From: Opitutaceae bacterium
GTDB lineage: Bacteria > Verrucomicrobiota > Verrucomicrobiia > Opitutales > Opitutaceae
DNA length: 40,920 bases
Direction: 5' to 3'
NCBI GenBank assembly: GCA_025360455.1
Contig: JANYCF010000233.1
Location: 1 to 40,920, forward strand
Notes under the pieces: model-generated
What the model was told of the DNA's origin: nothing
Seen by the model: the letters and a program-made list of their open reading frames with translations, nothing else
The model's database searches: none
Shown: positions 1 through 40,920 of the stretch, piece by piece
Layout: every line of letters begins with the position of its first letter
Numbering within the stretch: position 1 is the first letter of the stretch
Made by a program: the position numbers and the translations under genes

Positions 1-81
1 CATGGACCCTTTTTAGACGCCCTCTCAGTGTTTGGGGCGTTTGAGACGCTGGGCAGAAGATTTCTTGGCGCGGGTAATTGA
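1..81 (+). CDS. possible C-terminal end of a gene cut by the window edge
   Basis: Frame 1 is open from the first base and stops at the TGA at 79-81, giving 26 residues (HGPFLDALSVFGAFETLGRR and six more). The other two forward frames stop earlier. This may be the tail of an upstream gene converging on the lipase gene, or chance. A short palindrome (gaccgcg/cgcggtc, 83-99) follows between the two stops and could be a weak bidirectional terminator, though it has no T tract. Nothing in the peptide is recognisable. Confidence 0.2.
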   Translation, partial: HGPFLDALSVFGAFETLGRRFLGAGN

Positions 82-108
82 ATGACCGCGCCTCGCGGTC
101 CTGAGCGG

Positions 109-1134
109 TCAGGGGAAGACTTTCCCGAGCAGATCAAAGTACATCGCGGCGTGATGTTGCCAGAAGAAGTCTTTCGGCTCCGTGGGATTGGTTCCGGGAG
201 TGCCGGCGAGAATGATGGGCGTGCCGCAGCCGACGAAGTTCAGGGTGGGTCTGATCTCGATGCTGGCCAAGGCCGGGGAAACCCCGACCGCTTGGAAGTT
301 TTGATTTTTCAGCACCTGTTCCAAGATGGCGAACTGCGGCAGGTGTTTCCTGATATGCTCGGTGGCGATGTGACCGTGCATTGCCTCCATGCTCTTGCTG
401 AGCATTTCAAAGACGACATTGTTCGTGATGTAATCGAGCGGATTGGGCTCGTTCATGCTGCCGAGCATTTGAATCGTCAGGGGAACCTGCGGCACCCAGT
501 CTTGGGAATTCGTCACGCTGAAGCCGCTGTCGCGGTTGCCGGTCACGCGCTCGAAATCCCGGCCATAGTGATCGTTGCCGGGTTTGGCCTGGGCGTAGAG
601 GTAGGTTTTGTAGGAGAAATTTTTGTCCGCCAAAAGCGGGGAGTACTGCAGAAACGAGCGGCAGAGGGTGGCGATCGAGGCGCCTTGGCTGTGGCCGGCG
701 ATGAAGAGGTTGGCGCCGGGCGGGAGTCCGCGCAGTTGGGCAAGGATGCCGTTCGTCGCATCGTGGAGGAGAATGCACAGGCCCAGCACAAACCCGAGGT
801 GGACGGCGGCCTTGGGATCTTCGGCGAGTTTGTAGGGGAGAGCCACCGAGCCGACGGGCAAAATGCCGCTGGCGGGAATCATCACCGACATGAGATCCAA
901 AATCACACTGCCGGGTTTGTCCACCGTGCCGCGAATCACGACGGCGTATTCGTTCGCCTGGCTGTTTTTCCAGAGCTGCCATTTGTTGTCGAAGGCGCCC
1001 AATTCTGGCGAAGTGAAAACCACCGACCAATCGGCCGGAATGGGAGGCGGAGCCAAAGGCGGGGTCGGCCCTTCCAACTGGGCGGCAAAAGCAATGAGGT
1101 TTCGGGCCTCCGTGAGATCGAAGTGAGGTTGCAT
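109..1134 (-). CDS. class 3 lipase-like alpha/beta hydrolase
   Basis: The 341-residue protein carries the nucleophile elbow GHSQG (147-151, Ser149) after a hydrophobic strand (ANLFIA), as in Lipase_3 family proteins. The catalytic Asp is probably Asp212 in NSQDWVPQVP, matching the D-x-VP context of fungal-type lipases, and the His is probably His327 or His328 in HHAAMYF near the C-terminus. An oxyanion-hole region can be placed near VVIRGT (65-70). No signal peptide or membrane helix is seen at the chosen start (MQPHFDLTEA), so it may act in the cytoplasm or leave by a route not visible here. The likely reaction is hydrolysis of an ester or lipid; the substrate cannot be told. The gene stands alone. 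Confidence 0.8.
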   Translation of the reverse strand: MQPHFDLTEARNLIAFAAQLEGPTPPLAPPPIPADWSVVFTSPELGAFDNKWQLWKNSQANEYAVVIRGTVDKPGSVILDLMSVMIPASGILPVGSVALPYKLAEDPKAAVHLGFVLGLCILLHDATNGILAQLRGLPPGANLFIAGHSQGASIATLCRSFLQYSPLLADKNFSYKTYLYAQAKPGNDHYGRDFERVTGNRDSGFSVTNSQDWVPQVPLTIQMLGSMNEPNPLDYITNNVVFEMLSKSMEAMHGHIATEHIRKHLPQFAILEQVLKNQNFQAVGVSPALASIEIRPTLNFVGCGTPIILAGTPGTNPTEPKDFFWQHHAAMYFDLLGKVFP

Positions 1135-1448
1135 AGGGGTAGTGGATGATCGGTTAACTCCAGAAGTGAAATTGTCCGATGGGCCGACTGTGAACGATGC
1201 AGTTAGTGGCGTCCATGTTGGAGATTACCTGAAAAAAGGTGACGCATTTCCGGAGCGGTCACGGATTGAATTATGACGGGTAATGCGGCGGAGCGGCAGG
1301 CTGGGATTGCGATCCCGGACTGGTGTTTTTGTGGCTCTGGTCTGATTCTTCTTATTGCCGCCGGCGTGGAGTGGTATATGCAGATTTTTAAACCCCAAGG
1401 CGACTATCGCCAAAAATTTATGCCGCAATTGATCTTCAGAAAAAAGAA
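1135..1448. other. gap upstream of the membrane protein; remains of a reading frame possible
   Basis: About 310 bases with no convincing gene. A plus-strand frame from ATG 1273 encodes a hydrophobic stretch (GLILLIAAGVEWYMQIF) and runs in a different frame into the start of the next gene. That gene's own frame is open back to 1392, without a start codon before ATG 1449. A frame slip around the A-rich run at 1440-1448 would join the two, but nothing proves it. No clear promoter was found. Confidence 0.3.
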
Positions 1449-2177
1449 ATGTTCGTGGGCGTGGGTGGTCTGTTCGCAACCACCGGCGGGATATTGCTAA
1501 AAATTCTGCCGGATTCCCTCTCGCTTGCGATCGGAGGGAGTGTCGGTTTGGTCGGTCTTTTGTTGGTGGCTTATGGTTATTTGGGGATCACCACAGCGGG
1601 TCGGATTCTGAGCCGGTGGAAAGCCGATGTCTTGTATCGCGCCCTGCAACGCGCGCCCGGCGGGTGTACGATCCGGATTCTGCAAACGTCCATCCCGGAT
1701 GTTACGAAATTAATCGGCGTGCTGGAAGAGGTGTTGCTCCGGAAAAATCCGCTGCATGTGCATCTGTTGTTGCTGGATAATGAAAAGGCGCCGGCAGTGT
1801 TGGCGGCCCGGGTCCAGCTGCGGGTGGAGAAAGCCGACGCCCACATTCAGGAGGTGAAAGCGAATATCGACCAATTCATCGCCCTGAAGCAACGGGTGGA
1901 TGCGGCATGGCGTGAATCGATGAGTGGAGCGACGCTGGATTTGCAGATCCGCCAGTATGCTTTTCTGCCGTTTGGATCGGTTTACCAGATCGGGCAGGAA
2001 CTGATTGTATCCGGTCTTTTCTGGAATTGGACCTCATCGATCAACGGGCCGATGCTCGTGGTCTCGGATAAGAGTTCGAAGACATGGACCAGTTTTGAAC
2101 AGCAGTTCGACACGGGTTGGAAAAGTGCCCGGACGGTTTATCCAAAGCCGGCGCCAGGGAAAGGGGAGGGGGAGTGA
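1449..2177 (+). CDS. membrane-anchored protein of unknown function
   Basis: I do not recognise this 242-residue protein with certainty. It begins with two adjacent hydrophobic segments (about residues 4-20 and 24-47), then a soluble region of about 190 residues. The soluble part (for example HVHLLLLDNEKAPAVLAAR, then a helix, then LDLQIRQYAFLPFGSVYQIG, then FNW-like strands and a final FEQQFDTGW) recalls the noncatalytic phospholipase-D-like sensor modules in which a strand with Leu-Leu-Asp is followed by an Arg-rich helix and the chain ends F..F...W. The catalytic HKD motif is absent. The start is uncertain: ATG 1449 has only an A-rich upstream stretch, and a hydrophobic frame lies just before it in another phase, so the true N-terminus may be longer. 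Confidence 0.55.
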   Translation: MFVGVGGLFATTGGILLKILPDSLSLAIGGSVGLVGLLLVAYGYLGITTAGRILSRWKADVLYRALQRAPGGCTIRILQTSIPDVTKLIGVLEEVLLRKNPLHVHLLLLDNEKAPAVLAARVQLRVEKADAHIQEVKANIDQFIALKQRVDAAWRESMSGATLDLQIRQYAFLPFGSVYQIGQELIVSGLFWNWTSSINGPMLVVSDKSSKTWTSFEQQFDTGWKSARTVYPKPAPGKGEGE

Positions 2178-2309
2178 GCGCAGAGGTTGGACGAAATTGT
2201 TTTCACCGGAGGACGCCGAGAGCGATCCATGAACTTCGGATTTTAACCCCGAAACGCACTGAGCGCACCGAAGCCCTGATTTGAATAAGACGGATTGCAG
2301 GAGTGTTTA

Positions 2310-2428
2310 GAGTCTATCCGAAAAACCCCTGATGGGGTGCCCAGTAGGCCAGCGACCTTGGTCGCGCCAAGCGGGCTGCAGCGCGTGCAAGCACGCTGGC
2401 TTACGAAAACACTGGGTATTTGGATAGG
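2310..2428. repeat. interspersed palindromic element (GTAGGCCAGC family)
   Basis: The element is bounded by an inverted repeat (ctatccgaaaa at 2314-2324; tatttggatag at 2417-2427). Inside are a CCCC-TGAT-GGGG hairpin (2326-2337), a perfect GCGACC-TT-GGTCGC hairpin (2352-2365) directly after GTAGGCCA, and a perfect GCGTGC-AA-GCACGC hairpin (2383-2396) directly before TGGC. The same frame with different stems recurs at 38977-39030. There is no coding potential. The stretch before it (2178-2309) shows nothing recognisable. Confidence 0.65.
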
Positions 2429-2429
2429 C

Positions 2430-2595
2430 GTTTCCTCGCTATTTCCAGTGGATAAAAAAGGTTCCCCATCACTCGTGGCACCTCTGTTGAACCAGTTCGG
2501 AGTAGCGGCAGGCGTCTCTGCCTGCCGAGTGCGGCGCGCGTCATCGAATTCTACAGACACAGAGGCCTGTGGCTTCTCCGAGCCAGACTCACGAC
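2430..2595 (-). mobile_element. MITE-like element, copy 1 (inverted relative to copy 2)
   Basis: Read on the minus strand, this segment matches 4251-4415 over its whole length: GTCTGGCTCGGAG, an ACAGGCCTCTGTG block, CGCGCCGCAC, GGCAGGC...GCCTGCC, CTACTCCGAACTGGT, CAGAGGTGCCAC and finally CACTGGAAAtAGCG. By eye identity is roughly 80 percent. It contains a 7-bp-arm hairpin (GGCAGGC / GCCTGCC). It is flanked by a near-perfect 29-30 bp direct repeat (2400-2428 and 2596-2625; cttacg(g)aaaacactgg...ggatagg), and the outer copy forms an inverted repeat with 2310-2325. No ORF is carried, so any movement would need a transposase supplied from elsewhere. Confidence 0.7.
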
Positions 2596-2625
2596 TTACG
2601 GAAAACACTGGTTATTCGGATAGGC
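2596..2625 (+). repeat. direct repeat of 2400-2428
   Basis: The block cttacg(g)aaaacactgg(t/g)tatt(c/t)ggatagg occurs at 2400-2428 and again at 2596-2625, on either side of MITE-like copy 1. Apart from one inserted base only two positions differ. It could be a target duplication or the ends of two related tandem elements. Confidence 0.6.
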
Positions 2626-2690
2626 TCTTAGTCGAGTGGGATAGGCTGATCGCGTATTGGCTGCCCCCAGGTGTTGGCGCCAGCTATGAG

Positions 2691-4175
2691 CTACGTTCCG
2701 CAAAAGGTCTGGTAGTCAGCTGCTCCGTCTGGTGCGGGCGAGCGATAGTCCGGTGCGGGGCGGTTGTGATCGTAGGGCGTCGCCAAGACTGCGAGTAGGC
2801 GCTGCATTACGCTGAGATCGTTTTGCTCGGCGGCGGCGAGCGCAGCTTCTACGAGATGATTGCGGGGGATGAATGCGGGATTATGTGCGCGACGGAGTTC
2901 GTCGGATTGCGCGGGTGATTGTGGCTGCCGGCCGAGACGGGCGAGCCAGCGGGCGTGCCATTGGTGAAAGGCTTCGTCGGTTCGCGGTGCGTCAACGGCG
3001 GGCAGGGCGCGATCAAGCCCGGCGAAGGTGTTGGTGAAATCTGCTTTCGTTTGCTGCATCCCCGTGAGCAGCGAATCGATTAACGCGGGGTCCTCGGGCT
3101 CCTCTGTGAACAGGCCGAGTTTCCGGCGCAGGCCGGTGAGCCAGTGCTGCTGGTAACGTGATGCGAAGCGGCCGAGTGCAGCCTGGGCGAGTTCGATGGC
3201 TGGGGCTTCCTCCGGGTGCAGCAGCGGGATTAAAGTTTCGGCGAGGCGCGTGAGATTCCACTGGGCGATGGCGGGCTGATTACCGTAGGCATAGCGGCCG
3301 CGCTGGTCGATCGAGCTGAATACCGTCGCGGGATCGTACGCGTCCATGAAGGCGCAGGGTCCGTAGTCGATTGTCTCACCGGAGATCGCCATGTTGTCGG
3401 TGTTCATCACGCCATGGACAAAACCGACGAGCATCCAGCGTGCGAGCAGCGCGGCTTGGCGCTCGATCACGGCGTCGAACAAGGCGATGGCGGGATTGGT
3501 GGCGTGGATGAGTTCTGGCCAATGACGGTGGAGCGTGTAGTCGACGAGGGTGCGTACGGTGGTGTCGTCGCGCTGCGCGGCGGCCCACTCAAAGGTGCCG
3601 ACGCGAATGTGGCTGGCGGCCACGCGGGTGAGGACTGCGCCGGGCAAGGGGTTTTCGCGGTAGACGGTTTCGCCCGTCGCCGCGACGGCGAGGCTGCGCG
3701 TGGTCGGGATACCGAGTGCGTGCATTGCCTCGCTAATAATATATTCGCGGAGCATCGGCCCGAGGGCGGCGCGCCCATCGCCGCGGCGAGAATAGGTGGT
3801 CGGGCCGGCGCCTTTGAGTTGGAGATCGAAGCGTTCGCCGCGTGGCGTGATTTGCTCACCAAGCAAGATTGCCCGGCCGTCGCCCAAGGTGGTGAAGTGG
3901 CCGTATTGATGACCTGCATAAGCTTGGGCCAACGGTGAGGCGCCCGGTGGCAACTGATTGCCCGCAAAAATCGCGGCACCGGTTTCACCCGCGAGTGCGT
4001 CGGCGTCCAGGCCTAATGAAATGGCGAGCGGGTGGTTAAACATCACGAGCCGCGGCGCAGCGACAGGTGTGGGGGTGGCGGGACGATGCAGCACCGGCGG
4101 CAGCTGCGCGTAGGAATGTTCCAACCGCCAACCGCCCGGAGCGAAGAGAGGAGTCGGAGGTGAGGATGGAGCCAT
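2691..4175 (-). CDS. selO: SelO/YdiU family protein adenylyltransferase
   Basis: SelO is a pseudokinase-fold enzyme that transfers AMP from ATP to Ser, Thr or Tyr of target proteins and is linked to redox stress. The family's signatures are present in order: AGHQYGHFTTLGDGRA, LLGEQITPRGERFDLQLKGAGPT, SRRGDGRAALGPMLREY, then HGVMNTDNM and ETIDYGPCAFMD, the metal and catalytic Asn/Asp region. The C-terminus YQTFCGT is the usual bacterial ending, so the gene is complete at about 494 residues. I chose ATG 4175 because GGAAGG lies six bases upstream; a TTG start at 4208 would add 11 residues without support. It is a single gene bracketed by inverted copies of a MITE-like element (2430-2595 and 4231-4413). 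Confidence 0.93.
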   Translation of the reverse strand: MAPSSPPTPLFAPGGWRLEHSYAQLPPVLHRPATPTPVAAPRLVMFNHPLAISLGLDADALAGETGAAIFAGNQLPPGASPLAQAYAGHQYGHFTTLGDGRAILLGEQITPRGERFDLQLKGAGPTTYSRRGDGRAALGPMLREYIISEAMHALGIPTTRSLAVAATGETVYRENPLPGAVLTRVAASHIRVGTFEWAAAQRDDTTVRTLVDYTLHRHWPELIHATNPAIALFDAVIERQAALLARWMLVGFVHGVMNTDNMAISGETIDYGPCAFMDAYDPATVFSSIDQRGRYAYGNQPAIAQWNLTRLAETLIPLLHPEEAPAIELAQAALGRFASRYQQHWLTGLRRKLGLFTEEPEDPALIDSLLTGMQQTKADFTNTFAGLDRALPAVDAPRTDEAFHQWHARWLARLGRQPQSPAQSDELRRAHNPAFIPRNHLVEAALAAAEQNDLSVMQRLLAVLATPYDHNRPAPDYRSPAPDGAADYQTFCGT

Positions 4176-4230
4176 GCAGGACCTTCCCGCGAAAACGGAG
4201 GGGGTCAAGCGGTGGAAGGAAGAAAAAGGG

Positions 4231-4413
4231 TTCTTCGCTGTTTCCAGTGGGTCGTGGGTCTGGCTCGGAGTAGCTACAGGCCTCTGTGCCTGTAGGGTTC
4301 GATTATACGCGCCGCACGCGGCAGGCAGGGACGCCTGCCGCTACTCCGAACTGGTCCCACAGAGGTGCCACAAGAGAGGGAGCACCTTCTTACACACTGG
4401 AAACAGCGGGGAA
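4231..4413 (+). mobile_element. MITE-like element, copy 2, with 22-bp terminal inverted repeats
   Basis: A 183-bp noncoding unit. Its left end (4231-4252) and right end (4392-4413) are inverted repeats agreeing at about 19 of 22 positions, sharing the core CGCTGTTTCCAGTG. Inside are two perfect hairpins: CTACAGGC-6 nt-GCCTGTAG (4274-4295) and GGCAGGC-6 nt-GCCTGCC (4320-4339). The internal sequence from 4251 matches copy 1 in inverted orientation. Base pairing across selO between the copies is possible. The following 4414-4593 shows no gene, only an AT-rich leader to the lipoprotein gene. Confidence 0.72.
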
Positions 4414-4593
4414 CCAGAAATATGAAGCAGGAAGGAGGAAAGATTACCTCACCTCAGAAATTTAAACCACGAAACACGCAGAACCTACGGAAGGGCGAAC
4501 GGATGCTCCCTGCACGCACGGAAATCTGCTTTGAAAGTGGGAGTGGCATTTTTTTGGTAACCAATTAGGTTTTTGTCAGTATACCTTATCACC

Positions 4594-5043
4594 ATGAAAC
4601 CACGTTACGCCCTGCTTGGGCTCGCCACTTTACTTCTTAACTTCACGGGCTGTCAGAGCGTCGACAGTCGCATCAAGGAAAAGCCGGAGGTTTTTGCCAA
4701 ACTGGATGTCGCTACCCAGGACAAAATCAAGCAGGGCATCATCGATATCGGCTATTCTGAGGACATGGTATACCTCGCCCTTGGTGATCCGGATCAAAAA
4801 CGGGAATCAGTTTCGGCCACCGGCCAAACGATGACCTGGATTTATAATTCTTATTACGAGCGGTATGACGGCACGCGCCACGCCGGCTATTACCGGCAGG
4901 TTTATTATGATCCTTATTTAGGGACTTATCGGATGCACTACCGCCCCGCTTTGGTTGAAGCTTATGTGACCGAGAAAGAAGAGCGCATCCGCGTCGTGTT
5001 CAAGGACGGCAAGGTGGCCGTGATTGAGCAGACTAAAGGGTGA
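4594..5043 (+). CDS. lipoprotein with BamE/SmpA-like repeat motif
   Basis: From ATG 4594 the protein has 149 residues and a lipoprotein signal: MKPRY, a hydrophobic core and the lipobox FTGC with Cys20. The region GYSEDMVYLALGDPDQ (about residues 53-68) resembles the G-[MY]-x-x-x-x-V-x-x-x-[LM]-G-x-P-D motif of BamE/SmpA/OmlA-like lipoproteins, followed by a strand-rich segment with many Tyr and ending KDGKVAVIEQTKG. It probably sits in the outer or inner membrane facing the periplasm. The last 13 codons lie in a 39-bp sequence repeated at 5574-5612, so the 3' end of this gene has been duplicated around the vapBC insert. An in-frame start 21 bases upstream (4573) would spoil the signal peptide. 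Confidence 0.75.
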   Translation: MKPRYALLGLATLLLNFTGCQSVDSRIKEKPEVFAKLDVATQDKIKQGIIDIGYSEDMVYLALGDPDQKRESVSATGQTMTWIYNSYYERYDGTRHAGYYRQVYYDPYLGTYRMHYRPALVEAYVTEKEERIRVVFKDGKVAVIEQTKG

Positions 5044-5044
5044 T
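5006..5044 (+). repeat. 39-bp direct repeat, left copy (3' end of lipoprotein gene)
   Basis: The sequence from acggcaaggtggccgtgatt to the stop codon and the following tc is identical to 5574-5612 except at one base (t/g at 5034/5602). It encodes the final residues of the lipoprotein. The two copies start 568 bp apart and bracket the vapBC remnant. Confidence 0.9.
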
Positions 5045-5065
5045 CGCTTCGGCGGTGCCGGCGGA

Positions 5066-5095
5066 TTGACAATCTTGGGACGGTCTGTGCAGTGT
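5066..5095 (+). promoter_or_regulatory. possible vapB promoter
   Basis: A perfect TTGACA (5066-5071) is followed 17-18 bases later by a poor -10 region around 5089-5095. An 8-base direct repeat (tctgtgca, 5084-5091 and 5095-5102) overlaps the start and might be an operator half-site pair. This is weak evidence. Confidence 0.3.
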
Positions 5096-5101
5096 CTGTG
5101 C

Positions 5102-5344
5102 ATGCCCTCCAAGACCATTTCTCTGGAAATCGAAGCCTATAATCGACTGAAGGCCAGCCGGCGTGCGGGAGAATCTTTTTCCGCAGTGGTGAAGCGCATC
5201 ACGCTGCCGCCAGCGCACGCAACCGCCCGGGATTTGCTGGCCGACATGAATAGTGGAAAGTTTGGCCGAGGCGTGGACTGGAAGGCCGTTAAGCGTGCCG
5301 TGGCCGGTCGTCGTCGCTCACGTGATTTGCGCCCTGCGATCTAA
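5102..5344 (+). CDS. vapB: VapB-type antitoxin (DUF217 family)
   Basis: This 80-residue protein begins MPSKTISLEIEAYNRLKASR and continues with GESFSAVVKRI, the hallmark of PF02697-type antitoxins (strand, Tyr-x-x-L helix, then E-S-F-S-x-V-I/V). The N-terminal ribbon-helix-helix-like part would bind operator DNA, and the basic C-terminal half (FGRGVDWKAVKRAVAGRRRS) would wrap the toxin. Its TAA stop (5342-5344) overlaps the ATG of the following toxin fragment by one base, the usual TA arrangement. The toxin partner is truncated, so this antitoxin may now be an orphan acting on other PIN toxins. Confidence 0.75.
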   Translation: MPSKTISLEIEAYNRLKASRRAGESFSAVVKRITLPPAHATARDLLADMNSGKFGRGVDWKAVKRAVAGRRRSRDLRPAI

Positions 5345-5574
5345 TGCTTTTCGACAGTGAATTCCTGATTGCCGCCTCCGGCCAGCGTGGCGCACCGCGC
5401 CGGATTCGGGCCGAAGCTTTTCTCCGCGCCCATCTCGATGCGCCGCTTTATGCCTCCCGCGTTTGTTGGGCGGAATTCGCCGAAGGATGCGCCAGCCTTG
5501 CCGCTGTCAATCAGGGGACGGCGCGCTTTTCTGTGATAGAGATCACGGGGTATGTCGCCTGGGAGGCATCCTAA
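5344..5574 (+). pseudogene. vapC: truncated VapC (PIN-domain ribonuclease), C-terminal half missing
   Basis: The fragment begins LFDSEFLIAASG, with the first PIN acidic residue at Asp4, and has the second at Glu44 in CWAEFAEG. It stops after 76 residues at ITGYVAWEAS, where full PIN toxins of about 125-135 residues go on to the third and fourth acidic residues. The stop codon falls exactly at the junction with the right copy of the 39-bp repeat (5574-5612), so the break looks like the boundary of the inserted or deleted segment rather than a point mutation. Without the last two metal ligands it should be inactive as an RNase. Confidence 0.75.
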
Positions 5575-5612
5575 CGGCAAGGTGGCCGTGATTGAGCAGA
5601 CGAAAGGGTGAT
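5574..5612 (+). repeat. 39-bp direct repeat, right copy
   Basis: A copy of 5006-5044 with one mismatch. The TGA (5609-5611) corresponding to the lipoprotein stop is immediately followed by the reverse complement of the gpsA stop (5612-5614). This suggests that before the insertion the lipoprotein gene and gpsA met stop to stop. Confidence 0.9.
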
Positions 5613-6652
5613 CACGCTTTCGGATTCGGGCTGGTCTGTTCGCGTTTTAGCTCGCGGGACATCAGGCTCATGAGGGCATCGGCAGATTTTTTGCTCTCAT
5701 AAAGGATCGCATAAACTTCTGCGAGAATGGGCGCGATGATGCCTTTTCCCCGACACAATTCATGGAACGCCTGTGTGGAGAGATAGCCTTCGACGATAGT
5801 TTTTCGTCCGGCCAGCAATTCAGTTACCGTGCGGCCTTCGCCGATCTTCAGGCCGAATTCGCGATTGCGACTCCAGGTGCCGTGGCAGGTGGCGACGAGA
5901 TCGCCGAAGCCGCTGAGGCCATAAAAAGTTTCGCGCTTGGCGCCAAGGGCTTCGCCGACCCGCACCATTTCGGTCAGCGAGCGGGTGATGAGGGCGGCCT
6001 TGGCATTATCGCCGAGCTTGAGGCCATCGCTGACGCCCGCAGCCATGGCATAGATATTTTTCAAACAGGCACCGTATTCTGCGCCGGCCAGATCGTCGCT
6101 GGTATAGAGGCGAAGGGTGGAGCCGCTCATGGCGGTTTGCACGCGTTCGACGAAGGCTCCGGGTCGGGCCACGGCGAGCACCATCGCGGCCGGCAGTCCG
6201 CCGGCAACTTCGCCGGCATTGGTCGGACCGGTGAGGGTGGCGACATTGAGGCCGGACAAAATTTCGGCCAGCACCTCGCTGGGTCGAAGTTGCGTGCCGA
6301 CTTCCAGACCTTTCACCAAACTGATGATCAGTTGCAAACGGTCCGGCTTGGCTCGGGCGTCGCGGATTTGTCGGGCCCAATCGCGCACGGCATGGGAAGG
6401 ACTGGCCACGAGTGCCACCTCGGCCTCGCGCAATCCCGCCGAAAGATCAGAGGTAACCACCAATGATTCGGGTAGTTTCAGGCCCGGCAGATAATCACGG
6501 TTTTCCCGGGCCAGCTGCATGCCGAGGGCATGTTCGGAGCGGCGCGTGATGAGCATGGTCGGGTGGCCCCGCCGGGTCAGATGGATGGCGATGGCGGTGC
6601 CCCAGGCTCCGGCTCCGACGACGGCGAATCTTACTGGGGGTAGGGGCTCCAC
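5612..6652 (-). CDS. gpsA: NAD(P)-dependent glycerol-3-phosphate dehydrogenase
   Basis: The 346-residue enzyme reduces dihydroxyacetone phosphate to sn-glycerol 3-phosphate, the precursor of phospholipid head-group backbones, in the cytoplasm. It has the N-terminal Rossmann motif GAGAWGTA (13-20), TGPTNAGEVAGG, where GPS/TxAxE is usual, the catalytic-lysine region GACLKNIYAMAAGVSDGL, then ETFYGLSGFGDLVATC and SRNREFG, all in canonical order. Only 7 bp separate it from lysA upstream, so both are probably co-transcribed. Its stop codon directly abuts the right copy of the 39-bp repeat. Confidence 0.96.
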   Translation of the reverse strand: MEPLPPVRFAVVGAGAWGTAIAIHLTRRGHPTMLITRRSEHALGMQLARENRDYLPGLKLPESLVVTSDLSAGLREAEVALVASPSHAVRDWARQIRDARAKPDRLQLIISLVKGLEVGTQLRPSEVLAEILSGLNVATLTGPTNAGEVAGGLPAAMVLAVARPGAFVERVQTAMSGSTLRLYTSDDLAGAEYGACLKNIYAMAAGVSDGLKLGDNAKAALITRSLTEMVRVGEALGAKRETFYGLSGFGDLVATCHGTWSRNREFGLKIGEGRTVTELLAGRKTIVEGYLSTQAFHELCRGKGIIAPILAEVYAILYESKKSADALMSLMSRELKREQTSPNPKA

Positions 6653-6659
6653 AAATCTT

Positions 6660-7967
6660 TTAGGCTTTCAGGAAACTGGGAATTTTTTCTCCAGCGATCA
6701 TAGTCTCGAAGCTCTCGCGGGCGTTGACCAGCTCGAAGGTGCGACCGGAAACCATCACCTCAGCGGGCATGCCGCGGGTGTTGTAGCGGCTGGCCATGGC
6801 ATAACCATAGGCACCGGCACTCATGAACGCCATGGTCTCGCCTTCGCGGGCTTCGGGCAACACGCGGTCCTTGGCGAAGCAGTCGCCGCTCTCGCAGATC
6901 GGGCCCACAATGTCGGCTTTGAGCGACCGGCGGCCGCGTTGGCGCGTCACCGGCACGACTTCGTGATAGGCCTCATACATGGCGGGGCGCACGAGATCGT
7001 TCATGGCGGCATCGAGCACGAGAAAGTTTTTGCCGGAACCGCGCTTGAGATATTCAACCCGGGAGAGAAGCACGCCGGCGTTGCCCACGAGATTGCGGCC
7101 GGGCTCGAGGAGAATTTTGAGTCCGAGCGGGGCGAGCAGTGGTTGCAAGGCGGCGCCATAAACTTCGGGGGTAAGCGGCTTTTTGGCTTTGCGGCGCGGG
7201 CTCCACCACGAGGCGGCACCGCTGGCGAGCGCGTCCTGATAGACGATGCCAATGCCGCCCCCGATGCTGAAATAGGTGATGCCGTAGGTGCGCTTCAGTT
7301 GCTCCACGAAGGGGAGCACTTTTTTCACTGCCTCGACAAAGGGCGCCACGGTGGTGAGCTGCGAACCGATGTGCATTTGCACGCCCTTGATTTGGAGGTG
7401 CGGATATTTGGCGGCGGCAGCGTAGGCGGCTTTGGCGAATTTGAGCGGGATGCCGAATTTATTATCGCTCTTGCCCGTGGTGATCTTGGCGTGGGTCTTG
7501 GCGTCGACATCCGGATTGATGCGGATGGCGATGGGTGCCTTGCAGCCCAGTTGGCCCGCGATGCGGTTGATGCGGGCAAGTTCGGGTTCGCTCTCGACGT
7601 GGAAACCGTAGACGCCGGTTTCGAGGGCGAACTTAATTTCGGCCTCAGTCTTGCCCACGCCGGCGAAGACGCAGGCCTGGGGGTTGCCCCCGGCGGCGAG
7701 GGCGCGTTTCAATTCACCGCTGCTGACCAAATCGAAGGCGGCGCCGAGATTCGCGAAGTGGCGCAGCACGGCGAGATTGGAGTTGGCCTTCATGGCAAAG
7801 CAAAGTTGCACGTCCAGTCCGGAGAGGCTGTTCGCCAGCCGGCGGTAATTATCGGCCATGGTGGCGGCACTGTAGACATAGGTCGGGGTGCCGTGCTGGC
7901 GGGCGATCTCCTCTAGGGAGACCTCCTCACAGTGGAGAATGGAGTCTTGGTAGCTGAAGTGATGCAT
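6660..7967 (-). CDS. lysA: diaminopimelate decarboxylase
   Basis: LysA removes CO2 from meso-diaminopimelate to give L-lysine and is PLP dependent. From ATG 7967 (MHHFSYQDS) the protein has 435 residues. The PLP-binding lysine is Lys60 in CFAMKANSN, followed by FDLVSSGEL, HIGSQ, SIGGGIG, EPGRNLVGNAG and the C-terminal CESGDCFAKDR and SAGAYGYAMAS motifs of fold-III decarboxylases. A longer frame back to 8078 is open, but its extra N-terminus is unlike the family. It is the first gene of a lysA-gpsA pair. A basic insertion (SPRRKAKKP, roughly residues 248-256) lies between GGGIG and EPGR. Confidence 0.96.
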   Translation of the reverse strand: MHHFSYQDSILHCEEVSLEEIARQHGTPTYVYSAATMADNYRRLANSLSGLDVQLCFAMKANSNLAVLRHFANLGAAFDLVSSGELKRALAAGGNPQACVFAGVGKTEAEIKFALETGVYGFHVESEPELARINRIAGQLGCKAPIAIRINPDVDAKTHAKITTGKSDNKFGIPLKFAKAAYAAAAKYPHLQIKGVQMHIGSQLTTVAPFVEAVKKVLPFVEQLKRTYGITYFSIGGGIGIVYQDALASGAASWWSPRRKAKKPLTPEVYGAALQPLLAPLGLKILLEPGRNLVGNAGVLLSRVEYLKRGSGKNFLVLDAAMNDLVRPAMYEAYHEVVPVTRQRGRRSLKADIVGPICESGDCFAKDRVLPEAREGETMAFMSAGAYGYAMASRYNTRGMPAEVMVSGRTFELVNARESFETMIAGEKIPSFLKA

Positions 7968-8045
7968 GGGTAAACGGGCGGTGAAACGGGGACCAAAACC
8001 GACAAAGCCCTTGAACGGAAGCGAGAATTTCCGATTAACACATGC

Positions 8046-8309
8046 ATGCGTCGCCCCCTTGCCAGATTGCTCGGTCACTTACCCACTACCAGCCCCTTTC
8101 GGCTGGATCGAAATCTTAGGGTTAGCGGGGTCAAAGAGGCGCAATTCGTCAGTTATCTGGAGTCGAGTGGCTATCGCACCCATCATGTGGATCGGTATGA
8201 ACAGGGAATGCGTCGGCGCCGGATGGCCAAGGCAGTTCTTTTCTGGATAACCGCCATCGCGGCGGCTTGGGTGGTGATTGAGAGTGCCAAGGCTTTGGTA
8301 ATTTATTGA
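8046..8309 (+). CDS. small single-helix membrane protein, start uncertain
   Basis: The frame 8046-8309 (87 residues) ends in a likely membrane helix (MAKAVLFWITAIAAAWVVIES) preceded by a basic stretch (GMRRRR), an inside-positive arrangement. The preceding FVSYLESSGYRTHHVDRY also looks coding, while the first 30 residues do not. An internal ATG at 8208 would give only 33 residues. The frame occupies the otherwise gene-free region between lysA and the DUF4203 gene (7968-8369). No function can be named. Confidence 0.42.
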   Translation: MRRPLARLLGHLPTTSPFRLDRNLRVSGVKEAQFVSYLESSGYRTHHVDRYEQGMRRRRMAKAVLFWITAIAAAWVVIESAKALVIY

Positions 8310-8369
8310 AGAGGCGCAGGGGGCATTAAAATTCTTGGCCAATGGGGTCGCGCGGGCTAGTCATGCGCG

Positions 8370-9008
8370 GTGCATTTTGATCCTGAACTCTATCCTTGGC
8401 TGTCGGCCGGCCTGATTGCTTGGGGACTGCTCGATTGTTTTATGGGCTATCGGGTGTTCAAGGTGACGATTACGATTATGGGCGCGGTGATCGGGGCGTA
8501 TTTTGGCCAGAGCGTGGCGGCGCATTTTTCTCTGGGCGTGGCCGGACAGATGGGAGTTTTGGCAGCGGGGGCTTTGCTGGGCGGGGGCTTGGCTTTTATG
8601 CTCTACCTCGCGGCGGTATTTGTCACCGGTCTGCTCTTTGGGCTCACGCTTGGGCTGCTGCTCTTTGCCAACTTCACTCCCGCAGTCGCCTTGGTGGCCG
8701 GGTGCGGGCTGGGATTAATCGGAGGATTCATCGCCTTGAAGCTGCAGAAAATCCTGTTGATTTTGTCGACGTCGCTGGTGGGTTCGTTTCGCGCGTTACT
8801 GGCCCTGATGTTCTTCACGCAACGGATCGATTGGGCTTATTATTTGATCCAGCAACCCCGGCAAATTCCCGCGCTGATCGATAATAATGCCTGGTTACTG
8901 CCCGCTACGTTTACTTTGGCGGTCGTGGGTGCTTTGGCCCAATTCGGCTTTGACGGGAAGGACTCCGCGAAAAAAGAACGTTCGGGTGAAGGGAAAAAGA
9001 GTAAGTAG
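8370..9008 (+). CDS. DUF4203-like multi-pass membrane protein
   Basis: A 212-residue polytopic protein with about seven hydrophobic segments: an N-terminal LSAGLIAWGLLDCFMGYRVF, a glycine-rich pair (GAVIGAYFGQ and GVLAAGALLGGGLAF), then VTGLLFGLTLGLLLF, VALVAGCGLGLIGGFIALKLQK and a final helix before a charged tail rich in Lys and Glu. The pattern FxGYRxFKxxxxxxGxxxG with repeated Gly-rich helices fits the DUF4203/TMEM198-like group, whose biochemical role is unknown. Translation appears to start at GTG 8370, since the nearby ATG at 8363 is in another frame. The following lipoprotein begins 44 bp downstream and may share the transcript. Confidence 0.68.
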   Translation: MHFDPELYPWLSAGLIAWGLLDCFMGYRVFKVTITIMGAVIGAYFGQSVAAHFSLGVAGQMGVLAAGALLGGGLAFMLYLAAVFVTGLLFGLTLGLLLFANFTPAVALVAGCGLGLIGGFIALKLQKILLILSTSLVGSFRALLALMFFTQRIDWAYYLIQQPRQIPALIDNNAWLLPATFTLAVVGALAQFGFDGKDSAKKERSGEGKKSK

Positions 9009-9052
9009 CCTTGCCGAATGATCCGGCAATCGCATTGTGCGTCTACCCACCC

Positions 9053-9481
9053 ATGAAGAAATTGTTTCTACCCCTGTTGCTCGCTCTCGGAGTCATCACG
9101 CTTTTCAACGGCTGTTCCTCAGGCATGGACCGGATTGGTTTGCAGGTGCAGCTGGCTAAATTGGAAAGGAAAGCGGATGGGACAATTCTTGCTTCGCTGC
9201 TTTTCAGCAATCCCAGCGTGGGTGCTTTCAACGTCGTGTCCTCCACCCATATACTCGTGGTCAATGGGCACCCCGTCGGAGTATTGGATGTCGGGGTGCC
9301 ACTGGGCCTGCCGGCACAGACAACGGCCTTGGCTACGGCGACACTGAAGCGCACGGCCGGTGCCGGGGAGATTTCTGGTACCGTCTCCTATCAACTCACC
9401 TCGACCCTGCTGATGAGTATTTATGATGATAAAACTGAGCGCTATAAAACCAGTTCGGCGGGGACTGTCGTGGTTCAATAA
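9053..9481 (+). CDS. LEA14-like (WHy domain) lipoprotein
   Basis: From ATG 9053 the protein has 142 residues with a lipoprotein signal ending LFNGC (Cys21). The mature part has the immunoglobulin-like strand pattern of LEA type 2/WHy proteins: MDRIGLQVQLAKLERKADGTI, then LLFSNPSVGAFNVVSSTHILVVNG with the family's conserved Asn-Pro, then GVPLGLPAQTTA and alternating hydrophobics to the end. Bacterial homologues are usually lipoproteins linked to envelope or desiccation tolerance; no role can be proved here. In-frame residues upstream of 9053 lack a signal-like character. Confidence 0.72.
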   Translation: MKKLFLPLLLALGVITLFNGCSSGMDRIGLQVQLAKLERKADGTILASLLFSNPSVGAFNVVSSTHILVVNGHPVGVLDVGVPLGLPAQTTALATATLKRTAGAGEISGTVSYQLTSTLLMSIYDDKTERYKTSSAGTVVVQ

Positions 9482-9574
9482 AACTTTGCGGCCCGAGTTG
9501 CTTTCGTCGCCCCGGCGGATTGAGCGGCGTTCAGATCACAATTCGGGCCACAGTTGAATTTCGTTGGAGCGGGT

Positions 9575-9817
9575 TTAAGCGGCGCGTTGTAGTGTCGGCC
9601 GCATGGCGCATGAGACGGTCTTGCGCGCCGGCAAGAAGACAGGACGGCTCCTGGTCAAGGCCCGCGGTTGAGTGCGGTATTGTGCCATCGTCCAGGCGAC
9701 GAGCCCGGCAGAGAAGGCGATGGCGACGAAGGTGGCGGCGTCGATCAGGCGACCACTGGCGATAATGGCGGATCCAATAAGGACGGTGGTGAAGAGGGAG
9801 ACTAAGGATGTTTTCAT
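9575..9817 (-). CDS. small membrane protein, paralogue of its neighbour
   Basis: An 80-residue protein from ATG 9817: MKTSLVSLF, a hydrophobic segment (TTVLIGSAIIASG), a second one (AATFVAIAFSAGLVAWTMAQY), then a basic tail with T-R-S/A-R-P and PxRK. It aligns along most of its length with the product of 9895-10131: MK(T)SL at the start, a shared GLxAWTxxQY at the end of helix 2, and LTR(S/A)RPxxLP in the tail. No function is known to me. No Shine-Dalgarno sequence is visible upstream. Confidence 0.55.
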   Translation of the reverse strand: MKTSLVSLFTTVLIGSAIIASGRLIDAATFVAIAFSAGLVAWTMAQYRTQPRALTRSRPVFLPARKTVSCAMRPTLQRAA

Positions 9818-9894
9818 GGTTGGAGGCTTGTTTATGGGAAGAACCCAACGTTGCGCGAAAAGTTGCAGCATTTTTTACGGCGCAAAATATGGCC

Positions 9895-10131
9895 TCACGC
9901 CGCGAGCCTTCGCGGCGGTGCCTGGCGAGCAGCGCGCACCGGAAGTCGGAGCGGACGCGCCCGAGTAAGCGGAAAATATTTCCGCTCGTACTGCCGGTTG
10001 GTCCACGCGATGAGGCCGGCCGCGAATACACAGGCCAAGATGAGGGCAATGTCGGGACTTTGGCCGTTGGTGAAATGCGCGCAGATCAGAAGAGTGGCGA
10101 GTGCGAGGGAAAATGTGATGAGTGATTTCAT
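9895..10131 (-). CDS. small membrane protein, paralogue of its neighbour
   Basis: A 78-residue protein from ATG 10131: MKSLITFSLALATLLIC, then SPDIALILACVFAAGLIAWTNRQY, then a basic tail PLTRARPLRLPVRAARQ. It is the upstream member of a tandem pair with 9575-9817, about 80 bp apart, pointing to a local duplication followed by divergence. Two hairpin-forming helices and a cationic tail suggest an inner-membrane location. The 204-bp region upstream (10132-10335) holds an imperfect inverted repeat (gtgacgaaa / tttgtcac, about 10192-10220) but no gene. Confidence 0.55.
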   Translation of the reverse strand: MKSLITFSLALATLLICAHFTNGQSPDIALILACVFAAGLIAWTNRQYERKYFPLTRARPLRLPVRAARQAPPRRLAA

Positions 10132-10335
10132 GTTCGTGTTTTGGTTGGAGCCCACAATACACCCGATTGGCCGCAATAGTTCCCGCAGCCTGTGACGAAA
10201 TAGAAAACAAAATGTTTGTCACCGGATCGTGACGGAATCGTTGCCGCAAAGTAGCGGAGCGCGCGCCGGCGGTACGAGAAAACCCGTCCGGAGGCCACGT
10301 TCCACTCAAGTCAACGGACAACAATATTGATCAGA

Positions 10336-11328
10336 TCAGAACAGAGCGTTGGCGGCGACGCCGACGGCGGTGATCGGGCCGGAGTCGCCCAAGGCGTCGA
10401 TCGCTTTATCGGCTTTTTTCACGACGCCTTGCACATCTTTATAGAGCTGATCGTCGGCGAGTAATTTGCCGAGCGTGCCTTGGCCGCTGTTTAGTTTCGT
10501 CGTGAGCTCGCGAATATTGGCGACGGTGAGCTTGAGATTATCGGCGGTGGCGGGATCGTAGAGTAACGTGCCGATGGCACCGTGGCCGCTCTTCACGTCG
10601 GTGATGATGCCCTGGGCATTGGTGACGAAGAGGCGGGTGTCGGCGGCGGCGAGTTTGATCTCGGCGACCGAGGCGAGCAATTCATCGTGGAGTTTGGGAT
10701 CGTTAACGAGTCGGCCGAGGGTGCCTTCGCTGCCGCGTAATTTTTCGGTGATGGCTTGGAGATTGGCGATGGTTTCGGTGAGTTTCGGGCCGTTGGCATC
10801 GACGAGATGATCGAGCTTGGTGAAGAGCGAAGCGGAGCCGCCTTCGCCTCCGCCCATGGCTTTGCTGACGCCGTCGGCAACTTGCTCCAGCTTGGCTCCG
10901 AGGGAACCGAGTTGGGAAATAACTTCGTTCATATCTACGGTGGCTTTGGTTTTAATCTCGGCTCCGTCCTGCAGCAAGGTGCTGGCTTTGCCGAAGCTGA
11001 CCGCGAGGTGCTGGCTGCCGAGGAGACTGGAGGTCTCAACGCTCGCGACGGCATCGGTGGGGATTTGCACCGTGGGGTCGATGGCCAGCAAGGCTTCCAC
11101 GCGTTCGCGGCCGAGGCGGGTGGTGCTGACCGTGCCGATTTTTACGCCGGCCATCTGGACTTCGTCGCCGGTTTTCAGGCCTTTGAGATTCCCGAAGGGG
11201 GCGACCAAGGTGTAGCCCTTTTTCTTGAAGATTTGGCCGCCACTGAGCGACTCAAAGGTGATCCAGGCAAGCGCGAGACCGAGGATAAAAAACAGTCCGA
11301 CGCGAATGGTGTTGTTACGATTATTCAT
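10336..11328 (-). CDS. mlaD: MlaD-type MCE-domain substrate-binding protein
   Basis: From ATG 11328 the protein has 330 residues. It starts MNNRNNTIRVGLFFILGLALAW, a single N-terminal anchor helix, followed by the MCE domain (about 35-115: GYTLVAPFGNLKGLKTGDEVQMAGVKIG and onward), which forms rings that shuttle phospholipids between membranes. The C-terminal half is helical and contains three copies of a G-[TA]-[LI]-G-x-L-x-x-D-x-x-L motif, common in long MCE proteins that build a tunnel. The start overlaps the 3' end of mlaF by 8 bp. Last gene of the four-gene operon 14284-10336. Confidence 0.9.
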   Translation of the reverse strand: MNNRNNTIRVGLFFILGLALAWITFESLSGGQIFKKKGYTLVAPFGNLKGLKTGDEVQMAGVKIGTVSTTRLGRERVEALLAIDPTVQIPTDAVASVETSSLLGSQHLAVSFGKASTLLQDGAEIKTKATVDMNEVISQLGSLGAKLEQVADGVSKAMGGGEGGSASLFTKLDHLVDANGPKLTETIANLQAITEKLRGSEGTLGRLVNDPKLHDELLASVAEIKLAAADTRLFVTNAQGIITDVKSGHGAIGTLLYDPATADNLKLTVANIRELTTKLNSGQGTLGKLLADDQLYKDVQGVVKKADKAIDALGDSGPITAVGVAANALF

Positions 11329-12121
11329 GGGTGGGCTCCAGTTGTTTAAAACGGGGATGCTTGAGATTGATGATGGGATTGAAGAAATTAATGATGGCGG
11401 GATCTGTTGGGGGCATGAAATCGGCGGGCTGGCCGATCGCACGGATACGACCGTCCATGATGACGGCGATACGGTCCGCGATGTTGAGCGCCAGAGTGCG
11501 GTCGTGGGTGACAACGATGCTGGTGACGGCGGTTTGCTCCCGGAGGGTGGCGATGATTTCGCAGATGGTGGCGCTCATCACCGGGTCGAGTTCGGAGGTG
11601 GGCTCATCGTAGAGGTAGAGCTGGGGTTCCATCACGAGGGAGCGGGCAATGGCGACGCGTTTTTTCATGCCGCCGGAAAGTTCCGAAGGGAATTTTTTGT
11701 GGGCGTTCTCGAGAGAGAGAATGGTGAGGGCGTGCATGACGCGCTCGCGGATGCCCGTTTCATTGTAGAGGCGATGCTCGCGGAGATAGAGGGCGAGATT
11801 ATCGTAGACGGAGAGAGAGTTGAAAAGCGCACCGGCCTGGAAAACGAGGGCGAGGCGGATTTTCGCACGGGTGGCGGGATCGGCGGCGTCGAACTGGCCG
11901 AGGCGGACTTCGCCGCTGGTGGCTTGTTCGAGCCCGGCGATGTGTTTGAGGAGAACGCTTTTTCCCGAACCGCTGGGGCCCATGAGGACAAAAGTTTCGC
12001 CGGGTTTGACCTCGAAGCTGATGTCTTGCAGCACGGTGCTGGAGCCAAACTTTTTTGTCAGGCGAGAGACGGTGACGCCGACAGTTTTGTCCGCTACCGG
12101 AGAGGGGGAAGGTGTGCTCAT
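11321..12121 (-). CDS. mlaF: MlaF-type ABC transporter ATPase
   Basis: A 266-residue ATPase with Walker A GPSGSGKS, Q-loop VFQAGALFNSLSV, ABC signature LSGGMKKRVAIAR (the GGM variant typical of MlaF/Mkl), Walker B LYLYDEPTSELDP and the H-loop VVTHD. It drives lipid transport through MlaE with MlaD. The GGMKKR signature and the position between mlaE (7-bp gap) and mlaD (8-bp overlap) make the assignment firm. The C-terminal extension FFNPIINLKHPRFKQLEPTHE could contact its partner across the dimer, as MlaF tails do in Escherichia coli. No MlaB-like STAS gene is present. Confidence 0.95.
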   Translation of the reverse strand: MSTPSPSPVADKTVGVTVSRLTKKFGSSTVLQDISFEVKPGETFVLMGPSGSGKSVLLKHIAGLEQATSGEVRLGQFDAADPATRAKIRLALVFQAGALFNSLSVYDNLALYLREHRLYNETGIRERVMHALTILSLENAHKKFPSELSGGMKKRVAIARSLVMEPQLYLYDEPTSELDPVMSATICEIIATLREQTAVTSIVVTHDRTLALNIADRIAVIMDGRIRAIGQPADFMPPTDPAIINFFNPIINLKHPRFKQLEPTHE

Positions 12122-12128
12122 GGCGTGA

Positions 12129-12881
12129 TTAGATCAGAGCTTTGGTCACGAAGTAATCGAGGACCAGAATAAGAATGAGGGAGGTGACGACGGCTTTGGT
12201 GACGGAGGCGCCGATCTCGCGCGGACCGCCACGGGTGTTCAGGCCGATGTAGCAGCAGACGAGTACAATGACGAAGCCGAAGAATTCAGCTTTGAGGAGT
12301 CCGTCGGTGATATCCTTCCAATCCATGTAGCGTTTCAAGGCGGCGAAGTAGGTTTCGCTGTCGATCGAGATGAAGTGCGTGTATTGGCAAATGAGGGCGC
12401 CGCCATACCAGCCGCAGATGATGCCGATGAGGGTGAGGACGGGCATCATCACGAAAATGGCGGCGAGGCGGGGCAGCACCAGGATGCGCTCGGGAGGGAT
12501 GTTCATGGTGATGAGCGCATCGACTTCCTGGTAAACTTTCATGGAGGCGAGTTCGGCGGTGATAGCGGAGCCGACGCGACCCGCAATGAGGATGGCGACC
12601 ATGACGGGGCCGAGTTCACGGGAGACGGAGAGGCCGACCAGGGAGCCGATGAACTGTTTGGCGCCGAAGTTTTCCATGCTGTAACCGCTTTGGAGGGCGA
12701 GCACGCTCCCGATGAAAAAGGTGAGAATGGTGACGATCGGCAGCGAGTTGTAGCCGATGAGATAACATTGTTCGATGAACCGCGGAAATTGGTAGCGGAG
12801 CGTGGGGGCGTAGCCGAGGGAGCGCAGGAGCAGCAGCACGACGCCGCCGATGTGCTCAAAAACTGCAGTGAGTGGTTTCAT
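12129..12881 (-). CDS. mlaE: MlaE-type ABC transporter permease
   Basis: A 250-residue integral membrane protein of the MlaE/YrbE family: an amphipathic N-terminus (VFEHIGGVVLLLLRSLGY), the PRFIEQCYLIGYNSLPIVTILTFFIG segment, SRELGPVMVAILIAGRVGSAITAELASM (the most conserved motif of the family), then MPVLTLIGIICGWYGGAL and a terminal pair of helices. Two copies with two MlaF and a ring of MlaD would form the inner-membrane lipid transporter. Its ATG overlaps the TGA of the preceding WPL-repeat gene (ATGA, 12881-12878), so translation is probably coupled. Confidence 0.95.
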   Translation of the reverse strand: MKPLTAVFEHIGGVVLLLLRSLGYAPTLRYQFPRFIEQCYLIGYNSLPIVTILTFFIGSVLALQSGYSMENFGAKQFIGSLVGLSVSRELGPVMVAILIAGRVGSAITAELASMKVYQEVDALITMNIPPERILVLPRLAAIFVMMPVLTLIGIICGWYGGALICQYTHFISIDSETYFAALKRYMDWKDITDGLLKAEFFGFVIVLVCCYIGLNTRGGPREIGASVTKAVVTSLILILVLDYFVTKALI

Positions 12882-14284
12882 GGTGTGGAAGGCACGGGAG
12901 CCGGTTTAGCAGATTGGGTGCGGGAAGCGAAGAAGAAGAACTTGCCGCGCGGAGCCTCTGCATCGCGACGCCAGCCGAGGGGGCCGAAGTGAAATTCTTT
13001 TTCCGCAGGAGAGTTTTTCCAGCTGAGGAGGTTCCAGAGCAAGGAGTGGCGGGTATCACCCGGGGCGCGTTGGTCGAAACGATAGACGGCGAAAAGGGGA
13101 GTGTAGAGTTGGCGAATGGGATCGTTATGCGGGAAGAAAATTTCCAGCGGGCTGAGCAGCTGGGTCTGGCGGAGGCCGGCGCCGTTGTCCCACACGGAGA
13201 GCAGTGGCCAGAGATGGCGTTTGTAGGCGGGTGCGGCCGCAGGATTGGTCAGGCTGCGCTGTTCCATCGAGGAGTAGAGGAAGAAGAGCAGGGAGTTTTT
13301 TTCCTGAGCGAGGCCATCGGCGGACCAACGATCTTGGCGGAAAAGCGGCCAGAGCAACCAAGTCTTATCGTGGCCTTTGATGTTGGAGTGGGTGTAGAGA
13401 GGCGCGAAGCGATTGACATAGTGATTTTCGCCCCGGCCTTGGACAAGGAGGGGCCAAAGGTAGCGGGTCTCGTCGTATTTCGCCGGTGCAGTGCGATGGG
13501 TGTAGCCGAAGAATGGCCATACGTAGGTTTCGCTTTGATAACCCGGACCGCTGTCGCGCGCGTAGAAGGGGAGCACGCCGAGTTTCACGTCGGGCTCTGG
13601 TTCGGAGAGATTTTTCTCCTGTTTATAGATGAGCGGCCAGAGATAAAACTGATTGTGGTAGTCGCCTGGGTGTTCGCGTGAACCGAAGAGAGGCCAGAAT
13701 TCGAAACCGTGGTGGCCGGCACCTTGGATCACGCGGATTAAGGGCCAGGGCGCGGAGGTAATCTGCATTCCACTCTTGTCGGTGTTGAAATACAGCGGAA
13801 ATAAACCCCAGGTGAGGCGATCTTTGCCGAAACGATTCTTGATGGTGCCGGCGAGGGGGAACAGGGCGTGATAGCTGGTGGCGGGGTCACCGGTCTCGCG
13901 GGAAAAATAGAACGGCCACACATCGAAGCGCTGGGTGGATTCGCCGGTCGAAGCCGTGTCGCGGCTATGGTTGATGAGCTGGAAAAAGGTGAAAGAGGTG
14001 CTCGCGCCATCACGCTGCCAGGAGAAGAAGGGATAGAGAAAATGTGTCGTTGTCTTGTCTCCTGCGGTGAGGCGGTACCATAACGGTCGGAAAATCTGCT
14101 GCGTGCTGCCATCTGGGTTGATCTGGCCGGTGTAGAGTGGGCCGAGGATTTGCCGAGCAGTGATTTGTCCCGTAACCGGATCTTCCTGGCCGATCCAAAA
14201 GGGCCACGCGCTGCGCTCCGTCGCGCTAGCCGAAGAGGCTAGCGCGACAGTGAAGAGCAGCCAGAGAGAGAATCGGAAACTCAT
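12878..14284 (-). CDS. uncharacterised secreted protein with about 15 WPL/WPF repeats, coupled to mlaE
   Basis: I do not know a named family for this 468-residue protein. It has a signal peptide (MSFRFSLWLLFTVALASSASA) and then a long chain of similar units in which an aromatic strand ends in W-P-[LF] or close variants: SAWPFW, FRPLW, LYPFF, VWPFYF, LFPLAG, LFPLYF, PWPLIR, FWPLFG, LWPLIY, VLPFYA, VWPFFG, LWPLLV, FAPLYT, LWPLFR, LWPLLS, LSPLEI, YTPLFA. The spacing is roughly 18-35 residues with polar turns. This argues for a repetitive beta structure (barrel, propeller or beta sheet array) in the periplasm or outer membrane. It is the first gene of the operon with mlaE, mlaF and mlaD and overlaps mlaE by 4 bp, so a role in the same lipid route is a reasonable inference. 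Confidence 0.8.
   Translation of the reverse strand: MSFRFSLWLLFTVALASSASATERSAWPFWIGQEDPVTGQITARQILGPLYTGQINPDGSTQQIFRPLWYRLTAGDKTTTHFLYPFFSWQRDGASTSFTFFQLINHSRDTASTGESTQRFDVWPFYFSRETGDPATSYHALFPLAGTIKNRFGKDRLTWGLFPLYFNTDKSGMQITSAPWPLIRVIQGAGHHGFEFWPLFGSREHPGDYHNQFYLWPLIYKQEKNLSEPEPDVKLGVLPFYARDSGPGYQSETYVWPFFGYTHRTAPAKYDETRYLWPLLVQGRGENHYVNRFAPLYTHSNIKGHDKTWLLWPLFRQDRWSADGLAQEKNSLLFFLYSSMEQRSLTNPAAAPAYKRHLWPLLSVWDNGAGLRQTQLLSPLEIFFPHNDPIRQLYTPLFAVYRFDQRAPGDTRHSLLWNLLSWKNSPAEKEFHFGPLGWRRDAEAPRGKFFFFASRTQSAKPAPVPSTP
14220..14248. repeat. perfect 12-bp-arm palindrome inside the signal-peptide codons
   Basis: GTCGCGCTAGCC (14220-14231), a five-base loop (gaaga) and GGCTAGCGCGAC (14237-14248) form a perfect hairpin. 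On the minus strand it is in frame and encodes VALASSASAT, the C-region and likely cleavage site of the WPL protein's signal peptide. The mRNA would fold into this stem about 35 bases after the start codon, which could affect translation of the whole Mla operon. Confidence 0.9.
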
Positions 14285-14491
14285 GCTTGGTTCTAAGAAG
14301 TCGCAGACTTGGAGCCGGGTGAAGTCAGTTAGGTCAAGAATGACGTGTCATGCGGCGAATAATTAGGTTAGTTGGTCAGCGATGGGGTGCAAATGCTATG
14401 TTTTAACCGTCGTTAATTGAAAGTGTTCCGATAAATATGTAGACATAAGTTGCCGAGGTTTGGCGGAAGCCTCTATTTAATAACCACCACT

Positions 14492-15076
14492 ATGCGGATC
14501 ACCGGCGGACAGGCTCGCGGGATCACTCTTCGGCTGCCGAAGGGGAATTTGGTGCGTCCGGCGACTGACGCGATGCGGCAAGCGGTTTTCTCGAGTATCG
14601 CTTCGCGGGTGGAAGGATCCTACTTCCTCGATCTTTTTGCCGGGAGTGGAGCGTATGGCCTGGAGGCGCTGAGTCGGGGGGCGGCCGGTGGAGTATGGGT
14701 GGAGAAAAACGGGAAGGTGGCTGCTTGCATTAGGCAAAACATTGCAGCCGTCTGCAAAAGTCTCGCTCGCGGTGAACACGATCTGACGGTGCTCAACGTT
14801 GACGCCACGGCGGTCCCGGGTGGTGGCGGTGCGGTGCCGGATTTGGTTTTTATTGATCCGCCATATGATCAGATCGAGGCGGTGGCGGGCGCACTGTTTG
14901 CGAAGCTATCGGATCTGCTCGCGACTAAACCTGACCCGGTGATTATTTTTGAAATGCCCGGTGAACTTACGTTGAACCCACCCGGTTGGACCTGCGTGAA
15001 ACGGCTCGGGAAGGGTGCGCATCAGCCGACCGTTTGTTTTTTTAAGGTCGATCGCGGCTTGCCCGGACCAGCGTGA
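14492..15076 (+). CDS. rsmD: 16S rRNA (guanine966-N2)-methyltransferase
   Basis: From ATG 14492 (MRITGGQARG) the 194-residue protein shows the RsmD pattern: MRI-x-GG-x-x-[RK]G at the start, RPATDAMRQAVFSSI (RPT..R.REalFn in relatives), the SAM-binding motif LDLFAGSGAYGLEALSRGA, the acidic loop VEKN and the catalytic DPPYD. It methylates G966 of 16S rRNA in assembled 30S particles. Upstream (14285-14491) there is no gene; an AT-rich stretch with TTGAAA at 14417 may hold the promoter. The 3' end overlaps the 3' end of rsmE on the other strand by 35 bp. Confidence 0.92.
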   Translation: MRITGGQARGITLRLPKGNLVRPATDAMRQAVFSSIASRVEGSYFLDLFAGSGAYGLEALSRGAAGGVWVEKNGKVAACIRQNIAAVCKSLARGEHDLTVLNVDATAVPGGGGAVPDLVFIDPPYDQIEAVAGALFAKLSDLLATKPDPVIIFEMPGELTLNPPGWTCVKRLGKGAHQPTVCFFKVDRGLPGPA

Positions 15077-15797
15077 GCGCGGCGACGACGGCGGTTTCGC
15101 AACGCAGCACGCGAGGGCCAAGGTGTACGAGCTGGAACGCGTGAGTTCGCAGCAACGCCCGATCCGCCGCCGACCAGCCTCGCTCTGGACCCAAGGCGAG
15201 TGCGACCGGGGTGTTTGCGGGGAGACGAGCGGCCCCGAGCGGCGCGGTGGCTTCATAGTTATCAAGCGCCAGTCGATGGGCGGAGGAGGAAAGTGTTTCC
15301 AGTGTTTCAGCGAGGGTTTGACCACGGGTGACGGACGGGATCTGGGTGGCGAAGGCTTGCGAGGCTCCGGTTAAGAGGTGGCGTTGCCATTCGTCTGTCG
15401 TCCACAATGAGCTGTGAGCGTAATTCCGTTCTCCTTTTTCTGTAAGCACGAAATGAATCGCGGTCACCCCCAGTGTGGTGGCGTCGCGCAAAATATCGCG
15501 CGCGGTTTGCGGACGGGGCAGTCCCACGATTAAAGTGACGGGTTCAGGCGGCGGTGGTGGCGGGCGGTCCCAGGTGAAAGCAAGCGTGAGACTTTCGGTT
15601 GCGATGCTCAGCAACGTGCCTTGACCCAGCGGGCCGTTGATCAGTCCGGCATCGAAGGTATCGCCGAGTTGGCGCTTCAGCACCGAGAGCACATGAATCG
15701 CCCGGGGATCAGTGCGGGGGAGTGATTGGGAAATCTCAGCAGAGGTGAATAGGACTAAGTTCACGGCAAAGTCAGTCGGGCTTGAACCATCGGGCAA
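15042..15797 (-). CDS. rsmE: 16S rRNA (uracil1498-N3)-methyltransferase
   Basis: A SPOUT-class methyltransferase of up to 251 residues. The N-terminal PUA-like domain holds HVLSVLKRQLGDTFDAG (H.. .VLR...Gd.. in relatives); the C-terminal knot contains ALGPERGWSAADRALL and LGPRVLRCETAVVAAL, matching GPEGG-[FWL]-x-x-x-E and LG-x-RILR-x-ETA. The reading DERALL-like segment has Asp instead of the usual Glu. A GTG at 15764 (VNLVLF) is an alternative start that would remove 11 residues. A proline run (PPPPPPEP) sits at the domain hinge. It converges on rsmD with a 35-bp overlap; both modify 16S rRNA. Confidence 0.9.
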   Translation of the reverse strand: MPDGSSPTDFAVNLVLFTSAEISQSLPRTDPRAIHVLSVLKRQLGDTFDAGLINGPLGQGTLLSIATESLTLAFTWDRPPPPPPEPVTLIVGLPRPQTARDILRDATTLGVTAIHFVLTEKGERNYAHSSLWTTDEWQRHLLTGASQAFATQIPSVTRGQTLAETLETLSSSAHRLALDNYEATAPLGAARLPANTPVALALGPERGWSAADRALLRTHAFQLVHLGPRVLRCETAVVAALTLVRASRDRP

Positions 15798-15856
15798 GTC
15801 ACGAAAAATTCATCTCTCACCTAATATCTTGCCGAGTGCGTTTCGTTTGAACTAGC

Positions 15857-16570
15857 TTGAGCTACGTGACTAACCTCAAGGAGAACAACGGGAAACTCGA
15901 TAAGCATTCCCCTCCAGGCAATGCCCGCGTTATTATCATCGAAGATCAACGCTTAGTGGCGGAGTTCTTTCAGTTGCATTGTCGGGCGATGCAATTGGAC
16001 GTATTGAGTGTCCATGGCACGTTGGCTGAGGGTATGGCGGAGGTGCGCTCGGCTCGGCCTGATTTGTTGATGCTGGATTTTTCCCTGCCGGATGGAAATG
16101 GACTGGAGGGGGCTAAAACGATCCTCGAAGAATTTCCGGAGATTAAAGTTTTGGGGATTTCCGCGCATCGTGATCCATGGACGATGTTGCAAGTCCAGCG
16201 GATTGGACTGCATGGCTTCGTGGATAAACATGAGCAACGGACCGAAGTACTGACTGAGGCAATCCTCGCGGTGTTGGCGGGACGGATTTATTATGTGCCG
16301 GTGGTGAATGAGGCGACCGCCCGGTTGCGGCGCGACCCGAAGGCTTTCATCCGGGTGTTGTCTGATTACGAGCTGCGGATTTTATCTTTGATTGGCGAAT
16401 CGATGTCAGACGAGGAAATCGCGGTGCTGTTGAATATCAGTCCTGCGACCATGCAATCGCGCCGGCGCGATATTATGCGCAAGGTCGACATCCACACGAC
16501 GCCCAAGCTGATTCATTTCGCGATCGTGAACGGGTTGACCCGGCCGGATCAATTGAATCAGCGGTCGTGA
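15857..16570 (+). CDS. NarL/FixJ-type response regulator
   Basis: A two-domain regulator of 237 residues. The receiver holds the acidic pair Glu29-Asp30 (IIIED), the phosphoacceptor Asp74 (LLMLDFSLPDGNG) and Lys124 (GFVDKHEQ). The C-terminal LuxR-type helix-turn-helix is SDYELRILSLIGESMSDEEIAVLLNISPATMQSRRRDIMRKV, with QSRRRDI where NtxTVxxHxxxI is usual. The start is ambiguous: TTG 15857 or GTG 15866, neither with a clear ribosome site. It lies tail to tail with the hybrid kinase gene, 36 bp apart, so it may be its output or be independent. Confidence 0.85.
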   Translation: MSYVTNLKENNGKLDKHSPPGNARVIIIEDQRLVAEFFQLHCRAMQLDVLSVHGTLAEGMAEVRSARPDLLMLDFSLPDGNGLEGAKTILEEFPEIKVLGISAHRDPWTMLQVQRIGLHGFVDKHEQRTEVLTEAILAVLAGRIYYVPVVNEATARLRRDPKAFIRVLSDYELRILSLIGESMSDEEIAVLLNISPATMQSRRRDIMRKVDIHTTPKLIHFAIVNGLTRPDQLNQRS

Positions 16571-16606
16571 TTTTTTCGGGTCGGGAAAGCCACGTGGCTC
16601 GCTCAG

Positions 16607-19600
16607 TTATGCACTGACGATTGGATTGGTGGGCATCATCCGGTCGCGCAAGTCCGGCAGTTGACCGATGAGGCGGGCGGCGGATGCGTCGGCTTGATCC
16701 CAAAATTCATTCATGCTGTTGGCCTCGATATCGCGAGCCAGGTCGGCTTCGGCCATGGCGTGGATGAAACACAGTCGGCCGATCAGGCGGTGGGCGGAAT
16801 CACTCGAGGCGGTGGAGTCTCGCAGTTTCATGGCCGCAGTGAGTCGGCGTTCTTCGTCGGCGAGCTCGGTGAAATAAAGGGCCAGTTCTGTTTCTAACGG
16901 GATGCCCTTGCGCTCGGCCAGGAGACGAAGAGAACTGAGGGGATCGATTGTCAGGTTTTGGCCGGGCGGATGGTAAGAGGGGGCGGGGCGTTGGGCGGAA
17001 CTGGCGGCGGTGAGGGCGGCATGGATTTTTTCGAGCGAGACCGGCTTGGTCAGAAAAGCGTTCATGCCGGCCTCACTGCATTGCTGGCGTTTTTCTGCGG
17101 TCGTGTACGCGGTGGTCGCGATGATGGGCAGGTGCGGGCCCACGTTCGGCATGTTCCGCAGTGTGCGGGCAATTGCTGGGCCGCTCTGGCCGGGCAAATT
17201 CACGTCCAAGAATATGGCATGCAGGGTTTGCTGACGGGCAATGGCCAGCGCTTCCTCACCGGTGGCGGCAGTGGTGACTTGAAAACCCACTTCATAGAGA
17301 AAGCTCGAGAGGGTGATGCGGTTGTATTCCTCGTCGTCGACCACGAGGGCGTGGAGTAAACTGATGGGACCGGCCTTGATTTTTTGATGGGTGAGGCGGG
17401 CCGGAGCACTGGAGGCCACCGGCAGCGACAGGGCCAAATAAAAGGTGGCGCCATGGCCGGGCTCGCTCTCGACCCAGAGCCGTCCCCCCATTTTTTCACC
17501 GAGCGTTTTGCATAAGGCGAGTCCCAGTCCGGTGCCTGCGATGCGTTGGGTTTGAGCGGCCGCACCCCGCTCGAACCGGGTGAAGAGACGGGCTTGCTCG
17601 TCAGGGGAAATGCCTGGTCCGTCATCGCTGACGGCGAAGGTAAGGGCAATTTGCTCAGGCACGAGTTGCTGGCCCCAAATGGTGAGACAAACTTTACCGC
17701 GACCGGAATATTTCAAGGCATTGACCACGTAATTTAAGAGGATCTGCCGGAGCCGGGCGACATCACCGACGAGATAACGCGGCACTGTGGGTGAAATGGC
17801 AATCTCCACCGGGATGTCGTAACGGGTGCTTTCTGCCGTGGTGAGTGCAGTGAGTGCTTCGGTCATTTCCACCAGATCGAAAGGTTGAGGATTCAGGTCC
17901 ACGGCGCCGGCTTGGAGGCGGGAGTAATCAAGAATGTCTTCCAGCAAACTGGAGAGGTGCGTGGCGCAATGCCGCAATTGGGCCATGTGCTGCCGGGTCG
18001 CGGGATCAAATTGGGAGCTATCGATCACCGTGGCGATGCCGATGACACCATTCATCGGATTGCGGATTTCGTGACTGATGCCGGCAAGAAATTCGTCTTT
18101 GGCGGCGTTGGCTTTCACCAATTCGGTCGTGCGGTTTTTCACGAGAGCCTCGAGTTGTTGGTTGCGGGCGCGGATCCCGCGTTCGCGGAAACGGATATAA
18201 CCGAAAACGGTGGCCGCAATAATCGCAGCGAAACCGGCGTAAGCCTCCGGCGTCCGGTACCAAGGGGGTAGAATCCGAAAATTGTACGCGACGGGGTCGC
18301 TGATCAGGCCGGCTTCGTTCAACGCCCGGGCTTCGAAAGTGTAGTTGCCGTCGGTGAGATTGGTGAATTCGAATGAGCCCAGGGAAGAGGCGGGCGACCA
18401 TTCCTCACGACCATGGCCGAGGCGGGTTTGAAATAAAAGATGCGGCCGGGCATCAATTTCAGGTGTCCCGACCTGAATTAAGAGATGATGGTCGAAATAG
18501 GTGTAGGCTGAAACGGAGCCTGCGGGCGAAGGTTGTCGGGAGGTATCGATAATCTTCAAATAGGGTTGGGCCGGGGGACGCACCGGTGTGAGTTCATCCG
18601 GTTTGATTCGTACCACGCCTGCGCTGCCACCGACCCAAAGTGCATCGGGACCATCTTCCGTGGTAACGAGCAGGGTGCTCGGGACGCCGGCAGCTTCGAG
18701 TTTGGGTACTTGCAGCTCCGTCCAGCCGCTGGCGTCGCCATTTTCCGCCAGGAGAAGTCGGCCTAGGCCGTAGGAGGTGCCGGTGCCGTGTTTGCGTTCG
18801 AAGACAACATAGAGCCGCTTGCCATCAGGTGAAGTGATGCACTGCAGAGCGGTGACTTCCGGGTAACTGGAGATGCGCTGGATTGCCTTCGACTTGATAT
18901 CGGCCGTGTAGCCTTCGCGGGTGGTGAAAAAATAAACCGTCTGACCATGACCGGTGAGTTGGCTGATTTCGGTTCGGAAGCCCGGTTTTTTGCCGTGATG
19001 GATATTCGTGGTTTTTTGGCTGGTGGTGTCAAAATGCCAAATGCCGGACCGTGCACTGTTGTACCAGAGGTTATCCTTTGGATCGACATAGCAATCGCTG
19101 GTCAGCTCGGCGAGTTCGACGAGGTCTTGTTTTTGCCAATGGTTTTCTGGCGTCCGAAAGATTTTTGCGATTTTCTGATAATTCAGACTGAAGAAAACGC
19201 CGGGCTCCATTTGTGCGGGTAGAATCCGCCAGTAGGCTTGCCCTGTATTTTCCTGTATGGTCTGGAGATGTTCGCCATCAAAAAAATCGATCCCGCCAAA
19301 ACGTCCGAGCAGGAGTCCATTGGGGTGACTTCCTGCATCATAATAAGGCAGCATTGCTTTAGTCGGAAGAAATTGCGCTCTGCTCGTCGCTTTGGTTGCC
19401 AACTGGAAAAGACCGGAATCCGTTGCGGCAAAAAGAGCGCTGTTCGCCTGGGTCAGCCGATAAATGCTCGCATGGTTTGCTTGTCCCCAGTGTTGGAACA
19501 GGGAAACGGCTCCAGTGGGATCGAAGCGTGCGAGACCACCGGTTTCATGGCCGAGCCAGAGCTGATTTTCTTGATCGAGAAAGAGGGAGGCAATCGCGTT

Positions 19601-20482
19601 GCTGGTTAGTCCGTCTTCCTGACTGAGGGTTCGGAGCAAACGGCCATCGGCGGATATCACGCCGAGGCCACCGAGGGTGCCGAGAGCGAAGTTTCCATCG
19701 GGCAGCCGTTGGATGCCGCTCAATGGTCTCGTGCGCAGAAATTCGATTACTTCGGGTGAGCCGAGTTGTTGCTGAGGCGCGTTTATATTGCAGATGCCAT
19801 CGCGACTAAAGAGTCGGAGCATACCTCCTTCGCGTTCTATTCCGAAAGCCGGATTTTTTGGTAAAGCCTTTGGACCATATTCGAATTGCGGTCCGTTGGC
19901 GGTCAGTCGGTAGAGTCCCGTTTCAAGATGGGTAAACCAAAGTTCTTGACCGACGTGAACGGGATATAATCGGGACTCAGTAGGAAAATCCCAGATGGTG
20001 AATTTGTCGCCATCCCAGCGCAGTACTTTGGATTGGCAGACAAAATAGACCAGTTGGCCCACGAGGCCACAGCCCCAAGTGTAATCAATACGGCGATGAG
20101 CCAATGGCAACTTGGACAGCAGGGAGGTAAAGTTGAAAGTGCCACTGGAACTTTCGGTATAATAGCCGATCTGATTGTGCGCACCGGCCCAAAGTTTTTG
20201 ATCGGGTCCAAAGCAAAGTGCGTTCAGGCTGTACGAAGCAGGGAGAGTATGGCTGGTCCAGTTTACTCCATCATATACCAACAAAGCATCGCTCCCCACG
20301 AAAAGCCGGCCTTGGCTATCCTGAATCATGCTCGTCGTCTGCGGCGTGGCCCCGATAATCCGGTTAGGAAAAAAATCTAAGACAGGACTGCCTTGTTGGT
20401 GGTCGTTCCAAGCGGCGAGGAGCATCGCGGGGAGCAGGCCAGCGACTAAAAACAGCAAAGGGAAATGCCGGGTCGAACTCAT
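16607..20482 (-). CDS. propeller-type hybrid sensor histidine kinase (HTCS-like, with Hpt)
   Basis: From ATG 20482 the protein has 1291 residues: a signal sequence (MSSTRHFPLLFLVAGLLPAM), a large periplasmic region of Reg_prop beta-propeller repeats (for example DGLTSNAIASLFLDQENQLWLGHETGG), a Y_Y_Y-like immunoglobulin domain ending LPPWYRTPEAY, a membrane helix near 747-765, a HisKA domain with SHEIRNPMNGVIG (His804), an HATPase with NYVVNALKYS, DDGPGIS and GTGLGLALC, a receiver with VVDDEEYN and Asp1093 (IFLDVNLPG), and a C-terminal Hpt-like domain with SAHRLIG (His1231). It would sense an extracytoplasmic ligand and run a His-Asp-His relay. There is no AraC output domain, so a separate regulator is needed; the NarL-type gene next to it is a candidate. 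A frame extension to 20539 is open but lacks the signal start. Confidence 0.92.
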   Translation of the reverse strand: MSSTRHFPLLFLVAGLLPAMLLAAWNDHQQGSPVLDFFPNRIIGATPQTTSMIQDSQGRLFVGSDALLVYDGVNWTSHTLPASYSLNALCFGPDQKLWAGAHNQIGYYTESSSGTFNFTSLLSKLPLAHRRIDYTWGCGLVGQLVYFVCQSKVLRWDGDKFTIWDFPTESRLYPVHVGQELWFTHLETGLYRLTANGPQFEYGPKALPKNPAFGIEREGGMLRLFSRDGICNINAPQQQLGSPEVIEFLRTRPLSGIQRLPDGNFALGTLGGLGVISADGRLLRTLSQEDGLTSNAIASLFLDQENQLWLGHETGGLARFDPTGAVSLFQHWGQANHASIYRLTQANSALFAATDSGLFQLATKATSRAQFLPTKAMLPYYDAGSHPNGLLLGRFGGIDFFDGEHLQTIQENTGQAYWRILPAQMEPGVFFSLNYQKIAKIFRTPENHWQKQDLVELAELTSDCYVDPKDNLWYNSARSGIWHFDTTSQKTTNIHHGKKPGFRTEISQLTGHGQTVYFFTTREGYTADIKSKAIQRISSYPEVTALQCITSPDGKRLYVVFERKHGTGTSYGLGRLLLAENGDASGWTELQVPKLEAAGVPSTLLVTTEDGPDALWVGGSAGVVRIKPDELTPVRPPAQPYLKIIDTSRQPSPAGSVSAYTYFDHHLLIQVGTPEIDARPHLLFQTRLGHGREEWSPASSLGSFEFTNLTDGNYTFEARALNEAGLISDPVAYNFRILPPWYRTPEAYAGFAAIIAATVFGYIRFRERGIRARNQQLEALVKNRTTELVKANAAKDEFLAGISHEIRNPMNGVIGIATVIDSSQFDPATRQHMAQLRHCATHLSSLLEDILDYSRLQAGAVDLNPQPFDLVEMTEALTALTTAESTRYDIPVEIAISPTVPRYLVGDVARLRQILLNYVVNALKYSGRGKVCLTIWGQQLVPEQIALTFAVSDDGPGISPDEQARLFTRFERGAAAQTQRIAGTGLGLALCKTLGEKMGGRLWVESEPGHGATFYLALSLPVASSAPARLTHQKIKAGPISLLHALVVDDEEYNRITLSSFLYEVGFQVTTAATGEEALAIARQQTLHAIFLDVNLPGQSGPAIARTLRNMPNVGPHLPIIATTAYTTAEKRQQCSEAGMNAFLTKPVSLEKIHAALTAASSAQRPAPSYHPPGQNLTIDPLSSLRLLAERKGIPLETELALYFTELADEERRLTAAMKLRDSTASSDSAHRLIGRLCFIHAMAEADLARDIEANSMNEFWDQADASAARLIGQLPDLRDRMMPTNPIVSA

Positions 20483-20582
20483 GCGGTAGCGCCAGTCAGA
20501 AAAGACAGCATGCCAAGGTAGGGCAACTCGGAGCAACACCTACTTTAAGGGAGGTTTCTTTTCCACAGAATGGGCGTGGCGA

Positions 20583-20602
20583 GCCTGTAAGCAGGCGTTT
20601 TT
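20583..20602 (+). terminator. short hairpin followed by T5, upstream of the YcaO locus
   Basis: GCCTG-taag-CAGGC (20583-20596) is followed by gttttt. The shape is that of a small intrinsic terminator on the plus strand, but no plus-strand gene ends here; it would lie in the leader of the small ORFs. It could be an attenuator or accidental. The rest of 20483-20642 has a purine-rich AAGGGAGG at 20545-20552 and no gene. Confidence 0.35.
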
Positions 20603-20642
20603 CAGCATGTCGAAAAATGAGAAATGAGACGATACTTGGCGT

Positions 20643-20831
20643 ATGAACTCCTCTACCTCCGCGCTATCCGGGCTCGTTTCGAGCCTGTTGCTTACCCTGG
20701 GTTTTTCAACTCTGGCCGCTCGTTTTGATCAATTGAATCGGGCCACAGCAAAGCCGGCATTACGTCCTGGCGAACAATACACTGCCGCGTGGGGTTGCGC
20801 CATCAGTCCTTGTCGCTGGCAGGAAGTCTGA
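20643..20831 (+). CDS. mini-ORF A upstream of YcaO gene
   Basis: A 62-residue frame starting at ATG 20643. It has a hydrophobic N-terminal segment (LSGLVSSLLLTLGFSTLAARF) that could be a signal or anchor, then a polar stretch and a Cys-containing end (AAWGCAISPCRWQEV). It overlaps mini-ORF B in another frame. It could be a real secreted mini-protein, a RiPP-type precursor, or the first half of a two-helix protein split by a frameshift. No homologue is recognised. Confidence 0.35.
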   Translation: MNSSTSALSGLVSSLLLTLGFSTLAARFDQLNRATAKPALRPGEQYTAAWGCAISPCRWQEV

Positions 20832-20956
20832 TTTTCACTCGCGCCATTCTCGTAGCTGCGGAGGCTAATGCCTGCGCAGCTATTGTTGTCATTCCTTCCG
20901 CAATCCTGCTGTTGCTCTTATGCTTACTCTCGCTGCTTTTCGTTATCGGAAAATAA
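20789..20956 (+). CDS. mini-ORF B, hydrophobic, stop overlaps YcaO start
   Basis: Frame 2 is open from 20729 and ends at TAA 20954-20956. With GTG 20789 as start it gives 55 residues: a polar start, SLAGSLIFTRAILVAAEANACA, then a strongly hydrophobic end AIVVIPSAILLLLLCLLSLL and FVIGK. A TTG at 20810 is another possible start. Its stop overlaps the next ATG as TAATG (20954-20958), a classic coupling arrangement, which is the main reason to believe it is translated. It may be a membrane peptide or the C-terminal part of a frame-split version of ORF A. Confidence 0.4.
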   Translation: MGLRHQSLSLAGSLIFTRAILVAAEANACAAIVVIPSAILLLLLCLLSLLFVIGK

Positions 20957-21819
20957 TGGCCGAGGCCGGCGGGCCGATCGCCAAACTGACACTCTGCGAT
21001 ACCGGATTGCTGGATGACCGGCAGTTTCAGTCGAATGCCTATCTGCGTCCCGACTTGATTGCTTGGAAAACATCGAATGAATTGTTTAGCGATGCTGCCG
21101 GCACGGGTACGGCGGATTCCCCCATGGTCGCACGCTATAAAGCGATTTCCGAGGCGATTGAACGTTGGGCCCATATGGCCGTGGTTTCTTCTCCTGATCG
21201 CGATCGCTATGGCTTTAAGATTGATCCTTCCAGTAATGGCATGGCCGCTTTCCCGGGTTTATGGAAGAGGCAGGCCCGGCCGGCTGCTTATTGGGAAGCG
21301 GTCGAGCGCTTCAATTTGCTTTCCTGGTGGGAGGGTCGACTGGATGGTATCGATACGGCCACCCGCTGGCCTGAGGTTCGGGCCGTCGTGATCCAGGCGG
21401 AAACACCAGGAGTGACGGTGGTGCTTTATCGTCGTTCGCCTCATGGCCATTGTGCCTATGGGCATGCCGCCGGGGTGGATTTTGAGACGGCCTGTGATCG
21501 TGCTATTGCGGAACTCGAGCGGCACGACTTTGTGGTGACCCAATATATGTTGGTTCACACCGGCGGGGTGAATGATTTTATGCCGTCTACCACGCCGGCC
21601 AGCGAAAGGCGCAGTATTTTCTTTGCGCAACCGGAAGGGCAGGGAAAATTTATTGAGCGTTTGCGCTCGAAGCGGTGGTCGCCGCAGGTGAGTCCCCGGC
21701 TGGTATACGATGGCCCGGTGCCCGGAGCGTGGTCGACCTACGCGGATGTTTGGCGCGTCGTTTACGAACCACCGAGCGAGCGATTTCTCGGCAATGACGG
21801 GCGCTATTTTTTCTGGTAG
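20956..21819 (+). CDS. YcaO-domain protein
   Basis: From ATG 20956 the protein has 287 residues. YcaO enzymes phosphorylate backbone amides with ATP, giving azolines, thioamides or amidines in peptides, or assist methylthiolation of ribosomal protein S12. Three signature blocks are present in order: AGTGTADSPMVARYKAISEAIERW (SEAIER at 65-70), SNGMAAFPG followed by AYWEAVERFNLLSWW (WEAVER 113-118), and YGHAAGVDFETACDRAIAELERH (186-190). These supply the Glu/Arg ATP and Mg contacts of the fold. The C-terminus is YFFW, without the Pro-rich tail of azoline-forming members. The start is set by TAATG overlap with mini-ORF B; ATG 20920 is in frame but would overlap more. No dehydrogenase, protease, TfuA or RimO gene is nearby, so the substrate is unknown. 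Confidence 0.75.
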   Translation: MAEAGGPIAKLTLCDTGLLDDRQFQSNAYLRPDLIAWKTSNELFSDAAGTGTADSPMVARYKAISEAIERWAHMAVVSSPDRDRYGFKIDPSSNGMAAFPGLWKRQARPAAYWEAVERFNLLSWWEGRLDGIDTATRWPEVRAVVIQAETPGVTVVLYRRSPHGHCAYGHAAGVDFETACDRAIAELERHDFVVTQYMLVHTGGVNDFMPSTTPASERRSIFFAQPEGQGKFIERLRSKRWSPQVSPRLVYDGPVPGAWSTYADVWRVVYEPPSERFLGNDGRYFFW

Positions 21820-21875
21820 GATTCGTTGGCGGACACTCGTGAGACTAGCGGCAACCTGTTCCCGCTCCGGAATGT

Positions 21876-22295
21876 TTAAACAGGGCTTAAAGCCAGATAG
21901 CCGTAGGCGAGGGCATACGTGGCGCATTCGAGCAGGAGCAGCGAGTAACCGATCTTGAGCGCGGTATGGGTGAGCGTGGGGCGAACCCCCAACCAAGGCA
22001 GCACGCCGAATCGACCGCCCCAGAAGAGGGCCGTGGCTCCACAGATGGCTCGAGCGAGTGGCGCGCCGCTCACGAGTTCCGGCGCGAAGCACAGGGAGAA
22101 CAGGCCAAGCACGGCAATCGTCGCACCGATGGAAATGTTTTGGGCAATAGAGAAACGGCGGTGAATCAGCGGCAGTTTTTCCAGATTCTTTTCCCAGTCA
22201 GGCGGGATGGGCGTGCAGCAGGCGAGCGTCAGCGTGACGAAGTGAAGCGCCCCGGCCAGCCGTACCCCGAAAATTAAAGCATTATTCGCTATCAT
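21876..22295 (-). CDS. four-helix membrane protein of unknown function
   Basis: A 139-residue protein with four predicted membrane segments: ALIFGVRLAGALHFVTLTLAC, ISIGATIAVLGLFSLCFA, ARAICGATALFWGGRFGVL and IGYSLLLLECATYALAYGY. A soluble loop (PIPPDWEKNLEKLPLIHRRFSIAQN) joins helices 1 and 2. It lies 49 bp behind the TRAP permease gene on the same strand and may be its distal operon member. I do not recognise the family. Confidence 0.65.
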   Translation of the reverse strand: MIANNALIFGVRLAGALHFVTLTLACCTPIPPDWEKNLEKLPLIHRRFSIAQNISIGATIAVLGLFSLCFAPELVSGAPLARAICGATALFWGGRFGVLPWLGVRPTLTHTALKIGYSLLLLECATYALAYGYLALSPV

Positions 22296-22344
22296 GCTCT
22301 CAAGGTATCGGCGCGACGTGAGGCGAAAAGATTAAACGGCGCGA

Positions 22345-24195
22345 TCACCGGGAAGCAGCCGGTCCAGACGCAGGCAGCAACAGCGTCGTTAAAATGGGAC
22401 AATACGTGATCAACAGCACGCCGATGAGCATCACGATGAGCAGTGGCAACACCGCCCGGATGGTTTCGCCCATGGGCTTTTTTAAACGCGAGGAAGCTAG
22501 CAACAAATTCAGTCCCACCGGCGGCATCAGGAAACCCAGTTCCATGTTCGCGAGGAAAATAATCCCGAGATGCACCGGATGAAGGCCCAAGCTGACGCCG
22601 ATCGGTACGAGCAGTGGCACCACCACCACGATCGCCGCATAAATCTCGATCAGCCCACCCACGACCAGCAGCACGAGATTGAGACCGAGCAAAAATAACC
22701 AGCGGGATTTGATGTGGACCGCCGCCCAGGCCGCGAGCGCATCGGGGATTTGGGCATCGATGAAATAATTGGTCAGGCCCAGTGCCACCCCGAGGATCAG
22801 CAAAATGCCGCCAATCAATAATCCCGCTTCAGTCAACACGCGGGGACAATCCCGGAAAATATGCAGGTCGCGGTGAATGATCACCTCGATCACAAACGCG
22901 TAAAATGCCGTCACCGCGGCGGCCTCTACCGGGGTGGCCCAGCCACTGAACAGAGCGCCGAGTGAGACGACCGGGAGCAGGAGTTCCCACTTGGCGGACC
23001 AGATGGCGGCGCGCGCTTCGGTGAGATCGAAATGTGTTTCACGGGTGGTCGTTTTGCGGCCGGCCCAGATGCCCCACGCTGCGGTCATAGCGATGAGCAA
23101 CAGTCCGGGAATGAGTCCGCCCAAAAACATTTCCTTGATGCCGACCTTGGCGATGATGGCGTATAAAATTACCGGCAAGCACGGCGGCAGCAAAATCCCC
23201 AGAGATCCGGCGCCCGTCAGCAGGCCGAGGGCGTCGCGCTCCGAATATTTCGCGGCAATCAGCACCGGCATGAGCAGGCCGCCCAGAGCGAGAATAGTGA
23301 CGCCCGAGCCACCCGTTAAAGACGTGAAGAACGCGCAGAGTAACGCCGTGGCAATGGCTGGTCCGCCGCGAAACCAGCCGACCAGGGCTTGAAACAATCG
23401 CACGAGTCGTCGTGAGGCTCCGCCTTCCGCCATGAAATATCCGGCTAAAGTGAAAAGGGGAATGGAGGGCAGGGCTGGATTCGTGACGAGTCGGTAATGT
23501 TCGACCGGTAGGGCGGCGATCGGTTGATCTGCGCCCCAGAAAAGAATCAGGCCCGCGCCACCTAACGTGACAAAAACCGGGGCACCGAGGAGCGTGGCGA
23601 CGAATAGCACCGCCAAGGTGGGCCAGACGAGAGTGGAGGCGGGCCAAGGAGCCCAGAGCCCGAACGCGACCACTGCCGCGATGAAGAGGATCGCATAAAA
23701 ACGCCGGCTCCAGCGGGCTGAGGCCCGATATATCAGCCGCAGGGAGATGGCCCCGAAACCCAGAGGTAAGATCGTCTGAATTATCCAGAGAGGAATGCCC
23801 AACAGTTGGACGTTGCCTCCTTCTCTTTCCGCCAAGACGAATTGAACACTCGCGATACAAAGCAGCAGGGAAATTGCGGCGGAGAAGGATTGGCTGAACC
23901 AGTTGGTGCGACCTTTCCAACTCGCGGGCAGCAATGCGGTGGCGGTGGAGAGTGACAGCAATCGTCCGTCGCGAGCCGCGAGGGCACCACCCAGCATACC
24001 GACTATCAGCGTCAAGTGTTGCACGATGGTGCTGGAGCCGGCGAGACCGGTGTTCCATCCCGCGCGCAGAATAATTTCTGTCACGGGCAAGGCCGCCATG
24101 ATGGCGAGGGCGAAGACGATCAGTAAATTCTCCGTTCGTTGCCAAAAACTGGCGGGGCGTGGAGTAGATTGCCCTTCGAGGAGGCTGATATCCAT
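22345..24195 (-). CDS. TRAP transporter fused small and large membrane subunits (DctQ-DctM, TatQ-M type)
   Basis: A 616-residue polytopic protein. Residues 1-170 form the four-helix Q domain (NLLIVFALAIMAALPVTEIILR at the start), and from about 180 the M domain runs with its typical motifs SIPLFTLAGYFMAEGGAS, FFTSLTGGSGVTILALGGLLMP, LLTGAGSLGILLPPCLPVILYAI and LANMELGFLMPPVGLNLLLAS. The M domain moves substrate by an elevator mechanism driven by a Na+ or H+ gradient. It lies 6 bp downstream of the binding-protein gene. Q-M fusions are common. Together with the TatT lipoprotein gene this fits the TPAT subtype. Confidence 0.93.
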   Translation of the reverse strand: MDISLLEGQSTPRPASFWQRTENLLIVFALAIMAALPVTEIILRAGWNTGLAGSSTIVQHLTLIVGMLGGALAARDGRLLSLSTATALLPASWKGRTNWFSQSFSAAISLLLCIASVQFVLAEREGGNVQLLGIPLWIIQTILPLGFGAISLRLIYRASARWSRRFYAILFIAAVVAFGLWAPWPASTLVWPTLAVLFVATLLGAPVFVTLGGAGLILFWGADQPIAALPVEHYRLVTNPALPSIPLFTLAGYFMAEGGASRRLVRLFQALVGWFRGGPAIATALLCAFFTSLTGGSGVTILALGGLLMPVLIAAKYSERDALGLLTGAGSLGILLPPCLPVILYAIIAKVGIKEMFLGGLIPGLLLIAMTAAWGIWAGRKTTTRETHFDLTEARAAIWSAKWELLLPVVSLGALFSGWATPVEAAAVTAFYAFVIEVIIHRDLHIFRDCPRVLTEAGLLIGGILLILGVALGLTNYFIDAQIPDALAAWAAVHIKSRWLFLLGLNLVLLVVGGLIEIYAAIVVVVPLLVPIGVSLGLHPVHLGIIFLANMELGFLMPPVGLNLLLASSRLKKPMGETIRAVLPLLIVMLIGVLLITYCPILTTLLLPASGPAASR

Positions 24196-24201
24196 GATGC
24201 G

Positions 24202-25263
24202 TTAAGGCTGCCCGGCGGGGGCGTGGCTCCGGTATTCCGCGATCAGACGAAAGACTTCATCATAGATATCCTCCGGCACCAACGTGCCGCGCACCCGGGG
24301 CTGAAGGTTGTCCGCTAATTGTTTCCAGGCGGCGTTGTTTTCCGCGGGGATGGAATGAACTTTCAGGCCGCGTGTCTGCATGACCTGCACCGATTTTTCG
24401 CTCTCTTCGCGACTTTGGGCGCGGAACTTGGCGCCGGTGGCGTCGCAGACTTTGCGCAACTGGGCTTGGAGTTCAGGAGATAATTTTTCCCACACATCCC
24501 GACGGATGACCGCAGCTCCGACAATGGGGCTCCAGTTCAAGTCGAGCATGTGCGGGGCTGGTCCATAAAATTGACCCGCCAAAGCAATGAGCGGCGGGAC
24601 AGGCACGACGTTGATCATATCCGTGTTGAGACCAAGAATGATATCGGTCGTCTCCAAGGCCACGGGGCGGTAGCCGATGGCTTTCATGATCTCCGCTTGT
24701 CGGACATCGCCCGACAGCGTGAACATTTTCATCTTTTTGAAATCATCCGGATGGATGCCTTGTTCTTTGGAAAAGAAACGGACCCAGCCGGCGTCGCCCC
24801 AAAACAGTACTTCAAACCCTTTGTCGCGCAGTCGCTGCTCCAGCAGCGGGCGCATTTTCTCCCGCACATAATCGACTTCCTCCCACGTCTTGAAAAGCAT
24901 GGGGATGACTTGCAGGCCGGCGATGCCTTGATCGATTTCGGCGAGACCCACGGCGGTGAGGACGCAGGCGTTGAGCTGCTTGATCCGCATTTTTTTCACC
25001 ATCTCGCTTTCTCCGCCCAGCCGGCCGTCGGGATAGAGAATGAGTTTGACCGATCCGCCGGATAATTTCTGCCATTCTTCCCCGAGTGCCTGTAAGGTTT
25101 GGTGCTGCGCGGTGCCACTGGGTAAAAGCGTACCGAGCCTAATGGTGGTTTTTTCACTCGCGCCGAGGGCGCTGCCCCAGCTGAGCCCAATCAAGAGCAA
25201 GCTCAACACGAGCCGGGTGGGCGTGACTTGAAGGTGAGGGGAGCGGAATGAAAAGGGACGCAT
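24202..25263 (-). CDS. TRAP transporter substrate-binding protein (DctP/TatP-like)
   Basis: From ATG 25263 the protein has 353 residues with a signal peptide (helix RLVLSLLLIGLSWGSALGA). The mature part shows DctP features: TIRLGTLLPSGTAQHQTLQALGEEW, GGSVKLILYPDGRLGGESEMVKKM, then GLAEIDQGIAGLQVIPMLF, and VLFWGDAGWVRFFS, and a late NWSPIVGAAVIRRDVWEKL. The first motif matches the usual (A)-P-x-G-x-x-x at the ligand cleft; the Arg that binds carboxylates cannot be assigned by eye. It probably works with TatT, whose gene is 4 bp upstream, and delivers its ligand to the Q-M permease. Confidence 0.9.
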   Translation of the reverse strand: MRPFSFRSPHLQVTPTRLVLSLLLIGLSWGSALGASEKTTIRLGTLLPSGTAQHQTLQALGEEWQKLSGGSVKLILYPDGRLGGESEMVKKMRIKQLNACVLTAVGLAEIDQGIAGLQVIPMLFKTWEEVDYVREKMRPLLEQRLRDKGFEVLFWGDAGWVRFFSKEQGIHPDDFKKMKMFTLSGDVRQAEIMKAIGYRPVALETTDIILGLNTDMINVVPVPPLIALAGQFYGPAPHMLDLNWSPIVGAAVIRRDVWEKLSPELQAQLRKVCDATGAKFRAQSREESEKSVQVMQTRGLKVHSIPAENNAAWKQLADNLQPRVRGTLVPEDIYDEVFRLIAEYRSHAPAGQP

Positions 25264-25267
25264 GCGT

Positions 25268-26209
25268 TTAAGGAGAGGCCGGACTATCGATGGGTAGGAA
25301 CAACTCGTCAATCCGTCCGAGCAACCAGCGGGCGCGGCGTTGCATGACCACATTGACCAGTCGGAACTCGGGCCGAGCATTGACCTCGATCGCGAGCGCT
25401 TGTTGCAGCAAGGTTTGGAATTGGGCGCGATTTTGTTGCTGGACACAGACGGCTTCGGCATACGCCACGAGCGGACTCGCCTGCGCATTGTTCCCGAGGC
25501 TCATCGCCCGTTCAAAATGTTGCAACGATCGCGCGGCGGGATCGCCTTTGCCGCCGGCCCGGCTCATTTCGTAAGTGATGAGAAAGGAGTGGATCGCTCC
25601 ATAGTCGTAGGTTTCGTCGAGCTCCAGCGCGCGGTCGATGAGTGCTTCGGTGAGGGGCAAATCGGCGATGAGCGCGGGATCATCCTTGGCCGAGGCAATG
25701 GCCGCGGCCCATGACACGGCGGTCCAATAAAGCAGGTGCACATCAGCAGCCCGACATGCACTCAGCGCGGCGCGGTGATTTTGGCGCAACGCAGCAGTTA
25801 GGCCGGGGTGGGCCACTTCGAGTCCGCGCAGTCCGTAATCGCGACCACGCAGGTAAAGTCCGCGCGCGCGCGCGCGCAGGTTCGCCGCGGCAGTGACATC
25901 GTGTTCCTCCATGATATCCAAATCCTGCTGAATAAAAGCGTAGCTATATTGGGTGAAGCCGCTCGCGGCGGCGTAGAGCAATCCGGCATGACGGGGATTT
26001 TCCGCCAACAGGCTTTCCATGAGCTTCAGGCTGAAAGGGGCGGCATCGCGGATCAGTTCGGGATCGCTGTCGCTGGCAAAAGTAGTGCCGCCCGCAGCGA
26101 GCGCATCGCCGAGTTTGTTGACCGCGACGCGATTCATCGAGGAGCAGCCGCCGAGGACGACGGCGATGAAGCCGGTGAAAAGGATGCGGAGCGGCGGGAG
26201 GCGGTTCAT
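25268..26209 (-). CDS. TatT-like TPR lipoprotein of a TPAT transporter
   Basis: A 313-residue lipoprotein (lipobox VLGGC, Cys22) made of helical pairs. It matches the TatT family described from Treponema pallidum Tp0956: MNRVAVNKLGDALAAGG, DSDPELIRDAAPFSLKLMESLLAENPRHAGLLYAAASGFTQYSYAFIQQD, then RAADVHLLYWTAVSWAAAI, and ALELDETYDYGAIHSFLITYE with the family's YxYGAxH pattern. In that system TatT forms a trimer with the P component and probably hands over a hydrophobic ligand. It is the first gene of the operon T-P-QM. A (CG)7 run at 25861-25875 encodes the RARAR part and could be slippage prone. Confidence 0.9.
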   Translation of the reverse strand: MNRLPPLRILFTGFIAVVLGGCSSMNRVAVNKLGDALAAGGTTFASDSDPELIRDAAPFSLKLMESLLAENPRHAGLLYAAASGFTQYSYAFIQQDLDIMEEHDVTAAANLRARARGLYLRGRDYGLRGLEVAHPGLTAALRQNHRAALSACRAADVHLLYWTAVSWAAAIASAKDDPALIADLPLTEALIDRALELDETYDYGAIHSFLITYEMSRAGGKGDPAARSLQHFERAMSLGNNAQASPLVAYAEAVCVQQQNRAQFQTLLQQALAIEVNARPEFRLVNVVMQRRARWLLGRIDELFLPIDSPASP

Positions 26210-26298
26210 CGGGGATGGAGGGGGAGTGTTGCGCAGAAATAGCTACACCGCTTGAAGCCGGCTGCAAGTTAAACGAAAGGCCCGGCGAAATCTGTGCT

Positions 26299-26342
26299 CA
26301 GGCGTTGAGCGGTCAGAAGATCCTGCGACAGGAGAACGCCTG
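26299..26342. terminator. inverted repeat between vapC and the TRAP operon
   Basis: CAGGCGTT (26299-26306) and AACGCCTG (26335-26342) enclose a smaller palindrome, TCCTG-cga-CAGGA (26320-26332). It lies in the 147-bp gap after the vapC stop and may end the vapBC transcript. No long T tract follows on the minus strand. Confidence 0.4.
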
Positions 26343-26356
26343 ATGTTCTTTGCTCT

Positions 26357-26749
26357 TCAGTCCAGCCGAGTGAGGACGCGCAGGCCGGGGATCTGGCGGA
26401 AGTGGGTGTCGGTGGTGAGGACCGCCGCGTCGGCTTGCAGCGCGCAGGCGGCGATCAACAGGTCGGGTGCGGGGAGCACGATGCCTTTGCGGTCGAGTGT
26501 CCACGCCAGGCGCGCTGCCTCTTCCCACGCAGCATTGCCGGTGGGGAGGTACAGCATGATGGAGTAGTGTTCCTGAAACCGGCGAAGCACCCGGGGATCA
26601 CGCAGGCCGCGGCACACCTCCATGATCACCATGCCGCAGGTCGTGAACTCGTGGTGGTCGCAATGAGTGGCGAGTACTTGAAAGGGATCAAGTCCGGCCC
26701 GCAGCCGGCTGATGTAGAAATTACTATCGGGAAGTACGACGGCGGCCAT
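26357..26749 (-). CDS. vapC: VapC toxin (PIN-domain ribonuclease)
   Basis: A complete 130-residue PIN protein with all four acidic metal ligands: Asp8 (LPDSNFY), Glu44 (MEVCRG), Asp96 (PAPDLLIAA) and Asp114 (LTTDTHF). VapC toxins cleave tRNA or rRNA when the antitoxin is degraded. Its start overlaps the end of vapB by 26 bp, so the two are translationally linked. In contrast to the VapC fragment at 5344-5574, nothing is missing. Confidence 0.92.
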   Translation of the reverse strand: MAAVVLPDSNFYISRLRAGLDPFQVLATHCDHHEFTTCGMVIMEVCRGLRDPRVLRRFQEHYSIMLYLPTGNAAWEEAARLAWTLDRKGIVLPAPDLLIAACALQADAAVLTTDTHFRQIPGLRVLTRLD

Positions 26750-26996
26750 AGGGAGCCTGTTTGTTTTCGGAAACCATCATGCCGTGGCTTTCCAGTGCAT
26801 CGACCGGGGTGGGCGTATAGGCGGCCCGGAGCTGATTGGGAGTCAATCCGAGGCCTTGCTGGAAAAGTTCCTTCATTTTGTGCCGGCGTGCCATATCGGC
26901 GAGTGCCATCTCGACCGCCTGCGTTTTGGTCTTGGCTCCGGTGACTTTCATGACGTGGGCCAGAACGTCTTCATCAATGTGCATAGTCATTTTCAT
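26724..26996 (-). CDS. vapB: VapB antitoxin
   Basis: A 90-residue antitoxin. MKMTMHIDEDVLAHVMKVTGAKTKTQAVEMALADMARR fits the MxxTxxID-x-x-[LV]-x-x-x-x-x-x-[TS]-G-x-[KT]-T-K-x-x-x-V-x-x-A-L form of type II VapB (a ribbon-helix-helix DNA-binding fold), followed by KMKELFQQGLGL and a longer C-terminal arm that would fill the toxin groove. Two 20-bp palindromes just upstream (27009-27028 and 27041-27060) are probable operators for autoregulation by the VapBC complex. Confidence 0.9.
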   Translation of the reverse strand: MKMTMHIDEDVLAHVMKVTGAKTKTQAVEMALADMARRHKMKELFQQGLGLTPNQLRAAYTPTPVDALESHGMMVSENKQAPYGRRRTSR

Positions 26997-27008
26997 GATG
27001 TGAGCAAC

Positions 27009-27060
27009 GTATGGTCAGCAAACCATACCGCAAGTGGAATGTATGGCTAACGAGCCATAT
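27009..27060. promoter_or_regulatory. paired operator palindromes upstream of vapBC
   Basis: Site 1 is GTATGGT-6-ACCATAC (27009-27028) and site 2 is GTATGGC-6-GCCATAT (27041-27060). Both have 7-base arms and 6-base spacers, and their starts are 32 bp apart, about three helical turns, so both face the same side of the DNA. They lie 13-64 bp upstream of the vapB start, where autoregulatory TA operators occur. Confidence 0.75.
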
Positions 27061-27143
27061 CGCGGCATTTTTGCTGGCAGTGGGTGGATCGCACGACGTG
27101 CGGTTAACCCAAGCACTAAGAGGGCATTTAAAAGCCTGCTGAA

Positions 27144-27230
27144 GGTAGGGCGGATTATCTTAATCCGCCGAGATTGGGAGAGCGGCGTTCGTTGCTGCGG
27201 CGCGTTAGGGATAACGCGCCCTGCCTTTTT
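27144..27230. repeat. double-hairpin interspersed element
   Basis: Between outer repeats GGTAGGGCG (27144-27152) and CGCCCTGCC (27217-27225) lie two perfect hairpins: GGCGGATTA-tct-TAATCCGCC (27149-27169) and GGCGCGTTA-ggga-TAACGCGCC (27199-27220). A T5 run follows, so on the plus strand the right hairpin could act as a terminator. The outer ends resemble those of 31408-31517. It fills most of the gap between vapB and the lipoprotein gene. Confidence 0.7.
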
Positions 27231-27271
27231 AGACGTCCCCCAAGACGTTGCGACCGCAGTTTGCGCTGAAG

Positions 27272-27757
27272 TTAGCGCGATTTCTTTCGTTGATAGGTGA
27301 GCGGGTCGTTGAATAATTTCGGGTTCGCGAGGTTCTGTTTGATGAGTTGCTGGAGGGCGCTCCGGCTTTTTGTTGTGTCTGGGATCACTTGATCGCTTAC
27401 GCTTTGGAGGCTGAGCTGTGCGCCATCGGCGGAGAGCCGCCAGACAAAATAAATATATTTTCGGTCCGTCGAGTTGAGATCTTGCACGCTCACGAAAGCG
27501 GTGCCGGCAAAGTCGGAGTGGAAGACCCGATAGATGTCGTTATCCATGGAGACAACATAGGTCGACTCGTCGTACTGGCGCACATGCATGAGTTCTTCCT
27601 TCGTGCTGTCCTTGTCCACCGCCACCCAATCGCCCAGCAGGCGGGCGTCGATCTGGTGGGTTGGTTTGGCGGTGAGGGAGAAGGTATAGTTGCAACCGCT
27701 GAGAACCATGAGGCCGATCACGGCGCAGAGGCCGGCAAGGATGTGGTTTGTCTTCAT
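27272..27757 (-). CDS. small lipoprotein of unknown function
   Basis: From ATG 27757 the protein has 161 residues with the lipobox VLSGC (Cys22). The mature part is strand rich: LLGDWVAVDKDSTKEELMHVRQYDESTYVVSMDNDIYRVFHSDFAGTAFVSVQDL and then YIYFVWRLSADGAQLSLQSVSD. The L-x-G-x-W start and the alternating pattern recall lipocalin-like or single beta-sandwich lipoproteins, but no family can be named. It follows hppA on the same strand but is separated from it by an intrinsic terminator, so it probably has its own promoter. A longer start at 27802 would break the signal peptide. Confidence 0.65.
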   Translation of the reverse strand: MKTNHILAGLCAVIGLMVLSGCNYTFSLTAKPTHQIDARLLGDWVAVDKDSTKEELMHVRQYDESTYVVSMDNDIYRVFHSDFAGTAFVSVQDLNSTDRKYIYFVWRLSADGAQLSLQSVSDQVIPDTTKSRSALQQLIKQNLANPKLFNDPLTYQRKKSR

Positions 27758-27926
27758 GTCGCTTAATGTTACGGACCCAAGGCGGAATGGCCATCCTAAC
27801 AAATGTTAATTTGGCCGTCGCTGGCCGGATAAGGACGCACGGGTTGAACTGCGGCGATCCTGCCACAAAAACAACGGATTAATTTTGCCGCAATTCATGG
27901 TCGAGGTGCGACACGAGGACGGAAAA

Positions 27927-27956
27927 CAAAAAAGCCGCGGTGGCTGCCGCGGCTTT
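27927..27956 (-). terminator. intrinsic terminator of hppA
   Basis: On the minus strand AAAGCCGCGG, six bases and CCGCGGCTTT form a perfect 10-bp stem (27931-27956) followed by further T residues (27927-27933). It lies 36 bp beyond the hppA stop. Confidence 0.9.
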
Positions 27957-27992
27957 GGTCGATGAGGCGGGGGCGAGCCCGCCCGCAGCGTC

Positions 27993-30470
<2,478 letters not shown>

Positions 30471-30594
30471 GGCAGGGTAGGGTTTACAAAACGCGGATGC
30501 ACCCCGGAGGCTGACGAACGCGTCGCGTTGAGGCCAGTTCAAACTCTGAGCGTCGTTGGGCAAAAATTACGCACGGATTGCTGCAAAAAATAGC

Positions 30595-30644
30595 GCGTAG
30601 CGCAGTGTTCGTTGGGAGATGCCGGCGGGAAGCCTGCGCTACGC
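30595..30644. repeat. inverted repeat in the hppA / ABC intergenic region
   Basis: GCGTAGCGCA (30595-30604) and TGCGCTACGC (30635-30644) are perfect 10-bp arms around 30 bases with a GCCGGCGGG core. A second short palindrome, ACGGCCTCTGCCGT, follows at 30660-30673. The region separates divergent genes and must hold both promoters; no clear -35/-10 pair could be chosen. Confidence 0.6.
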
Positions 30645-30715
30645 CTGTCTGCAGGAGCACGGCCTCTGCCGTTGACGCGCGAGACCAATTGATCCTCCCT
30701 ACTCCTTCCCATTGC

Positions 30716-31396
30716 ATGTCACTGCTCGCGATCAAAGATCTGGTAAAGAGTTACCCCCGGCCCGATGCCGGAACGCAGCGCGTGCTGGACGTGCGGGAGT
30801 TTTCCCTCGCAGCAGGGGCGCAACTGGCCCTGCGCGGTGAGAGCGGTTCGGGCAAGACGACTTTTCTTAATCTGATCGCCGGCATCCTGACGCCTGATAG
30901 TGGCTCCATCGTGCTCGCGGGTCGTAAACTGGCGACGCTCGGGGAAGCGGCGCGCGATCGGCTCCGGGCCGAGACCATCGGCTATATTTTCCAGACCTTC
31001 AATCTGCTCCAAGGTCACACGGTGCTCGAGAATGTGGAACTCGGCATGGCGTTCGGTCGCGGAGTGAAACGGGCGCACGCCGAAACTTTGCTGAAACGGG
31101 TGGGGCTCGGGGATAAGCTCTCCCAATATCCGCGTCAGCTCTCCACCGGCCAGCAACAGCGTGTCGCCGTGGCCCGCGCCCTCGCTAACTCGCCCCAACT
31201 CGTGCTCGCCGACGAACCGACCGGTAATCTCGACCGCCGCCATGCCCGCGAATCGCTCATGCTGATCCGTGAGGTGTGTTACGAAACCGGCGCGGCGCTC
31301 CTGCTCGTGAGCCACGACGAACGCGTCCTCGCCAGTTTCGAGCACATGCGGGACTTTGCGTTGTTGAACCGGGCGCAGATGGAGGGTGTGCGATGA
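30716..31396 (+). CDS. LolD/MacB-type ABC transporter ATPase
   Basis: From ATG 30716 the protein has 226 residues, the normal size for this family. Walker A is GESGSGKTT, the Q-loop [24 protein letters not shown], the signature [15 protein letters not shown], Walker [13 protein letters not shown] and the H-loop LLVSHDERV. The Q-x-F-N-L-L-x-x-x-T-V-x-E-N-V motif is typical of ATPases that partner FtsX-fold permeases in mechanotransmission, as in LolCDE and MacB. The matching permease gene follows after 172 bp that hold a palindromic element. No membrane-fusion protein gene is nearby. Confidence 0.92.
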
Positions 31397-31407
31397 CGGT
31401 ATTGATT

Positions 31408-31517
31408 GTGGGTAGGGCGCGACCGCGACAAGTGCAGCAGCCTTGGCGGCTGGGCGCGCCATCATGCGATAATACATTCGATCTTCGCGGCGGTCCCAGC
31501 GGTCACGCCCTACCCAC
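31408..31517. repeat. 110-bp palindromic element inside the ABC operon
   Basis: The ends are 19-base inverted repeats with one mismatch: GTGGGTAGGGCG and seven more bases at 31408-31426, and the complement at 31499-31517. Inner stems include GCAGCAGCC-TT-GGCGGCTG. The element sits between the ATPase and permease genes, which should otherwise be adjacent. Its ends resemble those of 27144-27230. Confidence 0.75.
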
Positions 31518-31533
31518 GGCAACTTACGGTCAA

Positions 31534-31564
31534 TCCAAAATCCAGAATCGAAAATCGAAAATCT
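31534..31564 (+). repeat. short A-rich near-tandem repeat before the permease
   Basis: Four units close to a(a)tcSaaaatc follow one another (aatccaaaatcc, agaatcgaaaat, cgaaaatc). The same cgaaaatc word occurs at 39044 and 40413 in other intergenic repeats of this window. It lies just before the permease start and replaces a Shine-Dalgarno sequence. Confidence 0.5.
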
Positions 31565-31568
31565 CTGC

Positions 31569-32771
31569 ATGATTTGGAATTTGATCTACCGTTCCCTCCG
31601 CCAACACGCGCTCTCGACGTTCGTGACGGCAGCGAGCATTGCGCTCGCCTGCGGCCTCTTGCTGACTGTGTGGGTGGTGAAGACCCAGTCGCAGTCCGTA
31701 TTTGCTGCGACCAACTCCGGATTCGACGCCGTGCTCGGTGCCCGTGGTTCCAAACTTCAGCTCGTGCTCAATGCGATTTTCCATCTTGAAGCCTCGCCGG
31801 GCAATATCAACGCGGCTGACTTCGAAATGATCAGCAGTCACCCGGCCGTGAAGACCGCCATCCCTATCGCACTCGGCGATAATTTTTTCGGCTGGCGTAT
31901 CGTCGGTACGGTCGAGCCATTGTTTGCCGGCTTCGAACGTGCTCCGGGCAAACCTTACGTCTTCGCGACTGGCGGCCGGAATTTTAAAATCGGCACGTTG
32001 GAGGCCGTCGTCGGCGCCTACGCTGCCCGCCAGCTCGGCTGGAAAGTTGGCACCCACTTCAAGCCGTATCACGGCCTCGCCTTTGACCCGAAGGCGCAGC
32101 ATGAAGAGCTCTACACGGTCGTGGGAATTCTTGAGCCCACCGGCACGCCCGTCGATCGCGTGATCTGGATTCCGCTCGAAGGGGTGCAGACGATGAGCGG
32201 CCACAATCCGCTTGCGGCCACCGAACTCAGCGCCGTGCTCATCCAACTCCGCGCACCCACGGCCGGACTGATGCTCGATATGATGATCAACAAACAAGGC
32301 AAACGCCTGACCTTCGCCTATCCCATCGGCGCGATCGTTGCGGAGTTGTTCAACAAAATCAGCTGGGTGGACCAAGTGCTGACCCTGCTGGCGTGGCTCG
32401 TGGCGGTGGTTGCGGCGGGCTCGGTGCTCGTGAGCATCTATAATTCCATGAGCGCCCGGCAACGCGACATCGCCATCCTGCGCGCGCTCGGGGCGCATCG
32501 CCGGACCATTTTCGGCGCCGTGGTAGGCGAGGCTGCGGTCATCGGTGCGGTCGGTTCGGCGGCCGGCTTTGCGGTTTTTGCGGTGCTCGCGACTTTTGTG
32601 GCTTCAATTATCCAAGCGCAGACGGGCGTGCTGCTCGATCCGCTCAAATGGAATCCTGTTTTCTGGTGGGGCCCGACGGTCTTCGTCGCGCTGTGTGCGA
32701 TTGGCGGATTGGTGCCTGCGCTTAAAGCTTATGGGGTATCCGTGGCGGAGACGATTGCGCCCGTCTCATGA
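31569..32771 (+). CDS. FtsX/MacB-fold ABC transporter permease
   Basis: A 400-residue permease. It has an N-terminal helix (ALSTFVTAASIALACGLLLTVWVV), a periplasmic region of about 220 residues (MacB_PCD-like: SGFDAVLGARGSKLQLVLN, then AIPIALGDNFFGWRIVGT), and three C-terminal helices of the FtsX domain, with YNSMSARQRDIAILRALGAHRRTIFGAVVGEAAVIG as the typical coupling-helix region. Partner of the ATPase 30716-31396. The periplasmic part starting VLGARGSKLQL is found in permeases of the DevC/LolC-like group. The substrate is unknown: lipoprotein release, peptide export or cell-wall signalling are all possible. Confidence 0.9.
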   Translation: MIWNLIYRSLRQHALSTFVTAASIALACGLLLTVWVVKTQSQSVFAATNSGFDAVLGARGSKLQLVLNAIFHLEASPGNINAADFEMISSHPAVKTAIPIALGDNFFGWRIVGTVEPLFAGFERAPGKPYVFATGGRNFKIGTLEAVVGAYAARQLGWKVGTHFKPYHGLAFDPKAQHEELYTVVGILEPTGTPVDRVIWIPLEGVQTMSGHNPLAATELSAVLIQLRAPTAGLMLDMMINKQGKRLTFAYPIGAIVAELFNKISWVDQVLTLLAWLVAVVAAGSVLVSIYNSMSARQRDIAILRALGAHRRTIFGAVVGEAAVIGAVGSAAGFAVFAVLATFVASIIQAQTGVLLDPLKWNPVFWWGPTVFVALCAIGGLVPALKAYGVSVAETIAPVS

Positions 32772-32936
32772 CGGATGCAATCCGTTATGGCCGGGCGTCG
32801 CCATTGTCGGGACGGATGCAATCCGTCCCGATTGGCGTCCACGATGCCCCATCGCAATGAGCGAGGTGCCAGAAAAATCAATACCCGGTCATTTTAGTTT
32901 TACTCACCGACTTTGGTGAGTGTTCAATGGGGCATC
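32765..32936. repeat. composite of palindromes downstream of the permease gene
   Basis: GACGGATGCAATCCGT occurs twice (about 32769 and 32811), the second time extended to GGGACGGAT-gca-ATCCGTCCC and embedded in a wider inverted repeat CGCCA...TGGCG. A stem ACTCACC-6-GGTGAGT lies at 32902-32921, and GATGCCCCAT (32843-32852) pairs with ATGGGGCATC (32927-32936). The region may end the ABC transcript and reach into the leader of the methyltransferase gene. Confidence 0.6.
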
Positions 32937-32973
32937 GCCAGACCCCGGCGGTTTCCCCGCGGTGTGCAAAATT

Positions 32974-33897
32974 ATGCAAAATCATCATCTCAATCATCCC
33001 ACCGGGGCCTCGTTACCGCCCCGCAACGAATTTGATGAAGACGGTTATCTCCAGCTCTACCCTGATATCGCCAAGGGGGTGGCCTTGGGCACGATCGCCT
33101 CGGGTTGGCATCATTTTGCGGAAGCGGGTTTCGCGGAGGGCCGACCGTGGCTTGCAAAACCGGATCCATTGATCGGGGTGAATCGGACAATAGCCGTCGG
33201 CGACGAGATGCTGCACGGAAACGAAATTCACTATTTCGATGTCGGAGCATCGGCCCTGCACGTGATTGAAACCGCACTCATCGCGGCGCGAAGACCGAAA
33301 TCTACGATCAAGAACATTCTCGATCTGCCGTGCGGCCATGGCCGCGTGATGCGCTTTCTCCGGCAGGCCTTTCCGGACGCGCAGTTGACGGCCTGCGATT
33401 TGAATCGGAGTGGCGTCGAGTTTTGCGCGACCACTTTTGGGGCGCTGCCGGTGGTGTCGTGTGCGGCGATTGACGAAATTCCCCTGCAAGGGGAATTTGA
33501 TCTGATTTGGTGCGGCTCGTTGCTGACGCATCTTTCCGAGGAGAAATGCGCGGCGTTTCTTCGGCTTTTCCAACGCATACTGGGCCACGGTGGCCTCCTT
33601 GTTTTTACGATGCACGGACGGCATTATGTCCGTGAGGTAGCGGCAGGGAAAATCCCGCACGGCGTCACCGCGCCGCAGCTCGCCGCGTTATTTTCCGGTT
33701 ATCACCAAAGGGGATTCAGCTATGTGGATTACTCCGTCCAGTCGGGCTACGGCTTAAGTTTGGCCCATCCGTCGTTCGTCACCGCGCAGTTGGTGGATCA
33801 TCCTGGTTGGCGACTCCTCGGTTATAATGAAGCGGGTTGGGATCATCGCCAAGATGTTATCTGCCTCCAAAAACAATTCTGCTTGCCGCCGAGTTGA
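32974..33897 (+). CDS. SAM-dependent methyltransferase with an N-terminal EDGYLxxYPD module
   Basis: From ATG 32974 the protein has 307 residues. The first 60 hold DEDGYLQLYPDIAKGV and GWHHFAEAGFAEGRPW, a short module (YL..yPDv......G...aw.Hf...G..EGR) found beside glycosyltransferases and other surface-polymer enzymes. A class I methyltransferase domain follows, with motif I ILDLPCGHGRVMRFLR (about 113-128), the acidic loop ACDLNRSGVEF and motif IV FDLIWCGSLLTHLSEE. The substrate cannot be told; the module suggests a glycan or other envelope target. ATG 32974 was preferred to a start at 32920 because the latter lies in the palindromic region. Confidence 0.8.
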   Translation: MQNHHLNHPTGASLPPRNEFDEDGYLQLYPDIAKGVALGTIASGWHHFAEAGFAEGRPWLAKPDPLIGVNRTIAVGDEMLHGNEIHYFDVGASALHVIETALIAARRPKSTIKNILDLPCGHGRVMRFLRQAFPDAQLTACDLNRSGVEFCATTFGALPVVSCAAIDEIPLQGEFDLIWCGSLLTHLSEEKCAAFLRLFQRILGHGGLLVFTMHGRHYVREVAAGKIPHGVTAPQLAALFSGYHQRGFSYVDYSVQSGYGLSLAHPSFVTAQLVDHPGWRLLGYNEAGWDHRQDVICLQKQFCLPPS

Positions 33898-34026
33898 AGC
33901 GGGCACGGCGCTGAAATCGGAACGGGCTCGGCGCGACGGCGTGGAAACGCCGTCCGGCTTTCTAAGGGGCGGATCGTTGACAGCGTGCGGGGCAGCTCGC
34001 AACGTCCACCCCCAGCTACTCCTCCT

Positions 34027-34338
34027 ATGAATATTCTGATCACGCATTGTTCGCTCATGTTGCTCTCGTTGGTTTCCCCTTCACTCTTGGCGGCCGTTGA
34101 TCTGCCCGCGGCTGCGAGTTGGCACGCACAGTCGTTGGTCGAAGCGATTGGTTACATGGCGCTCTTTGCTGCGATTGGAATCTTACTGGCCATCGTGGGC
34201 TATAAACTTTTCGACAAGTGCACCCCGGGCGACATGCATCGGGAAATTATCGAGCAGAAGAACGTGGCGGCCGCCATCGTCGGCGGGGCGGTGATTCTCG
34301 GCGTCTGTATTATTATCGCGGCGGCGATGTTGGGTTGA
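34027..34338 (+). CDS. DUF350 (YjfL-like) membrane protein
   Basis: From ATG 34027 the protein has 103 residues: a signal-like helix, IGYMALFAAIGILLAIVGYKLFDKCTPGDMHREIIEQKNVAAAIVGGAVILGVCIIIAAAMLG. The Y-K-x-x-D-x-x-T-P-G, Q/N-x-A-A-A-I and GG-x-x-x-G-x-x-I-I-I pattern is diagnostic for DUF350. Such proteins recur beside PspA, DUF4178 and YgiC/YjfC ligases, as here. Biochemical role unknown, presumed to be in membrane stress. It is shorter than two-repeat members such as Escherichia coli YjfL, holding a single repeat. Confidence 0.85.
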   Translation: MNILITHCSLMLLSLVSPSLLAAVDLPAAASWHAQSLVEAIGYMALFAAIGILLAIVGYKLFDKCTPGDMHREIIEQKNVAAAIVGGAVILGVCIIIAAAMLG

Positions 34339-34360
34339 ACGCCTCGACGCGTGACCAGCG

Positions 34361-34804
34361 GTGAAACGCAGCAGCAAAATTCGTTTGGTTCTACTCGGCG
34401 GTCTCTCCGCCGGGGCCTTGGCGACGTCGGCCGAGTTGACGGCATCCGCCCGCGCGCCCGCGAATGTTTATGGGAATGATTTCCTGGTACCAGGCGCGGG
34501 CTACTATCATGCCCCGTTCCAGGCGTTCTATAAACAGCCGTACAATGACTACGACGCACAGCGTAAACTCTATTTCTATGGCGGCCAGTGGGGGCCGGAG
34601 CCGCACCGGAGCGTCGTGAATATCTCGGCACCCACCCCGGAAGCAGCGCTGGTGCTTGATGCGATCCGGCGCAATGAAGCGCAACGGACGCGGGACGCCG
34701 CCCTCGCAGCCGAGACATTGCGGAGAAATTCTTTGCCCTACACCGCGATTCCGCGCTCCGGGTTTGGCAGCACCTCGCACAGCTTTTCTTCCGGCTCTTC
34801 CTGA
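34361..34804 (+). CDS. YgiB/YjfM-like protein (DUF1190 relative)
   Basis: A 147-residue protein from GTG 34361. It has a signal-like N-terminus (MKRSSKIRLVLLGGLSAGALA), then a Tyr-rich region (GAGYYHAPFQAFYKQPYNDYDAQRKLYFYGGQWG) and a Ser/Gly tail with RSGFGSTSHSFSSGSS, echoing the RGGFG-x-S ending of YgiB. The resemblance is limited to the ends; the assignment rests mainly on its place before the YgiC-like gene, whose ATG overlaps its stop (TGATG, 34802-34806). It is presumably an envelope protein that carries the site acted on by, or anchors, the ligase. Confidence 0.65.
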   Translation: MKRSSKIRLVLLGGLSAGALATSAELTASARAPANVYGNDFLVPGAGYYHAPFQAFYKQPYNDYDAQRKLYFYGGQWGPEPHRSVVNISAPTPEAALVLDAIRRNEAQRTRDAALAAETLRRNSLPYTAIPRSGFGSTSHSFSSGSS

Positions 34805-35958
34805 TGCAACGTCACTCTTGCGAACCCCGCGCGGCATGGCGCGATCAAGTCGAGCGGACCGGCCTGACTTACCACTCCCATGCAAACAGTCCTTATTGGG
34901 ACGAGTCTGCTTGTTATGAGTTGACGGTCGCGGAGGTCGAGGCGTTCGAGCACGCGGCAAAGTCGCTCCATTATCTCTGCCTTGATGCGGCCGAAGCGGT
35001 CATCCAAAACAATTGGTGGCCACGGCTCGGCATCGCACCCGCCGCAGTGCCGGCTATTCTCCGTTCGTGGGAACGCGACGACTTCAGTCTCTACGGCCGT
35101 TTCGATCTGGCCCTCGACGGCAGTGGCGTACCGAAAATGCTCGAGTACAATGCGGACACGCCGACTGCCCTCGTCGAGGCGGCGGTGACCCAATGGTTTT
35201 GGTTGCAAGAAACCCGGCCCGGCGCGGATCAGTTTAACTCGATCCACGAACGGCTCATCGAGGCCTGGCGCCGCTGGGCCGGCACCACGATTCACTTCGG
35301 CAGCATCAAGGATCATCCGGAAGACGAGCAGACGGTGCTCTATTTGCGCGACACCTGTGAGCAGGCCGGCGTGACGACACGTCCGGTATTTATTGAAGAC
35401 ATCGGCTGGGATGCGGCGCAACTGGGCTTCGTCGATGTCGAAGGCACGCGACTCACGCATTGCTTCAAACTTTATCCGTGGGAATGGCTCTGGTCCGAGG
35501 CATTCGGTCCGCATCTGGCGCACGACTCGGTCCAGTTCATTGAGCCGACTTGGAAAATGTTGCTGAGCAACAAAGGTCTGTTGCCGATTCTGTGGGAGCT
35601 GTTTCCCGAGCATCCGAATCTATTGCCCGCCTACGAAAGCGCGGGTCCACTCGGCTCGCGCTATATCCGCAAGCCCAAACTCAGTCGCGAAGGCGCCAAC
35701 GTCACCTGGGTGGAAGGCGGCGTGGCGGTGGAGGAAACCGGCGGCGACTACGGGCAGGAAGGCCACGTTTTCCAAGCCGTGGCCGAGCCCGCGAATTTCG
35801 ACGGACACCACCCGGTCTTCGGCGTATGGGTGGTCGATCATGAACCAGCCGGGCTTGGCATTCGCGAAGACACTCGCCGCATCACGGGCAATTTGAGCCG
35901 CTTTATTCCTCATTTTTTTCGCCCCGCTGCCGAACCTTCTGCTTTTTCGCCAACATGA
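34804..35958 (+). CDS. YgiC/YjfC-like glutathionylspermidine synthase-family ATP-grasp ligase
   Basis: A 384-residue member of the GSP_synth family (the synthetase half without the amidase). Typical motifs are seen: NSPYWDESACYELT, NNWWPRLGIA, GRFDLALDGSGVPKMLEYNADTPTALVEAA (pre-ATP-grasp domain and metal ligands), KLYPWEWLWSEAFG, GLLPILWELFPEHPNLLPAY and KPKLSREGANV with GDYGQEGHVFQA. ATP-grasp enzymes form amide bonds by way of an acyl phosphate. YgiC/YjfC members lack glutathionylspermidine activity in tests reported for E. coli, so the substrate is open; peptide tagging of a partner such as the preceding YgiB-like protein has been suggested for the family. Start overlaps the previous stop. 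Confidence 0.92.
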   Translation: MQRHSCEPRAAWRDQVERTGLTYHSHANSPYWDESACYELTVAEVEAFEHAAKSLHYLCLDAAEAVIQNNWWPRLGIAPAAVPAILRSWERDDFSLYGRFDLALDGSGVPKMLEYNADTPTALVEAAVTQWFWLQETRPGADQFNSIHERLIEAWRRWAGTTIHFGSIKDHPEDEQTVLYLRDTCEQAGVTTRPVFIEDIGWDAAQLGFVDVEGTRLTHCFKLYPWEWLWSEAFGPHLAHDSVQFIEPTWKMLLSNKGLLPILWELFPEHPNLLPAYESAGPLGSRYIRKPKLSREGANVTWVEGGVAVEETGGDYGQEGHVFQAVAEPANFDGHHPVFGVWVVDHEPAGLGIREDTRRITGNLSRFIPHFFRPAAEPSAFSPT

Positions 35959-35989
35959 TTCAACTCAAAGCGGTTTTATCCAGTCCTTG

Positions 35990-36072
35990 TCGTTGCGAGA
36001 AGCGCAGCGACGAAGCAATCCAGCGCGGCTGGATCGCCACGCCCGCCTTCGGCCGGCTCGCGATGACACACA
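35990..36072. repeat. interspersed repeat of the TCGTTGCGAG...GAAGCAATCC type
   Basis: gtcgttgcgagaagcgcagc is followed by gacgaagcaatccag, then a GATCC-like inner pair (atccagc / gctggat) and ctcgcgatgac near 36058-36068, complementary to the left end. Repeats of this form are scattered in many bacterial genomes. It lies between the ligase gene and the DUF4178 gene. Confidence 0.65.
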
Positions 36073-36091
36073 GGTCTGAAATAGGCATATT

Positions 36092-37291
36092 ATGAGCTCC
36101 GCGAACTACGAAAATCCCACCACCCTCCGGCTTGGTGCCCAAGGCACTTTCGATGGCCGACAATTCACCGTGAAGGGCCGCGTCGTGCTGGGTATGGAAC
36201 TGGATGGAGAGACGTATTACTGGAACGAGTTCACTCTTGTGGATCAGTCCGGCGGCACCGTTACCCTCGTCCATGAAGAAACGGAAGACGGCTTTGTTTG
36301 GAAATTATTCCGGCGGTACGAGCCCTTGCATGCGATGAGCGTAAGCGAAGCGATGGCCAAGCGTGCCGGTGACACCGTTAACTTCGAAGGTCGTCCTCTG
36401 CATATCTCCCTCGTGGATCAATCCCGCGTGTATCACATCGAGGGCGTGGCTCCGGAAGGAGTCGAGGTGGGAGATATCGCGAATTATTTTAATGCCGATG
36501 CCGGCGATCGCACGTTGGTGGCCAGTTGGACCGGTGATGAAATCGAATTCTACGAGGGAAGCGATCTGCCGGAGGGCCGGGTCGAGCGGGCATTTAATCT
36601 GCGCGATGCAAGCACGGAAAGTGGGCCTGCAGTTTCTGTCTCGGCCTTGAATGCCAGTGGCGCGGGTGGCAGCGGGTTTGATCCGAAGATAATCATCGGT
36701 CTCGGCGTCGTTATTGTCGTCGGATTGGCCTGCCTGTTTGCCTGGACCGGCCGCACGGACCAAGCCAGTCGCACTCCCCTGCCGCCAGCAGTACCAGCCG
36801 TTCAGCTCACGGCAAAAATGCATGGCATTTTGGGTGGCCGAAATTTCAATGTCGTGGGGTTGGCGCAGGTGGAGATTGCGCGGCAGGGCGGTAATTTTGA
36901 TCGGACCGAATATGAACTCGTCGACGAAGCCGGCAGCCATGCGCTGCTGATCAACGCACTGCATGGGAATATTCGTGAGTGGCATCTGCTGGCGTTGATG
37001 ACGACGCCGGCAGGCTTCTCGCCCTATGACGCGGCGGCGCTTCGGCCGGGCAGTCCGGGCCAGATTGCCGGACGTACGATGCAAGTGACGCAGGTGTTTC
37101 AGTCCCGGGTGTTGTCCACGAGTGGTGAGACGGCCGCGACGTTTTGGTCTGCCGGAATGCACTATGGACTTCTCGCCCGCTTAAATGACGAGTGGCTGAT
37201 CGCACGTTGGAACGGGACCGAACTCCAGATATGCAGCGGCCGAGCCCTGCCCGAAAACGAAGTGCGCACGGCCTTCGCTCCGGGGCAGTGA
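36092..37291 (+). CDS. tandem DUF4178 membrane protein
   Basis: A 399-residue protein with two similar soluble domains around one membrane helix (about 205-225: IIIGLGVVIVVGLACLFAW). Domain 1 begins TLRLGAQGTFDGRQFTVKGRVVLGMELDGETYYWNEFTLVDQSGGTVTLVHEE, which fits DUF4178 (G..g.l.g..f.v.G.......g....Wdey.L.d..g...wL......). Domain 2 begins LTAKMHGILGGRNFNVVGLAQVEIARQGGNFDRTEYELVDEAGSHALLIN and is a diverged copy. DUF4178 proteins occur with DUF350, PspA and polyamine or ATP-grasp enzymes; YjfK-like proteins hold this place in enterobacteria. The gene is 133 bp behind the ligase gene, with a repeat between them. Confidence 0.78.
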   Translation: MSSANYENPTTLRLGAQGTFDGRQFTVKGRVVLGMELDGETYYWNEFTLVDQSGGTVTLVHEETEDGFVWKLFRRYEPLHAMSVSEAMAKRAGDTVNFEGRPLHISLVDQSRVYHIEGVAPEGVEVGDIANYFNADAGDRTLVASWTGDEIEFYEGSDLPEGRVERAFNLRDASTESGPAVSVSALNASGAGGSGFDPKIIIGLGVVIVVGLACLFAWTGRTDQASRTPLPPAVPAVQLTAKMHGILGGRNFNVVGLAQVEIARQGGNFDRTEYELVDEAGSHALLINALHGNIREWHLLALMTTPAGFSPYDAAALRPGSPGQIAGRTMQVTQVFQSRVLSTSGETAATFWSAGMHYGLLARLNDEWLIARWNGTELQICSGRALPENEVRTAFAPGQ

Positions 37292-37844
37292 AAGTTCAAT
37301 GAAGCATTTACGATGCTACTGTAGGCGAATGAGTCGGTTGTAGCCGGGGTCGGCGACCCCGGCCACAGTTCTAATTTACCCGCGTTAGCCCGAATATTTC
37401 ACACCTAAAACCTCCCCATCCTTTGCACAGAGGCTGACACCGAGAGAGAAGGAGTGTACAGGGTGTGGTAGGTTCTCGCGCTGCTGAGCTGGCGTGAACG
37501 TAAAATCCGAAGCTTGGGTCCTAGTATTTCGCTCTGTGCCCTCTGTGCTCCTCTTTCCCTCTCTGTGTCCCAAGAATCTTTCTTGGTTTGAGTATGAAAT
37601 GTTCGGGTTAGGCGTGACGACTAACTTGCATCGGGTGGAACGCGGCCTCCGGACGCGTTTTTCTGTCTATGCATAAACCAACCCGTTCAGTTTGTCCGTC
37701 GTAGCCCTGAGCTCGTCGAACGGGGCGAAGTCGGAAGGCCGGGTTCCACCGTCTTGGCAAGCACCCCGGATCGGTGCGAAGAATACCTTGCCCGGAAATC
37801 GGCGGAAAACTTGCATGGGCTGCTGGTAGAGTGGCAGGATCATT
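37292..37844. repeat. long intergenic region with several palindromic repeats, no gene seen
   Basis: A hairpin with 9-base arms, GCCGGGGTC-ggc-GACCCCGGC (37343-37363), follows GTA and is framed like the other GTAG-type elements. Around 37533-37572 there is a run of ctctgtgccctctgtgctcc words, and at 37699-37722 a gtagccctgagctcgtcgaa block, both resembling common dispersed repeats. No ORF here looks coding. The ada promoter should lie near the right end, where no clear -35/-10 pair was found. Confidence 0.55.
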
Positions 37845-38930
37845 ATGAAGATGAATTATTCTGCCATGCCTGCCGCATCATCTGCTGCTCTGCCCACTTT
37901 CCACACGATGTACCGCGCATTGTCGAAGCGGGATGCGGCTTACGAGGGCGTGTTCTTCACCGGCGTGAAAACCACGGGCATTTTTTGTCGGCCCACCTGC
38001 CGCGCAAAAAAACCGAAGCCGGAGAACGTGGAGTTTTTCCCGACGGTGATCGAGGCCTTGCATGGCGGCTATCGACCCTGCCGGCTTTGCCACCCGATGA
38101 ACACGACCAAACCTGTGCCTCTGTTGGTGGAGAAATTGCGTCGGGCCGTGGAGGATGTGACGGATGGACGCGTGACCGACAAGGATCTGGTGGCGATGAA
38201 TGTCGACCCATCAACCGCGCGCCGGCAATTCAAGACGTATCATGGTCTGACCTTTCACGCCTATCAACGTGCTCGGCGTATGGGGTTGGCGCTGCGCGGG
38301 GTGAAGGCGGGGCGGCCGGTGATTGAGGTGCAACTGGAGCGCGGCTATGAATCACCGAGTGGATTTCGTGAGGCGTTCATCCGTGTTTTCGGCACCTCGC
38401 CGCGCGACGCCAAGCAGGAGAATTGTGTGCTTGCTCACCGCCTCGAGACCCCCCTCGGTTCGATGCTGGCACTTGCGGACGAACAAGGATTGCGGCTGCT
38501 GGAATTTGTCGATCGGCGTGGACTTGAGCGCGAACTGGTGGAGCTCAAGCGGCGGTTGAAGTGCGTCATCGTGCCGGGCAGCAATGCCACGCTCGTTACT
38601 GTGACCCGGCAACTCGCGGAGTATTTTGCGGGTCAGCGTATGACGTTTGATTTGCCGCTCGCGCCCGTGGGTTCGGATTTTCAGTGCCGGGTGTGGGCGG
38701 AGCTGCAGCGCATCGCTCCGGGGCAGACGCGCAGTTATGCCGAGATGGCGAAGAAGATCGGTATGCCCAAAGCTCCGCGTGCCATCGGTCGGGCCAATGG
38801 CTCAAATAAGCTGGCGATTGTGATTCCGTGTCACCGCGTGATCCGGGCCGACGGTTCTCTGTGCGGTTATGCCGGCGGCATCTGGCGCAAGCAGCGACTG
38901 CTCGATCTCGAGCAAAAATACAGGCGGTGA
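37845..38930 (+). CDS. ada: Ada: methylated-DNA repair methyltransferase and AraC-type activator
   Basis: A 361-residue full-length Ada. The N-terminal domain has the four zinc cysteines Cys48 and Cys52 (GIFCRPTC) and Cys79 and Cys82 (RPCRLC); Cys48 takes methyl groups from phosphotriesters, which turns the protein into an activator. A helix-turn-helix region follows (TDKDLVAMNVDPSTARRQFKTYHG; ERGYESPSGFREAFIRVFGTSP). The C-terminal O6-methylguanine methyltransferase has MPKAPRAIGRANGSNKLAIVIPCHRV with the acceptor Cys329 and the GYAGGIWRKQRLLDLE end. No alkA or alkB neighbour is visible. Met8 and Met22 are possible later starts. Confidence 0.95.
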   Translation: MKMNYSAMPAASSAALPTFHTMYRALSKRDAAYEGVFFTGVKTTGIFCRPTCRAKKPKPENVEFFPTVIEALHGGYRPCRLCHPMNTTKPVPLLVEKLRRAVEDVTDGRVTDKDLVAMNVDPSTARRQFKTYHGLTFHAYQRARRMGLALRGVKAGRPVIEVQLERGYESPSGFREAFIRVFGTSPRDAKQENCVLAHRLETPLGSMLALADEQGLRLLEFVDRRGLERELVELKRRLKCVIVPGSNATLVTVTRQLAEYFAGQRMTFDLPLAPVGSDFQCRVWAELQRIAPGQTRSYAEMAKKIGMPKAPRAIGRANGSNKLAIVIPCHRVIRADGSLCGYAGGIWRKQRLLDLEQKYRR

Positions 38931-38976
38931 ATTTAGGGACACGTCTTCAAAATCAAACTTTCCGGTGAACCCTATT

Positions 38977-39030
38977 TGTAGGCCAGCCAGCTTGCTGGCG
39001 CGGTGGGACACGCGCAAGTGCGCTGGCTGC
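38977..39030. repeat. palindromic element of the GTAGGCCAGC family
   Basis: tGTAGGCCA is followed by GCCAGC-TT-GCTGGC (38986-38999), and GCGCA-AG-TGCGC (about 39012-39023) by TGGCTGCGA. The frame (GTAGGCCA, a stem with a TT loop, a second stem with an A-containing loop, then TGGC) is that of 2347-2400, while the stem bases differ on both sides. Confidence 0.65.
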
Positions 39031-39043
39031 GACATCCGGCAAT

Positions 39044-39163
39044 CGAAAATCAGGGAATTGGTAGTCGGAAATTCTACGAACATCAGCGGTCAGAGCATTG
39101 CAAATTCTCGATTTCACGCTGCCGGCTTTCAAGATTTTCCGAGATCGATTGCGCCGGAATCAG
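39044..39163 (+). repeat. diverged direct repeat, left copy (beside the hydrolase gene)
   Basis: Begins cgaaaatcag, has cggaaattctacgaa, and ends with a strong block at 39108-39156 (ctcgattt.acgctgcc then tttcaagattttccgagatc) that matches 40484-40533 at about 44 of 50 positions. The middle parts have drifted. The pair flanks the gene 39182-40375. Confidence 0.75.
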
Positions 39164-39181
39164 TCCTCATTTCTTGCCGGA

Positions 39182-40375
39182 TCACCTGGCCGCGTTAACC
39201 GGCGACAGGAGGGATTCGCCGCGCAGAGTTTTCAACAGCAGGTTGACCGTGCTTTGGGCGGAACCGTCATTGTTGAGCGCGACAGCGACGAAGGCGTGAC
39301 TTGCCACCGAGTAGATCACTTCGGCTTTTATGCCAGGCGTCCCGCCACTGTGGCCTAACCACAGGTCACCGGACTGGTCGGGTAGATCCGTCACCATTAC
39401 GCCTCGGCCATAGAAGGAAATCCGCTGGCCAAACATCGGATAGAGCGGGCCGAACATCTGCTCCAACGAGGAACGCGCCAGAAGTTGGTCGCCGAGCACG
39501 CCCTGCCAAAAACGCACCATGTCTTCCGCCGTCGCGGCAATGCAGCCGGCCCCGAAAGGCGTGGCGAAGGAAAAATCCGCTTCGGCTTCGGCTGATTTTT
39601 GTGGGTGAGCGGGCGCGATGTTCTCGAAGGTCGCGGTGGAGTTGAGCGCACGCGTGTGAGTCAGCCCCAGACGACGGAGGATGCGCGCCTCGACGGAGTC
39701 GGTATAGGAACGACCGTCGAGCTTCTCGATGATGAGTCCCAGCATAACGTAGCCGGTGTTGCTGTACGCCCAAGTTTCACCCGGGCAAAAACTGTTGCCG
39801 TGTTTTTGCGCGGTGGCGAGGAGCGTGAGCGGGGATTTATAGCCCGGCTGTTTCCGGTGTTTGAGATCTTCATTGAAACTGAAAATGCCGCTGGTGTGGG
39901 TCAGCAGGTGATCGACGGTAATGAGCTTGGCGTTCGGGTAATCGGGAAACCACTGTGCGAGAGGGGTGGCGAGCGTGAGCTTCCCTTCTTCGATCAGCTG
40001 GAGAATCATCACCGCGGTGAACGTTTTGCCAGCGCTGCCCCAATAGAAATACGGCGGCGGCACTGCGGCCGGATCAAGCGTACGGGTGGCAGTCCAGAAA
40101 CCTTGACCAAGCACCGCGACGGCGGCCGTGATGGCCGGGGCGTGCGTCTTGGTTTGCGCCAGCGCGAGAGCCGCGGACAAATTGTTTTCGAGCTCCGGTG
40201 AAAGTTTCGCGAGGCTGGGCGTGACGAGATCGCTGGACTGCGGCAGCGTAATGGGTGCCCGAAGCGCCAGCCCACGGTAAGGCTGGGCACTGGTGCAGGT
40301 GACAGGGTGATCCGTCGCCGCCAAGAGGTTCAGCGGAAGGAAAACAGTACCCAGTAATAGCAGAGTGAAATTCAA
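39182..40375 (-). CDS. serine beta-lactamase-like (class C/esterase EstB fold) hydrolase
   Basis: A 397-residue exported protein with a signal peptide (MNFTLLLLGTVFLPLNLLAA). The beta-lactamase/penicillin-binding protein motifs are SAGK (Ser114, Lys117), the tyrosine motif YSN (Tyr204, Asn206) and a GHSGGTPG box near the C-terminus in place of KTG, the pattern of PF00144 proteins, which include D-aminopeptidases, esterases and AmpC-like enzymes. The HTSGIFSFNED segment after the second helix is also usual for PF00144. True beta-lactamase activity cannot be assumed; peptidoglycan peptide or ester hydrolysis in the periplasm is equally likely. Diverged direct repeats flank the gene. Confidence 0.9.
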   Translation of the reverse strand: MNFTLLLLGTVFLPLNLLAATDHPVTCTSAQPYRGLALRAPITLPQSSDLVTPSLAKLSPELENNLSAALALAQTKTHAPAITAAVAVLGQGFWTATRTLDPAAVPPPYFYWGSAGKTFTAVMILQLIEEGKLTLATPLAQWFPDYPNAKLITVDHLLTHTSGIFSFNEDLKHRKQPGYKSPLTLLATAQKHGNSFCPGETWAYSNTGYVMLGLIIEKLDGRSYTDSVEARILRRLGLTHTRALNSTATFENIAPAHPQKSAEAEADFSFATPFGAGCIAATAEDMVRFWQGVLGDQLLARSSLEQMFGPLYPMFGQRISFYGRGVMVTDLPDQSGDLWLGHSGGTPGIKAEVIYSVASHAFVAVALNNDGSAQSTVNLLLKTLRGESLLSPVNAAR

Positions 40376-40412
40376 ATGAGCCAGTGTACGCGAGCGGGGG
40401 TGGTCTTGAAAA

Positions 40413-40541
40413 CGAAAATCAGTAAATGTTTCACCGGAAATTGTACGAATACCGGCTGCTGGGGTATTTCAAATGCGCTGTTGCTCGATTTAACGCTGCC
40501 CGTTTTCAAGATTTTCCGAGATCGACTGCGTCGAAAAAATC
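40413..40541 (+). repeat. diverged direct repeat, right copy
   Basis: Begins cgaaaatcag and ends with the conserved block 40484-40533 shared with 39108-39156. It lies in the 5' region of the hydrolase gene, 1.37 kb from its partner, and fills most of the 287-bp gap 40376-40662. Confidence 0.75.
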
Positions 40542-40599
40542 AAGACCACGAACCCCAAACGCCGATCCCTTCGGATTGCGACGATCAAAAAATACGATC

Positions 40600-40683
40600 A
40601 AAAAGGGTCATGCTATACCTTTGGCCTTATTGTTCCTGACGCACTCAAATAGAAAAGGTAAAATGTACAGCATGACCCTTTTT
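40600..40683. repeat. 15-bp perfect inverted repeat at the transposase fragment
   Basis: AAAAAGGGTCATGCT (40600-40614) and AGCATGACCCTTTTT (40669-40683) are perfect complements with 54 bases between them. The next bases continue loosely (tacctttt / aaaaggta). The right arm lies inside the first codons of the transposase fragment, so the arm may be the break point where the element joined. Confidence 0.8.
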
Positions 40684-40920
40684 CAGCACCCGAAGATCCG
40701 GCACTACGGCCTGCTCGCCAATCACGCCCGCCACCGCGAGATCCCGCGCGCCCGCGCCGCGATTGCGCAGCAACGGCGCCGCCCGAAAACCGCCACGCCG
40801 CGGCCACCGCCCACCCCATGGCAACCAAAGTGTGCGCACTGCGGCGGCCTGAAACTCGTCTGCATCGCGGTCGTGCGCCCCGATGGCCGCACGCTCGTGC
40901 GCTCCGCGCTCGCGCGACTC
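40663..40920 (+). pseudogene. C-terminal part of an IS91-family (Y2) transposase, cut by the window edge
   Basis: The frame reads MYSMTLFQHPKIRHYGLLAN and onward. The [KR]-I-R-H-Y-G-L-L-A-N motif followed by an Arg-rich helix and then CAHCGG is the usual end of IS91/IS801-type rolling-circle transposases, where it comes some 300 residues into the protein. Here it begins directly after an ATG at 40663, with no catalytic His-hydrophobic-His or tyrosine region upstream, so the gene is truncated at its 5' side. It continues past 40920. Confidence 0.75.

What the first reader, a model, noticed from the sequence alone, without database searches (positions are those of the whole stretch)
10336..14284. 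Secreted WPL-repeat protein translationally coupled to an Mla operon
The first gene of the mlaE-mlaF-mlaD operon encodes a signal-peptide protein with about 15-17 short units ending in W-P-[LF], and its stop overlaps the mlaE start (ATGA). No mlaC, mlaB or mlaA is present in the window. In known Mla systems a periplasmic carrier and an outer-membrane lipoprotein connect the inner-membrane complex to the outer membrane. A repetitive aromatic beta-rich protein in that place could be a bridge, an outer-membrane acceptor or a lipid slide unlike MlaC. The repeats and the overlap are seen; the role is inferred.
Basis: partly seen in the sequence, partly recalled or inferred. Interest (0 to 1): 0.75.

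Follow-up and report, generated by a model that had tools for sequence, protein, structure and literature searches.

The report
Hidden partner of a lipid transporter
A secreted-looking protein built from about 22 short repeats, with no entry in the family databases searched, travels with a membrane-lipid pump across the Verrucomicrobiota and mostly appears where the usual carrier proteins are missing, so it may be their substitute.

Summary
Window 12878-14284(-) encodes a 468-aa protein with a signal-peptide-like start and 19 xP[LF] corners (9 exact WP[LF]), mostly 17-22 residues apart. Its stop overlaps the mlaE start (ATGA); mlaE, mlaF and a long mlaD follow. No Pfam or NCBIfam model matches it. 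All 80 loci kept from a genome scan have mlaE downstream. Of 286 class genomes, 76 have this MlaE subtype and the same 76 have the protein, 8 of them with the two genes not together. Outside the class, 17 of 20 loci read keep the four-gene order. The own genome has no MlaA or MlaC match; of 57 relatives, 34 have WPL only, 12 MlaA and MlaC only, 1 all three. MlaD is 264-464 aa in WPL systems and 150-163 aa in MlaC/MlaA operons. The model is confident and all-beta (pLDDT 90.5), without a global match among the PDB rows shown. Best reading: an outer-membrane-side partner standing in for MlaC and MlaA. Linkage is strong; location and lipid contact are inferred.

The parts
12878..14284 (-). WPL-repeat protein: signal-peptide-like start, about 22 bent-strand units, first gene of the operon
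   Evidence: no Pfam or NCBIfam match at E up to 1
12878..12881 (-). ATGA overlap of WPL stop and mlaE start
   Evidence: 4-base overlap or 1-nt gap in 69 of 80 loci
12129..12881 (-). mlaE permease, WPL-associated subtype
   Evidence: PF02405 E 1.7e-75; subtype seen in scores and tree
11321..12121 (-). mlaF ATPase
   Evidence: ABC_tran E 1.5e-32
10336..11331 (-). mlaD, long form of 331 aa: TM helix 4-30, MCE domain, about 200 mostly helical residues, no C-terminal barrel predicted
   Evidence: PF02470 E 2.6e-16; model (mean pLDDT 69, low in the helical part); length comparison

Best explanation
The WPL protein is the outer-membrane-side partner of a distinct MlaEFD lipid transporter. It is exported by its signal peptide, folds into a long antiparallel beta-meander whose strands bend at a W-P-L corner, and works with the long helical MlaD in place of the carrier MlaC and the lipoprotein MlaA. 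The aliphatic and aromatic midline of the meander is proposed to shield lipid acyl chains, or to dock on the outer membrane, so that lipid passes between MlaD and the outer membrane. Shown: gene order, co-occurrence, near-exclusion with MlaC and MlaA among relatives, the long MlaD, and the all-beta prediction. Inferred: location, lipid contact, direction of transport, and contact with MlaD.
For: Co-occurrence 76 of 76 with the MlaE subtype among 286 class genomes, 8 of them not together, including a one-contig genome with the genes about 577 kb apart. mlaE downstream in 80 of 80 loci kept from one scan. Four-gene order in 16 of 19 distant class loci and 17 of 20 loci outside the class. MlaA in 13 of 57 relatives, clear MlaC in the same 13, WPL in 35, overlap 1; that one genome (G036) has its MlaC/MlaA operon and its WPL gene on different contigs. 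Phylum sample: WPL only 111, MlaA only 99, both 14, neither 64 of 288. MlaD lengths do not overlap: 264-464 aa with WPL (110 complete genes), 150-163 aa in 11 MlaC/MlaA operons. Signal-like start and hydrophobic midline.
Against: No lipid-binding, localisation or interaction data. The hydrophobic midline could be only a folding core. In the class, MlaA of any kind occurs together with WPL in 11 of 286; 9 of these 11 have MlaA in an open frame of at least 600 aa, and the four of the nine that I read are long proteins without mla genes in the 6-8 kb around. Outside the class 13 genomes have both, 6 of them with MlaA in a short frame. One MlaC row over the curated cut-off (27.9 bits, positions 28-82 in a 670-aa frame) lies in a WPL genome, G008. 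In one relative (G050, 64% complete) a WPL piece is found without the MlaE subtype. Genomes are related, so counts overstate independence. A lipobox pattern was found in only 4 of 20 outside-class and 1 of 19 class homologues, so lipid anchoring is not general.
Confidence: 0.6

Rival explanations
1. The WPL protein is a periplasmic assembly, stability or gating subunit of MlaEFD and never carries lipid; the long MlaD alone spans the gap to the outer membrane.
For: Same co-occurrence data; tight coupling to mlaE; MlaD has about 200 mostly helical residues after the MCE domain; PMC10665443 (abstract and passages seen) argues that a long MlaD can bridge alone.
Against: The same paper reports no MlaD barrel in PVC bacteria, so an outer-membrane end is still missing; the large repeat architecture exceeds what a small accessory subunit needs (inference).
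Confidence: 0.22
2. The WPL protein is an outer-membrane beta-barrel with about 22 strands, an analogue of plant TGD4 or of LptD (both recalled).
For: About 22 meander strands, both termini on the same side, loops on one side somewhat longer (my reading of the strand list).
Against: Strands break at the central Pro in DSSP; aromatic residues sit at the midline, not in two girdles; porin, VDAC and LptD-containing chains appear in the fold search only with query TM 0.08-0.11.
Confidence: 0.1
3. An exported structural protein unrelated to lipid transport that is merely co-transcribed.
For: No function is shown; the local likeness is to beta-meander proteins such as OspA, which can be structural.
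Against: 76 of 76 co-occurrence with one MlaE subtype, also where the genes are not together; operon kept in other families and outside the class.
Confidence: 0.04

Closest known systems
Minimal MlaEFD system of Veillonella parvula (PMC10665443; abstract and passages seen)
   Same: MlaEFD without MlaA and MlaC; long MlaD with an extended helical part
   Different: There MlaD ends in its own ten-strand barrel, and no WPL-like partner is described in the passages seen; the paper states that the MlaD barrel is absent in PVC bacteria
Canonical Mla system (MlaFEDB-C-A)
   Same: MlaE, MlaF and MlaD homologues
   Different: No MlaC or MlaA match in the genome; an extra exported beta protein; MlaD about twice as long
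OspA, TCP10, teneurin/RHS and MORN beta-meander or hairpin proteins
   Same: Local geometry of antiparallel hairpins (MORN proteins in the viral library)
   Different: No Pfam match for MORN or others; query TM 0.20 or less in the rows shown
Chloroplast TGD1-2-3 with TGD4 (recalled)
   Same: MlaE/F/D-like inner complex with a separate beta-rich outer-envelope partner
   Different: Homology not tested; TGD4 is a barrel (recalled), WPL is probably not

Membership tests
Mla/MCE lipid ABC transporter | MlaE permease | tested here: met
   PF02405 E 1.7e-75; TIGR00056 227.7 bits, cut-off 212.2
Mla/MCE lipid ABC transporter | MlaF-type ATPase in the operon | tested here: met
   ABC_tran E 1.5e-32; the E. 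coli MlaF model PRK11831 gives 149.5 bits, below its cut-off of 441, so met as an ABC ATPase beside mlaE, not as an equivalog
Mla/MCE lipid ABC transporter | MCE-domain protein MlaD | tested here: met
   PF02470 60.1 bits, cut-off 25.1
Canonical six-part Mla system | MlaC periplasmic carrier | tested here: not met
   No PF05494 match in the own genome
Canonical six-part Mla system | MlaA outer-membrane lipoprotein | tested here: not met
   No PF04333 match in the own genome
Canonical six-part Mla system | MlaB | not tested
   No MlaB model was searched
Long MlaD with C-terminal barrel (Veillonella type) | C-terminal beta-barrel on MlaD | tested here: not met
   Model is mostly helical from 134 to 330, at low confidence there
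MlaC | PF05494 match of the WPL protein | tested here: not met
   No Pfam match at E up to 1
MORN repeat proteins | Pfam MORN match | tested here: not met
   No MORN row for P0001, the 68 members of A2 or nine distant members
Outer-membrane beta-barrel | Global fold match to porin-like barrels | tested here: not met
   Query TM 0.08-0.11 to porin, VDAC and LptD-containing chains among the 50 rows shown of 496; closure of the sheet could not be inspected
Lipid-transfer groove protein | Hydrophobic groove that binds lipid | not testable with these tools
   Coordinates not available; only a hydrophobic midline in sequence

The most novel reading that the evidence does not exclude
Verrucomicrobiota run a separate Mla architecture in which a long MlaD and a repeat protein of a new fold form the whole path between the membranes, the WPL meander being the lipid-lined outer part; close relatives have either this set or the MlaC-plus-MlaA set, so the two are interchangeable solutions.
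Probability: 0.35. Interest if true: 0.88.

Novelty: new variant of a known kind. Interest (0 to 1): 0.75.

Why it matters
The Veillonella study (PMC10665443, passages seen) asks whether missing outer-membrane components are replaced by non-homologous proteins, and reports no MlaD barrel in PVC bacteria. This family is a concrete, testable candidate for such a replacement in Verrucomicrobiota. It matches no Pfam or NCBIfam model searched, and its predicted fold has no global match among the PDB rows shown.

Tried and rejected
Chance repeat: rejected by shuffles. Known family: P0001 has no Pfam or NCBIfam row at E up to 1; among 68 relatives three single weak Pfam rows (E 0.026-0.043, unrelated names); among nine distant members one (E 0.19) and no NCBIfam row; PHROGs none for two proteins; PDB sequences one antibody row at E 0.62 for the single protein and none at E up to 1 for the profile. 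Porin-like barrel, propeller or enzyme fold: the 50 PDB rows shown of 496 have query TM 0.19 or less, the 50 viral rows shown 0.20 or less. Single descent of all WPL-linked MlaE: not shown; order and class members join (100/99), but members outside the class sit apart on long branches. Plasmid search with one homologue: no match; chromosomes of other phyla were not scanned, apart from the one pattern scan, whose listed 80 loci carry Verrucomicrobiota titles save one that reads only 'bacterium'; 50 further loci were not listed.

Rows dropped: G228 (21.9 bits, in an 825-aa frame; no profile hit in the fetched locus L171) is in the raw 77 and not in the 76. In the phylum sample G228, G450 and G507 are weak WPL rows; without them the counts are both 12, WPL only 110, MlaA only 101, neither 65.

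Literature: four searches (listings of 1, 9, 5 and 10 papers, the last out of 896) showed no title or abstract start that describes this protein. PMC12283558 (Verrucomicrobium spinosum essential genes) was only searched for terms: no hit for mla or MCE.
Full report
Observation. The window carries, on the minus strand, a 468-aa ORF (14284-12878) followed by mlaE, mlaF and mlaD. The ORF starts with a hydrophobic signal-like segment (model helix 4-15), has no cysteine, and holds 9 exact WP[LF], 13 [WFYL]P[LF] and 19 xP[LF] motifs, against shuffle means of 0.32, 1.99 and 7.24 (5000 shuffles). Spacing is 17-22 residues except three gaps of 39, 47 and 39, each of which holds a degenerate corner (FQL, LFFL, LWNL; read), so I count about 22 units. 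The stop of the ORF and the start of mlaE share ATGA.

The family. P0001 has no Pfam or NCBIfam row at E up to 1. Among 68 aligned homologues there are three single weak Pfam rows of unrelated names (E 0.026-0.043), and among nine distant homologues one Pfam row (E 0.19) and no NCBIfam row. Neither the protein nor the profile finds a meaningful PDB sequence. The protein is found in 35 of 57 relative genomes, own included (one of them, G011, in pieces with stops), in 77 of 286 class genomes and in 125 of 288 phylum genomes. Outside the class the matches are mostly partial, at up to 164 bits; three phylum rows (G228, G450, G507) are weak.

Linkage to mlaEFD. One scan of a genome collection found 130 loci encoding a relative and kept the best 80. 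All 80 have mlaE downstream on the same strand; the gap is -4 in 31, +1 in 38, within -4 to +4 in 74, and at most 123. Of 29 loci from relatives, 28 have mlaE beside the gene. I then read 20 of the 77 class hits, chosen by hand away from the nearest families: of 19 with a profile hit, 16 have mlaE, mlaF and mlaD following. Of the 98 hits outside the class I read 20, also chosen by hand: 17 have the four-gene order, one is cut by a contig end, two are unlinked.

Co-occurrence. With the window's MlaE as query, class genomes fall in two groups: 76 with about 198 bits or more and the others at 165 bits or less. The 76 are exactly those with the WPL protein once the weak partial hit in G228 is left out. 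In 68 of 76 mlaE lies downstream on the same strand within 2.5 kb (mostly adjacent; four gaps of 0.8-1.5 kb). In 8 the two are not together, among them a single-contig genome with about 577 kb between them; for seven of the eight the coordinates leave enough contig beside one gene to show that they are apart, for G235 they do not (my reading of the coordinates). Two further cases in the order, G044 and G048, also keep both genes unlinked. Among the 57 relatives, 34 of 35 genomes with WPL have the MlaE subtype and none has the subtype without WPL; the exception, G050, is 64% complete and its WPL piece lies at a contig start. Related genomes are not independent, so I give counts and do not lean on p-values.

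Relation to MlaC and MlaA. The own genome matches neither. In 57 relatives MlaA and clear MlaC matches (99 bits or more) occur in the same 13. Six further MlaC rows are short matches of 28 bits or less, of which one, in the WPL genome G008, is over the curated cut-off. WPL is in 35; both in one genome (G036, WPL gene and MlaC/MlaA operon on different contigs); neither in ten. I fetched 12 of the 13 MlaC/MlaA places: in 11 they lie in an operon with MlaE, MlaF and a MlaD of 150-163 aa; in the twelfth (G040) no MlaE, MlaF or MlaD is near. In WPL systems a complete MlaD is 328-342 aa (75 scanned loci), 317-464 (16 class loci), 264-370 (17 outside the class) and 331-337 (2 unlinked). In the class as a whole MlaA occurs in 67 of 286 and both in 11. 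Nine of those 11 have MlaA inside an open frame of at least 600 aa. I read four of the nine (G287, G103, G324, G213) and one without WPL (G176): all five are long proteins in which the MlaA domain is followed by what looks by eye like an alpha/beta hydrolase, with no match to the window's mla genes in the 6-8 kb read (Pfam scored only MlaA in the one scanned). With frames under 600 aa the overlap is 2 of 286: G270, whose MlaA has no mla gene in the 12 kb read, and G255, whose frame holds a stop. In 288 phylum genomes: both 14, WPL only 111, MlaA only 99, neither 64; the negative relation holds there for short and long MlaA frames (7 of the 14 each), whereas in the class the long frames go with WPL more often than not (9 of 14).

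MlaE tree. In a tree of 66 MlaE rows (16 of 80 scanned loci sampled), WPL-linked MlaE of the order and of the rest of the class form one group (100/99), apart from MlaE of the MlaC/MlaA operons (100/100). Rows outside the class form their own group on long branches, and the tool warns that such joins may be false. Close relatives thus carry one of two MlaE lineages, each with its own partners.

Structure. The model from 68 sequences has mean pLDDT 90.5 and pTM 0.76. It is all-beta apart from the signal helix and two short helices near 380-394, with 43 strands of 4-8 residues arranged as strand, WPL corner, strand, turn. Aligned on the Pro over A2, positions -2 and +1 are aliphatic or Phe (L 40%; L 51%, F 34%), -1 is mostly W (48%), +2 mostly F/Y (51%), and from about five residues outward the chain is polar. 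That gives a hydrophobic midline with polar edges. PDB fold search: two hits at E 0.001 or better, query TM 0.19 or less in the 50 rows shown of 496; the local likeness is to ciliary C1 central-pair chains, OspA sheets, the TCP10 domain and teneurin/RHS proteins, and to MORN-repeat proteins in the viral library. I could not see coordinates, so whether the sheet is open, rolled or closed is unknown. MlaD is modelled with a TM helix, an MCE domain and mostly helices to the C-terminus, without a barrel, at low confidence beyond about residue 150.

Second MCE system. The own genome has another MlaE-MlaF-MCE set on contig C144 with an ABC_trans_aux lipoprotein. Its MlaE is about 37% identical to the window's; MlaE matches at 30-40% identity also occur in relatives without WPL, so this set is not tied to the WPL protein.

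Reading. The data show a partner of one MlaEFD type that is nearly always present with it. It has an export-like start, it is found where MlaC and MlaA are mostly missing, and it comes with a long MlaD. From that I infer that it stands at the outer-membrane side and replaces them. Lipid contact, direction and location are not shown. In the Veillonella work (PMC10665443; abstract and passages) the authors report that the barrel on MlaD is absent in PVC bacteria and ask whether missing parts are replaced by other proteins; the present family is a candidate.

Noticed in passing
L029:1333-3543 (G022): WPL and MlaE lie in one open frame; the WPL part lacks roughly its last 70 residues. A natural fusion, a deletion or an assembly error; not resolved.
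   Followed up: partly
L218, L219, L220, L221, L222: Long open frames (634-769 aa) with an MlaA domain followed by what looks by eye like an alpha/beta hydrolase, no mla genes in the stretches read. MlaA frames of 600 aa or more are in 9 WPL genomes and 5 others of the class sample, in 7 and 66 of the phylum sample.
   Followed up: partly
L197:4844-9243 (own genome, C144): Second MCE transporter: MlaE, ATPase, MCE protein and an ABC_trans_aux lipoprotein.
   Followed up: partly
window 9531-10176: Two small minus-strand ORFs just after mlaD look by eye like tandem relatives of each other (AGLIAWT motif followed by a basic tail).
   Followed up: no
window 9011-9481: Lipoprotein-like 156-aa ORF (GCSSG) without a Pfam match.
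   Followed up: partly
G011:C1:188-1351: WPL matches broken by several stops, with a partial MlaE elsewhere in the genome: decayed copy or poor assembly.
   Followed up: no
L182:6021-7430: WPL homologue whose start (TSGC) looks by eye like a lipobox although the pattern missed it; so lipobox counts there are lower bounds.
   Followed up: no
L177, L185, L191 and other loci outside the class: Conserved C-terminal segment of the type LLKGLIGY followed by R-x-G and a hydrophobic RLLYF stretch; purpose unknown.
   Followed up: no
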